Source: Rariglobus sp.
Lineage (GTDB): Bacteria; Verrucomicrobiota; Verrucomicrobiia; Opitutales; Opitutaceae
Reading direction: 5' to 3'
NCBI GenBank assembly: GCA_029266495.1
Contig: JAQSWS010000028.1
Coordinates: 5,417 to 62,275, forward strand
Length of the DNA: 56,859 nucleotides
Made by a program: the position numbers and the translations under genes. The notes under the pieces were generated by a model. That model had not been told where the DNA came from. It was given only the letters and a program-made list of their open reading frames with translations, and made no database searches. Below are positions 1 to 56,859 of the stretch, one piece after another. Each line of letters opens with the position of its first letter. The stretch's first letter is position 1.

Positions 1-1538
1 AACTCGCCGCCACTCCCGCCGCCCTGTCGCCACTCCTCGCCGCGCTGCTTCCCGCCCTCGAGCCTTATCTCATTCATATTCCCTATCTCCAACTCGGCGA
101 AAACGACTTCATCTACAAGTTTCGCCCCGAGAAGGACCGCAACCTCGCCCTCTACTCGCAGGACGCCCACACCAGCGCGCTCTATCAATCCGCCCTCTGC
201 GCCGCGATCAAGGCCATCGCCCGGCGCCGCGAAGGCATCGCCACCGCCCCGATTCCGCTCGATTTCGGCGCGGTGCGCTACCTCATCCCCAGTCACTTTG
301 GGTTTTGCCTCGGGGTGAAAAACGCCATCGACCGCGCTTATGAAACGCTCGCCGCCAACCCCGGCCGCCGCGTCTTCATGCTTTCAGAGCTCATTCACAA
401 TCCCTTCGTCAACGAGGATCTCCTCCGCCGCGGCCTGCGTTATCTCCAGACCGAAAAGGGCGTGCCCTTCACGGTGGACGGACGGAAATCCACCGGCGCA
501 CCCGGTGCGCCGCTTCTCTGGGACACGCTCACCCCCGACGATGTCGTGATCATTCCCGCCTTCGGCGCGACCGACGAGGACAAGAAACGACTCGTGCTCA
601 AGGGCATCGCCGTCTGCCAATACGACGCCACCTGCATGCTCGTGGAGAAAGTCTGGAAAGCCGCCCGCTCGTATGGACGCGATGGATACACAATCGTCAT
701 TCACGGGAAACACGAGCACGAGGAGACCAAGGCCACCTTCTCCAACACCCGTCGCTACGCGCCCGCCGTGATCGTGCGCACCCTCGAAGAGACCCGCCGC
801 CTCGGCGAAATCATCGCCGAAACCCGCCTCGACCCCGTCCTCGCCCAGGCGAATTTTGACCATAGTTTCGCCGAGCGTCATACCCCCGGCTTCGATGTCT
901 CCCGCGATCTTGCCCGGGTTGCCGTCGTCAACCAGACGACGCTCCTCATGAACGAAACCCGCGAGATCATCACCTATCTCCGCGAGCTCTACACCACCGT
1001 CTTCGGCGCGGACCTTCCCGGGCAGCCCCCCCGCGTCGGCGGCAGCGGACGCAACGACACGCTTTGCTACGCCACACAGGTGAACCAGGACGCCCTTGCC
1101 CGCGCACTCGAAGAGCCGCTCGACGCCGCTTTCATCATCGGTGGTAAAAACTCCTCCAACACCTACCAGCTCTACCGCCTCTGCGCGCAGAAACTCGGCG
1201 ACAAGGCCTTCTTCATCCAAAGCGAGGCCAACATCCGTTCCCTGGCCGAGGTCGAACACTACGTCTTCCCCGCCAGCGGCCTCGGGCAAGGCGGTCACAT
1301 CGAAGTCAATCCGCTCTGGCCCGCATCCACCCCGTCCGCAGAAAACCCATCCCAAGGCCGGACGCCCAAACGAGTGCTCATCACGGGCGGAGCCTCCTGC
1401 CCGGACGGGGTGATTCAACAGGTCATCACCCGGATCAACAGCCTCTTCGAGCCGGCCAGCCTGCGCCCGGTGGAAACCGTGCAGGCCGAGATCGAGAGTC
1501 GCTTCGGCGAGGCCTCCAGTCCCCTGCCCTTGCGGTAG
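1..1538 (+). CDS. ispH: 4-hydroxy-3-methylbut-2-enyl diphosphate reductase, 5' end cut by window
   Basis: Last enzyme of the MEP isoprenoid pathway; an iron-sulfur enzyme that reduces HMBPP to IPP and DMAPP. The sequence is of the long plant/cyanobacterial type (IHNPFVN, GDVVI-like PAFGAT, IHGKHEHEE, GGKNSSNT). Counting from the GTG at 273, the three expected cluster cysteines are C12 (GFCLGV), C121 (DATC) and C265 (LCYAT). The reading frame stays open to position 3 with strong third-position G/C and plausible protein sequence (for example NLALYSQDAHTSALYQ), so the real start probably lies left of the window and GTG 273 is internal. At least 511 residues are visible. Family and role are certain; the N-terminus is not. 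Confidence 0.95.
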   Translation, partial: LAATPAALSPLLAALLPALEPYLIHIPYLQLGENDFIYKFRPEKDRNLALYSQDAHTSALYQSALCAAIKAIARRREGIATAPIPLDFGAVRYLIPSHFGFCLGVKNAIDRAYETLAANPGRRVFMLSELIHNPFVNEDLLRRGLRYLQTEKGVPFTVDGRKSTGAPGAPLLWDTLTPDDVVIIPAFGATDEDKKRLVLKGIAVCQYDATCMLVEKVWKAARSYGRDGYTIVIHGKHEHEETKATFSNTRRYAPAVIVRTLEETRRLGEIIAETRLDPVLAQANFDHSFAERHTPGFDVSRDLARVAVVNQTTLLMNETREIITYLRELYTTVFGADLPGQPPRVGGSGRNDTLCYATQVNQDALARALEEPLDAAFIIGGKNSSNTYQLYRLCAQKLGDKAFFIQSEANIRSLAEVEHYVFPASGLGQGGHIEVNPLWPASTPSAENPSQGRTPKRVLITGGASCPDGVIQQVITRINSLFEPASLRPVETVQAEIESRFGEASSPLPLR

Positions 1539-1576
1539 AACGGCGGTAGGGGCAGCTCTCCATTGAATTGAACTAT

Positions 1577-1669
1577 GGGGCAGGAAGGACCGGCTGGGCC
1601 GTCCGGTTGGTAGATGCGAATGCAATCAGCGTTTCGCGTCTGCGGCGGGCCCAGTGGGCCCGTCTACCT
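1577..1669. repeat. Intergenic inverted-repeat element, copy 1
   Basis: A 93-base element in the gap after ispH. The left arm (1577-1600) and right arm (1646-1669, inverted) carry related cores, GGACCGGCTGGGCC and GGGCCCACTGGGCC; the right arm also forms its own CGGGCCC-AGT-GGGCCCG hairpin. The same design recurs at 40876-40961, which suggests a dispersed REP/BIME-like family. The rest of 1539-1755 holds nothing else I can name. Confidence 0.6.
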
Positions 1670-1755
1670 AAAATCCAAAACCTGCTGAATGTTGGGATAA
1701 TCGCATCCAGCCAAATCGATCCCCGGCTTCGGCCGGTTCCCGCCGGCCGAGCCGC

Positions 1756-2460
1756 TTACTCGGTGAACTCGTCGAACGGTTTTTTCGCCTCTGGTTCTTG
1801 GCCCGCCCTGCCCGCTTCACTCTCAAGCTTGCGCTGATGGAGCTCCTCTTCGAGCTGTTCGAGCTCGGTTTCTTTTTCCTGCTGCTGCTGCACCTTTTCG
1901 AAGAGCTTGCATTCGCTCTCCTCGATAAACTTTTCCCGTTCGCGCAGGGCCTCGCGATTTTCCCGCAACTGCGCCTCTTGACGGTCCAATTCGGCCTTCA
2001 GATTCAAAAGGGCGGCGTTCTCTTCCGCGGAAAGACCGGCTCTGGTCGACGGTGTCTTTTTCGAGGCGGCCAGCAGGGCTTCACGGTGCTGGAGCAGCGC
2101 CTCCGCCTCCGCCAGGTCCCGCTCGCGTTCAGCCACCCGGAACTCCCGTTCCTCGGTCGCCCGTTCACGCTCGGCCAGGGTCAGTTCCAACTGCTGGAGC
2201 GAGCGCGCCATTTCTTCGTTTTGCGCATCAACGATCGAACAAGGCGGCTCGAGACTGTCAGCCGCCCGGATCAAAGCCATGATCTGGTCCAGCTGGCGCC
2301 GGGCTTCCACCGCCGTGGGATCGCGGGCTTCCGACGCGAGGCGCGGCGCACGAATGGACGGGGTGGTGCGTCGCGGCAGCACCAGCGAGGGACCCGAAGG
2401 CGCGTAAATCGGGCTGCCAGGCGGGCGGACAAACGTGGAAAATGAAGCTACGGTCGCCAT
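1756..2460 (-). CDS. Coiled-coil protein, third gene of the ParA operon
   Basis: A 234-residue protein of unknown function. The first 50 or so residues are Pro/Ser/Arg-rich and look disordered. From about residue 85 to 220 it is almost wholly charged heptad-like coiled coil (runs such as LAERERATEEREFRVAERE), with an acidic tail. I place the start at ATG 2460 because a strong GGAGGA ribosome binding site lies 7 bases upstream; the GTG at 2475 sits on top of that site. The upstream gene ends 2 bases before this ATG, so the two are probably co-translated. It may be a structural or adaptor partner of the ParA protein, but that is inference. Confidence 0.75.
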   Translation of the reverse strand: MATVASFSTFVRPPGSPIYAPSGPSLVLPRRTTPSIRAPRLASEARDPTAVEARRQLDQIMALIRAADSLEPPCSIVDAQNEEMARSLQQLELTLAERERATEEREFRVAERERDLAEAEALLQHREALLAASKKTPSTRAGLSAEENAALLNLKAELDRQEAQLRENREALREREKFIEESECKLFEKVQQQQEKETELEQLEEELHQRKLESEAGRAGQEPEAKKPFDEFTE

Positions 2461-2462
2461 GA

Positions 2463-3455
2463 TCAGTTCCTCCACCAGCGCAACAGACGGGCGACCAATC
2501 CGGTCGGGGCGGGAGCGACGACGGGAGGAGGGGTGATCAGATCGGCCACCACGGCCTCGGTCACGGGATCGCCCAGCACCGCAACCAGACGGCGGGGATC
2601 CACTCCCCCGGCGATTTGTCGCTGAAGGTCGGCATGCTCCGCCTCGCAGAAGCCACGCAATACGCCGGCATGGAGATGAAGCTCTCTCCGCGCGCGGGCG
2701 AGCTGCTCCTGGGGCACCGTCCGGGCCATCTCCTCGGCCGCTTCCGGCAAGGTCTGTTTGAGCTCACGGGCGAGCGCCGCCTGAATGGCGACCGGCTGCG
2801 CCCCCACGCCCTGAGCCAGACCCTCGATGTAGTGGACCCCCGTCGCACCCTGACGGAACGGCAGATAGCGCGCCAGCGTGGCTTCATCGATGTTGGAAAG
2901 CGCGTTGAGCAGCGCACGGAAATCACCGCCCACAATCACCGAACCCGCCATGCGTTGCGCCGCCAGGGCAAACTCACCGAGCGTGGTGATGTTTTCCAGC
3001 CGGCAAAACAGCAGGGTCTCGGGTGCAAGCGACGTGAGCGCGATGGGAAACGCAGGGGGAATCTTGAGTTTTTCCAGGTTCTTCATCAGCGGGTTCTCGC
3101 CCGCTGCCGCAGCCTCGGATTGAACCACCATGTCTCCGAATGGATTGTCGAAGGCGAGGGTCTCCTTGAGGATGTCGATCAACTGGTCGGCCACCCGCGG
3201 AGGCTGGCCGCGCAAGGCAAGTCGCTCGCGCATTTCGTCGAATGAGAGGTCGATGTAGGCGGCCGGCGTTTCATCGCGACCGGACAGCGGCCAGTCGACG
3301 CCTTCGAGATTCTGCGCAAGGCTGGTGAGGGACGTGTCCACCAGGATGGACGAGCTGAAGGCCATGCGGACGTCGTCCCAGTCTTTCGGCGTATGGCGGT
3401 GGGTTGCAAAGGGGGACATGGTGCGGCGGGGTGGGAATGGGCTGACTGTTTTCAT
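2463..3455 (-). CDS. Unknown protein, second gene of the ParA operon
   Basis: 330 residues, no family recognised. It starts at ATG 3455, which shares an ATGA overlap with the parA stop codon, so translation is probably coupled. The same frame runs open far upstream through parA, but that part is a shadow. The protein is soluble, with no signal peptide. An N-terminal Ser/Thr/Pro region precedes a helical region (about 60-130), a segment around 140-230 with ordered hydrophobic spacing (TTLGEFALAAQRM, ARYLPFRQGATGVHYIEGL), and an Ala/Arg-rich helical region to about 310. The C-terminus ends in the basic, aromatic LVARLLRWWRN. The gene position suggests an adaptor that links the ParA ATPase to a cargo. 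Confidence 0.7.
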   Translation of the reverse strand: MKTVSPFPPRRTMSPFATHRHTPKDWDDVRMAFSSSILVDTSLTSLAQNLEGVDWPLSGRDETPAAYIDLSFDEMRERLALRGQPPRVADQLIDILKETLAFDNPFGDMVVQSEAAAAGENPLMKNLEKLKIPPAFPIALTSLAPETLLFCRLENITTLGEFALAAQRMAGSVIVGGDFRALLNALSNIDEATLARYLPFRQGATGVHYIEGLAQGVGAQPVAIQAALARELKQTLPEAAEEMARTVPQEQLARARRELHLHAGVLRGFCEAEHADLQRQIAGGVDPRRLVAVLGDPVTEAVVADLITPPPVVAPAPTGLVARLLRWWRN

Positions 3456-4342
3456 GGTTCGTGCCTTTCTATTTCTGCCGCGAGGCGGCGGTAATCCTGG
3501 ACAACATTGTCCCTGTTTTGATCGGTGTTTTCCTGGCCGATGAGATTGACCGGCAATCCCAGCGTGACAGCGCGACGCACAACCATGGCGTCGCGTATTT
3601 GGGTATCGAAAATCTTCGCGTCCGCGGCGGCGCGTTTGGCGGTCTTGAACTGATTCAAGCGAAGCTGCATGCGCATCTTGGGCACCTCGATGTCCACCCC
3701 CGCCTTGATCGAGTTGAAAATGATGCCGCGGATTTGGGTGGGGACTCCCATCGAGGCCCGGCGAAAACCCGCGGAAAGCTGCTGGAAGCGGCCCAGCTTC
3801 TCGACCAGCAAAGTGAAGCCGATCAGGCTGAGCGCATCGGGATTGGAAGGCACGTAGATCTCCTGGGAACTGAACACCCCGCATTGCGACGCGCGCAACA
3901 AATTGGGAGGACAGTCGAAGAGCACGTAATCATAGTCTTTTGCAATTTCATCCAGCTGCTCCTGAAAAAGCACATAGGCGGGCCGCTTCGGGTCGCCGAC
4001 ATACTCGCTCTCAAGGTCCACCAGGTTGAAGGTGGTGGGCAGCAGATCGAGACCCGGCAGCGCAGGCTTGCCGGCTTTGTCTTGAACCACATCCCGCACG
4101 ATGAGGTCGCGCAGTTGAATCCCGTTTTTTTCAAAAAAAGAGTAGACCGAGCCATCCCCCCCGGCGTTGAGCTTGTTCCACCGCTCCAGACGCATCAGCC
4201 AGATGCTGGCGTTGGATTGCGTGTCGAAATCACAGAGCAGCACACGACGGCCGTTCGCCGCCAGGCAGGCGGCAGTATTTACAATCAGGGAGGTCTTGCC
4301 CACACCACCCTTGTAATTGAGAAAGCTGATTTTACGGGCCAT
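3452..4342 (-). CDS. ParA/MinD-type ATPase
   Basis: 296-residue P-loop ATPase of the ParA/MinD/Soj superfamily, which forms gradients or filaments to place DNA or protein cargo. It has the deviant Walker A motif KGGVGKTS at residues 11-18, a switch I-like DFDTQSNAS near 39-47, and the Walker B-like YVLFDCPPNLL. There is no N-terminal HTH of the plasmid-partition type and no ParB gene beside it, so a chromosomal cargo-positioning role (as for chemotaxis or secretion clusters) is more likely than plasmid partition. It leads a three-gene minus-strand operon with an unknown protein and a coiled-coil protein, divergent from a lone response regulator. Confidence 0.9.
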   Translation of the reverse strand: MARKISFLNYKGGVGKTSLIVNTAACLAANGRRVLLCDFDTQSNASIWLMRLERWNKLNAGGDGSVYSFFEKNGIQLRDLIVRDVVQDKAGKPALPGLDLLPTTFNLVDLESEYVGDPKRPAYVLFQEQLDEIAKDYDYVLFDCPPNLLRASQCGVFSSQEIYVPSNPDALSLIGFTLLVEKLGRFQQLSAGFRRASMGVPTQIRGIIFNSIKAGVDIEVPKMRMQLRLNQFKTAKRAAADAKIFDTQIRDAMVVRRAVTLGLPVNLIGQENTDQNRDNVVQDYRRLAAEIERHEP

Positions 4343-4547
4343 CTTTTGTATTGAAACCGCCGTTACATTATCGAGTTCCCACCATGTGCATATCTTGTTA
4401 TGCCGCGAGATCTGACTGTTGTCGCCCTTTGTTTTAACCGTTTTTTTGCAGGACTACGGAGCCCCCGGCGCCCTCCTGAACACGTTTTTTACCCCATCGT
4501 CACCTGAATGGCATCCAGCCGCCATCCAGACCGCTCAAAATGCCGGC

Positions 4548-4940
4548 ATGTGCCCCTTGATCCTCTGTGTTGACGACGAACAGGACGTGACCGACCTCAT
4601 GCAGTTCCACCTGACGAAGGCCGGCTGCGAGGTCACCACCGCCGCCACAGGCCGCAACGCCCTGCTCGCCGTAAACCAGCGTCGTCCGGACCTCATCCTG
4701 CTCGACCTGATGCTGCCCGATATCGACGGCTTCGGCGTCTGTGAAATCCTGCGCCGCGATCCCGCCACCGCCTCGATTCCAATCGTGATCCTGACCGCCT
4801 GGGCCACCACCGACGCCCGCAGCCTCGGCCTCGAACTCGGTGCGCTTGACTACCTCACGAAGCCTTTCAGCCCGCGGGAGCTGACCGGACGCGTGCAACG
4901 CCTGCTCAATCTACGCACCGAAACCGCGTTTCAGCCCTAG
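4548..4940 (+). CDS. Single-domain response regulator
   Basis: 130-residue CheY/PhoB-type receiver domain with no output domain. The acidic pocket (LCVDDEQD), phospho-acceptor Asp in LLDLMLPDIDGF, the Thr of VILTAW and the Lys of LTKPFSP are all present, so it should be phosphorylated by a histidine kinase encoded elsewhere. I choose ATG 4548 because the receiver fold begins at MCPLILCVDDE; the frame is open from TTG 4419, but that extension has no conserved look. It is divergent from the ParA operon, whose positioning activity it could be tied to. Confidence 0.9.
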   Translation: MCPLILCVDDEQDVTDLMQFHLTKAGCEVTTAATGRNALLAVNQRRPDLILLDLMLPDIDGFGVCEILRRDPATASIPIVILTAWATTDARSLGLELGALDYLTKPFSPRELTGRVQRLLNLRTETAFQP

Positions 4941-4991
4941 GATGCGTCTGGAGGTGCCGTCAGATCGCCTCGATGCGACCCGTGCAACTGA

Positions 4992-5531
4992 ATGATTTCG
5001 ACCAAGGCGGTTTCGCTGGCCTCACCGGGTCCGGTGCCTACGTTGGGCGGGATGCAGAAGTCAGTCGTCCGCGATGCCATCGTCGCCCAACTCCAACGTG
5101 AACTCGATCTCCAGGCCCGCGCCGCCCACGACTCGCGGGACGAGGCCACGAGCGCCGAAAGCAAGTCCGAGGGCAAATATGACATGCGCAGTCAGGAAGC
5201 CGCCTACCTCGCGGAGGGCCAGGCCCGCCTCGCCGCAGAGATCGCGGAGTCGATCGCACTCTTTCGTGCGCTGGAACTGCCTGATTTCTCCGCCGGCCGG
5301 CCGGCTGCGCTGGGCGCGCTGGTCACGCTCGAGACCAAGGGCCGGCGCACCGTTTATTTTCTAGGCCCGCGCAACGGCGGGCTTGAGGTCACCCATGACG
5401 GCCTCACCTGCCTGGTCGTGACCCCCTCGTCACCGCTCGGCCGCCAGTTGCTCGGCCGCAAAGTTGGCGATTCCGTCCAACTGCCCGGTCGCGGCGCCCC
5501 CGTGTCGCATCGGGTGGTCGCACTGGCCTGA
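4992..5531 (+). CDS. GreA/GreB-type transcription elongation factor-like protein
   Basis: 179 residues. The N-terminal half is a predicted helical hairpin (DEATSAESKSEGKYDMR) and the C-terminal half is the FKBP-like Gre domain (VTLETKGRRTVYFLGP, TPSSPLGRQLLGRKVGD). This matches the GreB-like proteins that bind in the RNA polymerase secondary channel. The acidic hairpin tip differs from classical GreA, so cleavage-stimulating activity is uncertain. An alternative start, ATG 5052 with GGGCGGG just upstream, would remove 20 unconserved residues and may be the real one. It lies 51 bases after the response regulator. Confidence 0.8.
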   Translation: MISTKAVSLASPGPVPTLGGMQKSVVRDAIVAQLQRELDLQARAAHDSRDEATSAESKSEGKYDMRSQEAAYLAEGQARLAAEIAESIALFRALELPDFSAGRPAALGALVTLETKGRRTVYFLGPRNGGLEVTHDGLTCLVVTPSSPLGRQLLGRKVGDSVQLPGRGAPVSHRVVALA

Positions 5532-5589
5532 ACGCCCCCTTCGCAGAGTTGGATTGCAACCGCCCGCGGCGTCGCGTTTTTCAGGCGGG

Positions 5590-6267
5590 ATGCGCCTGTT
5601 CGTTTGCCTTGTATTTTTTGCCATTGGTTGCCGCCTCGTTGCAGGTCCGACTCCGCCTGAACTCGAAGCGGCGCTCAAAAACTTCCGCGCGGAGGGCGCC
5701 AAGGGCTGGGCGTTCACCCAGACGACCGTCAGCGATGCGCGCAGCCGGGTCGAACGCTTCGACCCGCTGGGCCGGCATTTTCTCCAGTGGACCCTGGTGC
5801 AACAGGACGGTCGCGCCCCGACCGCCAATGAGATCCGCACCTACAACGAACACAAAACCCGCCGCTCCTCGAACGAGACCGCCCCCAACGTCAAGGACCA
5901 GATCGCCCCGGGGACCTGCGAAGTCGTCGACGACACGCCCGAGCGCGGGGTTTATCGCTTTCAACTTAAACCCGGGGACAAGGACGACCACTCGGCTCAA
6001 TTCATGCGGGTCACCTTCACCCTTCATCGTCCCACCGCCACCATCGAGAAGGTGGAACTCGCCAGCACCGGGCCGTTCTCGCCCGTCTTCATGGTCAACA
6101 TCCAGGAGGCCCGCACCGTGATGACCTACCTCCTGCCCGAAGGCGAACGCCCCACCCTTCTCAAGGAGGTCTCCGTCCGCGTCCGCGGGCGCGCGATGTG
6201 GGTGAAATCGCTCGATCAGGACATGACCGTCGCGTATTCAGATTACTCCTACGCCGGTAAGGAATGA
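5590..6267 (+). CDS. Exported protein of unknown function
   Basis: 225 residues with a short signal peptide (MRLFVCLVFFAIGCRLVAG). The AIGC could act as a weak lipobox, so a lipoprotein is possible. The mature part is beta-rich without a recognised domain. It resembles secreted proteins that follow a variable through FTQTTV, YRFQLKPGD and GPFSPVFMVNIQEARTVMTY. I place the start at ATG 5590, next to a GGCGGG; the frame is open further upstream but overlaps the previous gene. It converges with glgA, 4 bases apart. Confidence 0.65.
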   Translation: MRLFVCLVFFAIGCRLVAGPTPPELEAALKNFRAEGAKGWAFTQTTVSDARSRVERFDPLGRHFLQWTLVQQDGRAPTANEIRTYNEHKTRRSSNETAPNVKDQIAPGTCEVVDDTPERGVYRFQLKPGDKDDHSAQFMRVTFTLHRPTATIEKVELASTGPFSPVFMVNIQEARTVMTYLLPEGERPTLLKEVSVRVRGRAMWVKSLDQDMTVAYSDYSYAGKE

Positions 6268-6271
6268 GCGC

Positions 6272-7714
6272 TCAGACCGCGTCCTCGTAAAGATCCTCGT
6301 AGGCGCGCGCGGTTTTCTCCCAGCTGAAATCCTTGCGCATGCCGCGCGCCCGCGCCGCCTCGAACAAGGGCTTGTCCGCAAACAAGGCCACCGCCCGCGC
6401 CAGCCCCGCCGCCACCCCTTCGACACTGGCGGGAAACATCACCCCGTTGCCCACGTCGGGATGTTGATCGATGTCGACAACCGTGTCCGCCAGCCCGCCC
6501 ACCCGCGTCACCAGCGGAATCGTCCCGTAAACCTGCGAATACATCTGGTTCAAACCACAGGGTTCGAAACGCGAGGGCATGAGAAAAAAATCGCTGCCCG
6601 CCTCGATCAGGTGGCTCATCCCCTCGTCCAGGCGGGCGGAGATGACCACGCGCCCGGGCGCCGCCGCGACCAGGTCGCGCAACCCGGCCTCAAGCTGCTT
6701 GTCCCCGGTGCCCAGGACGATGAGCCGGACGTCGTTCGTCTGAAAAAAATCCGTGTTGGCCAGCACCAGATCGATGCCCTTTTGCTCGGTCAGGCGGCAC
6801 ACCATGCCGAAAACGGGTCCGGTGAACTTCGGGTCAAAGCCGCAGCGCTTGAGCAAATCGACCCGGCAGCGCGCCTTGCCCGCAAGGTTGTCCACGGTGT
6901 AGTTGCCCGGGATCAACGTGTCCGTCGCCGGATTCCAGACATGGGTGTCGATGCCGTTGAGCAGGCCGACGATGTCGTCGGACCGCGTCGCCACGACCCC
7001 GTCGAGCCCGCAGCCAAATTCCGCGGTCTGGATCTCCCGTGCATAGCGCGGGCTCACCGTCGTGACCTGATCCGAAAAGAGAATGCCCGCCTTCATCATG
7101 CTCATCTGCCCGTAGAACTCGACGCCATCGATGCCCATGAGTTCATCGGGAAGGTTGGTGCGATAGAATGCCCGCATCGGAAACACCCCCTGAAACGCAA
7201 TGTTATGAATCGTGAACACGGTTTTCATCGCGAGGGTGACGCCATAACGTTGCTCGGTGTGCCGCAACAGCAGGGGAAGCAGGCCGCATTGCCAGTCATG
7301 GCCATGGACCACGTCCGCCCGCAACTCGAGAAAACGCATGGCTTCGACCACGCCCTTGCAGAAGAAAATGAAGCGATGATGGTTGTCCTCGTAGTCCCGC
7401 TCGGGCGTTCCGTAAGGATTGCGCCGGTCGAAAAATTCCTCACGGCACACGAGGTGCACCGTGAGATTGGTCGCCGGGGAAAACGACCGGACCTCACCGG
7501 TCATGAACACGTCGCCCATCTCAATGCGCAGCCCCAGCGTGCGTTGCGCCCCCGCCGCCAGCGGATGGTCCACCACCGAACGGTAACCCGGTAAAAAAAT
7601 CGCCACGTCATGCCCGTGTCCGGCCAGCATGGAGGACAGGGCTCCCACCGCATCAGCCAGCCCGCCGGTTTTGATATAAGGAAACAGTTCGCTGGCGACT
7701 TGGACGATTTTCAC
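6272..7714 (-). CDS. glgA: Glycogen synthase (ADP-glucose type)
   Basis: 480-residue GT5 glycosyltransferase that extends alpha-1,4-glucan from ADP-glucose in the cytoplasm. The N-terminus carries the ADP-glucose binding signature KTGGLADAVGAL (K15). Further on are HGHDWQCGL, the phosphate-binding segment FGMVCRLTEQKGIDL, and the C-terminal GSDFFLMPSRFEPCGLNQMYSQ and GTIPLVTRVGGLADTV. Length is normal for the family. It starts at GTG 7714. It is divergent from a GH94-type phosphorylase, so the 235-base gap (7715-7949) probably holds both promoters; I could not pick convincing boxes in it. Confidence 0.97.
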   Translation of the reverse strand: MKIVQVASELFPYIKTGGLADAVGALSSMLAGHGHDVAIFLPGYRSVVDHPLAAGAQRTLGLRIEMGDVFMTGEVRSFSPATNLTVHLVCREEFFDRRNPYGTPERDYEDNHHRFIFFCKGVVEAMRFLELRADVVHGHDWQCGLLPLLLRHTEQRYGVTLAMKTVFTIHNIAFQGVFPMRAFYRTNLPDELMGIDGVEFYGQMSMMKAGILFSDQVTTVSPRYAREIQTAEFGCGLDGVVATRSDDIVGLLNGIDTHVWNPATDTLIPGNYTVDNLAGKARCRVDLLKRCGFDPKFTGPVFGMVCRLTEQKGIDLVLANTDFFQTNDVRLIVLGTGDKQLEAGLRDLVAAAPGRVVISARLDEGMSHLIEAGSDFFLMPSRFEPCGLNQMYSQVYGTIPLVTRVGGLADTVVDIDQHPDVGNGVMFPASVEGVAAGLARAVALFADKPLFEAARARGMRKDFSWEKTARAYEDLYEDAV

Positions 7715-7949
7715 AGGATGCCGAAGGGGTTGTAAATGGACGCGAAAGAGAAGGTGTCCGGACTGCGAGGGAAACCAAATCTTCCGCCGGGGTTTATGGA
7801 GGGAGTTTTTCGCGGCTTGCGACGCCTTGTCGAGTCCTGAACCGCACGGGCGTGGATGCGCGTCCGGATTCCCCGGGCCGTGAGCAACTGTTTACCTATG
7901 TCACGATTGTTAGTCCATCCCGGGTTTCTAGAACTGCCATCACGCCCCC

Positions 7950-9992
7950 ATGAACGAAACCCTTCATTATGGCACCTGGACCAACGACGAGGCGGGATTG
8001 CCCTGCTTCGACGGCCGCTTCACCGGGGCCGCCGCCGTCGAACGGCCGTTCATGCATGGTTTTTCCAGCGGACGCCTGCAGGTCCTCGTCAACCGCTGGG
8101 GCCTCGTCCAACTCTTCACCACAGAGGGAGGCTACACCGATCTGTGCGCCAATACCTTTCAAGCCCGCAGCGGTTTGTATCTTGAACTGGAAATCGCCGG
8201 TGAACGCTTCCCGCTCATCCATGACGATCTCACCGAACCCTTGTCGATCCGTTACGGCATCGGCTATGCGTGCTTCACCGGCCTGTGGCGTGACGGCCGC
8301 GGAGGCGCCCTTGAGATCGAGCAGGAATTCTACACCCCGCCCGACCGCCAGCCACGAATGGCGGCGCGCTTCCGCCTGAGGAACGCCGGGGCGACTTCGC
8401 TGGCGGGTCATCTGCGGTTGCGTTCCGACGTGGTTCCCGGAGGTGCCCTCGGCCCGTCCCCCCGCCTGCTGCGCGAAGCGCCGGGATCGGTCGTCTGGAA
8501 GGATTTCCATCCCGGGCTCGGAGATTTTCAACTGATCGCCGATACGGCCTTCACCGCTTGCAAAGCCGAGGGCGTTTCCCTGCTGCTTTCGACTCCGTTT
8601 TCGCTGCCGCTGGGTGCCTGCCGCGAAATCACCGCGCAAGCCGGCTACGGCGTCCGCCCGCTTGATGCCCCGCCCCTGCCGGCGGTGGCGCGTCGCGCCT
8701 GGGCCCGGCGCCTGGGTGACCTTGAATTTGACGAGTGCGAGTCATGGATCCGCGACGAAGCGCGATGGAGCGCAGGCCAGCTATATTCCTACGAGGCCTG
8801 GGACAGCTCGGTCGGTGAACATTATCTCAACCTGGGCGGCTACGGCTGGGTGGGCTTCGGCGCACGTGAGGTGCCCGAAAGCGCGCTCGCCATCGCCGCC
8901 CATGATCCCGCGCTCGCCCTCAGCTGCCTGCGCTGGACCGCCAAGATTCAGTATGCAACCGGCGACATCCCGCACTGCCACGCGTTTCGCCGGCCCGCCG
9001 CCGGAGAAACGCTTTCAACCGGACACAAGGAAAGCGACAACGAGATCTGGTTTGTCCTCGCCTGCGCCGAGGTCGTGCAAACAACCGGAAACCTCGATTT
9101 TCTCGATGAAGAACTGCCTTTCTGGGAAGGCGAACCGGCCCCGGTGTGGGAGCATCTTCGCCGGGCCGTCGACTGGATTTTCAAGGGCGTCGGCCTCGGC
9201 GCCCACGGGCTCATTCTCATCGCCGATGGCGACTGGAACGACTATTTGTCCGGCGTCGGCGCGCGTGGTTTCGGCGAGTCAATGATGAACACCGGGATGG
9301 CCTGTTGCGCCCTTGACCGGCTCATCCCGCTGGCCCGGATCCGCGATCCCCTCTTCGCCGCCGAATGTGAAGAACGTCTGGCCGCTCTGCGCGCCGCCGC
9401 CACCGCGGGTTTTGACGGACGCTGGTTTGTGCGGGGTTACACGGACGATGGCGTCCCCTTCGGCACCCTCGCCCAGGACCGCATTTTCCTCAATGCCCAG
9501 AGCTGGTGCGTGCTCGGCGGCTGCGGGACGCCGGCGATGCGCGAGAGCGCCCTGCGCGCCGCCCTCGAAAAATGCCAAAGCGAACTCGGCCTTACCCTGA
9601 TGAGCCGGCCCTATCCCTGTCCTCCGCCAAGCGATGTATCCACCTGTCCAATACCCGCGGGCGAGGGTGAAAACTCGGGCATATGGCCGCAGACCGTCCA
9701 CTGGGCCGTCTGGGCGCTTGCGGAACTGGGCTGGCATGATGAGGCGCTCGAAATCTGGGAACGCATCAGCCTGCGCAATCACGCCCGCCTCCACCCCGAG
9801 GTCCCCTACGGCATCTTCAACGGCCCCGACTGCTACTCCTCCCACCATGCCGGCGACCGCGAGGGCTGGACCCAGGTCGAGATGCTCGAACGCGCCAAAT
9901 TCCCGCCGATGAACCCGATGGTGGCCTGGCAGGCCTTCAGCCTCGCCCGCGTCAAAAAACCCCTGTCCGCAAAAGCAGTCCCCTCTGTTTAA
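7950..9992 (+). CDS. GH94-type glycoside phosphorylase-like protein
   Basis: 680 residues. The N-terminal beta-sandwich (FSSGRLQVLVNRWGLVQLFTT) is followed by an (alpha/alpha)6 barrel with GH94 landmarks: YGWVGFGAREVPE, GDIPHCH, DGDWNDYLSGVG (DWND at 428-431, where the family's general acid sits), GFGESMMN, GENSGIWPQTVHWAVWAL. GH94 enzymes phosphorolyse beta-glucosidic disaccharides such as cellobiose or chitobiose to glycosyl-1-phosphate. This copy is shorter than the usual roughly 800 residues, so the substrate is open. No signal peptide, so cytoplasmic. Divergent from glgA and 3 bases ahead of an SGNH esterase. Confidence 0.8.
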   Translation: MNETLHYGTWTNDEAGLPCFDGRFTGAAAVERPFMHGFSSGRLQVLVNRWGLVQLFTTEGGYTDLCANTFQARSGLYLELEIAGERFPLIHDDLTEPLSIRYGIGYACFTGLWRDGRGGALEIEQEFYTPPDRQPRMAARFRLRNAGATSLAGHLRLRSDVVPGGALGPSPRLLREAPGSVVWKDFHPGLGDFQLIADTAFTACKAEGVSLLLSTPFSLPLGACREITAQAGYGVRPLDAPPLPAVARRAWARRLGDLEFDECESWIRDEARWSAGQLYSYEAWDSSVGEHYLNLGGYGWVGFGAREVPESALAIAAHDPALALSCLRWTAKIQYATGDIPHCHAFRRPAAGETLSTGHKESDNEIWFVLACAEVVQTTGNLDFLDEELPFWEGEPAPVWEHLRRAVDWIFKGVGLGAHGLILIADGDWNDYLSGVGARGFGESMMNTGMACCALDRLIPLARIRDPLFAAECEERLAALRAAATAGFDGRWFVRGYTDDGVPFGTLAQDRIFLNAQSWCVLGGCGTPAMRESALRAALEKCQSELGLTLMSRPYPCPPPSDVSTCPIPAGEGENSGIWPQTVHWAVWALAELGWHDEALEIWERISLRNHARLHPEVPYGIFNGPDCYSSHHAGDREGWTQVEMLERAKFPPMNPMVAWQAFSLARVKKPLSAKAVPSV

Positions 9993-9995
9993 CCC

Positions 9996-10760
9996 ATGAA
10001 AATCCCATCTACCCTGCACACCGTCCTTCTCTCGGCCCTGCTCTCCGTGGCAGGCCCGCTGTTCGCCCAAAGCGGCCCCACTCCCTACCCGGACCCCAAA
10101 GATGAAGCCGCCTGGCCCGGCGTCGGCCCGATTCGCGTCGGCTCCTGGATGACCGACAACCGCGCGTATTCCTGGACCCAGCGCCAAAAAGATCAGGGCG
10201 CCGTGGTGTTTGTCGGAGACTCGCTCGTGGGCGGATGGAAAAACCACGGAGCGGCGTTCCCCGGTCTCAAGATTGCCAATCGCGGCATCGGAGGCGACAC
10301 CAGCCGCGGCACGCTTTTCCGTTTTCAGGAAGACGTGCTGGATCTCAATCCGCAGGCCATCGTGTTCTGCGTCGGCTCCAACGACCTCAGCGCGCATGCC
10401 GATCCCGAGGACGTGGTCGCCAACATTTCCACGATGGTGAACATGGCCCGCACGGCCAACCCGGCGGTCCCCATCGTCATCTGCACCATCCCCCCGAGGA
10501 ACGTCCCCAGCGCACCGACCAAGCCCGGTGCGCACCAGGAGCTGAACACGCGCCTCACCGGCCTCGGCATCGGCAAGGAGAAACTTGTCGTGCTCGATCT
10601 GTTCACCGCCCTCGCCACCCCCGAAGGAGCCCCCGACCCGAAGTATATCGGCAAGGACGGCATTCACATCATTCCCGCCGGTTTTGAAAAATGGGCCGGA
10701 TTGCTGCGCCCCGTGTTTGACTCCCTCGGCGTGGTTCCCCCCGCCCCGGCCAAAAAGTAG
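9996..10760 (+). CDS. Secreted SGNH/GDSL-family esterase
   Basis: 254 residues with a signal peptide ending near FAQS (about residue 26). The SGNH blocks are in order: VFVGDSLVGG (nucleophile S76), NRGIGGDTS (Gly), VGSNDLS (Asn), and DGIHIIPAGF (Asp and His). This arrangement is typical of the platelet-activating-factor acetylhydrolase-like group, often carbohydrate esterases in bacteria. It follows the GH94 gene by 3 bases, so a role in removing acyl groups from an imported saccharide outside the cytoplasm is plausible but inferred. The tail VPPAPAKK is low complexity. Confidence 0.88.
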   Translation: MKIPSTLHTVLLSALLSVAGPLFAQSGPTPYPDPKDEAAWPGVGPIRVGSWMTDNRAYSWTQRQKDQGAVVFVGDSLVGGWKNHGAAFPGLKIANRGIGGDTSRGTLFRFQEDVLDLNPQAIVFCVGSNDLSAHADPEDVVANISTMVNMARTANPAVPIVICTIPPRNVPSAPTKPGAHQELNTRLTGLGIGKEKLVVLDLFTALATPEGAPDPKYIGKDGIHIIPAGFEKWAGLLRPVFDSLGVVPPAPAKK

Positions 10761-10838
10761 TTCACGCCGCGGGGCTGCGCAGTCGATGCGCCGCCTCGCT
10801 CGATTTTAGTTTTCACCCCGCTGCCTTTTACCCCGCCC

Positions 10839-13800
10839 ATGAAGTCACACGCCTCCGCTCCCCGGCGTCGTCGGTCAGGATTTGCCCTGCTGATCACCAT
10901 CACGTTGCTGGCGTTTTTGGTTTTGCTGCTCGTTTCGCTGGCCGCACTCACCCGGGTCGAAACCCAGGTCGCCTCCAACAATCAGCAGCTTTCCCAAGCC
11001 CGGCAGAATGCACTGATGGGGCTCAACATCGCCCTCGGCCGCCTTCAGGCCACCGCCGGCCCGGACACCCGCATCACCGCCACCGCCGACATCATCGCAG
11101 GACGTAACATCGACAAAAAAAACTGGACCGGCGTCTGGAACGCCGCCGCCTCGGGGGCCGATAAAAACATTGCCTGGCTGGTGTCCGGCACGGCTCCCCA
11201 AGGATCCGCCGGCGTCACCGGCGCCCTGACCGCCGCCTCGGGCAACGCCTTGGTGCCCCTGGTTGGCGCGAACACCACGGACATCTCCGCGACCGTCACC
11301 ACCGGCAACCAAGTCCGCGTTGAATCCGAACCCATCAAAACAACCAGCGTTCCCGGACTCGATCCGGCCGCCTCCACCACGGTCGGCAACTTCGCCTATT
11401 GGGTGGGCGACGAAGGCGTGAAGTCCAAGGTCTCGCTGACCGACCCGTGGGAGAACCCCGCGGCGACGACCCTCACTGCGACCACTCCGGCGACCACCAC
11501 CGCACAGGCCCAGGCCTACCGCTTTATCAACGCCCAGCGCACGGGCGTTGAAGGTGTCGACGCCGTGGATGGCACCAAACTCGGCGGCTATTATCCAGCG
11601 ACCGATCCCGCGTTCAAGGGAGCCCTCGACAAAGTCATGGCGCTTTCTCAGTTCCCCCTCGCCCACGCCGACTCCGCAGGCCAGACCGCGCTCACGCAAA
11701 CCCGGCACAATCGCTTTCATGACCTCACAGCCAACTCTTATAGCGTGCTGGCCGACGTCGCCAAGGGCGGCCTCAAAAAAGACCTCACGGCATGGATCAA
11801 AGATACGACTGCCTCGAATCCCAATCCCTCCACGCCCGCCACCGCGAACGACGATTACTTAACACCCGGTGATGCATCCGACGTCTCCAAATATGGCCTG
11901 CCCAAATGGGAGATGATCCGCAGTTTCGCGACCGTCACCCCCAACGCCGGTGGTGCCTACGTCCCGCAGACACAGACCCCCTCACGCCAGGGCATCTACC
12001 CTGTGATGACCTATGCCCGCATCGGCTATAACCTGACCTGCCCCGCGACGGGAGGGATTTACAAGATCAACATCATGCCCGTGGTCGCACTCTGGAACCC
12101 GTATAACGTGCCGATCGCGAAAAGTAACTTCGAAGTCTGCTTCAAATACACCACCAGCAGCACCTCCGTCACCAACGGCAATTATTTGAAGCTGGTCACC
12201 TATCCGAGCCCGTCCTCCGGCCCCAACCCCGCCACGGATTCATTCAATCTGAGCAATATTTCCATGGGCGGCATTTATTATGGCATCGGAAACGTCGCCC
12301 AGTTCTGGCGTTTCAAGGTCGAACTCTCCAGCGACCTCGCCCCCGGAGAAAGCCGCCTGTTTACTATCATCGATCCCCAGGACAACACCCAATACTCGAG
12401 CGGCCAGTCCACCCTCGGCGATCTCGTGGTCGCGCCCAATAACGCCGTCTTCATCCCGAGCCGGAACGGACTCTCGCAAGCCCAGATGAACGGATCCCTC
12501 TTCTGGAATACCGAGTTTGGCGGCGGTTCCGCACGGACCGAGATTCTGCTCACGCAACCGGTTGCCTCCGGAATCACGACTCCAGCCGCCATCGAGGAGG
12601 CCCTGCGCGCCAACGCCTACCAGACCTTTCTCGGCAACGGCTTCGATTGGAATTGGGAAACCAATCCGGGTATCGTCATCCCACCTGCCAACAACGGCGT
12701 CGCCATCGTTTATCAGCGGATCGAGCTGGTCATGTCCACGCTCCCCACGGCCTACCCCGAAAGCTACGGTAGCGTTCAATCGGGCACGCCCCGCTGGCTG
12801 GCAAATCTCAACCCGCAGTCGTCCGTCGTGATCAGAAAGCCCGCCTCCACCCTGAGCGTCACGCCCTCCTACCTGCGCGAACATTACATCCGGGCTCCGT
12901 CCTACGCCTCCCCGACTTTTGTCTACAAACCCATTCCCAACGCCAATGGCGTCAATGTGTCGGCCGGGACACGTGTTTCCACCACCGGCACCGCCCAGAA
13001 CCTGGTGATTCGCGAGCTGCCTGCGACCGACGTCCCGCTGTTTTCCATCGCCCAGTTGCAACACGTCAACGTCTCCTCGCTCAACCTCAACCCGGCCTAC
13101 GCGATCGGCAATTCCCTGCCGAATCTCTACGTCAACCGCAACGACCCCGAAGCCCGCTCCGACGCCTTGGGCAACGATATCTACCCGGGCTTCCCCAACG
13201 GAACCTTCAACCGGATCTACGACCTGTCCTACCTGCTCAACAAGACGCTCTGGGACGGATACTTTTTCTCCACCGTTCCCTCGACCCTGACCACCGCGCA
13301 GGCGGGCGATGCCAATTATCACCTGCCCAACTCCCGGCATCTTTTCTATTGGAAAAACGGAGCCGCTTCAAACGCCGAGGTGCCCAATCTCAAGGCGACC
13401 AATACCACCGCCGCCAACCTGCTCGTCGATGGCGGCTTCAATATCAACTCCACCTCCAAACAAGCCTGGCGGGCCCTTCTCTACAGTCACAATGGCGTGG
13501 CCACCGACCCGACGGATCCTACCAGCAAAAAACATCCTTACTCCCGGTTTGCGGCCCCGGCCGCGGGAGCCCAACCCAATGCCACCTGGCTGGGCTATCG
13601 CATATTGTCCGACGAGCAGATCGACGCACTCGCCGGCGCCATCGTCGACCAGGTCCGCCTTCGCGGCCCGTTTTTATCCCTCGCCGACTTCGTCAACCGC
13701 CGGCTCGCGGCGGATGCCACCGGCCTGAAAGGGCCCCTGCAGACCGCGATCGACGCGACCATAAATGACAGCGCCACGCCGAATGACGATGCCATCAACC

Positions 13801-14219
13801 GCCAGTCCCCCTTCACCGACAATTCCGTCCGGGTGACCGATTACGCCCCGGATGTAACCGGCAACACCGAGCAACAGACCATCTACATGGGGGGAACCAG
13901 TGCGACCGAACCGTCCGGGTCACGCGCCTCCTTCGCCCCCGGATATCTCACCCAGGCGGACTTGCTCACCGTGCTCGGCCCTTCGCTGACCGCACGCTCC
14001 GATACGTTTCGCATCCGCAGCTACGGCGATACCGTCAATCCCGCCACCGGTGCCATCGAAGGCCGCGCCTGGTGCGAAGCGATCGTTCAACGCCTTCCCG
14101 ACTACGTCGAAACCGCCGTCAACGCCTGGAGCAAACCCACCCCGGGCAGCGCCAGCGACACCTTTGGCCGCCGCTTTAAAATCGTCACCTTCCGCTGGCT
14201 TTCTTCCGATGAAATCTAA
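10839..14219 (+). CDS. Giant pseudopilin-like protein (Verru_Chthon cassette A-like)
   Basis: 1126 residues. The basic N-terminus RRRRSG is followed by a type IV pilin-like hydrophobic helix (FALLITITLLAFLVLLL) and a helix rich in Gln/Ala (SNNQQLSQARQNALMGLNIAL), as in PilX/GspK-like minor pilins, with a possible prepilin peptidase site after that Gly. The remaining 1050 residues are Thr/Ser/Asn-rich and secreted in character. Near the C-terminus are SDEQIDALAGAIVDQV, PFLSLADFVNRRL and FRIRSYGDTVNPATG, which I associate with the large Verru_Chthon cassette proteins. It ends by overlapping the next gene by 11 bases. Membrane-anchored or assembled through the pilus machine; exact role unknown. 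Confidence 0.75.
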   Translation: MKSHASAPRRRRSGFALLITITLLAFLVLLLVSLAALTRVETQVASNNQQLSQARQNALMGLNIALGRLQATAGPDTRITATADIIAGRNIDKKNWTGVWNAAASGADKNIAWLVSGTAPQGSAGVTGALTAASGNALVPLVGANTTDISATVTTGNQVRVESEPIKTTSVPGLDPAASTTVGNFAYWVGDEGVKSKVSLTDPWENPAATTLTATTPATTTAQAQAYRFINAQRTGVEGVDAVDGTKLGGYYPATDPAFKGALDKVMALSQFPLAHADSAGQTALTQTRHNRFHDLTANSYSVLADVAKGGLKKDLTAWIKDTTASNPNPSTPATANDDYLTPGDASDVSKYGLPKWEMIRSFATVTPNAGGAYVPQTQTPSRQGIYPVMTYARIGYNLTCPATGGIYKINIMPVVALWNPYNVPIAKSNFEVCFKYTTSSTSVTNGNYLKLVTYPSPSSGPNPATDSFNLSNISMGGIYYGIGNVAQFWRFKVELSSDLAPGESRLFTIIDPQDNTQYSSGQSTLGDLVVAPNNAVFIPSRNGLSQAQMNGSLFWNTEFGGGSARTEILLTQPVASGITTPAAIEEALRANAYQTFLGNGFDWNWETNPGIVIPPANNGVAIVYQRIELVMSTLPTAYPESYGSVQSGTPRWLANLNPQSSVVIRKPASTLSVTPSYLREHYIRAPSYASPTFVYKPIPNANGVNVSAGTRVSTTGTAQNLVIRELPATDVPLFSIAQLQHVNVSSLNLNPAYAIGNSLPNLYVNRNDPEARSDALGNDIYPGFPNGTFNRIYDLSYLLNKTLWDGYFFSTVPSTLTTAQAGDANYHLPNSRHLFYWKNGAASNAEVPNLKATNTTAANLLVDGGFNINSTSKQAWRALLYSHNGVATDPTDPTSKKHPYSRFAAPAAGAQPNATWLGYRILSDEQIDALAGAIVDQVRLRGPFLSLADFVNRRLAADATGLKGPLQTAIDATINDSATPNDDAINRQSPFTDNSVRVTDYAPDVTGNTEQQTIYMGGTSATEPSGSRASFAPGYLTQADLLTVLGPSLTARSDTFRIRSYGDTVNPATGAIEGRAWCEAIVQRLPDYVETAVNAWSKPTPGSASDTFGRRFKIVTFRWLSSDEI

Positions 14220-15009
14220 ACGCATTCACACTTGGGGAGCCCTTCTCGCGCTCGGCCTGATCGCCTCCGCCGCCCCCCTGCACGCGATCCAATTCCGTCT
14301 GCTCGGCTGGACCTCTGCGGACGTCAACCTCCAGTGCGTCATCAACAACAAGCCGGTCGAACTCAGCGTCTTCACCGACGACTTTTCGCCGGTCTATGAA
14401 TTCAAGGGCGAGGGACCCCTCGTGCTCTACAAGATGATGGAGCACGAGGGTAAGCCCCAAAAACAAATCGCCTGCACCGTCACCATTCCCCCCGGCATGG
14501 AGCAGGGCGTGCTGCTCCTCATCCCCGGGGACGACACCAAGGCCGTCTATCGCAAAGTGATCCCCAACCACTTCGGCTTCGTCGTGGATACCGCGCCGCT
14601 GATTTATGATTACGTCTGGCTGGACGACTCCGTCGAGGTCCGTCCCGTCGGCACGATTGAATTCCGCAACCTGTCCCAGTTGCCCGTCGCCCTGCAAATT
14701 GAACAACGCCAACTCACCCTCGCGCCCAAGGCCAAGGCACAGGTGCCGCTCCTGGAAGGCGCCAAGCGCATGGCCTTCCGCGCCGCCGCCCAACTGAGCG
14801 GCCAATGGAAGGTTTTCGCCACCAATCCCCTGCCGACACGCGGGCCTGAGCGCATGATGGTGATCATCCGCGATGGCCCCGCCGCCATGCAGGGCGTTCT
14901 CGAGCCCGGTGAGCCCAACATCCGGATGATTTCACTCTTCGACTGGCCGCCGCCCCCCAAACCCGTGCCCGAGGTTCCCATTCCTCCTTCCCTCGCCTCC
15001 TCCCGGTAA
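14209..15009 (+). CDS. Exported protein coupled to the giant pseudopilin
   Basis: 266 residues with a clear signal peptide (ALLALGLIASAAPLHA, cleavage near residue 24). The mature part is beta-rich with repeated patterns and a Pro-rich tail (WPPPPKPVPEVPIPP). No family recognised. ATG 14209 lies inside the last 11 bases of the pseudopilin gene, so the two products are probably made together and may act as partners at the cell envelope. The frame is open further upstream, but the signal peptide fixes this start. Confidence 0.75.
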   Translation: MKSKRIHTWGALLALGLIASAAPLHAIQFRLLGWTSADVNLQCVINNKPVELSVFTDDFSPVYEFKGEGPLVLYKMMEHEGKPQKQIACTVTIPPGMEQGVLLLIPGDDTKAVYRKVIPNHFGFVVDTAPLIYDYVWLDDSVEVRPVGTIEFRNLSQLPVALQIEQRQLTLAPKAKAQVPLLEGAKRMAFRAAAQLSGQWKVFATNPLPTRGPERMMVIIRDGPAAMQGVLEPGEPNIRMISLFDWPPPPKPVPEVPIPPSLASSR

Positions 15010-15092
15010 GGGCCGAGGAGCCGACGAAGGAGTTTACCAAGGGCAAATGAGCGAAGGCGGCGACGCCGGATCGCGCCTCAAGACCGACCAAA

Positions 15093-17477
<2,385 letters not shown>

Positions 17478-17548
17478 GCTTGGAAACAGGTCGTGCGGGA
17501 CTCCCCGGTTCGACTGACGTTTCCAGGCTGAAAGTTTTTGCCCGCATC

Positions 17549-17577
17549 CTTTGCGTCTCCGGGCCTTTGCGCTAAGT
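17549..17577. repeat. TTTGCG-type intergenic repeat, partial copy
   Basis: CCTTTGCGTCTCC followed by GGGCCTTTGCGCTAAG, just ahead of the DUF5069 gene. It shares wording with the longer inverted element at 29039-29135 and the piece at 29707-29734. Confidence 0.5.
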
Positions 17578-17590
17578 TCCGGCGTTTACC

Positions 17591-18124
17591 ATGAGTCATT
17601 ACTCCTTCGCCCAAAGTTTTCGCACCCTCTACGACAAAGCCGTGGCCCTTTACGCCGGCGGCCGGCGTGATTCCGCGACCTACTTCAACGCCGATGAATG
17701 CGCCTGGCTCGCCAGCAACGGCCTTACCGCGCAGCACCTCTACGACTACGCCGAAGATCAAAACAACTACGACGGCGAGCCCGGCTACGACATCGCCCTC
17801 GGCGTCGAATACATCCGGCGCGATTACTTCCTCAACGTCCAGCACGGGCAGACCACGGGCGTCGTCGCCGATCCCGACACCTGGCCCGGCAAAACGGAGG
17901 CCGTGAACGGCATCGAATGGCTTCCCCGCATTCTACCGAAGGCCCGCGCCAAACTGCGTGGCGAACTTCCTTCTTCGATGATGTATGGCTGCGGCGGAGA
18001 TCGGAAATTTTTCAAGGCGCACGACATTCATCCCACCGAGTTCCTGAACCTCATCTGGCGCCTCGATGGCAATGATGCCGCCATCATCGATTGGGTCGCA
18101 CGCCGCAGCAGCGGCGTGTTCTGA
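17591..18124 (+). CDS. DUF5069-family protein
   Basis: 177 residues, cytoplasmic. The C-terminal half has the DUF5069 pattern: a LPRILPKARAKLRGEL helix, a Cys/Gly stretch (YGCGGDRKFF), HPTEFLNLIW and a closing DAAIIDWV. Function is not known for this family. The N-terminal half (YDKAVALYAGGRRD, NADECAWLASNG) resembles a small helical cap found with it. A hairpin repeat begins 2 bases after the stop codon and may help end transcription. Confidence 0.75.
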   Translation: MSHYSFAQSFRTLYDKAVALYAGGRRDSATYFNADECAWLASNGLTAQHLYDYAEDQNNYDGEPGYDIALGVEYIRRDYFLNVQHGQTTGVVADPDTWPGKTEAVNGIEWLPRILPKARAKLRGELPSSMMYGCGGDRKFFKAHDIHPTEFLNLIWRLDGNDAAIIDWVARRSSGVF

Positions 18125-18126
18125 TG

Positions 18127-18191
18127 CAGGCCCGACCGGTGGTCGGGCAATCAGGTCGCGATCCCGCAAGCCCGACCACCGGCCGGGCCTA
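18127..18191. repeat. Paired GCCCGACC hairpin repeat
   Basis: Two hairpins, GCCCGACC-GGT-GGTCGGGC (18130-18148) and GCCCGACC-ACC-GGCCGGGC (18170-18188), whose arms are also complementary to each other (AGGCCC and GGGCCT). The pair sits between the convergent ends of the DUF5069 gene and gcvH, where it could act as a bidirectional terminator or mRNA 3' stabiliser. A third unit lies at 29008-29026. Confidence 0.65.
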
Positions 18192-18197
18192 CACCAA

Positions 18198-18581
18198 TCA
18201 ACCGATCAGCTTCCCATAGGCCGTCGCATCGAGCAGCGTGCCCGCGGAAGCGGGATCGGACAGCTTGAGCTTCAACATCCAGCCGCCTTCGTAGGCGTCC
18301 TGATTCACCGTTTCGGGGGTGGCATCAAGCGCCGGATTCACCGCAATGACCGTGCCAGCGACCGGCGAATACAAATCAGAGGCGGCCTTGACCGACTCGA
18401 CCACGCCGAAGACCTGGCCCGCGGCGAGCACCGTCCCCACCTTGGGGAGCTGCACGTAGGTGATGTCGCCGAGGCTGTTCTGGGCGTAGTCGGTGATGCC
18501 AACCGTCGCCGTGCCGTCACCGGCGGGCTTCAACCATTCGTGGGACTTGGCGTAACGGAGATCAGCGGGGACGTTGCTCAT
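18198..18581 (-). CDS. gcvH: Glycine cleavage system H protein
   Basis: 127-residue lipoyl carrier protein that shuttles the aminomethyl group between the P, T and L proteins. The lipoylated lysine is K65 in VESVKAASDLYSP; the flanking EW (HEWL) and TPETVN..YEGGWM segments are standard. It starts at ATG 18581, overlapping the gcvT stop by 4 bases. Length is typical. Confidence 0.97.
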   Translation of the reverse strand: MSNVPADLRYAKSHEWLKPAGDGTATVGITDYAQNSLGDITYVQLPKVGTVLAAGQVFGVVESVKAASDLYSPVAGTVIAVNPALDATPETVNQDAYEGGWMLKLKLSDPASAGTLLDATAYGKLIG

Positions 18582-19684
18582 GTGGAGGATTTCTTTAGTT
18601 CGACAAAGGGAGGTTTGACCAGCTGCAAGTTGATCAGGGTGCCGCGAATATCCACGGCCAGCGGGGCGGCTGCGGAAGCCGTGGTGACCAGCGCGGACCC
18701 GATGGCTTCATTCAGAATCGGCGAAAGCGTGCCCGAAAGGACCCTGCCCACCGGAACGCCATCCGCACCGAGCACCGGCGTATCCGCACGGACGATACGA
18801 CGGTCGCCCGTCTTGAAAAAGACGACCTTGCTGGCGGCGCCGCCGGCCTTCTCGGCGAGCAATGCGGCGCGGCCGATGAAGTCGGCGCCCTTGTCCAGTT
18901 TCACCGTCCAGCCAAGACCGGCGGTGAGCGGCGAAATATCCGCGGTGATCTCGTGGCCATAAAGCGGGTAACCGGCTTCCAGGCGCAGGCTGTCGCGGGC
19001 GCCCAGCCCCGTGAGTTCCAGCCCATGGGCGGATCCCGCTTTTACGACCGCCTCGGCCAGCGCGACCGCATCGCCGGCGGGATGGTAAAGCTCGAAGCCG
19101 TCCTCACCCGTATAACCGGTGCGGCTGATGATACATTGCACGCCGGCAACGGTGCCCTCCGCAAAGTGATAATAGCCGATGCGATCGAGCTTGGCGCCCG
19201 TCAGCGATTGCACGATCGCCACCGCGGCCGGCCCCTGGATCGCAAGGAGCGCGTAGTCGGCCGACCGGTCGGAAATCGTCACGTCGTAGCCTTTGGCCTG
19301 CTCGTGGATCCAGGCGACATCCTTGTCGATGTTGCCCGCGTTGATGCAGAGGAAGTAGTCCTTGGGCGCGCGCATGTAGACCAGAAGGTCGTCCACCACG
19401 CCCCCGTTCGGGTAGCACATGGGGGAATAAAGCACCCGTCCGGGAAACAGCTTGGCGACGTCGTTCGTGACGAGGTGATTCAGGAAACGCAGAGCCTCGG
19501 GTCCCTTGACATCGACCTCGCCCATGTGGCTCACGTCGAAGAGGCCGGCGGCACGCCGCACGGCCTTGTGCTCCTCCAGGATCGAGCGGTATTGAACCGG
19601 CATTTCCCAACCGGCAAAGTCCACCAGGCGAGCCCCGTGGGCCGCATGAAAATCACGCAAAGGTGTCCGCTTCAAATCACTCAT
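18578..19684 (-). CDS. gcvT: Aminomethyltransferase (glycine cleavage T protein)
   Basis: 368 residues. Transfers the methylene unit from the H-protein intermediate to tetrahydrofolate and releases ammonia. Recognisable blocks are VDFAGWEMPVQY, GLFDVSHMGEV, the folate-binding SRTGYTGEDGFELY, LGARDSLRLEAGYPLYGHEI and the C-terminal GTLSPILNEAIG. It is followed at once by gcvH in an ATGA overlap. No gcvP lies in this window, so the P protein must be encoded elsewhere or further along another operon. The 78-base gap upstream shows no glycine-riboswitch-like structure. Confidence 0.97.
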   Translation of the reverse strand: MSDLKRTPLRDFHAAHGARLVDFAGWEMPVQYRSILEEHKAVRRAAGLFDVSHMGEVDVKGPEALRFLNHLVTNDVAKLFPGRVLYSPMCYPNGGVVDDLLVYMRAPKDYFLCINAGNIDKDVAWIHEQAKGYDVTISDRSADYALLAIQGPAAVAIVQSLTGAKLDRIGYYHFAEGTVAGVQCIISRTGYTGEDGFELYHPAGDAVALAEAVVKAGSAHGLELTGLGARDSLRLEAGYPLYGHEITADISPLTAGLGWTVKLDKGADFIGRAALLAEKAGGAASKVVFFKTGDRRIVRADTPVLGADGVPVGRVLSGTLSPILNEAIGSALVTTASAAAPLAVDIRGTLINLQLVKPPFVELKKSST

Positions 19685-19762
19685 GCGGGCGAAACTAGGC
19701 CCGCCCCCCGCACGGTGCGCAAGTCACTTCGCGCCCGGCGGGTCAAATTTCCCCAACAACGC

Positions 19763-20266
19763 TCAGTTCGAGTAGAACTTCACGATCTCGGCGACGAGAT
19801 ACTTGTGGTCCGTCTTCGAGATTTCGTTGGCGGCCAGCAAGGCATCGGCCTGCAATACGCGATAGGTCATCTCTTGGAAACGGTCGCCATCGGTTCCGGC
19901 GGGCAGGGCGGGCTTCAGGTCCAGCACCAGATCGTTGGGCGTCAGGTCGGTCATCGCGCCGAGCTCATAATCGATACCCCAGCGAAGGAAACGTTTCTCG
20001 TATTCGTTGGCCACGGGGAGAACCACCGTCATGGCATTCTCGAAACCGGGCTTGCGCAGCTCGATCGTGTAGGCGGACGCGCGGTTCAGGGCGATTTTAA
20101 AGGGGGTCTTGCCCACTTCGACACCGTTGATCATTCCGGTGGCGCCTTCGGGAACGGAGCGGACCACCACGGCCTGCGTCCGGCCCTTGCTCAGAACGGC
20201 ACAGCCGGACGAGAAAATTAGAACGCATCCAGCCAACAGGGCCGGCACGAAAAATCGTAGTTTCAT
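19763..20266 (-). CDS. PEGA-domain lipoprotein
   Basis: 167 residues. The signal peptide ends in a lipobox (FSSGC, Cys 22), so it should be lipidated, which fits its position head-to-head with lgt. The mature part opens with a PEGA-like domain: VVVRSVPEGATGMINGVEVGK then PFKI, with YTIELRKPGFE. PEGA domains are found on surface proteins that contact the cell wall. The remainder has no recognised motif. A good sigma-70-type promoter lies upstream. Confidence 0.85.
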   Translation of the reverse strand: MKLRFFVPALLAGCVLIFSSGCAVLSKGRTQAVVVRSVPEGATGMINGVEVGKTPFKIALNRASAYTIELRKPGFENAMTVVLPVANEYEKRFLRWGIDYELGAMTDLTPNDLVLDLKPALPAGTDGDRFQEMTYRVLQADALLAANEISKTDHKYLVAEIVKFYSN

Positions 20267-20295
20267 AAGGGGGAGGTTCGGGGTCGAACGGAGCG

Positions 20296-20324
20296 AGTAT
20301 TTTTTTACAGTCCGGAGCGGTCAA
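20296..20324 (-). promoter_or_regulatory. Predicted sigma-70-type promoter of the PEGA lipoprotein gene
   Basis: On the minus strand, TTGACC (20319-20324) and AATACT (20296-20301) are separated by 17 bases. The spacer ends in an A-run. Transcription would begin around 20288, giving a leader of about 20 bases before ATG 20266. Confidence 0.5.
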
Positions 20325-20452
20325 GGGCAATCACCGGAAATTCACGCGCACTTTTTGGTTGGTAAATAAGAACGGACCGCTCCACTCGATTGCTTTCGCG
20401 CACGGGCGGACACCAGACAGGCGTCCGCCTCCCTCGTTCCCTCCGCCACGCC

Positions 20453-21304
20453 ATGTTTCTTGCCTACTGGGTCCACGATCTCAGCCCGTTCGTTATCCAA
20501 TTTACCGATACGTTCGGCATCCGCTATTACGGGCTCGCCTACCTGCTGGGCTTCGTCGGCGGCGGCCTCTTGCTCCACGCCTACGCCCGGTCCGGCCGCT
20601 CGAAACTGCCGTCGGCCCAGATCTCCGATTTCATCATCGCCCTCGTGATCGGGGTGATGGTCGGCGGACGGCTCGGGTCGTTTTTCCTCTACGACGGCTG
20701 GCGCGCGCTGGGCGAAGACCCGCTGGCCTTGTTCAAGGTATGGAAGGGCGGAATGGCCAGTCATGGCGGGTTCGTCGGCGTCGCCCTGGCGATGGCTTGG
20801 TTTGCCGGCGGTCACCGCATGCCGTTCCTGCACCTTTCCGATCTCATCGTATCGGTCGCCCCGCTCGGCCTGATGCTCGGCCGCATCGCCAACTTCATCA
20901 ACGGCGAGCTGTGGGGGAAAATCTCCTCCGTTTCCTGGGCGGTCATTTTTCCAGACAGCGCCCCCGAAGGCACCCCGCTTGCGTTAATCCCGCCCCGCCA
21001 TCCGTCCCAGCTTTACGAAGCTGCCTTGGAAGGCGCCCTGTTGCTCGCGGTGATGCAGTGGCGCTTCTGGCGCACCGACGTGGTGAACCGCCGACCCGGA
21101 CGGCTCTCAGGCGAATTTCTCATCGCCTATGCGATCGTCCGTGTGATCGGTGAAATCTTCCGCGAACCCGACACCGGGCTCGATCCGATTTTCGGCCTGA
21201 GCCGCGGGACTTTTTATTCGTTGTTCCTGATCGCGGTGGGCTTCGTGCTGATCGTCCGGACCTCACGCATGTCCACGATCACCCCTCCGAAGGTCTCCGG
21301 GTAA
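20453..21304 (+). CDS. lgt: Prolipoprotein diacylglyceryl transferase
   Basis: 283-residue inner-membrane enzyme that adds diacylglycerol to the lipobox cysteine of prolipoproteins. Multiple TM segments and the family motifs are present: YYGLAYLLGF, VGGRLG, GGMASHGG (catalytic-site His), GRIANFINGELWG, HPSQLYEA and VIGEIFREPD. ATG 20453 gives normal length. Its 3' end overlaps the convergent pxpA gene by 26 bases. Confidence 0.96.
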   Translation: MFLAYWVHDLSPFVIQFTDTFGIRYYGLAYLLGFVGGGLLLHAYARSGRSKLPSAQISDFIIALVIGVMVGGRLGSFFLYDGWRALGEDPLALFKVWKGGMASHGGFVGVALAMAWFAGGHRMPFLHLSDLIVSVAPLGLMLGRIANFINGELWGKISSVSWAVIFPDSAPEGTPLALIPPRHPSQLYEAALEGALLLAVMQWRFWRTDVVNRRPGRLSGEFLIAYAIVRVIGEIFREPDTGLDPIFGLSRGTFYSLFLIAVGFVLIVRTSRMSTITPPKVSG

Positions 21305-22049
21305 GCGCCTCCACGCACACGCCTTCACGGCTCATGGCCGTCCGCAACCCGCGGGCAAACGCCACCGCCTCCACCCCGTCGCCGTGCAGGCAAAGCGTAT
21401 CCGCCGCGACGACCACATCCGTTCCGTCGGTCGCGCGCACCCGTCCCTCGCGCACCATCCGCACGACTTGGGCAACCGCGTCCGCCTCGTTCTTGAGCAA
21501 CGCATCCGGACGCCCGCGCGGCGTGAGTGAGCCGTCCGCCTGATAGGTCCGGTCCGCAAATACCTCCGCCGCGACCCGCAGCCCCCTCGCCCGTCCGGCC
21601 TGCAAGGAAACGCTCCCCGCCAGCCCGTAAAGCCGGAGATTCGCATCCACACCTGCAACCGCCTCGGCAATGGCGTCCGCGATCGTGGCATCGCGCGCCG
21701 CGAGATTGTAGAGCGCGCCATGCGGTTTCACATGGGTCACCAAGGCCCCCTCCTCCTGCGCGATTCTCCGCAATGTCTCCACCTGGGAACGCACCAGCGC
21801 CACGACTTCACGGGGGGAAAGCACTTGCTCCCGCCGTCCGAAATGCTCGCGATCCGCAAAGCCCGGGTGAGCGCCGATCGCCACGCCGTGGCGGCGCGCG
21901 AGCCGCACCGTGGCCCGCATGGTCGTCTCATCCCCCGCGTGTCCTCCGCAGGCGATGCTGGCCGACGTGATCAACGGCATCAACGCCTCGTCGTGCCCGG
22001 CCCCCTCCCCGAGGTCGCAGTTAAAATCGATGGCCGTGTTTGTCGTCAT
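21279..22049 (-). CDS. pxpA: 5-oxoprolinase subunit A (LamB/YcsF family)
   Basis: 256 residues. Part of the PxpABC complex that uses ATP to open 5-oxoproline (pyroglutamate) to glutamate. Family landmarks are DFNCDLGEG at the N-terminus, ASIACGGHAGD, VAIGAHPGFADREHFGRR, VTHVKPHGALYN, VFADRTYQADGSLTPRGRP and LCLHGDG. It starts in a 4-base overlap with the end of the fused pxpB-pxpC gene, so it is the second gene of that operon. Its last 26 bases overlap lgt on the other strand. Confidence 0.96.
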   Translation of the reverse strand: MTTNTAIDFNCDLGEGAGHDEALMPLITSASIACGGHAGDETTMRATVRLARRHGVAIGAHPGFADREHFGRREQVLSPREVVALVRSQVETLRRIAQEEGALVTHVKPHGALYNLAARDATIADAIAEAVAGVDANLRLYGLAGSVSLQAGRARGLRVAAEVFADRTYQADGSLTPRGRPDALLKNEADAVAQVVRMVREGRVRATDGTDVVVAADTLCLHGDGVEAVAFARGLRTAMSREGVCVEALTRRPSEG

Positions 22050-23740
22050 GCCTGCCGCAACTTCGCCCGCACGCCGGCCGCCAGCAGAGCCAGGGCATGT
22101 TCCTGCCCGAGATAAAGCGACTGCGCTTCCTCGACCGGCACTTCCTGGAATCGCACGATATCGCCGGTCCGCGCCTGCGCGAGCCGGGGAAGGTCGACCG
22201 AGATGATGTTTCCAATTTTTGGATACCCGCCGATCGTCTGCCGGTCGGCCATCAGCACAATCGGCTTGCCGTCCGGCGGCACCTGCACCGAGCCAAACCC
22301 CACGCCTTCGGACACCAGCTCCCGCGCTTCCTCCAGCCGCAGGGCCGGCCCGTCGAGCCGCAAGCCCATGCGATCCGACCGGGCGGTGATTTTAAACGGC
22401 TTCGCCAGAAACGTCCGTCGGCTTGCCGCCGCGAACCAGTTCCATTGGGGACCACGCACGAAACGCACGGCCACCTCACCCGTGGTCGCCGCCTTGAACT
22501 CGGCCGAGGCGCTCCAGTTTCCCGCGGTCGCCAGGCCGCCCGGACCGGTTCGAAACCGGTCACCCGCCTGCAACGCCCGGCCGTCCCATCCGCCGATCCC
22601 CGCGCGCAACAACGTGCCGGCGCCTCCCAGCACACGCGGGATCTCCAGTCCGCCCGCAATCGCGAGGTAGACACATCGCCCCTGGGTCAGCTCGGCGAGC
22701 GACACTTCCTGACCCTCCTTCACCTGCCACGGACGCCAGCCCGGCACGCCGCGAACGTCGGCCCCGGTCACCGCGATCCACGTATCGCGCAAAAACCTCA
22801 GCTCCGGCCCGGCGAGCGTCGCCTCCAGCAGCGGTGCATTCTCGTCGTTGCCGAGGAGCAGGTTCGCCACGCGCGCCGCCTGGCGGTCCATCGGTCCGCC
22901 CACCGGAATCCCATGATGCTGCCGTCCCGTCCGCCCCAGGTCCTGAACCGTGGTCAGCGCACCGGGTTTGAGGACCTCGAACACTGCGACTGCTTTCGGA
23001 ACCCTGGCCGGCGCCGGCACCGGCGGTTTCTCCTCCTGTTGCACGGCCTGGCTTTCCGTGATGGCGGTAAATTTCACGGTGTCGCCCGCTTCCAGCAACG
23101 TGGGAGCCGCCTCGTCTTCCGGACGAAAAAGCCGCACCGGCGTGCGCCCGATGATCGACCATCCTCCCGGCGTGGCCGTCGGATAAACCCCGGTTTGCGT
23201 TCCACCGATGCCCACGCTGCCCGCGTGAACCAGCAAACGAGGGGTGGTCCGGCGTGGGGTTGCCAGCTTCGGAGCCATGCCCAGCAAATAAGGAAATCCC
23301 GGCGAAAATCCGACCGCAGCCACGCGATAAACCGCCTTGGTGTGCAGACGGATGACCTCGGCTTCGGATAATTTTGCATGCGTCGCCACCGCGGCAAGGT
23401 CCGGACCCTGTTCGCCGCCATAGCAAACGGGCACGACGACCTCGCGGCCCGCTTTGCGACGGCCGGCACCCGCCGGCGCGGCGGGTGCGGTTTTGATCCA
23501 CGCCGTCACCCGTTCCCATGGCGTGCCCGCACCGGCAGCCAACCTGGCCGGATCATAGTGAACGGTGATCGTCGTGAACGCGGGCACGACATCCGTGATC
23601 CCGGCGGGCGGAGCGTGATTGAGCGAACGCGCGAGCCGCGCAACCGCTTCCAGCGCCGCGGTGCTGTTTTTGGCTCTGAGCACCACCAGGACGGCGCAAT
23701 CCCCAAGCGGAATCAATTGCATGTCCCTCACTGTGGGCAT
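22046..23740 (-). CDS. Fused 5-oxoprolinase subunits B and C
   Basis: 564 residues combining PxpB (KipI-like, about 1-225) and PxpC (KipA-like, about 250-560). The B part has GDCAVLVVL, VGFSPGFPYLLGM, HAGSVGIGGTQTGVYP and TPGGWSIIGRTP. The C part has KPGALTTVQDLGRTG, GGPMDRQAARVANLLLGN, AGGLEIPRVLGG, RSDRMGLRLDG and DRQTIGGYPKIG. A Pro/Ala linker (KPPVPAPARVP) joins them. In E. coli these are two polypeptides. Start ATG 23740 is favoured, but ATG 23722 (MQLIPLGD) would also fit the family. Followed by pxpA. Confidence 0.93.
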   Translation of the reverse strand: MPTVRDMQLIPLGDCAVLVVLRAKNSTAALEAVARLARSLNHAPPAGITDVVPAFTTITVHYDPARLAAGAGTPWERVTAWIKTAPAAPAGAGRRKAGREVVVPVCYGGEQGPDLAAVATHAKLSEAEVIRLHTKAVYRVAAVGFSPGFPYLLGMAPKLATPRRTTPRLLVHAGSVGIGGTQTGVYPTATPGGWSIIGRTPVRLFRPEDEAAPTLLEAGDTVKFTAITESQAVQQEEKPPVPAPARVPKAVAVFEVLKPGALTTVQDLGRTGRQHHGIPVGGPMDRQAARVANLLLGNDENAPLLEATLAGPELRFLRDTWIAVTGADVRGVPGWRPWQVKEGQEVSLAELTQGRCVYLAIAGGLEIPRVLGGAGTLLRAGIGGWDGRALQAGDRFRTGPGGLATAGNWSASAEFKAATTGEVAVRFVRGPQWNWFAAASRRTFLAKPFKITARSDRMGLRLDGPALRLEEARELVSEGVGFGSVQVPPDGKPIVLMADRQTIGGYPKIGNIISVDLPRLAQARTGDIVRFQEVPVEEAQSLYLGQEHALALLAAGVRAKLRQA

Positions 23741-23892
23741 CCTCCCGCGAAGCTCAAGACTGGCGGCAGCTCGCGGCTCGCGGCATCCCTGAACGGCAGA
23801 CCCTCGCTCCCGCTAATGCCCGCGTGCCCCCGCCTGATAATTGGGCGGATAGGATTGCAGTTTTCGCTCGAATCCCGGAACTGTCACCGCTC

Positions 23893-24573
23893 ATGCCGTC
23901 CCGCCGCATCCTCCTTCTTTCGGCTCTCGCCTCCCTCCTTGCCACCGCCGGCTGCCGTGATGCCAAAATCGTGAGCTACCGCGTGCCCAAGGAGGCCCCG
24001 CCCGCCGCCGCGGCCAACGCCCCCTCCGCCGATCCTCACGCCGGCCTCGGCATCCCGCCGGTCAACGCCCCCGCTCCAACCCAACCCGCCCCCGCGCCGG
24101 GTGACATGGCCTCCACGCCCGTCCCCACTGCGACCGGCGGCAATCTCACCTGGACTGCGCCCGCCCATTGGCAATCGCGCCCCGCTTCGGCGATGCGCAA
24201 GGCCACCTTCATCATTCCCGGCGAGGCTGCCGGCGAACAGGCCGAACTCGCCGTCACCGCCTTCCCGGGCGACGTCGGCGGCAACCTCGCCAACGTCAAT
24301 CGCTGGCGCCAGCAGTTGCAGCTCCCCCCGATCACCGCCTCCGAACTCGGTTCCGCGCTCAACCACCTTCATGCCGGCGATCTTCACATCGACATCGCCG
24401 AACTCCTCGGCCCCGCGCCTGCCGACGGCAAACCCCGCCAGCGCGTCCTGGGCGCGATCGTGCCGTTCAACGGCGCGACATGGTTCTTCAAGCTCACCGG
24501 TCCCGACGCCCTCGTCATTCGCGAAAAAGCCGCGTTCCTCGGCTTCATCCAAACTCTTCAACCCGCCCGCTGA
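23893..24573 (+). CDS. Lipoprotein leading the cytochrome c maturation operon
   Basis: 226 residues. The signal peptide ends in a lipobox (ATAGC, Cys 20). A Pro/Ala-rich linker (30-80) leads to a folded domain of about 140 residues (LTWTAPAHWQSRPASAMRKATF, FPGDVGGNLANVNRWRQQL, GATWFFKLTGPD). No named family recognised. It lies 3 bases before resB and is likely co-transcribed, so it may assist apocytochrome handling in the periplasm; that is inference from position only. Confidence 0.75.
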   Translation: MPSRRILLLSALASLLATAGCRDAKIVSYRVPKEAPPAAAANAPSADPHAGLGIPPVNAPAPTQPAPAPGDMASTPVPTATGGNLTWTAPAHWQSRPASAMRKATFIIPGEAAGEQAELAVTAFPGDVGGNLANVNRWRQQLQLPPITASELGSALNHLHAGDLHIDIAELLGPAPADGKPRQRVLGAIVPFNGATWFFKLTGPDALVIREKAAFLGFIQTLQPAR

Positions 24574-24576
24574 GCC

Positions 24577-25740
24577 ATGCGCGATCTCTGGGATTCATTC
24601 GTCCAGTTCTTCACTTCGCTCCGCGTCACCGTGGTGCTGCTCGCACTGTCGATCATCCTGATCTTCGCCGCGACCCTCGACCAGGTGAACCTCGGCATCT
24701 GGGCCGTGCAGGAAAAATATTTCCGCACGTTCTTCGTGTTTTGGAACGTCAAGGGCTTCCCCGTCCCCGTCTTCCCCGGCGGCTATTTCATTGGCGGACT
24801 CCTGCTCATCAATCTCGTCGCCTCGCACGTCTACCATTTCCGGTTCGCCTGGAAAAAATCCGGCATCCTCCTCACCCACGCCGGCCTCATCCTCCTGCTG
24901 GTGGGCGAACTCCTCACCGGTCTCTGGCAGGAAGAATACCAGCTCCGTCTCGATCAGGGCCAGACCCGCAACTACTCCGAAAGCTTCCGCTCCAACGAAC
25001 TCGCCGTCATCGACGCCACCGATCCGGACTGGGACCAGGTCGTCGCCATTCCCGAGGAGCGCCTGCAAGACCGGGGCGAGCCGGTCCAGCACGAGCGCCT
25101 GCCGTTTCGCATCGCCGTGCGCGCCTACTACCCCAACGCCGCCGTTCAATCGCGCGAAGAACTGGGCAACCCCTCCGCGCCTCCGCCCGCCAATCGTGAC
25201 ATCGGTGCGCGCCTCGCGATCATCCCGCTTCCAATCACCTACAAACCCAACGAGCGGAACCTTCCCGCCGCCGTCATCGAATTGCTCGGCCCGTCCAATG
25301 TCTCCCTCGGCACCTGGGTCGTTTCGACCATGATCGTGCAACCGCAGACCTTCGATTACGCGGGCCGCACCTGGCGCCTGGCGATGCGCTTCGAACGTGC
25401 CTACAAGCCCTACTCGCTCACGCTGCTGAAGTTCTCTCACGACCGCTACATCGGCACCGAGATTCCCAAAAATTTCGCCAGCAAAGTCCGCCTCCACTCC
25501 GAGGACGGCAGCACCGACCGCGAGGTGCTCATCTACATGAACAACCCGCTGCGCTACGACGGGCTCACGTTCTACCAGGCCGGCTTCGACAACAACGACA
25601 CCACCACCGTCCTCCAGGTCGTGAAAAACCCCAGCTGGATCCTCCCTTACCTCGCCTGCATCATGATGGGCCTGGGCCTGGTCATCCAGTTCGGTCTCCA
25701 CCTCTTCGCCTTCGTCGCCAAGCGCCGCCACGCCGCCTGA
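24577..25740 (+). CDS. ResB-like cytochrome c biogenesis protein
   Basis: 387 residues of the ResB/Ccs1 family, which holds apocytochrome c and works with CcsA to attach heme in System II. N-terminal TM helices (about 17-35, 65-85, 95-113) precede a large periplasmic domain, then a C-terminal TM helix (about 350-375). The region MNNPLRYDGLTFYQAGF is the conserved ResB block before the last helix. It is sandwiched between a lipoprotein gene (3 bases) and the ccsA-like gene (5 bases). Confidence 0.9.
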   Translation: MRDLWDSFVQFFTSLRVTVVLLALSIILIFAATLDQVNLGIWAVQEKYFRTFFVFWNVKGFPVPVFPGGYFIGGLLLINLVASHVYHFRFAWKKSGILLTHAGLILLLVGELLTGLWQEEYQLRLDQGQTRNYSESFRSNELAVIDATDPDWDQVVAIPEERLQDRGEPVQHERLPFRIAVRAYYPNAAVQSREELGNPSAPPPANRDIGARLAIIPLPITYKPNERNLPAAVIELLGPSNVSLGTWVVSTMIVQPQTFDYAGRTWRLAMRFERAYKPYSLTLLKFSHDRYIGTEIPKNFASKVRLHSEDGSTDREVLIYMNNPLRYDGLTFYQAGFDNNDTTTVLQVVKNPSWILPYLACIMMGLGLVIQFGLHLFAFVAKRRHAA

Positions 25741-25745
25741 TCGCC

Positions 25746-27593
25746 ATGAAACGCCTCCTCCCTCTCCTCGTCCTCCTTCTCGGCGCGGTCTATCTGGCCA
25801 GTCCTTTCTTCCGCACGCCCAAATCCGACTTCGACCTCGCCGGCTTCGGACGCATCCCCGTCGTCGCCAACGGCCGCACCAAGCCGCTCGACAGCGTCGC
25901 GCGCAACACCCTGCTCCTCCTCCAGGGCCGCCAGCGTCTGGTCACGCCCGAAGGCGCCAGCCTCACACCCAACCAGTGGTTGCTCGACGTATTCTTCCGT
26001 CCGCAGCTCGCCGACACCTACAAACACTTCGAAATCGTCCACCCCGGCGTGCTCGATGTCTTCGGCCTCGCCCCCGAAGACGGCGCCGGCAACAAGCGCT
26101 TCGCCTACCTCCAACTCGTCCCCAAGCTCGAAGAACTCGACCGCCAGGCCGGCCTCGCCGCCGGTGTCGAAGCCCCGGTGCGCACCGCCTACCAGCGCGC
26201 CGTTCTTAATCTCCGCGACCACGTCATCCTGTATCAACAACTCAAGCACAGCCTCGTGATGCCCGATGGCTCCGACTTCCTGGGCGATCTCCTTCGCCTG
26301 CAGGACAACCTCGGCGCCAGCATCGAAGCCGTGCGCAACCGCGAGGCCGGCAAACCCGCCGACACCCAGCTCGCCACGTTCGCCATGGAGATGGGTTCGA
26401 AGTTCCTGCGCATGGAGCAGATTGGAAATCTCCTCGTCGTCCCGCCCGCCTCGGCCTCCGCCGGTTCCCAGTGGGAAAAAGCGGGGCAGACCCTCCTCGG
26501 CACGTTCCAACATCGCGTGGTCAACGTCCACACCCTCACCTTCGCGGGCCTTCAGCACACCTGGAAGAACCAGCAGCCGGAACAGTTCAACACGCTCCTC
26601 TCCAAGCACCGAGCCGAATGGGAGCGCGCCCACCCCGCGATTCTGAAAAAAACCGACACCGAAACCCGCTTCAACCAAGCCTCCATTTTCGGACGCAACA
26701 CCATCACCCTCTACGTGCTGGCGTTCCTGCTCGCCGCGCTCTCCTGGTTGAAATGGCCCGAGGCACTTCAACGCTCCGCCTATTACCTGATCCTGCTCGC
26801 GTGGGTCGCCACCACCGCCGGCATCATCACGCGCATGTGGCTCGAGGGCCGCCCGCCCGTGACCAACCTCTACTCGTCCGCCCTCTTCGTCGGCTGGGGC
26901 AGCGTCGGACTCTGCCTCATCCTCGAACGCATTTTCCGCAACGGCATCGGCAGCGTCGCCGCCGGACTCACCGGCTTTTGCACGCTGTTGATCGCGCATC
27001 ACCTGTCACTCAGCGGCGACACGCTTGAAATGATGCGCGCCGTCCTCGATTCCAACTTCTGGTTGGCGACCCACGTCGTCGTGATCACGATCGGCTACGC
27101 GGCGACCTATCTCGCGGGTTTCCTCGCGATCATCTACGTATTTCGCGGCGTATTCACCCGCTCGCTCGACAAGGCCACCGCAGATTCCCTCGGCCGCATG
27201 GTCTACGGCATCATCTGCTTCGCCACGCTCTTCAGTCTCGTGGGCACGATCCTCGGCGGCATCTGGGCCGACCAGTCCTGGGGCCGCTTCTGGGGTTGGG
27301 ACCCGAAGGAAAACGGCGCGCTCATCATCGTCATCTGGAACGCCATCGTCCTCCATGCCCGCTGGGGCGGCATCGCCCGCACACGAGGCATCATGGCAAT
27401 GGCGATCTTCGGCAATATCGTCACCAGTTGGAGCTGGTTCGGCACCAACATGCTCGGCGTCGGCCTCCACAGCTACGGCTTCATGGACCAGGCCTTCGTC
27501 GCCCTTGTCGCCTTCGGTGCTTCCCAGCTCGCGTTGATCGCCCTCGCCTACCTGCCCAAAGAAAGATGGCGCAGCGTCACCGCCTTGAAGTGA
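25746..27593 (+). CDS. CcsA/ResC-like cytochrome c heme lyase subunit with long N-terminal domain
   Basis: 615 residues. The C-terminal 300 residues are a CcsA-type membrane bundle with the heme-handling tryptophan-rich motif (SWGRFWGWDPKENGA, about 512-526) and histidines in IAHHLSLSG, ATHVVVI and GLHSYGF. The first roughly 310 residues are one TM helix (about 3-20) and a large periplasmic, helix-rich region, which makes the protein far longer than a normal CcsA of about 300-400 residues. It ends a three-gene operon with the lipoprotein and ResB, forming a System II cytochrome c synthase. Confidence 0.9.
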   Translation: MKRLLPLLVLLLGAVYLASPFFRTPKSDFDLAGFGRIPVVANGRTKPLDSVARNTLLLLQGRQRLVTPEGASLTPNQWLLDVFFRPQLADTYKHFEIVHPGVLDVFGLAPEDGAGNKRFAYLQLVPKLEELDRQAGLAAGVEAPVRTAYQRAVLNLRDHVILYQQLKHSLVMPDGSDFLGDLLRLQDNLGASIEAVRNREAGKPADTQLATFAMEMGSKFLRMEQIGNLLVVPPASASAGSQWEKAGQTLLGTFQHRVVNVHTLTFAGLQHTWKNQQPEQFNTLLSKHRAEWERAHPAILKKTDTETRFNQASIFGRNTITLYVLAFLLAALSWLKWPEALQRSAYYLILLAWVATTAGIITRMWLEGRPPVTNLYSSALFVGWGSVGLCLILERIFRNGIGSVAAGLTGFCTLLIAHHLSLSGDTLEMMRAVLDSNFWLATHVVVITIGYAATYLAGFLAIIYVFRGVFTRSLDKATADSLGRMVYGIICFATLFSLVGTILGGIWADQSWGRFWGWDPKENGALIIVIWNAIVLHARWGGIARTRGIMAMAIFGNIVTSWSWFGTNMLGVGLHSYGFMDQAFVALVAFGASQLALIALAYLPKERWRSVTALK

Positions 27594-27657
27594 ACGGCAG
27601 GCCCCCCTCCGGCTCCGCCGCCCCGCGACACTATTGACGCGCCCGGCCGCTTCGCTG

Positions 27658-29007
27658 ATGAACGTTGCCCAATCCAAGATGAGCAACGGCCCCGCCACGC
27701 CGGCCCACCCGGCCAGCACTGCAACGATCAAGCCCACGGACCTCCGGGGCATCCTGAAATACGTCCCGCGTTTTCAAGGCCAGATCTTCGTGCTCGCGAT
27801 CGACGGCTCCATCGTCGCCGACGAGAATTTCGGCAACCTCCTCGTCGACATCGCCGTGCTCCGGTCCCTCGGCATCAAGGTCGTCCTCGTCCACGGCATC
27901 GGCCAGCAGATCGTCGAGCGCTCCGAATCGCTCAAGATCCCCATCTCCAACGCCGACGGCACCGGCGTGACCGACCCGGCCACTCTCGACCTCGCGATCC
28001 GCGCCTCCTCGCGCGTATCGCACCTCATCCTTGAGGGCCTCACGCAAAACACCCTGAAATGCGCGATCACCAACAGCGTGCGCGCCCTCCCCACCGGCAT
28101 CATCAAAGGCGTCGACCAGCAGTTCACCGGCAAGGTCGATCGCGTCGACAAGGACTTCATCGCCCACCTCATCAACGCCGACATCATCCCGATCATCCAG
28201 CCCATCGGCTATGGTCCGGATGGCCGCTCCCTGCGCATCAACTCCGACCTCCTCGCCGCCGAGGTGGCCGAGGCGCTCGGTGCCTCCAAGATCATCTACC
28301 TGACCCCGCAGGCCGGCTTGGAAATCAACGGCGAGATCAAGCGCGACATCTCCGTGGACACCCTCCGGGCGATCCTGAAGGACCATCCCGAACAGCTCAA
28401 CGAGCTCTCCCGCAGCAAAGCCGTGCACGCCATCCGCGCCATCGAAACGGGCGTCCCCCGCGTGCACATCGTCGACGGACGCACCTTCGACGGCCTCATC
28501 AACGAAATCTTCTCCAGCGAAGGCGTCGGCTCGCTCATCTACGCGAACGACTACCAGCAGATCCGCAAGGCCACCAAGCGCGACGTGCGGTTCCTCTACA
28601 ACCTCACGCGCAACGCCGTGAAACGCGAGGAACTGCTCCACCGCACCCAGCAGGCGATCGAGAAGAACATCGACCAGTTCTATGTTTTCGAAATCGACGA
28701 AAACATCATCGCGTGCGTCACGCTGTATTTTTACCCCGACAAACCGCATCTCGCGGAGATCGGCTCGCTCTACGTGCTGCCCTTCTACCACAACCGCGGC
28801 GTCGGCCGGAAGATGGTCGATTTCGCCTGCATGCGTGCGAAGGAAAAAGGCGTCACCACGCTCGTCGCCCTCTCCACGCAGAGCTATTCCTTCTTCACCT
28901 CCGTCCTCGGCTTCGAGGAGGCCGAAAAATCGGTCCTCCCCGAAGCGCGCCTCAAATCCTACGAGGAAAGCGGCCGCAACCCGAAGGTCCTGATCAAGCA
29001 ACTGTAG
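27658..29007 (+). CDS. argA: Amino-acid N-acetyltransferase (N-acetylglutamate synthase)
   Basis: 449 residues; first step of arginine synthesis. The N-terminal amino-acid kinase fold (about 30-285: VLVHGIGQQI, NADIIPIIQPIGY, EVAEALGASKIIYLT) is followed by a C-terminal GNAT domain (about 300-430: EIGSLYVLPFYHNRGVGRKM). This is the bifunctional-fold ArgA type rather than a plain GNAT. I take ATG 27658; TTG 27634 and ATG 27679 are alternatives, and none has a clear ribosome site. A hairpin repeat overlaps its stop codon. Confidence 0.95.
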   Translation: MNVAQSKMSNGPATPAHPASTATIKPTDLRGILKYVPRFQGQIFVLAIDGSIVADENFGNLLVDIAVLRSLGIKVVLVHGIGQQIVERSESLKIPISNADGTGVTDPATLDLAIRASSRVSHLILEGLTQNTLKCAITNSVRALPTGIIKGVDQQFTGKVDRVDKDFIAHLINADIIPIIQPIGYGPDGRSLRINSDLLAAEVAEALGASKIIYLTPQAGLEINGEIKRDISVDTLRAILKDHPEQLNELSRSKAVHAIRAIETGVPRVHIVDGRTFDGLINEIFSSEGVGSLIYANDYQQIRKATKRDVRFLYNLTRNAVKREELLHRTQQAIEKNIDQFYVFEIDENIIACVTLYFYPDKPHLAEIGSLYVLPFYHNRGVGRKMVDFACMRAKEKGVTTLVALSTQSYSFFTSVLGFEEAEKSVLPEARLKSYEESGRNPKVLIKQL

Positions 29008-29026
29008 GCCCGACCGCCGGTCGGGC
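29008..29026. repeat. GCCCGACC hairpin repeat, single unit
   Basis: GCCCGACC-GCC-GGTCGGGC, a perfect 8-bp stem with a 3-base loop, directly abutting the argA stop codon. Same unit as the pair at 18130-18188. Confidence 0.65.
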
Positions 29027-29038
29027 TGGTCGGATTTT

Positions 29039-29135
29039 GACGCAAAGGCGCAAAGCGGACGCAAAGGTCGCAAAGAAAAACCTGCACTTTCCGTCCTCTG
29101 CGCCCTTCGCGTCTTAGCGTCTTTGCGCTAAAAAC
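29039..29135. repeat. CGCAAAG-rich inverted repeat element
   Basis: The left half has four CGCAAAG units spaced about 7-13 bases apart (from 29041 to about 29075). The right half (29096-29135) has the complementary GCGTCTTTGCGCTAAAAAC. It fills the gap between argA and the convergent RidA gene and could form a long imperfect hairpin. Confidence 0.6.
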
Positions 29136-29151
29136 CCCGCCCCTTCCCCGC

Positions 29152-29616
29152 TTAGCTTTTCAGTTCAACGATCACCTGCACCTCGACCGTCGAGTTCCTC
29201 GGCAGTCCCGCCACGGCCACCGCCGCGCGCGCATGTTTGCCCGCCTCGCCAAACACCGCCACGAGCAGGTCGCTCGCACCGTTGATCACCGCCGGACTGT
29301 CCGCAAAACCGCTCACCGCGTTCACAAATCCGTTCACCATCACCACGCGCGCGACCTGGTCCAGCGAGCCGACCGCCGCCTTGATGTTGGCCAGCGTATT
29401 CAGCGTGCACACGCGCGCCGACTCGTAGGCGGTCTGCACCGTTTGAGTGTCACCGACCTGCCCTTCGTGTGTCATTTTTCCGTCCTGGATCGAAATCGTT
29501 CCCGCGCAAAACAGCAGGTTTCCCGTGCGCACGGTCGGCACGTAGTTGCCCGCCGCGGCGGCGGTGGCGGGAAGTTTCAGACCGAGCGGGGCAAGGTTGG
29601 CTTCAAAATTCGGCAT
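29152..29616 (-). CDS. RidA-family protein
   Basis: 154 residues of the YjgF/YER057c/UK114 family, longer than the roughly 128-residue RidA archetype and like the YjgF_like_1 subgroup. RidA members hydrolyse reactive enamine/imine intermediates. The key arginine is present in GLPRNSTVEVQV, and NLLFCAGTI is the family's core strand. I place the start at ATG 29616; upstream in-frame codons are not conserved in character. Activity for this subgroup is not certain. Confidence 0.9.
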   Translation of the reverse strand: MPNFEANLAPLGLKLPATAAAAGNYVPTVRTGNLLFCAGTISIQDGKMTHEGQVGDTQTVQTAYESARVCTLNTLANIKAAVGSLDQVARVVMVNGFVNAVSGFADSPAVINGASDLLVAVFGEAGKHARAAVAVAGLPRNSTVEVQVIVELKS

Positions 29617-29668
29617 AGGCCGGTCTTTCAAACGCGAAATCTCTCTCGATGCAAGGGCTCGCATGGGA

Positions 29669-29734
29669 GGCCGGCGGTCACGCCGGCCCGGGATTGAACG
29701 CCTTCAGGATCTTTGCGATCTCAGCGTTAAAAAC
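29669..29734. repeat. Intergenic hairpin and TTTGCG repeat remnant
   Basis: A perfect GGCCGGCG-GTCA-CGCCGGCC hairpin (29669-29688) followed by ATCTTTGCGATCTCAGCG and TTAAAAACCCC (about 29708-29737). It lies between the amidohydrolase and RidA genes and echoes the elements at 17549 and 29039. Confidence 0.5.
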
Positions 29735-29750
29735 CCCTCCGTTCTCCGCC

Positions 29751-30635
29751 TCATCCGAGCCCCAGCACCCGCCTCGCGTTTTCCCCCGACACTTCCCCCC
29801 GCTCTCGTGCGGGTATCCGCGCCCTCGCCTCCGCCAGCAAACCCGCCATCGAACCTTTCCCCGGCTCCCGCGGATATAGTTCCAGCGGATAATCCGTCCC
29901 CCACAAAATCTTTTCCGGCCCGCACGCCGCCAGCCCCTCTGTCCAGATCTCCGCGTCCGCACCGTAAAGCAGGGGCGTCGCCGCCGTGTCCACCCACACA
30001 TTCTCCGGCAGCGCCCCGCCTTCCTTCCAAAGCCGGCCGCCCCAGTGCGCCAAAATAAACCGCACCTGCGGAAACGCCCGCGCCATCCCCAGAAAATCCG
30101 CCAGCGGCGTCTCCACGCGGCCCGGATACTTTCCCACCCGCGGATCGGTCACGTGCACGTTCACCGGCAGCCCCAGTTCACCCGCCTGCGCCAGCACCGC
30201 CCGCCAGCGCTCATCGTGCACGTCCACATGCTGGGAGTGTGGCGACACCTCCCCCAAACCGGTCAGCCCGTCGTCCTGCGCCCGCTTCATCTCCGCCAAA
30301 GCCGCCCCACCCGCCCCCGCGTGCACCGTTGCGAAAGCCGACAACCGCCCCGGATGCGCCCGCACGCACTCCGCGTAAAACCGGTTCTGCCGCACGCACG
30401 TGTCATGGTTTTCCCAATACCAACCCAGCAACACCGCCCGGTCCACCCCCGCCGCGTCCATTTCGCGCAACAACGCGTCCACCGACGGGAACGCCTGCAC
30501 CGGCCGGCCCGTCGTCTTTCGCACGCGTGCGCACATCACCGCCCAATGCGGCTCATTCTGGGCAGCCGCCCACCCCGCCGGATCGCGGTTCGCCTCCGGC
30601 GGATATAAATGCACATGCGCATCGATGACGGGCAT
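29751..30635 (-). CDS. Amidohydrolase-2 family metal-dependent hydrolase
   Basis: 294 residues, TIM-barrel hydrolase. It opens with the metal-binding DAHVHLYPPEAN, continues through LPVNVHVTDPR and FILAHWGGRLW, and ends with the catalytic Asp in ILWGTDYPLELYP. Members include decarboxylases and lactonases acting on aromatic or sugar-derived acids; nothing here fixes the substrate. ATG 30635 gives the normal family start; the frame continues upstream only as a shadow of the permease gene. Divergent from that permease with a 66-base gap. Confidence 0.88.
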   Translation of the reverse strand: MPVIDAHVHLYPPEANRDPAGWAAAQNEPHWAVMCARVRKTTGRPVQAFPSVDALLREMDAAGVDRAVLLGWYWENHDTCVRQNRFYAECVRAHPGRLSAFATVHAGAGGAALAEMKRAQDDGLTGLGEVSPHSQHVDVHDERWRAVLAQAGELGLPVNVHVTDPRVGKYPGRVETPLADFLGMARAFPQVRFILAHWGGRLWKEGGALPENVWVDTAATPLLYGADAEIWTEGLAACGPEKILWGTDYPLELYPREPGKGSMAGLLAEARARIPARERGEVSGENARRVLGLG

Positions 30636-30701
30636 GCGGCCCAAAATCACGCGTTGCCCCACCTCGCGCAACCCGCAACTCTCCCGCCCACGTATCCCTC
30701 C

Positions 30702-32087
30702 ATGCTCAACCGCATCTTCAAGCTCTCCGCCCACGGCACGACGACCGGACGCGAGCTTCAGGCCGGCCTCGCGACCTTCGCCGCCATGGCCTACATCCTC
30801 GCGGTCAACCCCGGCATCCTCATGCCCGGTTTCGGCGCCGATCCTGCCATCGGCACCGACCCCGCCTCCGCAAGCTACGTCGCCACCCACGGCGCACTCG
30901 TCACCGTCACCGCCCTGACCGCCGCCGTGGCAACCGTCATCATGGCATTGATGACGAACTACCCGATCGCGCTCGCCCCCGGCATGGGCATCAACGCGTT
31001 TTTCGCGTTCACGATCTGCCTCGGCGCCGGCATCCCGTGGCACGAGGCGCTCGGCATGGTGTTTGTGAACGGCGTCCTCTTCCTCCTTCTTTCGCTCACC
31101 GGCATCCGCGAAAAAATGATCCGTGCGCTCCCCCACGCGCTCAAATTCGCCATCACCGCCGGCATCGGCCTGTTCATTGCCTTCATCGGCCTGGAGAACG
31201 CCGGCGTGGTGGTCGCCCACCCCGGGACCTTGCTCACCCATGGCGACTTCACGAGCGGCTCCGCCGCCCTCTGCCTCGCCGGCGTCATCATCACCGGCAT
31301 CCTAGTCGCCCGCCGCATCCCCGGCGCGATCATCATCGGCATCGCCGTCATCACCCTTGCCGGTCTCTTCGTGCACGACGGCCACGGCGGCACCGTCACC
31401 CGCTGGCCCTCCGAACTCTTTTCCGCCCCCGCCTCGCCCGCGCCGGTTTTCTTCAAACTCACCTTCGGCTTCCTTCACGACACCGGCGCCTTCATGAAGG
31501 CCGTGCCCTTCATCGTCGCCCTGCTCCTCGTCGATATGTTCGACAACCTGGGCTCCCTCATCGGCGTCACCACCCGCGCCGGCCTCGTCGATGCCGGGGG
31601 CAACCTGCCCAAGGCCGGACGCGCCCTCGTCGCCGACTCCTTCGCCGCCATGCTCAGCGCCCTCGCCGGCACGTCAACCGTGGTGACCTACATCGAAAGC
31701 GCCTCGGGCGTGGAAGCCGGCGGCCGCACCGGCCTGACCTCCCTCACCACCGCCGCGCTGTTCCTCTGCGCACTCTTCCTCACCCCGCTGATCTTGATCG
31801 TCCCCGCCGCCGCGACCTCCCCCGCGCTGGTCGTCGTCGGCGTGCTCATGCTGCAATCAATCACCCGCATCAACCTCGATGACTTCGTGGTCGCCCTGCC
31901 CGCCGCCCTGATCGTGATCGGCATTCCGTTTACGTTCAGCATCGCCGAGGGCCTCGGCCTGGGCGTGGTCGCCGCCGCACTGCTGGCGCTTGGCACGGGC
32001 CGTCCGCGCAGCCTGCCGGTCACCGGCTACGTCATCGCCGTGGTTTTCTTTTTAAAATTCTTCCATATCTTTCCGTTCACCGCCTGA
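30702..32087 (+). CDS. NCS2 purine permease (AzgA-like)
   Basis: 461 residues, about 12-14 TM helices. The AzgA/GhxP-type motifs are present: GLATFAAMAYILAVNP, ALAPGMGINAFFAF, KFAITAGIGLFIAFIGL, VDMFDNLGSLIGV and AGTSTVVTYIESASGVEAGGR. These transporters import adenine, guanine or hypoxanthine with protons. ATG 30702 is the family start. The next gene, a GTP cyclohydrolase II-like protein, starts 20 bases on and is probably in the same transcript. Confidence 0.93.
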   Translation: MLNRIFKLSAHGTTTGRELQAGLATFAAMAYILAVNPGILMPGFGADPAIGTDPASASYVATHGALVTVTALTAAVATVIMALMTNYPIALAPGMGINAFFAFTICLGAGIPWHEALGMVFVNGVLFLLLSLTGIREKMIRALPHALKFAITAGIGLFIAFIGLENAGVVVAHPGTLLTHGDFTSGSAALCLAGVIITGILVARRIPGAIIIGIAVITLAGLFVHDGHGGTVTRWPSELFSAPASPAPVFFKLTFGFLHDTGAFMKAVPFIVALLLVDMFDNLGSLIGVTTRAGLVDAGGNLPKAGRALVADSFAAMLSALAGTSTVVTYIESASGVEAGGRTGLTSLTTAALFLCALFLTPLILIVPAAATSPALVVVGVLMLQSITRINLDDFVVALPAALIVIGIPFTFSIAEGLGLGVVAAALLALGTGRPRSLPVTGYVIAVVFFLKFFHIFPFTA

Positions 32088-32107
32088 ACGAGCCCCAGGC
32101 CTTCGCC

Positions 32108-33682
32108 ATGTCCAAGATCATCCCGTTCGACTCCGCCGCCGCTTCCGCCCCCGCGCCCGACTTCAGCGCGCTCATCGCGGAGCTCCAGCATGCGACCGGC
32201 AGCGTCTTCGCCCCCCAGGTCCTCGACGAACGACCGCTCTACGGCACCACGATCTATCTCGCCACCTGCTCGCTCGACACGCGTTTCGGTCCGTTTCGCG
32301 CCTATATTTTCCAGGACCTGATCGACAAGCACTACATCATCGCCCTTACCCACGGCGACATCCGCGACGCGGACACCCTCCACACGCGCATCCACTCGTC
32401 GTGCGTCACCAGCGAAACGTTGCGCGGTTGCGATTGCGACTGCGTCCAGCAGCTCGAAGGCGCCTTCAAGGTCATCGCCGAGAAAGGCCGCGGCATTCTT
32501 TTCTATCTCATGCAGGAGGGACGCGGCGTCGGCTACGTCGGCAAATCCCGCGACCGCATGCTCGTGCAAGCCTCCCTCGACCAGCTCTCCACCTTCGAGG
32601 CCTACGCCGCGATGGGCCTCAAAAAGGACCACCGCAACTACGAGAACATTTCCCACATCTGCCACCTGCTCGGCCTCAAGGCGTCCTTTACCGTCCTCAC
32701 CAACAACCCCGACAAAATCGACGCCCTCCGTTCCCAAGGCATCGTCGTCGCCGGCACCGAGACGCTCGAATTCGAGCCCGGCCCTTTCAACCTCGCCTAC
32801 CTCACGTCAAAGGCCGCCGGCGGCCACATCCTCAAGCGCCCGTCCGCCACCACCATCAAGCGCGCCCTCCCGCCCGAGCCGGTTGTCCTCTTTAAACCGA
32901 GCGCCCTGCCCGAGGCCCGCCGTTTCATTTACTCGGCCAGCTATTTCCTGCCGATGAAACCGGTGGACGACGACATCCTCCTCACCGAGGCCCAGTTCAA
33001 AGAGCTGTTCCGCCAGCAATCCATCGAACGCTACATGGCCGGCCCGCGCCCGCTGGTGCTCGGTTATGAACTCATTCGCGACGACCGTTTCTTCGTTAAA
33101 ATCGCGACGGACCATCTCACCGCCTTCAAAAAACAAAATCCGCACGACCCCATCGTCGACCTGCTGACCACGCCTTACTGGTTTCGCGTCCACGTGTATT
33201 ACGACATCGTGACCAGCGAGGATTTCATCGTGCTCACCCACGGGAAACCGCGCGCGATCGACACGCCCGTGGTGCGCATCCACAGCGAATCCCTCTTCAA
33301 CCGCTTCCCGCTCCGCGCCACCGGCAACCGCGACAAGCTCAAGGAGTCGGTGAAGCACATCGTCACCTACGGCAGCGGCGCGCTCCTGCTCCTGCACAAC
33401 GACGGACGCGGCGCGGGCTTCGGCGCCTTCGCGACCGATGCGATGATGGCCGAGAACGGCCAGGCCACCACCACCGATGACGCCTATCGCAAGCTCGGCG
33501 TGGCCTACGACAGCCGCGACTACGACGCGTCGCTGACGCTGTTGAAGCACCACATTCCCAACGAAAAAATCCAGATGGTGATGAACTCACCCGACAGCCT
33601 CGTCAAAAAACCCGAATACGCCGAGGCCCTCAACCGCCACCACATCGACGTGGACCGCTGGATCTTCCTCGATCACGAATGA
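32108..33682 (+). CDS. Tandem GTP cyclohydrolase II-like protein
   Basis: 524 residues made of two RibA-like units. The first (about 45-245) keeps the zinc cysteines (HSSCVTSETLRGCDCDC), a EGRGVGYVGK active-site loop and TNNPDKI. The position matching the catalytic Tyr of RibA (RAYALQ) reads RDRMLVQ here, so the product may differ from the riboflavin precursor. The second (about 345-510) has the same fold trace (RIHSESLFN, NDGRGAGFG, VMNSPDSL) but no zinc cysteines. No riboflavin genes are nearby. It follows a purine permease by 20 bases, so it may act in purine or pyrimidine turnover instead. Confidence 0.8.
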   Translation: MSKIIPFDSAAASAPAPDFSALIAELQHATGSVFAPQVLDERPLYGTTIYLATCSLDTRFGPFRAYIFQDLIDKHYIIALTHGDIRDADTLHTRIHSSCVTSETLRGCDCDCVQQLEGAFKVIAEKGRGILFYLMQEGRGVGYVGKSRDRMLVQASLDQLSTFEAYAAMGLKKDHRNYENISHICHLLGLKASFTVLTNNPDKIDALRSQGIVVAGTETLEFEPGPFNLAYLTSKAAGGHILKRPSATTIKRALPPEPVVLFKPSALPEARRFIYSASYFLPMKPVDDDILLTEAQFKELFRQQSIERYMAGPRPLVLGYELIRDDRFFVKIATDHLTAFKKQNPHDPIVDLLTTPYWFRVHVYYDIVTSEDFIVLTHGKPRAIDTPVVRIHSESLFNRFPLRATGNRDKLKESVKHIVTYGSGALLLLHNDGRGAGFGAFATDAMMAENGQATTTDDAYRKLGVAYDSRDYDASLTLLKHHIPNEKIQMVMNSPDSLVKKPEYAEALNRHHIDVDRWIFLDHE

Positions 33683-33767
33683 TCCGCCACCCGGCGAGGC
33701 GACCATCGTCTTTGATGGTGGCAAAATTTCGTGCAATCAACGCCCGTTCGTTTTCCAATTTCTCCCC

Positions 33768-35252
33768 GTGAACGTATCCCTGACAGTCGATTACCGCGTA
33801 ACCTGGCTGCCCACCCTGTGCTCGTTCGTGACCGAAACCGCGCGCGCGCTCGGGGCCGACGAGACCGAGCGGGAAAAACTTCACCTGGCCGCCGAGGAGA
33901 CCGCCATGCACATCATGGAGTCGATTCCTCACGATGACCTGGAGGACTCCTTCGAGGTGATCTGCGCGCCCCAGGTGGACGGAGTGGAATACATTTTTAA
34001 AAACCTGGGGCCGCCGGTCAACGTCGCCGCCCTGCCCGCCTACGACCACCAGGCCCCCGAGGAGTCGATCGAAGGCCTGCGCCTGTTTCTGGCCCGCAAG
34101 ATGGTGGACCGGCTGGAGTTCATCAACCAGGGCCGCGACGGCTGGCGCACCACCGTCTTCAAGCGGCTTCAGGCCATGAAACCGCTCGCCGCCACGGTCA
34201 CGGCGCCCTCCGGCGAGCCCGGGCCCCGTCCCGCCCCCGGCTCCGAATCCGTCACCACCGCGATCGCCCGGCCCGCCGACGCCTTCGAGATCGTCCAGAT
34301 GGCGTATCATAATTATCGATACTCGTATGCCAAGGAGTCGTTCTACTACGCCGAGAAACTGCAGGTGGAGCTGGCGTCAAAACAGACGGTCTCGTTTATC
34401 GCCCGGATCCAGTCCGGTCCTATCGTCGGCCACCTGGCCCTCTTCACCAAGGAACACAGTCCGACGGTCCGTGAGGTCGGCGCCGTGATGGTGAGGCCCG
34501 ACTACCGCCGCTCGCGCGCCCTGCTCTCCCTTCTCAAAACCGTCCTGCGCTACGTGGACGAAAATCCCGAGCGCCTCGACTTCTACATCTCAAATCTCGT
34601 CACGGCCCATACGCTCTCCCAGAAGCTCGCCGCGACCATGGGCATGAAGCCGCTGGCGCTGAACGTCTCCACCCACCCCCGCGCCCGGTTCATGGGTCTG
34701 CAGTCCGCGCAGGGGCGCGAATCCAACCTCTATGCCGTGCGCGTGAATCGGGAACAGGCGCCCACCTCGATCTATCTCCCGCCCGTCCACGCAGCCATCG
34801 CAGCCCGGCTGTTTGGCAATCTGGCACTCAACGTCACGCTCCTCACGGACACCGCCGAACCAACCGAGGCCCAGACCACCTGGACCTCCAGCTACGATGC
34901 CAAGGCCGGCTACGCGACCCTCACGGCCGACCGCTATTGCGTGGATTTCCCGAACTCCCTGCGCGCAGCCGCCTACAAACTGTTCCTGGAGAAAGTCGAG
35001 ACGCTCGCCCTCCGTCTTCCCGCCTGGCAGCCGCTTCCTCCGGGCCTTGAGGAGGAACTTCAAAAGCAGGATTTCTTCTTCTGCGGCTTCGTCCACCACA
35101 ACGAGGGCCGCTGGCACCTGGCCTACTCGCGGCTGGTTCAGCAGCATTTTTCCTTCGACGATGCCCAGGTGTTTGATCCCGTCGCCGAAGAATTGAAGGC
35201 CTATGTGGCCGGCCGCCACCAACAACTCATCACCACGGGAATTTTATCATGA
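33768..35252 (+). CDS. HATPase (RsbW-like) and GNAT hybrid protein
   Basis: 494 residues. The N-terminus (about 1-140) looks like an anti-sigma/GHKL ATPase domain, with an N-box-like AAEETAMHIME at 41-51 and a VEYIFKNLGPP strand. After a Pro/Ala linker, a GNAT acetyltransferase-like domain (about 165-340) has EVGAVMVRPDYRRSRALLS. A C-terminal region of some 150 residues has no assigned fold. It starts at GTG 33768 after a pyrimidine-rich leader. The gene ends in an ATGA overlap with the ATP-grasp/GH3 gene, so it heads a three-gene operon. Whether it regulates the operon or modifies its product is open. Confidence 0.7.
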   Translation: MNVSLTVDYRVTWLPTLCSFVTETARALGADETEREKLHLAAEETAMHIMESIPHDDLEDSFEVICAPQVDGVEYIFKNLGPPVNVAALPAYDHQAPEESIEGLRLFLARKMVDRLEFINQGRDGWRTTVFKRLQAMKPLAATVTAPSGEPGPRPAPGSESVTTAIARPADAFEIVQMAYHNYRYSYAKESFYYAEKLQVELASKQTVSFIARIQSGPIVGHLALFTKEHSPTVREVGAVMVRPDYRRSRALLSLLKTVLRYVDENPERLDFYISNLVTAHTLSQKLAATMGMKPLALNVSTHPRARFMGLQSAQGRESNLYAVRVNREQAPTSIYLPPVHAAIAARLFGNLALNVTLLTDTAEPTEAQTTWTSSYDAKAGYATLTADRYCVDFPNSLRAAAYKLFLEKVETLALRLPAWQPLPPGLEEELQKQDFFFCGFVHHNEGRWHLAYSRLVQQHFSFDDAQVFDPVAEELKAYVAGRHQQLITTGILS

Positions 35253-37810
35253 ATGGCTGGATCCTCCACTCCGGGCAACCGCTCCCCGAAATACGCCGCG
35301 GCATCGACGAAGCCGCCGCCAACAAAATCAAGATCGAGCTCGTGGACCCGAAGGAAGTCGACCTGGTGCTGGATCCGCAGGCCACGGCGATTCTGCTGCG
35401 CGGAGCCCCGGTGCCCCTGCCCGACTTCGTGATCGCCGCGTTTCTCGAGGAGCCTGACTACTACAACATCGCCCTGCTCCGTCACCTCGAGTTGCTCGGC
35501 TCGCTGTGCGTGAACACCGCGCAGACAATCCAGAACACCGGTGACAAACTTCTCACCCATCACCTGCTGGTCAGCGCCGGCATACCCACCCCGCGCACGC
35601 TCCTGCTTCATCGCGGAATGACCGCCGGCGACGTGTTGCGCCATTTTGAACTGCCCCTCGTCTTCAAGCTCCTGAACGGTTCGAAAGGCGAAAGCGTCGA
35701 ACTCATCCACACCCGCGACGAACTCGAAAAACGCCTCGCCCTCCTCAGCCAGTCGGCCTCCGGCCAGCACTGGCTCGCCCAGGATTACATCAAGCGCAGC
35801 CATGGTCGCGACCTGCGCGTCCTCGTGATCGATCGCAAGCCTGCCGTCGGCATGCTGCGTCAGGGTGCCGCCGGCAGCTTCAAATCCAACTTCTCGCTCG
35901 GCGGCAGCGTCTCGCACTGGCCGCTCACCGACGAAGTCCGCGCGCTCGCTCAAAAGGTCATCGACGCCGTCGGCCTCAATATCGGCGGCATCGACCTTCT
36001 CTTGAACGACGGCGAATTCCTGGTGTGCGAAGCCAACTCCATGCCCGGCTTTCAAGGCATCGAAAAATGCTGCGACCTGAACGTGCCCGCGGCGATTTTT
36101 CGCTCCATCGGAAAACAGCTCGCCTACAAGCGGAAAAGCCCCTTCCAGATGCGCGCCTTCTTGAGCGCCGAAAGCGGCCCCCTTTCGATCTGCGAACGAC
36201 TCGCCGCGAGCCGGGATGCGGACGCCCTCAACTACTTCATCGGCCTCTGCGACGACCCCGAACGGGTTCAACGCGCAGTCTTGAACGACATCCTCACCCG
36301 CAATGCCGGCAGCGCCCGCGGGCAGGCGCTCGGGTTCCGGGAGATCACCGATGTCGAAGGCTTCCGCCAGCGGGTGCCCGCGTCCGACTGGACGGCCTGC
36401 GCCGACGACGCCCGGCGCATGGAAACGGGCGAAACCGACCTGCTTTTTGAAGGGGCGACCAAACATTTCCTCATCACCAGCGGCAGCACCGGCAAGGCGA
36501 AATACCTGCCCGAGAGCGATCGCGGCGCCCTGGCCAAATCCATGACTGGCCGTCTGCGCACCACCGCCATCGCCCGGCAAAACCCCGGCCTGCTGGAAGG
36601 CGCCATCCTGCCCCTGTCCAACAGCCCGACCTTCGGCACCACCTCCGCCGGCATTCCAATCGGCTCGGCGTCCGGCCTGACCCTCGCGGCCGTTCCGGCC
36701 AGTTTTCAAAAACGCATGGCATTCCCGATCGACTGCTACGCCATCGATAAACCGGCGGTGCTCGATCAGGTCATCATGCGCCTGGCCCTCGAACAGGATG
36801 TGCGGGCGATCATCACCAACAATGCCGCGCGCGCGCAGCAACTCTTCGAACTGGCCCGCGCCTCGGCGCCCGCGTTTATCCAGGACATCGAAGCGGGCTC
36901 GCTCTCCCCTGAACTGGACCTCCCTGCGGACCTGCGCGCAAAGATCGAGGCCACGCTCAAACCGAATCCCGCGCGCGCCGCGGAGTTGCGCGCACTGCTG
37001 GCGGACGGACGTTTCTCGCCTCGTTACTACTGGCCCAAACTCTCCATTTTCTCGTGCTGGTTGGCGGGCTCGGTCGGCCGGTTCGCCGCCGGCATCCGCA
37101 ACGTTCTCCCCGAGACCTGCCGCCTGTTTGATTGCGGCTACGGAGCGAGCGAGGGGAAGTTCAACATCCCCCTCAAACCGGAAACCCCGGCCGCACCGCT
37201 GGCGATTCACGCCGGCTTCTACGAATTCATCCCGCTGGAGGGCGGCGCGCCGCTGCTCGCGCATGAACTCAAGGACCAGACCTCCTATCAATTGGTGGTC
37301 ACGAATTATTCGGGTCTCTATCGCTACGATATTCACGACATCGTCCGGGTGGACGGCTTCACCGGCCGGACTCCCAATATTTACTTCGAAACCAAGAGCG
37401 GTGAAATCGCCAACCTCGCCGGCGAAAAAATTTCACCGACCACGGTGATGCAGTCGTTCGAAGCCCTGCCGTCCGAACTCAAAAACCAAGTCCGGCATTA
37501 TGCGCTCCAGGAGGGTAAAAAAGATCACCACTGGCTCTGCCTTGAGCCCAAGGAAGGCGAGGTGCTGGACGCGGAACGTTTCGGACGGCTCTTCAACGAG
37601 GCGATGGAAACAATCTCGACGGTCTATAAATTGTTGCGCGGGCAGAGCGTCATCCAGGACTGCCGCACGGTCGTGCTGCGACCGGGCTGGCAGGCCTCCC
37701 TCTATGCCCGTCGTGTCACCCCCGGACAAAGCACCGCGCAAGTAAAGTTACCCGTCATTCTGCGCGAACCGCTGGACGAAACGCTGGTCGCCTACCGCCA
37801 GGCTGAGTGA
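35249..37810 (+). CDS. ATP-grasp ligase fused to GH3-type amide synthetase
   Basis: 853 residues. The N-terminal part (about 1-290) is a RimK-like ATP-grasp ligase: DKLLTHHLLVSAGIPTPR, LPLVFKLLNGSKGESVELI, and the metal-binding VCEANSMPGFQGIE. The C-terminal part (about 330-850) has the GH3 acyl-adenylating signatures FLITSGSTGKAKYLP (about 405), CGYGASEGKFN (about 629) and VVTNYSGLYRYDIHDIVRV (about 685-700). GH3 enzymes join carboxylic acids to amino acids through an acyl-AMP; ATP-grasp ligases make peptide or amide bonds through an acyl phosphate. So one polypeptide may form two amide bonds. Start and stop both overlap neighbours by 4 bases (ATGA, GTGA). Confidence 0.85.
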   Translation: MNGWILHSGQPLPEIRRGIDEAAANKIKIELVDPKEVDLVLDPQATAILLRGAPVPLPDFVIAAFLEEPDYYNIALLRHLELLGSLCVNTAQTIQNTGDKLLTHHLLVSAGIPTPRTLLLHRGMTAGDVLRHFELPLVFKLLNGSKGESVELIHTRDELEKRLALLSQSASGQHWLAQDYIKRSHGRDLRVLVIDRKPAVGMLRQGAAGSFKSNFSLGGSVSHWPLTDEVRALAQKVIDAVGLNIGGIDLLLNDGEFLVCEANSMPGFQGIEKCCDLNVPAAIFRSIGKQLAYKRKSPFQMRAFLSAESGPLSICERLAASRDADALNYFIGLCDDPERVQRAVLNDILTRNAGSARGQALGFREITDVEGFRQRVPASDWTACADDARRMETGETDLLFEGATKHFLITSGSTGKAKYLPESDRGALAKSMTGRLRTTAIARQNPGLLEGAILPLSNSPTFGTTSAGIPIGSASGLTLAAVPASFQKRMAFPIDCYAIDKPAVLDQVIMRLALEQDVRAIITNNAARAQQLFELARASAPAFIQDIEAGSLSPELDLPADLRAKIEATLKPNPARAAELRALLADGRFSPRYYWPKLSIFSCWLAGSVGRFAAGIRNVLPETCRLFDCGYGASEGKFNIPLKPETPAAPLAIHAGFYEFIPLEGGAPLLAHELKDQTSYQLVVTNYSGLYRYDIHDIVRVDGFTGRTPNIYFETKSGEIANLAGEKISPTTVMQSFEALPSELKNQVRHYALQEGKKDHHWLCLEPKEGEVLDAERFGRLFNEAMETISTVYKLLRGQSVIQDCRTVVLRPGWQASLYARRVTPGQSTAQVKLPVILREPLDETLVAYRQAE

Positions 37811-39042
37811 GCGTTGAAACCATCATGAGCAGCGCGACCCCGGTCCCCGCCAGGACCGTTCCCCGTCTTCTGGCCTCGATCTTGGTGGCCATCTGCCTGA
37901 CGCGGCTCGGCACCAGCATCTTCCTGCCCGCGCTGCCGATGATGCAGACGAGCCTCGGTGTTTCCCTCGAAGCGCTGAACGCGACGCTCACGGTGTTCTT
38001 TATCGCCTATGCCGCGGCGACCTTGGTGGCCGGACCGCTCGTCGATAGCTTCGGACGCCGGCCAGTCATTCGACTGGGGTTGATCGTATTTATCGTCGGA
38101 TCGCTGCTCTGCGGTTTCGCGCAGGCGATGCCGCAGCTCTGGTCGGGCCGCATTTTACAGGCCGTGGGGGTCGCGTTCATTCCCGTGGCCGGCCGCGTGA
38201 TGGTGCGCGACGTGTGCGACGATCGCCAGATGCTCTCCGCGCTGGGCTGGATCAGCGCAATCAGCAGCGTGGGCCCGATTCTGGCTGCGGTGCTGGGTGG
38301 CGTAATCGTCAAACACGCCGGATGGCAGGCGACGTTCCATGTGCTCTCACTGGCGGGTGTCGCCGTCACCGCTTTCATCTGGCGGAGCCTCCCGGAGACG
38401 ATCACCGAACCGAAGCCCTTCAGCCTTGGCTCGGCGCTTCGCAGCTATGTCCGCATGCTGGCCTCGGGAAGCTTTTCGATCGTCGTCCTGCCGGTCTCGT
38501 TGTGCTTTGCCCTCCAGGGAGTCTATTTTGCGGCGGCGCCCTACATTTTTGTGCACAGCTTCAAGCTGAGTCCGGCCGTCTTCGGCCTTTCCAACATTGT
38601 CCTCCTCGCGGCGTTGTTGTGCGGGCGCCCGCTCGCACTCTTCTTGTCGAAACGGTATTCCACGTTCACGGCCTACGTGACTCCAGCCGTCCTGACCGTC
38701 ACGGCGGGAGTGTTGCTGCTGTATTGGGTCAGGACCGATACGATCAACCCCGTGAAGTTTTTGTGTGCGACCGGTCTCTACTGCATGGGCTTTGGCGCAA
38801 TGGTTCCTGTCGGCATGCAGTCCATCCTTACCGCGTGGAAATCCGAGGGCGGCAAAGCCTCGTCGCTGTTCGGATTCAGCACCTTCGGGGCGATGGCATT
38901 GGGTTCGTTCGCCGTGGGGGTGTTAAGCGAGAATCCGGACGAAACGCTGGAGGTGATGGCCTTCCTGACCTTTGCCTTCGGCTTGCTGGTGTTGCTCTCA
39001 GCCGCCCTCACCCGGGGCTTTTTGCAGAAACGCAAACCATGA
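37807..39042 (+). CDS. MFS exporter, Bcr/CflA-like
   Basis: 411 residues, 12 TM helices. The family loops are present: AGPLVDSFGRRPVIRLGL between TM2 and 3, LQAVGVAFIPVAGRVMVRDV in TM4, and an ILAAVLGGVIV segment. Bcr/CflA proteins export bicyclomycin-like drugs, dipeptides or metabolites. GTG 37807 overlaps the previous stop codon (GTGA), which argues for co-translation; ATG 37825 is the alternative. It probably exports the product of the upstream synthetase. Confidence 0.88.
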   Translation: MSVETIMSSATPVPARTVPRLLASILVAICLTRLGTSIFLPALPMMQTSLGVSLEALNATLTVFFIAYAAATLVAGPLVDSFGRRPVIRLGLIVFIVGSLLCGFAQAMPQLWSGRILQAVGVAFIPVAGRVMVRDVCDDRQMLSALGWISAISSVGPILAAVLGGVIVKHAGWQATFHVLSLAGVAVTAFIWRSLPETITEPKPFSLGSALRSYVRMLASGSFSIVVLPVSLCFALQGVYFAAAPYIFVHSFKLSPAVFGLSNIVLLAALLCGRPLALFLSKRYSTFTAYVTPAVLTVTAGVLLLYWVRTDTINPVKFLCATGLYCMGFGAMVPVGMQSILTAWKSEGGKASSLFGFSTFGAMALGSFAVGVLSENPDETLEVMAFLTFAFGLLVLLSAALTRGFLQKRKP

Positions 39043-39171
39043 TGCCCCGACAGGAGGCGTGCACATCACTCGCCCGGGATACCGGCCTCCGCGTTTTCTG
39101 ATCAGCGAGCTGAGTGCAAACCTTCCGCTCTGGACTCCCGTCTCCAGACTCCTAGCGTCATCCCTTCCTCC

Positions 39172-40452
39172 ATGACTCTGATCGAAGACCTTCAATGGCG
39201 CGGACTCCTCGCCGACTGCACCGACCTCGACGCGCTCACCAAGCGCCTGAACGAAGGACCCGTCACCCTCTATTGCGGCTTCGATCCGACCGGCGACTCG
39301 CTCCATGTCGGCCATCTCATGGGTCAGCTCACTCTCAAGCGCTTCCAACTCGCCGGCCACCACGTCATGGCCCTCGCAGGCGGAGCCACCGGCATGGTGG
39401 GCGACCCCTCCGGCCGCTCCTCCGAACGCAACCTTCTCACACGCGAACAGCTCTCGCACAATATCGCCTGCATCAAGGAACAGCTCGCGCGCTTGCTCGA
39501 CTTCGACGCCTCCGCCAACCCGGCCCGGCTCGTGGACAATGCCGACTGGACCGCACCCATCAGCTTCCTCGATTTCCTCCGCGATATCGGAAAACACTTT
39601 TCGTTGAACGTCATGCTCGCCAAGGACTCCGTGAAGTCCCGCATGGAGGGCGACTCGGGCATCAGCTACACCGAGTTCAGCTACCAGCTCCTCCAGGCGC
39701 ACGACTTCTACCACCTGCGCAAGACCTTCAACTGCGAACTCCAGATCGGCGGTTCCGACCAGTGGGGCAACATCACCGCCGGCACCGATCTCGTCCGTAA
39801 AAAGCTCGGCGCGCATGTCTGGGGCTGGACCTTCCCGCTCATCACCAAGAGCGATGGCACCAAATTCGGCAAAACCGCCGGCGGTGCCGTCTGGCTCGAT
39901 GCACAAAAGACCAGCCCCTACAAGCTCTACCAGTTCTTCGTTAACACGGAGGACGCCAAGGTCTCCGAATACCTGCGCAAATTCACCTTTCTCAGCCGTC
40001 CCGAAATCGAGGACCTTGAGGCGAAACACGCCGCCAATCCCGGCCCGCGCGAAGCCCACAAGGCGCTCGCACGCGAAGTCACCCGCCTCGTTCATGGACA
40101 AGCCGCGCTCGACGCCGCCCTCAAGGCCAGCGAGATCCTTTTCGGCGCGGAGATCGGCGACACCACCGAGGACGTGTTCCGCGATGTCGTCGGCGAGATT
40201 CCCACCAAAGAGGTCATCTCCGCCCAACTCGCCACGCCCGGTTTCCTTCTCACCGAGGCGCTCGTCCACTCCGGTCTCTCGCAATCAAAAGGACAGGCAC
40301 GCAAGGATATCGAGGGCGGCGGCGTTTATATCAATAACGTGAAATGCGCCGACATCGCCCGCGTCCTCACTCCGTCCGACCTCCTCTTCGGCAAGCACAT
40401 CCTCCTTCGCAAAGGCAAACGCACCTACGCCGTGCTGAACCTGACCGCGTAA
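39172..40452 (+). CDS. tyrS: Tyrosyl-tRNA synthetase
   Basis: 426-residue class I synthetase. The HIGH-type motif is HVGH (45-48), the KMSKS-type motif is KFGKT (about 231-235), and CGFDPTGDSLHVGH, GGSDQWGNI and YTEFSYQLLQAHDF form the tyrosine/ATP site. A C-terminal S4 RNA-binding domain (SQSKGQARKDIEGGGVYINN) completes the bacterial form. No Shine-Dalgarno; the ATG follows TCCCTTCCTCC. Length and motifs are standard. Confidence 0.98.
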   Translation: MTLIEDLQWRGLLADCTDLDALTKRLNEGPVTLYCGFDPTGDSLHVGHLMGQLTLKRFQLAGHHVMALAGGATGMVGDPSGRSSERNLLTREQLSHNIACIKEQLARLLDFDASANPARLVDNADWTAPISFLDFLRDIGKHFSLNVMLAKDSVKSRMEGDSGISYTEFSYQLLQAHDFYHLRKTFNCELQIGGSDQWGNITAGTDLVRKKLGAHVWGWTFPLITKSDGTKFGKTAGGAVWLDAQKTSPYKLYQFFVNTEDAKVSEYLRKFTFLSRPEIEDLEAKHAANPGPREAHKALAREVTRLVHGQAALDAALKASEILFGAEIGDTTEDVFRDVVGEIPTKEVISAQLATPGFLLTEALVHSGLSQSKGQARKDIEGGGVYINNVKCADIARVLTPSDLLFGKHILLRKGKRTYAVLNLTA

Positions 40453-40604
40453 ACGGGAGCCGGAGGAGCCTCACCCGATCCCGGGGCACAAGCGTCAGCC
40501 CGGCCAAAGGCGGCCCCCAGCCTGCCTTTGGAACACCCTCACCGCTACGCTTGACTCCACCCGCCCGCATCCCGCAACGTTCCCGACTCACCTTTTAAAA
40601 ACCT

Positions 40605-40718
40605 ATGGGCCAACAATCCAACAAACACATCAAGAAGAAGCGCCGCATCGCCTACCACAAACGCAAGAAGGAAGCCGCCGCTGCCACCAAGAAGCCCGCC
40701 TCCAAGGCGAAGAAGTAA
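40605..40718 (+). CDS. 37-residue highly basic protein
   Basis: Too short for ordinary gene calling but well supported: ATG after a TTTTAAAAACCT leader, Lys/Arg-rich sequence (HIKKKRRIAYHKRKK), a TAA stop and an intrinsic terminator 22 bases on. 17 of 37 residues are Lys or Arg. This looks like a small RNA- or ribosome-binding protein of the type kept across verrucomicrobia and relatives; I cannot name the family with certainty. Confidence 0.7.
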   Translation: MGQQSNKHIKKKRRIAYHKRKKEAAAATKKPASKAKK

Positions 40719-40740
40719 TCGGCTTCACCTCCGACTCTTT

Positions 40741-40772
40741 AAAAACCGCCGCCTTACCGCTGCGGTTTTTTT
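40741..40772 (+). terminator. Rho-independent terminator
   Basis: AAAAACCGC (40741-40749) pairs with GCGGTTTTT (40762-40770), followed by a T-run to 40772. It ends the small basic protein gene. Confidence 0.8.
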
Positions 40773-40875
40773 GTGGGCTCATGGTTTTCCAGCCAGAGCC
40801 CAATCTCGCGCCGGGCCTGCAAGGCATGCGTGAGCCAAAAGGCTGGTAGTCTCTATCATATTTTCTTCGGACATG

Positions 40876-40961
40876 AGGCAGGACGGGACCGCTGGGGCCG
40901 CCCCCGAACTCATCCGGCTTACGTGCGCCGAAGTGGACGGCCCAGCGGTCCATCCCTACCT
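40876..40961. repeat. Intergenic inverted-repeat element, copy 2
   Basis: The left arm (40876-40900) has GGACCGCTGGGGCC; the right arm (40938-40961, inverted) has GGACCGCTGGGCC preceded by AGGTAG. It matches the element at 1577-1669 in arm core and layout. It lies in the 259-base gap before the DUF1802 gene; an AT-richer patch at 40845-40868 could hold a promoter. Confidence 0.6.
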
Positions 40962-40977
40962 TTCATCCACTTTCTCC

Positions 40978-41520
40978 ATGTCTCCCGCGTTCAAAGAATG
41001 GCAGGTCATCGTCGAGGCCCTCCTCGCCGGCGAACAGCTCCTCATCCTGCGCAAAGGCGGTATCGCCGAAGGCCGGGGAGGCTTCGCGCCCAATCGTGCC
41101 GCCCGCTTCTGGCTTTTCCCCACGCACTTTCACGCACAGGCGGAGAAAACCAAACCGTCCGCCGCCCGGTTCATCGATCCCACGCCCGCTCAGGACGCCA
41201 CCGTCACCGTGCGCGCGTTTGCCGATGTCGTGCATCACGCCTTTCTCGCCGACTGGGAGTCCGTCGCCCGGCTCGATCCGTTTCACTTTTGGACCGCCGA
41301 CACGCTCCGGGAGCGATTCGACTGGGCAAAGCCCCCGGGTCTTCACGCGTTTGTCGTGCGCATTCACCGGCTCCACGCTCCAATCACCCTGCCACTCACC
41401 CGCGAGATGGGCGGCTGCAAATCCTGGATCGAACTTCCCGGGGCCTTCGATGCCCATCCGGCCACACCGGTGCTCGACGACACAACCTTCGCAACCCGGG
41501 CTGCCGACCTCGGCCTCTGA
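40978..41520 (+). CDS. DUF1802-family protein
   Basis: 180 residues. The N-terminal block FKEWQVIVEALLAGEQLLIL followed by RKGGIAEGRGGF and FWLFPTHFH is diagnostic of DUF1802, whose function is unknown. Cytoplasmic, no TM segments. ATG 40978 places the family start at residue 4; the frame is open upstream through the repeat element but that part is not conserved in character. It converges with the TPR gene, 55 bases apart. Confidence 0.85.
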   Translation: MSPAFKEWQVIVEALLAGEQLLILRKGGIAEGRGGFAPNRAARFWLFPTHFHAQAEKTKPSAARFIDPTPAQDATVTVRAFADVVHHAFLADWESVARLDPFHFWTADTLRERFDWAKPPGLHAFVVRIHRLHAPITLPLTREMGGCKSWIELPGAFDAHPATPVLDDTTFATRAADLGL

Positions 41521-41575
41521 TCGTAACGCCTCTGGCCGCGCCGCCTTTCTGTTCACGCAAACCGCACCGGTCCGC

Positions 41576-43543
41576 TCACGGATTCTGCGGCGCCGGCTTG
41601 GGCGTCCATTCCGTGAGCAATCGCTGGGCGACCGTGTAATCAGGAACCTTGGCGAGCAGCTCCTTTAACAAAAATACCGCCTCCTGATTGCGGCCCGCGG
41701 ACTTCAACTCGCGTGCGGCCTCAATCATCTTCGCCGAGCGTTGCCGGTCTCCATTGATGTAAAGACGGGCCGCCAGTCGCAACGTCAGCAGATCTCCCGT
41801 TCGCCCGCTGAAGCGCACCTCGTCGCGGGAAAGCTCCGCGTCACGGGCGGCCAGCCAGGCCGGCTTGGCAAGCCGGACCTCCTTGATTGCCTGCAACGCG
41901 CCCGTGTAATCACCGCCTTTGGTCAACTCGTCGAGCCGTGCCAGAAAACCGGCCTCGTCCCATTCCACTCGCCCGGCCGGGGCAAGAATGGGCTCCACCA
42001 CCGCGGTCGAGGGCCGTGGGCGCGGAACCACCACCGCGACCTTGGCCGCCTGTGCGGCGGCGAGCTCGCCATCCAGTTCATTGCGCCAGGCCTCGATCAC
42101 CGTGTTTTGCGGATAAATCCCTTGCGCGAAAGTGACAATCTCCCGGGCGGTGGCCGGACGTTTCGCACGACGCATGTTGGTGATCAAATCCTTGTAGAAA
42201 CTCAGCGCGAACTGCCGCCCGCGCACCAGATCGACGAGGTTGGATTGAGCGCCATCCGCCGGGTCGAGCGCAGCCCTGACTTGAGCGTTCATGACCTCAT
42301 ACCAAGGCGCCGCAGCCTCGGTCTTTTTCGGCGAGTCGGCGATCTCCGCAAGCACACCTGCCGCCGCATCCCACTCGCCCTGCGCAATCAACGATTGCAC
42401 CAGGAAACGCCGCAACGGCTCGAGGTCGAAACCCTGTTGCCCGGCATAGGCGACGAGCTGCTCGATCATCGGTCGCTCGGCAATCTCGGCAAGCGGTGCC
42501 GCCAAGACATGCAAATACTGAGGCGTGCTGCCGAATCTCAACAGGAACCGCTCGAACGCGGTGTTCGCCTGATCACGGCGCCCGGCCAGCAATTGTTGCA
42601 CGATACCGTAAACATAGGGTCGCGGGTCGGTCGGAGACAGGCTCCGCAACATTTCCAGCGATCGCTCCATCCCGGCCGGATTGCCGGCCTCGCGATATGC
42701 CCGCACCTGCAACCGCAGGATCTGCGGATCGGCCCGGCTGCCTCCCCGGCGGTTCCACTCGTCCAAAAAGGTCAGAGCCTCGGCGCCCTTGCCGGCCTTG
42801 AGCAAGGCCAGCACTCGAAACTCGTTGAGCGCGGGACTGCCCGTCTCGTCTTCGGAGCCGGCGAGGGCCAGTGCTTCGTCCGACCGGTCGGCCGCAAGCA
42901 GCACGGAGACTTTTTGCTGGACGAGCCATCGGTGATCGGACGCAAGCCGCGGGTCGCTTCCGACCAGCGCAAGGGCACGGTCGCAGGTGCGCAGCGCCCA
43001 GTCAAAATTTTCGCTCTGCGTCGCGGACTTGAGCATCGTTTCGACGTAGTCTTTTCCCGGATACTTGGTCGCAAGACCGCCATCATAGACCTCGATCGCC
43101 TGTTTGCGGGCCTTCATCGCAATGAAGATCTCGGCGAGCGTCAGCCGGCCCTCGATTTCATCGGGATTGCGGGCGATGCCGATGCGCAGCTTGGACAACC
43201 CCGTCCCCCACTTGCGCTCCTTGATGTCGGCGAGACCCTCGGCCACCAGCGCCTGGCCGCGCAGCTTTTGGATGCCACTCCAGCGGGTTGGCAGGATCAG
43301 GTCGGTATAGGTGACGTAGTTATACGGCCGGCGGTCCAGCCAGAACCAGAGCGCCGCCGCCCCCGTGAAATAGCCCACCACCGCGAGCCCGGCGAGCCAC
43401 GCCAGCACTCCACGACCGCTGATGACGATGCCGCGCAAACGCCCGCCGGGGTTGCCCCGGGTGTAGATGCCGAACAGCCCAAGATGCCAGTCGGCTTCGA
43501 CGCGCGCGCCATTCCAGCATAGTTTGATCTTGGGAAATGCCAT
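41576..43543 (-). CDS. TPR-like membrane-anchored protein
   Basis: 655 residues. A cytoplasmic N-terminus is followed by one TM helix (about 44-69, VLAWLAGLAVVGYFTG) and some 580 residues of helical, TPR/PEP-CTERM-associated-style repeats (for example LRIGIARNPDEIEGRLTLAEIFI, ALTFLDEWNRRGG, AVFLLKELLAKVPDY). No catalytic motif. It begins 19 bases after smc ends, so the two may be co-transcribed; a scaffold role at the envelope is the most I can infer. Confidence 0.8.
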   Translation of the reverse strand: MAFPKIKLCWNGARVEADWHLGLFGIYTRGNPGGRLRGIVISGRGVLAWLAGLAVVGYFTGAAALWFWLDRRPYNYVTYTDLILPTRWSGIQKLRGQALVAEGLADIKERKWGTGLSKLRIGIARNPDEIEGRLTLAEIFIAMKARKQAIEVYDGGLATKYPGKDYVETMLKSATQSENFDWALRTCDRALALVGSDPRLASDHRWLVQQKVSVLLAADRSDEALALAGSEDETGSPALNEFRVLALLKAGKGAEALTFLDEWNRRGGSRADPQILRLQVRAYREAGNPAGMERSLEMLRSLSPTDPRPYVYGIVQQLLAGRRDQANTAFERFLLRFGSTPQYLHVLAAPLAEIAERPMIEQLVAYAGQQGFDLEPLRRFLVQSLIAQGEWDAAAGVLAEIADSPKKTEAAAPWYEVMNAQVRAALDPADGAQSNLVDLVRGRQFALSFYKDLITNMRRAKRPATAREIVTFAQGIYPQNTVIEAWRNELDGELAAAQAAKVAVVVPRPRPSTAVVEPILAPAGRVEWDEAGFLARLDELTKGGDYTGALQAIKEVRLAKPAWLAARDAELSRDEVRFSGRTGDLLTLRLAARLYINGDRQRSAKMIEAARELKSAGRNQEAVFLLKELLAKVPDYTVAQRLLTEWTPKPAPQNP

Positions 43544-43562
43544 GGAGCAACGAATCGCCTGC

Positions 43563-46500
43563 TCAGGCGCCGATGGTGGATTTCGCACCCCGCACGGATT
43601 CGGCGATGTTCTCCTGGTGGGCCTCGATGTCGCCCTTGTTCTGGTTGAACTTCATCGAAACAGTCTTCGACACGCCGCGTTCCTCCATCGTCACGCCGTA
43701 GATCGCCTGTGCGGCCGAGACCGTGCGCTTGTTGTGCGTGATGATGATGAACTGGGAGTTGTCCACGAACTTGCCCAGCAAGTTCGTGAAACGACCGATG
43801 TTCGATTCGTCGAGCGGCGCGTCCAGCTCGTCGAGCAAGCAGAACGGCGAAGGCTTCACCATGTAGAGGGCGAAGAGCAACGCGACCGCGGTGAGTGTTT
43901 TCTGCCCGCCGGAGAGCAGCGTAATGCCCTTGAGCTTGGTGCCGGGAGGCTGCGCGGTGATCTCGATGCCGGACTCCAGGATATCGTCGGTAACGATGAG
44001 CTCGAGGTTGGCGATGCCGCCGCCAAAGAGCGTCTGGAACGTGTAAACGAAGTTCTTTTTGATCTGGTCGAAGGTGATCTGGAACTGGGTCATCGAGGTC
44101 TGGTTGATCTCGTCGATCGTCTTGATGAGGTCAGCCTTCGCGGTGTTCAGGTCATCGCTCTGCCCCTTGAGAAAGTCATAGCGCTGCTTGAGTTCGGCGT
44201 ATTCCTCGATGGCACCCGTGTTGACCGCGCCCATGCTGGCGAGGCGCTGGCGGAGAGCGTCGAGCTCGGTCTTCACGGCGTCCATGTCCGCGGATTTTTC
44301 GAGCGCAACCAGATCCTCCTCGGTCGGATCGGGCTTGGGGCCCTTCTTCTTGCGGCGTTTGACCGGGACAGCTTCAGCCTCGGCAGGCTGGGCCTCGCCT
44401 TCAACCACGGGTGTAGCGGCCGGGCTCTCAACTTTGGCCTCGGGACTCTCGGCTTTTCCGCCCTCCTCATCCTCGTCGTCGTCGAGATCGAGCGCCTTCA
44501 GGTCGGGCGGATCATCCTCGGAACGCCAGAGAAGCGCACGCCAGTCGTATTGGCCAACGCGAATCTGAAACTCGCGCTGCACATCCTCCTCGAGGAACTG
44601 GGCGCGCGACTTGTTTTGGGCCAGGGCGACTTCGCAGCGGCTGAAGTCCGACTGGGCCTTCTCGGCGTCGGTGCGAATGCCTTCCTGGGAGTTTTCAACC
44701 CCGCCGATCTCACGCTCGACGTCGGCGAGCTCCTTGCGGATCTGCTCCACCTGCTGCTGGGCGACGATGAGGGTTTCGGCGATCTGCGCGGCGCGGGCCT
44801 TCTGGTTGTCGCTTTCGGATTCGAGGGACGAGATCTGCTCGGTCCACACCTCGATTTCCTGCTGGCGCTGGACGAGGATCTCGGAGAGCTGGGCGCGACG
44901 ACGCTCCATGTCGGCGATGCCGCGATCAAGGACCTCGACCTTCTGGCGACGCTCGGCGAGTTCGAGGCGGGCCTGGGCCAGGGTTTCGCGTTTCACATCG
45001 CGATCGGTGCGCAACTCGACAATGCGCGTCTCCATTTCATGGATACGCGCGCGGCCGGCTTCGACCGCATTGGATGCCTCGGTGAGCGCAGCCTGGGCGC
45101 GCTCGAAGCGGGCCTGAGTTTCGTTGCGCTGGGCTTCCAGGCCCTGCAGCTCGGAATCCATGCGGCCGGCCTTGGCACCGATCTCTTCGAGCGCACGCTG
45201 CGCGTTGCGCTCCTCGGACTGGACCGTCGCGACATTCTGGGACGCCTCAAGCACCTCGGCGCGCTTGGCTTCGAGGGTGGTCTCGGCCTCGGCGAGGCGG
45301 GCGTTGAGGTTGTCGATGATGGCCTTCTGGTCATCGTGGGCCTTCTGATCGTCCGCGAGCAGGCGGGCGGTCTCGCGCAGGTCGATTTCGCGCTGAACGA
45401 TGCTGTTGTTCGATTTTTTTGCGAAGCCGCCGAAGACCAGGCCGCGGCGGTCGACGATCTCGCCCTTCGCGGTGGCGACGGCGAGGAAGCTGAACGACGG
45501 ATTGGCTTTCCAAAAATCGAGGAAGGCGTGGAGGTTGTCCGCGACATAGCAGGCGCCGAGGAGCGCGGCGGCGGGATGCGAGGCATCGAGATTGAGCAAG
45601 GCGGATGTCGCGGGCGTAAGACCCGGAGGCAGCTCGACGGAGGGGGAAACGTGAGGCTGCAGACCTGAAACCTGAAGGCAGACGCTGCCGATCTGTTCAG
45701 TCTCCAGCTGTGCGAGGATGCGTTGCGCCGTTTCTACGTCGGCGACGCTGATCGCCTCAACGGCGGACCCGAGCAAGGATTCGATGGCCTTGGCATGGGC
45801 GGGCACGACTTCGAGGCCCTTAGTGATCGGAATGGCCGTGGAGGAGCCGAGCGTGGGGGCGAGACGCCCCTGAAGGATGGCCTTCGCACCTTCGCCGAAG
45901 CCTTCGAACTTCTCGGCGAGCTGCTTGAGCAGGTTCAGGCGGGCGGTGCGCTGGGCGAGCTGGCGGTCGATGTCCTGGAGCTTTTTCTGCGCCTCGCGGA
46001 ATTCCCTGGTGAGATCGCCGATCTGGATCTGCACGTCCTGCGTCTCCTGATGGGCGCGGGCCTTGGCGACGGTGGCCTCCTCGACGCGGGCGTTGAGCTC
46101 GGAGAGCTGCTGGGCGGCGGAGGACTGCTGCTGGCGGAGTTGCTCGAGTTCGCCGGCGACGGATTCATGGCGGTGGGCGGAGGTCTTTTGGTCGACCTCG
46201 TAGCTGGAGCAATCGGTGCGGAGGCGGGCGACGTTGCTCTCGAACTGGAGGAGCTGGAACTTGGTTTGCTGAAGCTCCTGTTCGAGCTTCGTCAACTCGG
46301 CTTCGACGACGGCGAGTTCGCGATTGCGATCCTGGAAGACCGCGTCGGAGCTGCCGAGAAGAGTGAGCTGCTGCTCCTTGTCCTGCGCGCCGGTGTCGAC
46401 CTGCGAGGACAACTCGTGGAGCTGCATCTCGAGTTCGCCGAGGTTGTCACGGGAGGACTCGAGACGGTCGGCGAGGCCCGAGCGCTTGATCTGGGAAAGG

Positions 46501-47414
46501 TTCGCGGCGTTCTCGGCCTGCTCTTTTTCGGAGCGCAAATCGAAGACGGCCTGCTGGGCCTCCTGCACGCGCTGGTTGAGCTGGGTGCGGCGGGTTTTCT
46601 GGCCTTCAAGGGCGGACTGCTGCTGCTGGAGGTGCGTGCGACGGGTCTCGGCGGCGGCGCGAAGCTGGATGAATTGCTCCTCCAATTGCGAGAGGGTCGC
46701 GGTAACTTGCGCGTAATGATAGCCGTGGTGCGCGAGGGCGAGGTGGCGGAGGCGCCAGGAAAGTTTTTTGTAGCGCAGGGCCTTGGAGGCCTGGCGGCGG
46801 AGCGAGCCGATCTGACGGGCGATCTCGGTAACGACGTCGGCCACGCGCACAAGATTTTGATCGGTAAGCGTGAGTTTGGAGAGGGCCTCCTTGCGCTGGG
46901 ATTTGTATTTGGTGATGCCGGCGGCCTCCTCGAAGACCGCGCGCCGCTCCTCGGGCTTGGAGGAAAGGATCTGGTCGATCTGGCCCTGCGCCATGATCGA
47001 GTAGGACGTGCGGCCGATGCCGGTATCCATGAAAAGCTTTTGGATGTCCTTCAGCCGGCATGGCTGGCCGTTGAAGAAATACTCGCCCTGGCCGTCGCGG
47101 TGGACCCGGCGCATGATCTCGATCTCGTGGAATTCGCTCCCGAGTTGTTTTTCGCAATCGGTCAGGAGCAGGGATACTTCGCACAACTGGGCGGGCTTGC
47201 GGGTATCGGCACCTTCGAAAATGACGTCCTGCATCTTGCCACCGCGGAGGGCCTTGGCGGACTGCTCACCGAGCACCCAGCGGATCGCATCGGCCACGTT
47301 GGACTTGCCGCAGCCGTTGGGACCGACGATCGCCGTCACACCCGGCTCGAAACGGAGGGTGCTGGGGTCGGCAAAGGACTTAAAACCGTGAAGCTTGAGC
47401 GCCTTGAGATACAT
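43563..47414 (-). CDS. smc: Chromosome segregation protein SMC
   Basis: 1283 residues; the condensin-like ATPase that organises the chromosome. Walker A GPNGCGKS at 31-38, long coiled coils with a hinge around 510-650, the ABC signature LLSGGQKTL and Walker B CLLDELDAPLDESN near the C-terminus. About 60 extra residues, acidic then basic (DDDEDEEGG, then VKRRKKKGPK), interrupt the second coiled coil before MGAVNTGAIEEY, which makes the protein about 100 residues longer than usual. ATG 47414 is the family start (MYLKALKLHGFKSF). Confidence 0.96.
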   Translation of the reverse strand: MYLKALKLHGFKSFADPSTLRFEPGVTAIVGPNGCGKSNVADAIRWVLGEQSAKALRGGKMQDVIFEGADTRKPAQLCEVSLLLTDCEKQLGSEFHEIEIMRRVHRDGQGEYFFNGQPCRLKDIQKLFMDTGIGRTSYSIMAQGQIDQILSSKPEERRAVFEEAAGITKYKSQRKEALSKLTLTDQNLVRVADVVTEIARQIGSLRRQASKALRYKKLSWRLRHLALAHHGYHYAQVTATLSQLEEQFIQLRAAAETRRTHLQQQQSALEGQKTRRTQLNQRVQEAQQAVFDLRSEKEQAENAANLSQIKRSGLADRLESSRDNLGELEMQLHELSSQVDTGAQDKEQQLTLLGSSDAVFQDRNRELAVVEAELTKLEQELQQTKFQLLQFESNVARLRTDCSSYEVDQKTSAHRHESVAGELEQLRQQQSSAAQQLSELNARVEEATVAKARAHQETQDVQIQIGDLTREFREAQKKLQDIDRQLAQRTARLNLLKQLAEKFEGFGEGAKAILQGRLAPTLGSSTAIPITKGLEVVPAHAKAIESLLGSAVEAISVADVETAQRILAQLETEQIGSVCLQVSGLQPHVSPSVELPPGLTPATSALLNLDASHPAAALLGACYVADNLHAFLDFWKANPSFSFLAVATAKGEIVDRRGLVFGGFAKKSNNSIVQREIDLRETARLLADDQKAHDDQKAIIDNLNARLAEAETTLEAKRAEVLEASQNVATVQSEERNAQRALEEIGAKAGRMDSELQGLEAQRNETQARFERAQAALTEASNAVEAGRARIHEMETRIVELRTDRDVKRETLAQARLELAERRQKVEVLDRGIADMERRRAQLSEILVQRQQEIEVWTEQISSLESESDNQKARAAQIAETLIVAQQQVEQIRKELADVEREIGGVENSQEGIRTDAEKAQSDFSRCEVALAQNKSRAQFLEEDVQREFQIRVGQYDWRALLWRSEDDPPDLKALDLDDDEDEEGGKAESPEAKVESPAATPVVEGEAQPAEAEAVPVKRRKKKGPKPDPTEEDLVALEKSADMDAVKTELDALRQRLASMGAVNTGAIEEYAELKQRYDFLKGQSDDLNTAKADLIKTIDEINQTSMTQFQITFDQIKKNFVYTFQTLFGGGIANLELIVTDDILESGIEITAQPPGTKLKGITLLSGGQKTLTAVALLFALYMVKPSPFCLLDELDAPLDESNIGRFTNLLGKFVDNSQFIIITHNKRTVSAAQAIYGVTMEERGVSKTVSMKFNQNKGDIEAHQENIAESVRGAKSTIGA

Positions 47415-47574
47415 GAAAAGAAACGGGCATTCAGACGCCGCGCCCGCCTGCGGCAAACGCAAAGTGCGTGACCGTTATCGGGACGATCAGACGGGCTTGT
47501 CCCCCCGTCTTCTGGAATCGGAGAAATGCCTTCTGCCGGACCGGACATTTGGCCCTGCCCGGGCCACAAGGCAC

Positions 47575-47610
47575 AAAAAAAGACGGCCGCCCGGGGGCGG
47601 CCGTCTTTTT
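47575..47610 (-). terminator. Rho-independent terminator of the pilus motor cluster
   Basis: GACGGCCGCCC and GGGCGGCCGTC form an 11-bp stem flanked by A- and T-runs on both sides, so it can act in either direction. It lies 25 bases beyond the pilC stop codon and separates that operon from smc. Confidence 0.85.
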
Positions 47611-47635
47611 GCCAATCGCCGGAGGCGCAACCGGC

Positions 47636-48943
47636 TTACTGAAGGCCCTTGATGATTTCGATGATCGGGAGGAAGAGCGCGATGACGATCGTGCCCACCA
47701 TCACGGCCATGAACACGATCATGACCGGTTCGATGATCGAGGTGAGGCCGGCGACGGAGTTGTCCACTTCGTCATCATAAGTGTCCGCGACGCGGTTGAG
47801 CATCTCAGGAAGCGCACCCGTTTCTTCGCCGACCTCGATCATGGACGTAACCATGGTCGGGAAGACCTTCGTCGAGTCGAGCGGGCGGGCGACGTTGTCA
47901 CCTTCCTTCACGCGGTCGTGAACGACATTGAGCGCATCGGCGACGTGGACGTTGCCGGACGTGTCACGGGTGATGAGCAGTGCCTGCAGGATCGGAACGC
48001 CGGAGGCCAGCAATGTGCCCAGCGTGCGGGTGAACCGGCTGATGGAAGATTTGAGGAAAAGTGGTCCCACGCCCGGGGCATGCAATAGGAACCAATCCAC
48101 CGCTCGTGTGCCCCCGCGGGTCTTATGCCATGCTTTGAAGGCAAAGTAACCCACCACAATGATGCCGATTGTGATCAAGTAGTGATCCTTGATGAAGTTA
48201 CTGACCGAGAGCACCGCCAGCGTGAGGCCGGGCATCGCCTTGCCCTTGAGCATGCCCGAGAAGATCTTTTCGAACTGCGGAATAACGAAGATCATCAGTG
48301 CGCCGACGATACCAACGGCAACAAACACGATGATGACCGGGTAGGTCATCGCTGACTTCACCTTGCCCTTGATCTTTTCGGCCTTCTCCATGAAGCGCGA
48401 AAGACGTTCCAAGACCGTCCCGAGCACGCCGCCCGCTTCACCCGCCTTGACCATGTTGACATAGAGGCGGTCGAACACCTTGGGGTGCTGCAAGAGGCCG
48501 TCGGAGAAGTTACTGCCCGAACGAATGCTCTCCACGAGGGATTCCACAACCTCTTTGAAGGGGAGATTCTTCTCCTGGCGGGCGAGAGTCTCCAGACTGC
48601 GCATGATGGGCATGCCCGCGTTCACCAGCGTGGCGAGCTGGCGGGTAAACACCGTCAGGCCGGCGTTGTTGATAACGCGACCGAAGGTGATCGAACCTTT
48701 TTTCTTCTTGGACCGCAGAGGCATGTCGGCCGGGGCCGAGGGGGAGTTGAGCTTGCGGACATCTTTCTTCGCTCCGGTGGAGAGCTTGGTCGCACCGGCG
48801 CCGCCTTCAGGAGCGAGCGCGGTGGGGATAAGGCCCATCGCCTTCAATTCGGCGGCGGCCTGTTCGGACGAAGTGCTTTCGACCACGCCTTTTTTTTCTT
48901 TGCCCGAGGCCGACTCGATGGCGCTATAAGTGAACTTTGGCAT
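47636..48943 (-). CDS. pilC: Type IV pilus / type II secretion inner-membrane platform protein
   Basis: 435 residues of the PilC/GspF family, the membrane platform that couples the motor ATPases to pilus growth. Two T2SSF repeats, each with FTRQLATLVNAGMPIMRSLE-like starts (about 105 and 305), and three TM helices (about 210-235, 255-275, 405-425). The ending IALFLPIIEIIKGLQ is typical. Last gene of the minus-strand motor cluster, followed by a strong terminator. The GspF label would also fit by sequence; the PilT neighbour favours the pilus. Confidence 0.94.
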   Translation of the reverse strand: MPKFTYSAIESASGKEKKGVVESTSSEQAAAELKAMGLIPTALAPEGGAGATKLSTGAKKDVRKLNSPSAPADMPLRSKKKKGSITFGRVINNAGLTVFTRQLATLVNAGMPIMRSLETLARQEKNLPFKEVVESLVESIRSGSNFSDGLLQHPKVFDRLYVNMVKAGEAGGVLGTVLERLSRFMEKAEKIKGKVKSAMTYPVIIVFVAVGIVGALMIFVIPQFEKIFSGMLKGKAMPGLTLAVLSVSNFIKDHYLITIGIIVVGYFAFKAWHKTRGGTRAVDWFLLHAPGVGPLFLKSSISRFTRTLGTLLASGVPILQALLITRDTSGNVHVADALNVVHDRVKEGDNVARPLDSTKVFPTMVTSMIEVGEETGALPEMLNRVADTYDDEVDNSVAGLTSIIEPVMIVFMAVMVGTIVIALFLPIIEIIKGLQ

Positions 48944-49017
48944 AGGGTAAGGGTATTGGTAAGTTTTGTGGAGAAGATCGGATTGCAGGTCGATGCTGGA
49001 AACGTGCCGGGTGCTAA

Positions 49018-50718
49018 TCAGGTGTATTTGATAATTTCCTCGATTGAGGTCGCGCCATCAAAAATAGAGCGGAGGCCGTCGTCTCGCAATGTGCGCATCC
49101 CCTGTTCGAGGGCCTTTTGCTTGATCACCATCGTGGAGGCGCGGGCCACGACCAAGTCGCGGACGGCTTCGCTCAGACGGAGCCATTCATAGACGCCCAT
49201 GCGACCCCGATAACCGGTGTTGCTGCAATGCTCACAACCGCGGCCGTAGAAAAACTCGCGATTGCCGATGTCAACCGGATCGATGTTGAGCTGTTGAAGG
49301 AGCGCGGCCGGCGGTTCGTAGGGGGTCCGGCAGCTCTTGCAGATCCGGCGGACAAGTCGCTGGGCCAGCACCGCTTCCAAGGAAGAGGCGATCAGGAACG
49401 GTTCCACACCCATGTCGACGAGACGCGTGACCGCGCCGGGGGCGTCGTTGGTGTGGAGGGTGGAGAGCACCAAGTGACCGGTGAGCGACGCCTGAATGGC
49501 GATCTGCGCAGTTTCCAAGTCGCGGATCTCACCCACCATGATCACGTCAGGATCTTGACGGAGGAAGGAGCGAAGGGCGGCGGCAAACGTGAGGCCGACG
49601 GCATGGTTCACCGGCACCTGCATGATACCCTCGATCTCGTATTCCACGGGATCTTCAGCCGTGAGGAGCTTGAGATCGGGGGTGTTGATGACGCGAAGGG
49701 CGGAATAAAGCGTGGTGGTCTTGCCCGAGCCCGTGGGACCGGTGACGATGAAGATGCCGTTCGGCCGCCTGATGATCTCGGTGATGCCTTCATACACGTC
49801 CGTCGGCATGCCCAGCGCGGTGATGTCGAGTTGCACGGCGGACTGGTCGAGCACGCGAAGCACCACGGATTCGCCGAACTGGGTGGGAAGCGTGGAAACG
49901 CGAAGGTCAACCGGGCGTCCGGCGAGGGTCAGCTTGATGCGGCCGTCCTGCGGAATGCGGCGTTCGGCGATGTTGAGGCTGGCGAGCACCTTCACGCGCG
50001 AGGTGATGGGAAGCGCAAGGTGCTTGGGCGGAGGCGCCATTTCGTAGAGCGCGCCGTCGATGCGATAACGGATCTTGAACTCGTGCTCGAAAGGCTCGAA
50101 GTGGATGTCGGAGGCCTTGTCGCGAATGGCCTGGCCGATGACGAGGTTGACGAAACGGATGATCGGCGTCTGGCCGGCCATCGACTCGAGATCGTGCTCG
50201 GAGAGGTCCCGGTCGGCCCCCTGCGGGCCGTCGTGATCGTCGCTCGACATCTCCCGAAGAAGATCGTCGATGGTGGCGTCGTCGTCGCCGTAATGAAGCT
50301 TGAGCAACCCGTCGATACGACCGGGATCGGCAACGACCAGGCGCACGTCCTTGCCAAGGGCAAAGGTAAGGTCGTCGATGACCTGGCTGTTGAAGGGATC
50401 GGTGGCCAGCAGATCGATGCTCTGGGCGTCGACACGCAAGGGAACGACGCCATACATGCGGGCGAGGCTGCCCTGGACGGCGTTGACCACCTCGTTGGGG
50501 ATGTCGCCGGCGTGGCCCTCGAGATATTCGCAGCCCAGGTGGGCGGCGATGGTGCGCAGGAGCGTGGCCCGGTCGACCAGCCCCATCTCAACGAGGAGGT
50601 CCGCAACGGGTTTGCCCGTGGCTTTGTGCTCTTCGTTGAGATCGTTGAGGGTTTCGGGTGCGACCAGGTGATGATCGCGGCAAAGTTCCAGAATGGCCTG
50701 ACTGTGGCTTTCGAACAT
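49018..50718 (-). CDS. PilB/GspE-type assembly ATPase, copy 2
   Basis: 566 residues. N-terminal GspE-N domain (about 1-150), then the hexameric ATPase: [20 protein letters not shown], Walker [11 protein letters not shown] (about 325), Asp box and Walker [12 protein letters not shown], His box [14 protein letters not shown]. The zinc tetracysteine is complete (ICKSC and GCEHC). This domain order is that of an assembly motor. It lies between pilT and pilC; a second close homologue sits just upstream of pilT, so one cluster carries two assembly-type motors. Confidence 0.93.
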
Positions 50719-50769
50719 AGGGTAACCGGCGTGAGCCGACGGAAGGGGAAAGCGATTGCGGTTTGAAAA

Positions 50770-51852
50770 TTAGAGTTGGCGGAGCTGTGCACCCATCGCG
50801 AGAAGTTTCTCCCGCATGACCAGCGGATCCTGGGCTTTGTCGAGCGCCTCGTCGGGAGTGACGAGGTCCCGGTTGACCAGGCTCATGAGATGGGCGTCCA
50901 GGGTAATCATACCAAGGCTGGCCCCGGTTTGAATATCGGAGGAAATACGGAAGGTTTTATTTTCACGAATGAGCGAGGCGATCGAGGTCGTGTTGACCAT
51001 GATTTCGTAGCCGGCAATGCGCCCGCCACCGATCTTTTTGCACAAAACCTGGGAAATCACCGCCACGATCGACGACGCAAGCTGCGTGCGGATCATGTCT
51101 TTCATGTTCGCGGGAAAGGCGTCCACGATACGGTCAATGGTCTTCGCCGCGCCGTTGGTGTGAAGGGTGCCGAACACCAGATGGCCCGTTTCGGCCGCGC
51201 TGATCGCAGCCTCGATCGTTTCCAAATCACGCATTTCACCGACAAGAATGATGTCCGGATCCTGGCGGAGGGCGCGACGGATCGCCTCGGAGAAACTGGG
51301 AACGTCAACGCCCACTTCACGCTGCGTGACAATACAGTGCTTGTGCGGATGATAATATTCGATCGGGTCCTCGATCGTGATGATGTGGCCGTCGCGAGTC
51401 TCGTTGATGTAATTGATCATCGCAGCGAGCGTCGTCGACTTGCCGGAACCAGTCGGGCCGGTGACGAGGATGAGGCCGCGGGGACGATAAAGCAGTTCGC
51501 GAACCTTGTCCGGGATCCCGATTTCCCGGAGGCTATACATCTTGTTCGGGATCTGGCGCAGAACCAGGCCGTAGTTGCCCTTGGCCCTCAGGATGCTCAC
51601 GCGCAGACGCGCCTTGTCGAGATAGGCGAATCCGAAATCGGACCCGCCGTTCAGCTTCACGTTCTGCTGATGATTGTCCGGCGTGATCGAAAGCATCAAC
51701 TGCTCGGTATCGGCGGGGGTGAGCAGAGGTCCGTCAATGGGCACCATGCCGCCGCTGAGGCGAAGCGTGGGCGGCTGGCCGACCTGCAGGTGAAGATCGG
51801 AGGCGCCCTGGTCCACCACCAACTCCAGCAGGTCATTCATTTCGTAACTCAT
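50770..51852 (-). CDS. pilT: Pilus retraction ATPase PilT
   Basis: 360 residues. Starts at ATG 51852 ([22 protein letters not shown]). Walker A GPTGSGKS at 132-139, [21 protein letters not shown], and the retraction-specific SLIRENK block that corresponds to the AIRNLIRE motif. It lacks the GspE-N domain and zinc cysteines, as expected of PilT. Powers pilus retraction for twitching and DNA uptake. Lies 19 bases after copy 1 of the PilB-type ATPase and ahead of copy 2. Confidence 0.96.
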
Positions 51853-51871
51853 AAAAATGGCCGGACCGGGT

Positions 51872-53602
51872 TTAACTGGCGTCGCCCACCGTGATCGAGA
51901 CAACTTCGTCGATCGAGGTCTGGCCGGCGAGGACCTTGCGCACGCCGTCTTCGCGCATGGTGCGCATGCCGAGGGAGCGGGCTTTGTCGCGCAGCTTGGC
52001 GGTGCCGACATTGTCGTAGATCATGCGCTGGATCTCTTCGTTGACCACAAACATTTCGAAGATGCCGGCGCGGCCGCGGTAGCCGGTGCCATTGCAGTTC
52101 TGGCAGCCTTCACCACGCATAAAGGTCGCGGTGGATGCCTGCTGCGCCGTGATGTTCAGCGAACGGAGTTCGTTGGCGTCCGGCGTATACGGCTTCTTGC
52201 ATTGCTTGCAGATCTTGCGGGTGAGGCGCTGGGCCACTGCGGCGCGCAACGAACTCGACACAAGGAACGGCTTCACGCCGATGTCGATCAAGCGGGTGAT
52301 CGCGCCGGGGGCGTCATTGGTGTGGAGGGTGGAGAACACCATGTGGCCGGTGAGCGAGGCGTTGATGGAAATTTCGGCCGTCTCCAAGTCACGAATCTCA
52401 CCCACCATGACGATATTCGGCGCCTGGCGCAGCATGGAGCGGAGCGCCGAGGCGAAGGTCATGCCGACGTCGTGGCGGACCGGCACCTGGTTGATGCCCG
52501 CGAGCACATACTCGACGGGATCCTCCACCGTGATGATCTTGCGGTCGGGCTTGTTGATGAAATGCAGGCAGGAATAGAGCGTCGTCGTCTTGCCGGAACC
52601 GGTCGGTCCCGTGACCAGCATGATGCCGTCCGGGAGCGAAATGAGACGCTCCACGATCGCCTGGTCGTCGCTGAAGAAACCAAGCTCGGGCAGACCGAGC
52701 TGAAGCCCGTCCTTGTCGAGAATACGCATGACAATACTCTCGCCGTGCGCGGTCGGCAGGGAGGACACACGCAGGTCGATCTGCTTGCCCGTCATGTTAA
52801 TTTGAATACGACCGTCCTGCGGGATGCGCTTCTCGGCGATCGAGATGTTGGCCATGATCTTCAACCGGGAGATCATGGACAGCTGAAGGCGCTTCGGCGG
52901 ATTTTCGATCTCGAGCAACACGCCGTCGATGCGGTAGCGCACCCGGAAACGTTTCTCGAGCGGTTCAAGATGAATGTCGGACGCACGCCGCTGGATCGCC
53001 TCCAGAATGATCTGGTGAACAAGCTTGATGATCGGCGCATCGCCTTCCTCGCTGGAGGAGGTGCCGTCCACGGCCACGGTCGAGACGGTGGCCGCTTCGG
53101 CACCCCCGACCGAAAAGTCGTTCAGCATCGCATCCAGCTCGCTGGCATCCTTGCCATAGAAACGTTCGATGGTGTGCTTGATTTCGTCGGCGGGCGCCAC
53201 GGACGGCTCGATGGTGAGCTTGAGCACATGGCCGAGGCTGTCGATTGCATCGACATCGAGCGGGTCGCTGATGGCGAGTTGAAGCACCCCGCCCTCCTTC
53301 GAAAGCGGGAACACATTGTAGCGAACCGCCATCGCGCGCGGCACGAGCGCCATTGCCTCCGGACTGGGAACCCGCAACGCGGCCAGGTCGACAAAAGGCA
53401 TGCCAAACTCGTCCGCCAGCAACTTGCTGAGCTGGCGGGACTGGACCGCGCGGTTGGCGATCAGGATTTCGACCACCTTGGGAGGAGCGGTGGTGAGGTC
53501 GGTATGGGCCGCAATCTGCTCATTGGCGGCATCGATCTGGGCTTGCGTGAGCACGCCCTTGTCGAGGGCGAGCTGTAGGACGAAATCATCGGCGGGAGTC
53601 AC
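51872..53602 (-). CDS. PilB/GspE-type assembly ATPase, copy 1
   Basis: 576 residues with the same plan as the copy at 49018-50718: N-terminal GspE-N domain, [20 protein letters not shown], Walker [40 protein letters not shown] and the zinc cysteines (ICKQC, GCQNC). The start is GTG 53602. It is first in the motor cluster and lies 61 bases after rho, so read-through from rho is possible. Whether it or its sister serves pilus or secretion assembly cannot be told from sequence. Confidence 0.93.
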
Positions 53603-53663
53603 GTGGGGGATAAGGGCGTTGGGCCGATCAGGGTAGTTGTCGGGTAATTACAAAGGGAGTGAA

Positions 53664-55634
<1,971 letters not shown>

Positions 55635-55681
55635 GTGTGGGAAAGATGAGGAAACAAAATCAACCAGGCCGAACCCTTGCC

Positions 55682-56224
55682 TCAATGAGCACCGGACAGC
55701 CGCGTCGCCAAGTGGTTCACCTGCAGGCGCAGAGCTTCCAGCGTGCCGTCGTTAGACAGGACAAAATCGGCTTTTTCTAGTTTCAGAGCCAAGGGCAATT
55801 GCTTGGAAATTCGTTGCCCGGCGAGCGATTGGGGAATTCCGCGCTCAATCAACCGGGCAAGTTGATTAGCGGACGATGTGGATACGCAGACGATGAAATC
55901 AAACCAATTTTCCAAACCCTGCTCAAAAAGCAGCGGCACCTCGATCACCCAACGATCCTTCGGAGCGGTCGCGAGCAATTCCCGCCACCGCTCGTAAACC
56001 AAAGGATGCAACAACTCCTCCAGCCATAGCCGATCCGCGTCGTTGCCGAAAATGCGCTTCGCCAGCAGTGGCCGTTGCACCTCGCCGTCCGCGTTCACGA
56101 CATCGGGAAACCGCTCCGCGATTTTTGCTACGACCAGTGGGGCAACCCGGAAGCCCGCCTCTTCAAAGAGGCCCGCCGCCGTGGATTTCCCCCCGCCCAT
56201 GCCGCCGGTAAGTCCCAATATCAT
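55682..56224 (-). CDS. coaE: Dephospho-CoA kinase with deleted Asp segment
   Basis: 180 residues; the family phosphorylates dephospho-CoA to coenzyme A. Walker [47 protein letters not shown] and the C-terminal [12 protein letters not shown] match CoaE. The stretch that should hold the conserved IDAD-type motif is missing: the sequence jumps from AGFRV straight to [13 protein letters not shown], an in-frame loss of about 14 residues compared with E. coli CoaE. That segment contains the catalytic Asp, so activity is doubtful. Start ATG 56224; 47 bases upstream of rho. Confidence 0.85.
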
Positions 56225-56353
56225 CTCAGTGTCGGTCAAAAATGAATCCCAAGATTGGGCTTGCGCGGGCTTTGCGCAAATCATTACTCGGAACCCGCTT
56301 CGCCATAGTTTTGCGTCGCACAATTTCCTCGAATCACCGGGCCGGCCCAAGAC

Positions 56354-56859
56354 ATGCCTCTCACGACTGACACCACGCGCGCGGAGACCGTCACCGAAGC
56401 CGCCTCTGACATCGCCCGCAATCTGTTCCCGGGCGCTTCAGACGGTTTTATCCGGGAGCTTTTCGACCGGGTGACAAAACTCTTCACCGGCGGTTATCTG
56501 GATTATCAGGCCTGCGACCTCAAATATCACGATTTCCGGCACACACTGCAGGTGGCCGTCGCCTATATGGATTTGTTTGCGGCCCGCCAGGCTTCAAACG
56601 AACGGCGCTTTACCCACCGGCAGTTCGAACTCGGTCTGGCCACGGCGCTGCTGCATGACAGCGGCTACCTCAAACTGCGTTCGGACCGCGAAGGCACCGG
56701 GGCCAAATACACCTTTTGCCACGTCCTGCGCAGCTGCGCCCTCGCCGCCTCGTTCCTCCCGAGCCTTGGACTGAAGGTCGAGGAAATTGACATCGTGCTC
56801 GGAGCGATCCGCTGCACAGGCCCCTCCACGGCGGGCATGCGGCTGCGCTTCAACCGCCA
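56354..56859 (+). CDS. HD-domain protein, 3' end cut by window
   Basis: The first 168 codons are visible and the frame is open to the right edge. The conserved metal-binding histidines of an HD phosphohydrolase are present: DLKYHDFRHTLQV, then ATALLHDSGYLK (the HD pair), then TFCHVLRSC. This arrangement resembles the cyclic nucleotide phosphodiesterase-like HD proteins; the full domain set is unknown because the gene is cut. Divergent from coaE with a 129-base gap. Confidence 0.8.
   Translation, partial: MPLTTDTTRAETVTEAASDIARNLFPGASDGFIRELFDRVTKLFTGGYLDYQACDLKYHDFRHTLQVAVAYMDLFAARQASNERRFTHRQFELGLATALLHDSGYLKLRSDREGTGAKYTFCHVLRSCALAASFLPSLGLKVEEIDIVLGAIRCTGPSTAGMRLRFNR

Follow-up and report, generated by a model that had tools for sequence, protein, structure and literature searches.

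What might three consecutive genes produce when they combine a signalling-type domain, two different carboxylate-activating ligases and an exporter? We addressed this question for genes A, B and C in a 56,859-nucleotide stretch of DNA from Rariglobus sp., the whole of which is called the window here (Table 1). As the preliminary description of this DNA had stated, the three genes are coupled by 4-base overlaps, which the open reading frames and the sequence both confirmed. A scan for promoters revealed no sigma-70-like site in the 85-base gap preceding A; a terminator-like site is located at the end of C (nine such sites were found, compared to 4.5 expected in shuffled sequences). The genes A to C are presumably co-transcribed, and the lack of a sigma-70-like site before A together with the terminator-like site at the end of C suggests that they might share a transcript with the upstream gene.

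Table 1. Position of the genes, domains and overlaps of the A-B-C locus in the window.
Feature	Position	Strand	Remarks
Gene A	33768..35252	+	494 aa, GTG start
RsbW/SpoIIAB-like domain of A	33768..34172	+	residues 1-135; His48 at the N-box Asn position
GNAT-like domain of A	34248..34679	+	about residues 161-304
Motif-A Gly position of A	34515..34517	+	Arg250
C-terminal part of A	34680..35249	+	about residues 305-494; might be another GNAT-like half
A-B stop/start overlap	35249..35252	+	ATGA
Gene B	35249..37810	+	853 aa; RimK-type ATP-grasp fused to GH3 amide synthetase
ATP-grasp half of B	35249..36118	+	residues 1-290
GH3 half of B	36236..37768	+	residues 330-840
B-C stop/start overlap	37807..37810	+	GTGA
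Gene C	37807..39042	+	411 aa, GTG start; Bcr/CflA-like MFS exporter
Terminator-like site at the end of C	39004..39018	+	

The proposed fusion of a RimK-type ATP-grasp ligase with a GH3 enzyme in gene B proved to be real, with all domains above their curated cut-offs. The ATP-grasp half matched the Pfam families Rimk_N and RimK (E 4.6e-35). When compared to the RimK alpha-L-glutamate ligases, it passed the model TIGR00768 (189.6 bits, cut-off 143.4) and stayed below the cut-off of the S6-ligase model PRK10446 (134 versus 331 bits); the RimK proteins of the set formed a clade of their own (100/99) apart from the E. coli RimK group, in a tree for which long branches call for caution. E. coli RimK and B are identical at 12 out of 12 ATP-grasp positions checked, and the ATP-grasp residues K100, K140, R190, R204, N214, D249, E261 and N263 are kept in B. 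The N (PF03321), M and C domains of the GH3 half were found with E values of 4.2e-48, 2.9e-18 and 3e-5 and scores of 164.6, 66.2 and 25.1 bits, the cut-off being 23.6 bits for each. This half harbours TSGSTGKAK (410-418), YGASEG (631-636) and GLYRYDIHD (689-697), carrying the motifs TSG.T.G..K, YGASEG and YRY...D, which we take to be the nucleotide-binding motifs of GH3 enzymes. They were aligned with those of 11 other bacterial GH3 proteins, and the members of the clade of B described below keep them with small changes. The roles of the RimK and GH3 residues that we checked are presumed from general knowledge of the two families. In a PDB search, the nearest solved relatives of B were RimK enzymes and plant GH3 enzymes; the predicted structure of B itself had a mean pLDDT of 49.8. 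A loss of active-site residues from both halves, which would have spoken against the fusion as a working enzyme, was not observed, and judged by the signature residues that are kept, both ligase halves look intact.

Gene A had been described as a HATPase-GNAT hybrid, of which the first part stood. The Pfam family HATPase_c_2 was matched above its cut-off (E 2e-7), a profile of 25 A-family members matched RsbW 6m36 (E 2.2e-21), and residues 1-135 of the A model were superimposed on RsbW 6m37_C with a Z score of 16.3 (rmsd 1.9, 115 aligned residues). Profile and fold thus agree in a clear likeness of this part to the RsbW/SpoIIAB anti-sigma kinases. The GNAT models, on the other hand, remained below their cut-offs, PF00583 just so (20.5 versus 20.7 bits) and PF13527 with 19.8 versus 25 bits. 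PF00583 was matched by 19 of the 25 A-family members at E 0.01, and the middle part of A resembled many GNATs with Z scores of about 8-9.4, in a low-confidence model with a mean pLDDT of 52. Taken together, the profiles and this poor model suggest that the middle part is GNAT-like. For the C-terminal part, Foldseek aligned A with the tandem GNAT 2wpw over 359 columns (TM 0.16-0.23, rmsd 21), and hhalign placed it in register with the first GNAT half. Since the latter match was non-significant (E 0.06, probability 0.9%) and a PDB search with the last 188 residues gave nothing credible (two matches, E 1.3 and 3.3), we consider a second GNAT half possible, the likeness being suggestive only. The fold comparison of A effectively covers residues 1-136 and 161-304.

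To compare the motifs of A, an alignment of 43 rows was used, made up of the best match per locus (42 loci) and the window. In the clade of A proteins that includes the one in the window, the N-box Asn, which we take to serve Mg-ATP binding in RsbW-type kinases, is replaced in all six scorable members (His in four, Phe in two); one member has no RsbW domain in its ORF and was left unscored. This replacement, and the joining to a GNAT-like domain, set A apart from RsbW and SpoIIAB. Among the 34 other A-family members having the RsbW domain, 26 keep the Asn. The Gly of GNAT motif A is replaced by R, M, T or Q in seven out of seven clade members (in the window by Arg250, with Arg247 of R-x-x-G being kept) and is kept in 27 of the 36 family members outside the clade, some of which also lack the N-box Asn or the GNAT Gly. 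The earlier suggestion that the GNAT domain could acylate the product is therefore unsupported. With other residues in place of both the ATP-binding Asn of RsbW and the Gly of the GNAT cofactor loop in the clade, A more probably serves in regulation or as a scaffold than in acylation; it would be a protein of signalling ancestry lacking canonical ATP and CoA binding. The altered motifs do not prove inactivity.

Gene C encodes an MFS protein (MFS_1, PF07690; 144.6 bits, cut-off 33.4, E 4.5e-42). The best model in the list of matches was the Bcr/CflA model TIGR00710, which C approached without reaching the cut-off (178.8 versus 200.9 bits). MFS families are large, and C is the weakest link of the set. 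An exporter of this kind would suit a small peptide. In an excerpt of one report, dipeptide transport is connected with the MFS protein YdeE (PMC3429515); YdeE and C are likened here as MFS proteins and not as members of one subfamily.

We then looked at the occurrence of the set in other genomes. In G207, a genome from another Verrucomicrobiota family within a sample of 387 genomes, the order A-B-C was found with B fused, and the identities to the window were 40% for A, 50% for RimK, 45% for GH3, 41% for the MFS protein and 45% for the fused B as a whole. Candidatus Tharpella aukensis (L003), the single relative obtained from a contig scan that reaches close relatives only, carries separate genes in the order RimK, GH3a, GH3b, MFS and A, with identities of 35% for RimK, 36-37% for GH3, 40% for the MFS protein and 36% for A. 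The recurrence of the set at about 35-50% identity in these two genomes is more than chance. In a third genome, G258, relatives of A, GH3 and the MFS protein are spread over three contigs, and the edge of a fourth carries a C-terminal fragment of an unfused RimK; the contigs or stretches fetched around these parts contained no further match to the set. The A relatives in the three genomes share 35-40% identity with A, and the MFS protein of G258 is 50% identical to that of Tharpella. A second MFS protein of G207, encoded on another contig, is 69% identical to the copy in the G207 cluster, and the cluster copies of G207 and Tharpella are 40-41% identical to C. The A-type hybrid and the MFS gene thus accompany the two ligases in G207 and Tharpella; in G258, the parts lie on separate contigs. 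The fusion was not seen alone among varied neighbours, as the sole other fused copy found, that of G207, adjoins A and C. RimK and GH3 need not be joined, as Tharpella and G258 have them unfused.

In a GH3 tree of 22 chosen bacterial rows, from which the partial row L131 was left out, the window, G207, Tharpella and G258 formed a clade with 100/100 support. The same four genomes together with G331 formed a 100/100 clade in the A tree, which contained 38 rows after removal of L034, L035, L058, L061 and L092 (partial, split, truncated or without the RsbW part); L058 and L061 were assigned to the A clade solely from their motifs and similarity. Tharpella and G258 were grouped in both the GH3 and the A tree with moderate support (88/86 and 92/82, respectively), and the A tree paired the window with G207 (90/72), two genomes that the GH3 tree leaves as an open branching. 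The GH3 clade was found in at least three of the 387 genomes of the window's phylum (G000, G207 and G258; next best match E 1.6e-85) and in at least one of 395 genomes sampled for Tharpella's phylum. The A clade was found in at least six of the 387, namely G000, G207, G258 and G331 by the tree, and G406 and G409 from their motifs and similarity; all these counts are lower bounds, at most two to four candidates having been scored per genome. All three GH3-clade genomes are among the six A-clade genomes, which gives a hypergeometric P of about 2e-6, a value that ignores the relatedness of the genomes and concerns a clade defined after seeing the data. The gene set is rare, and it is conserved among a small number of bacteria whose relationship is distant. 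In G331, G406 and G409, no match to B was found at E 1e-20, which indicates that A can occur without the ligases. Moreover, the wider A family is present in 17 of the 387 and 67 of the 395 genomes at E 0.001, which probably makes A a member of an older family that was recruited to this set.

The set is flanked by a permease gene, a GTP cyclohydrolase-like gene upstream and a gene that we presume from its sequence to be tyrS. The GTP cyclohydrolase-like gene was considered as a further member and rejected, as it is unmatched around the sets in G207 and Tharpella; the permease and tyrS also had no match in these stretches. A full-length match to B was found in none of 12 genus-mates and in none of 43 other relatives. 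Within 19 kb around tyrS in five genus-mates, there was no match to A, B, C, the permease or the GTP cyclohydrolase-like gene. In one genome, G001, the genes to the right of tyrS are syntenic and those to the left are not, which places a breakpoint between C and tyrS; no left-hand boundary of the insertion was found. The tyrS gene is 88-94% identical to those of 11 of the 12 genus-mates (the 11 that matched), which argues against a contaminant contig. We rejected recent foreign DNA, as the GC and GC3 contents of A to C resemble those of the flanks; any acquisition therefore looks old. A viral origin was rejected as well, no relative having been found in the viral contig scans. None of the best 40 of 71 plasmid records and the best 20 of 26 phage records had one place covering 80% of B, and among the matches listed, those of plasmids and phages were partial, to RimK or GH3 only. 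Across the complete records of the plasmid RimK relatives L095 and L096, B was matched once in each, and the 12.9 kb around these relatives contained no match to A, GH3 or MFS. Finally, an anti-phage defence system was rejected, as PADLOC gave zero families for A, B and C at E 0.001.

What, then, could the set make? From its domains, it probably makes and secretes a small peptide-like compound. The two carboxylate-activating ligases in the one chain of B suggest, by analogy with known two-ligase pathways, that two successive amide bonds are made. In the scheme that we propose, the GH3 half would convert an acid to an acyl-AMP and couple it to an amino acid, and the RimK half would activate a carboxylate as an acyl-phosphate, to which a further amino acid would be added. 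The resulting acyl-amino acid or acyl-dipeptide would be exported by C, and A would partner or regulate the ligases rather than act as an acetyl-CoA-dependent enzyme. Within this scheme, we infer the substrates, the order of the two couplings, export, the role of A and channelling between the fused halves. To the reading as a whole, in which the three genes form an operon that makes an amide or pseudopeptide without an NRPS, with export by C and with A as partner or regulator, we give an about even chance of being correct. The exported amide or small peptide that had been suggested at the outset still appears to be the best reading of the locus.

Excerpts of the literature describe two-ligase, NRPS-independent assembly for dapdiamide, by the ATP-grasp enzyme DdaF and the amide bond synthetase DdaG, and for E-64, by the separate enzymes Cp1B and Cp1D, an ATP-grasp enzyme and an ANL-family amide bond synthetase (PMC12568646). 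The likeness, as far as these excerpts go, lies in the combination of an ATP-grasp enzyme and an adenylating synthetase for two amide bonds without an NRPS, which we propose here as well. In contrast to the unfused ANL-family partner of the E-64 excerpt, the adenylating ligase here would be a GH3 protein, which is fused to RimK in two genomes. No AMP-binding (ANL-type) family was among the Pfam matches of A, B and C at E up to 1, so that GH3 would have to serve as the adenylating enzyme. The recurring RsbW/GNAT-like partner also sets A-B-C apart from both pathways. In the open-licence literature, we found no description of a GH3-RimK fusion or of a gene set like A-B-C, in agreement with the preliminary description, which did not recognise the combination as a described pathway, and nothing on a pairing of RsbW with GNAT. 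We rate the chemistry as known and the combination, with its fusion and its unusual partner A, as new.

The same three activities could serve detoxification, in which GH3 conjugates a toxic acid to an amino acid, RimK extends the tag and the exporter removes the conjugate, so that no dedicated natural product would be made. Plant GH3 enzymes conjugate hormones to amino acids, and it is these that are the solved GH3 relatives of B; the models closest to C are those of multidrug exporters, and the sparse distribution suits an optional trait. However, two or three dedicated ligases exceed what simple conjugation needs, the partner protein A recurs alongside the ligases, and no toxin-responsive regulator is among the named neighbours (permease, GTP cyclohydrolase-like gene and tyrS). 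We consider this explanation unlikely.

A further question is whether A could after all be a working enzyme, whose GNAT-like fold N-acylates the product from an ACP rather than from CoA, giving three acylating steps. LuxI- and FeeM-type GNATs differ in the CoA loop, and the N-acyl amino acid synthase FeeM was among the many GNATs matched by the middle part of A (Z 9.1, rmsd 3.5, 112 aligned residues). Yet unrelated GNATs fitted the same low-confidence model as well as FeeM did, and the replacement of the motif-A Gly by four different residues in seven of seven clade members looks like relaxed constraint, which makes an enzymatic A quite improbable. Synthesis of a membrane aminolipid, with GH3 making an N-acyl amino acid lipid, RimK extending the head group and C as a lipid transporter, is the least probable reading and very unlikely, for although an excerpt of PMC12493201 describes the bacterial GH3 enzyme OlsH as a lyso-ornithine lipid synthetase and B partially matches the OlsH model NF052613, the score is 39.9 bits at a cut-off of 620, no alpha/beta-hydrolase of the OlsI kind is among A, B and C, and the best models for C are multidrug exporters. 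In the same excerpt, the OlsH product is an N-acyl amino acid and a precursor of ornithine lipid. Bacterial GH3 membership is shared with B, as amide formation would be, but the GH3 half of B scores far under the OlsH cut-off and is, as a further difference, fused to or located beside a RimK ligase.

Returning to the exported amide or pseudopeptide, a more far-reaching version of this reading can be put forward tentatively, although we hold it to be more doubtful than the operon reading itself. It would see in the single two-chemistry RimK-GH3 ligase, with a pseudo-kinase/pseudo-acetyltransferase partner gating or scaffolding the assembly, a new class of NRPS-independent peptide pathway, which would yield a hitherto undescribed family of secreted acyl-peptides common to Verrucomicrobiota and Candidatus Tharpellota. 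The locus would provide a compact system of GH3, ATP-grasp enzyme and exporter as a handle for finding the product, and a bifunctional enzyme with both carboxylate-activation chemistries would help enzymatic amide synthesis. An RsbW-GNAT partner with altered motifs also raises the question of how signalling domains are reused in biosynthesis.

GH3 proteins had been introduced in the preliminary description as best known from plant hormone conjugation, a picture that is incomplete, as an excerpt of PMC12493201 describes GH3 homologues as widespread in bacteria, with functions largely unexplored. A rubiginone cluster, according to an excerpt of its report, includes a GH3 gene without assigned function (PMC8487521). 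Other GH3 genes of Verrucomicrobiota adjoin those of enolase-superfamily enzymes, and we set these aside as a different context.

The loci L066-L094 hold RsbW-GNAT proteins of about 500 amino acids, which form a widespread family, together with shorter relatives of about 350 amino acids that match the GNAT and C-terminal parts only. Among the matches listed for the phylum of Candidatus Tharpella, the family and these relatives together reached up to four matches per genome. In an NCBIfam search, no model matched the window's own member, gene A. Upstream of A, separated from it by 85 bases, lies a GTP cyclohydrolase II-like gene, in whose product the domain search matched the GTP cyclohydrolase II model over two stretches, apparently arranged in tandem.

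For GH3, the amide synthetase family represented in the fusion protein B, natural-product clusters may be a setting in bacteria, because a Streptomyces plasmid (L097) carries a GH3 gene with thrS and the genes of a polyketide synthase and of a cytochrome P450 in its vicinity. A GH3 gene is also listed among the entries of the rubiginone cluster (PMC8487521). A second GH3 context in Verrucomicrobiota is found in four other genomes (L129, L130, L131 and L132), where an enolase-superfamily (MR_MLE) enzyme gene immediately adjoins the GH3 gene. At L132 (genome G239), a fatty-acid hydroxylase domain and GH3 are fused in one protein.

Elsewhere in the window, two of the three neighbouring secretion ATPase ORFs carry an MshEN domain.

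Coordinates of the additional features
Feature	Location	Strand	Remark
GTP cyclohydrolase II-like protein	window 32108-33682		524 aa; model match
Three type II/IV secretion ATPase (T2SSE) ORFs	window 49018-53602	-	neighbouring
GH3 gene	L097 5965-7635		Streptomyces plasmid
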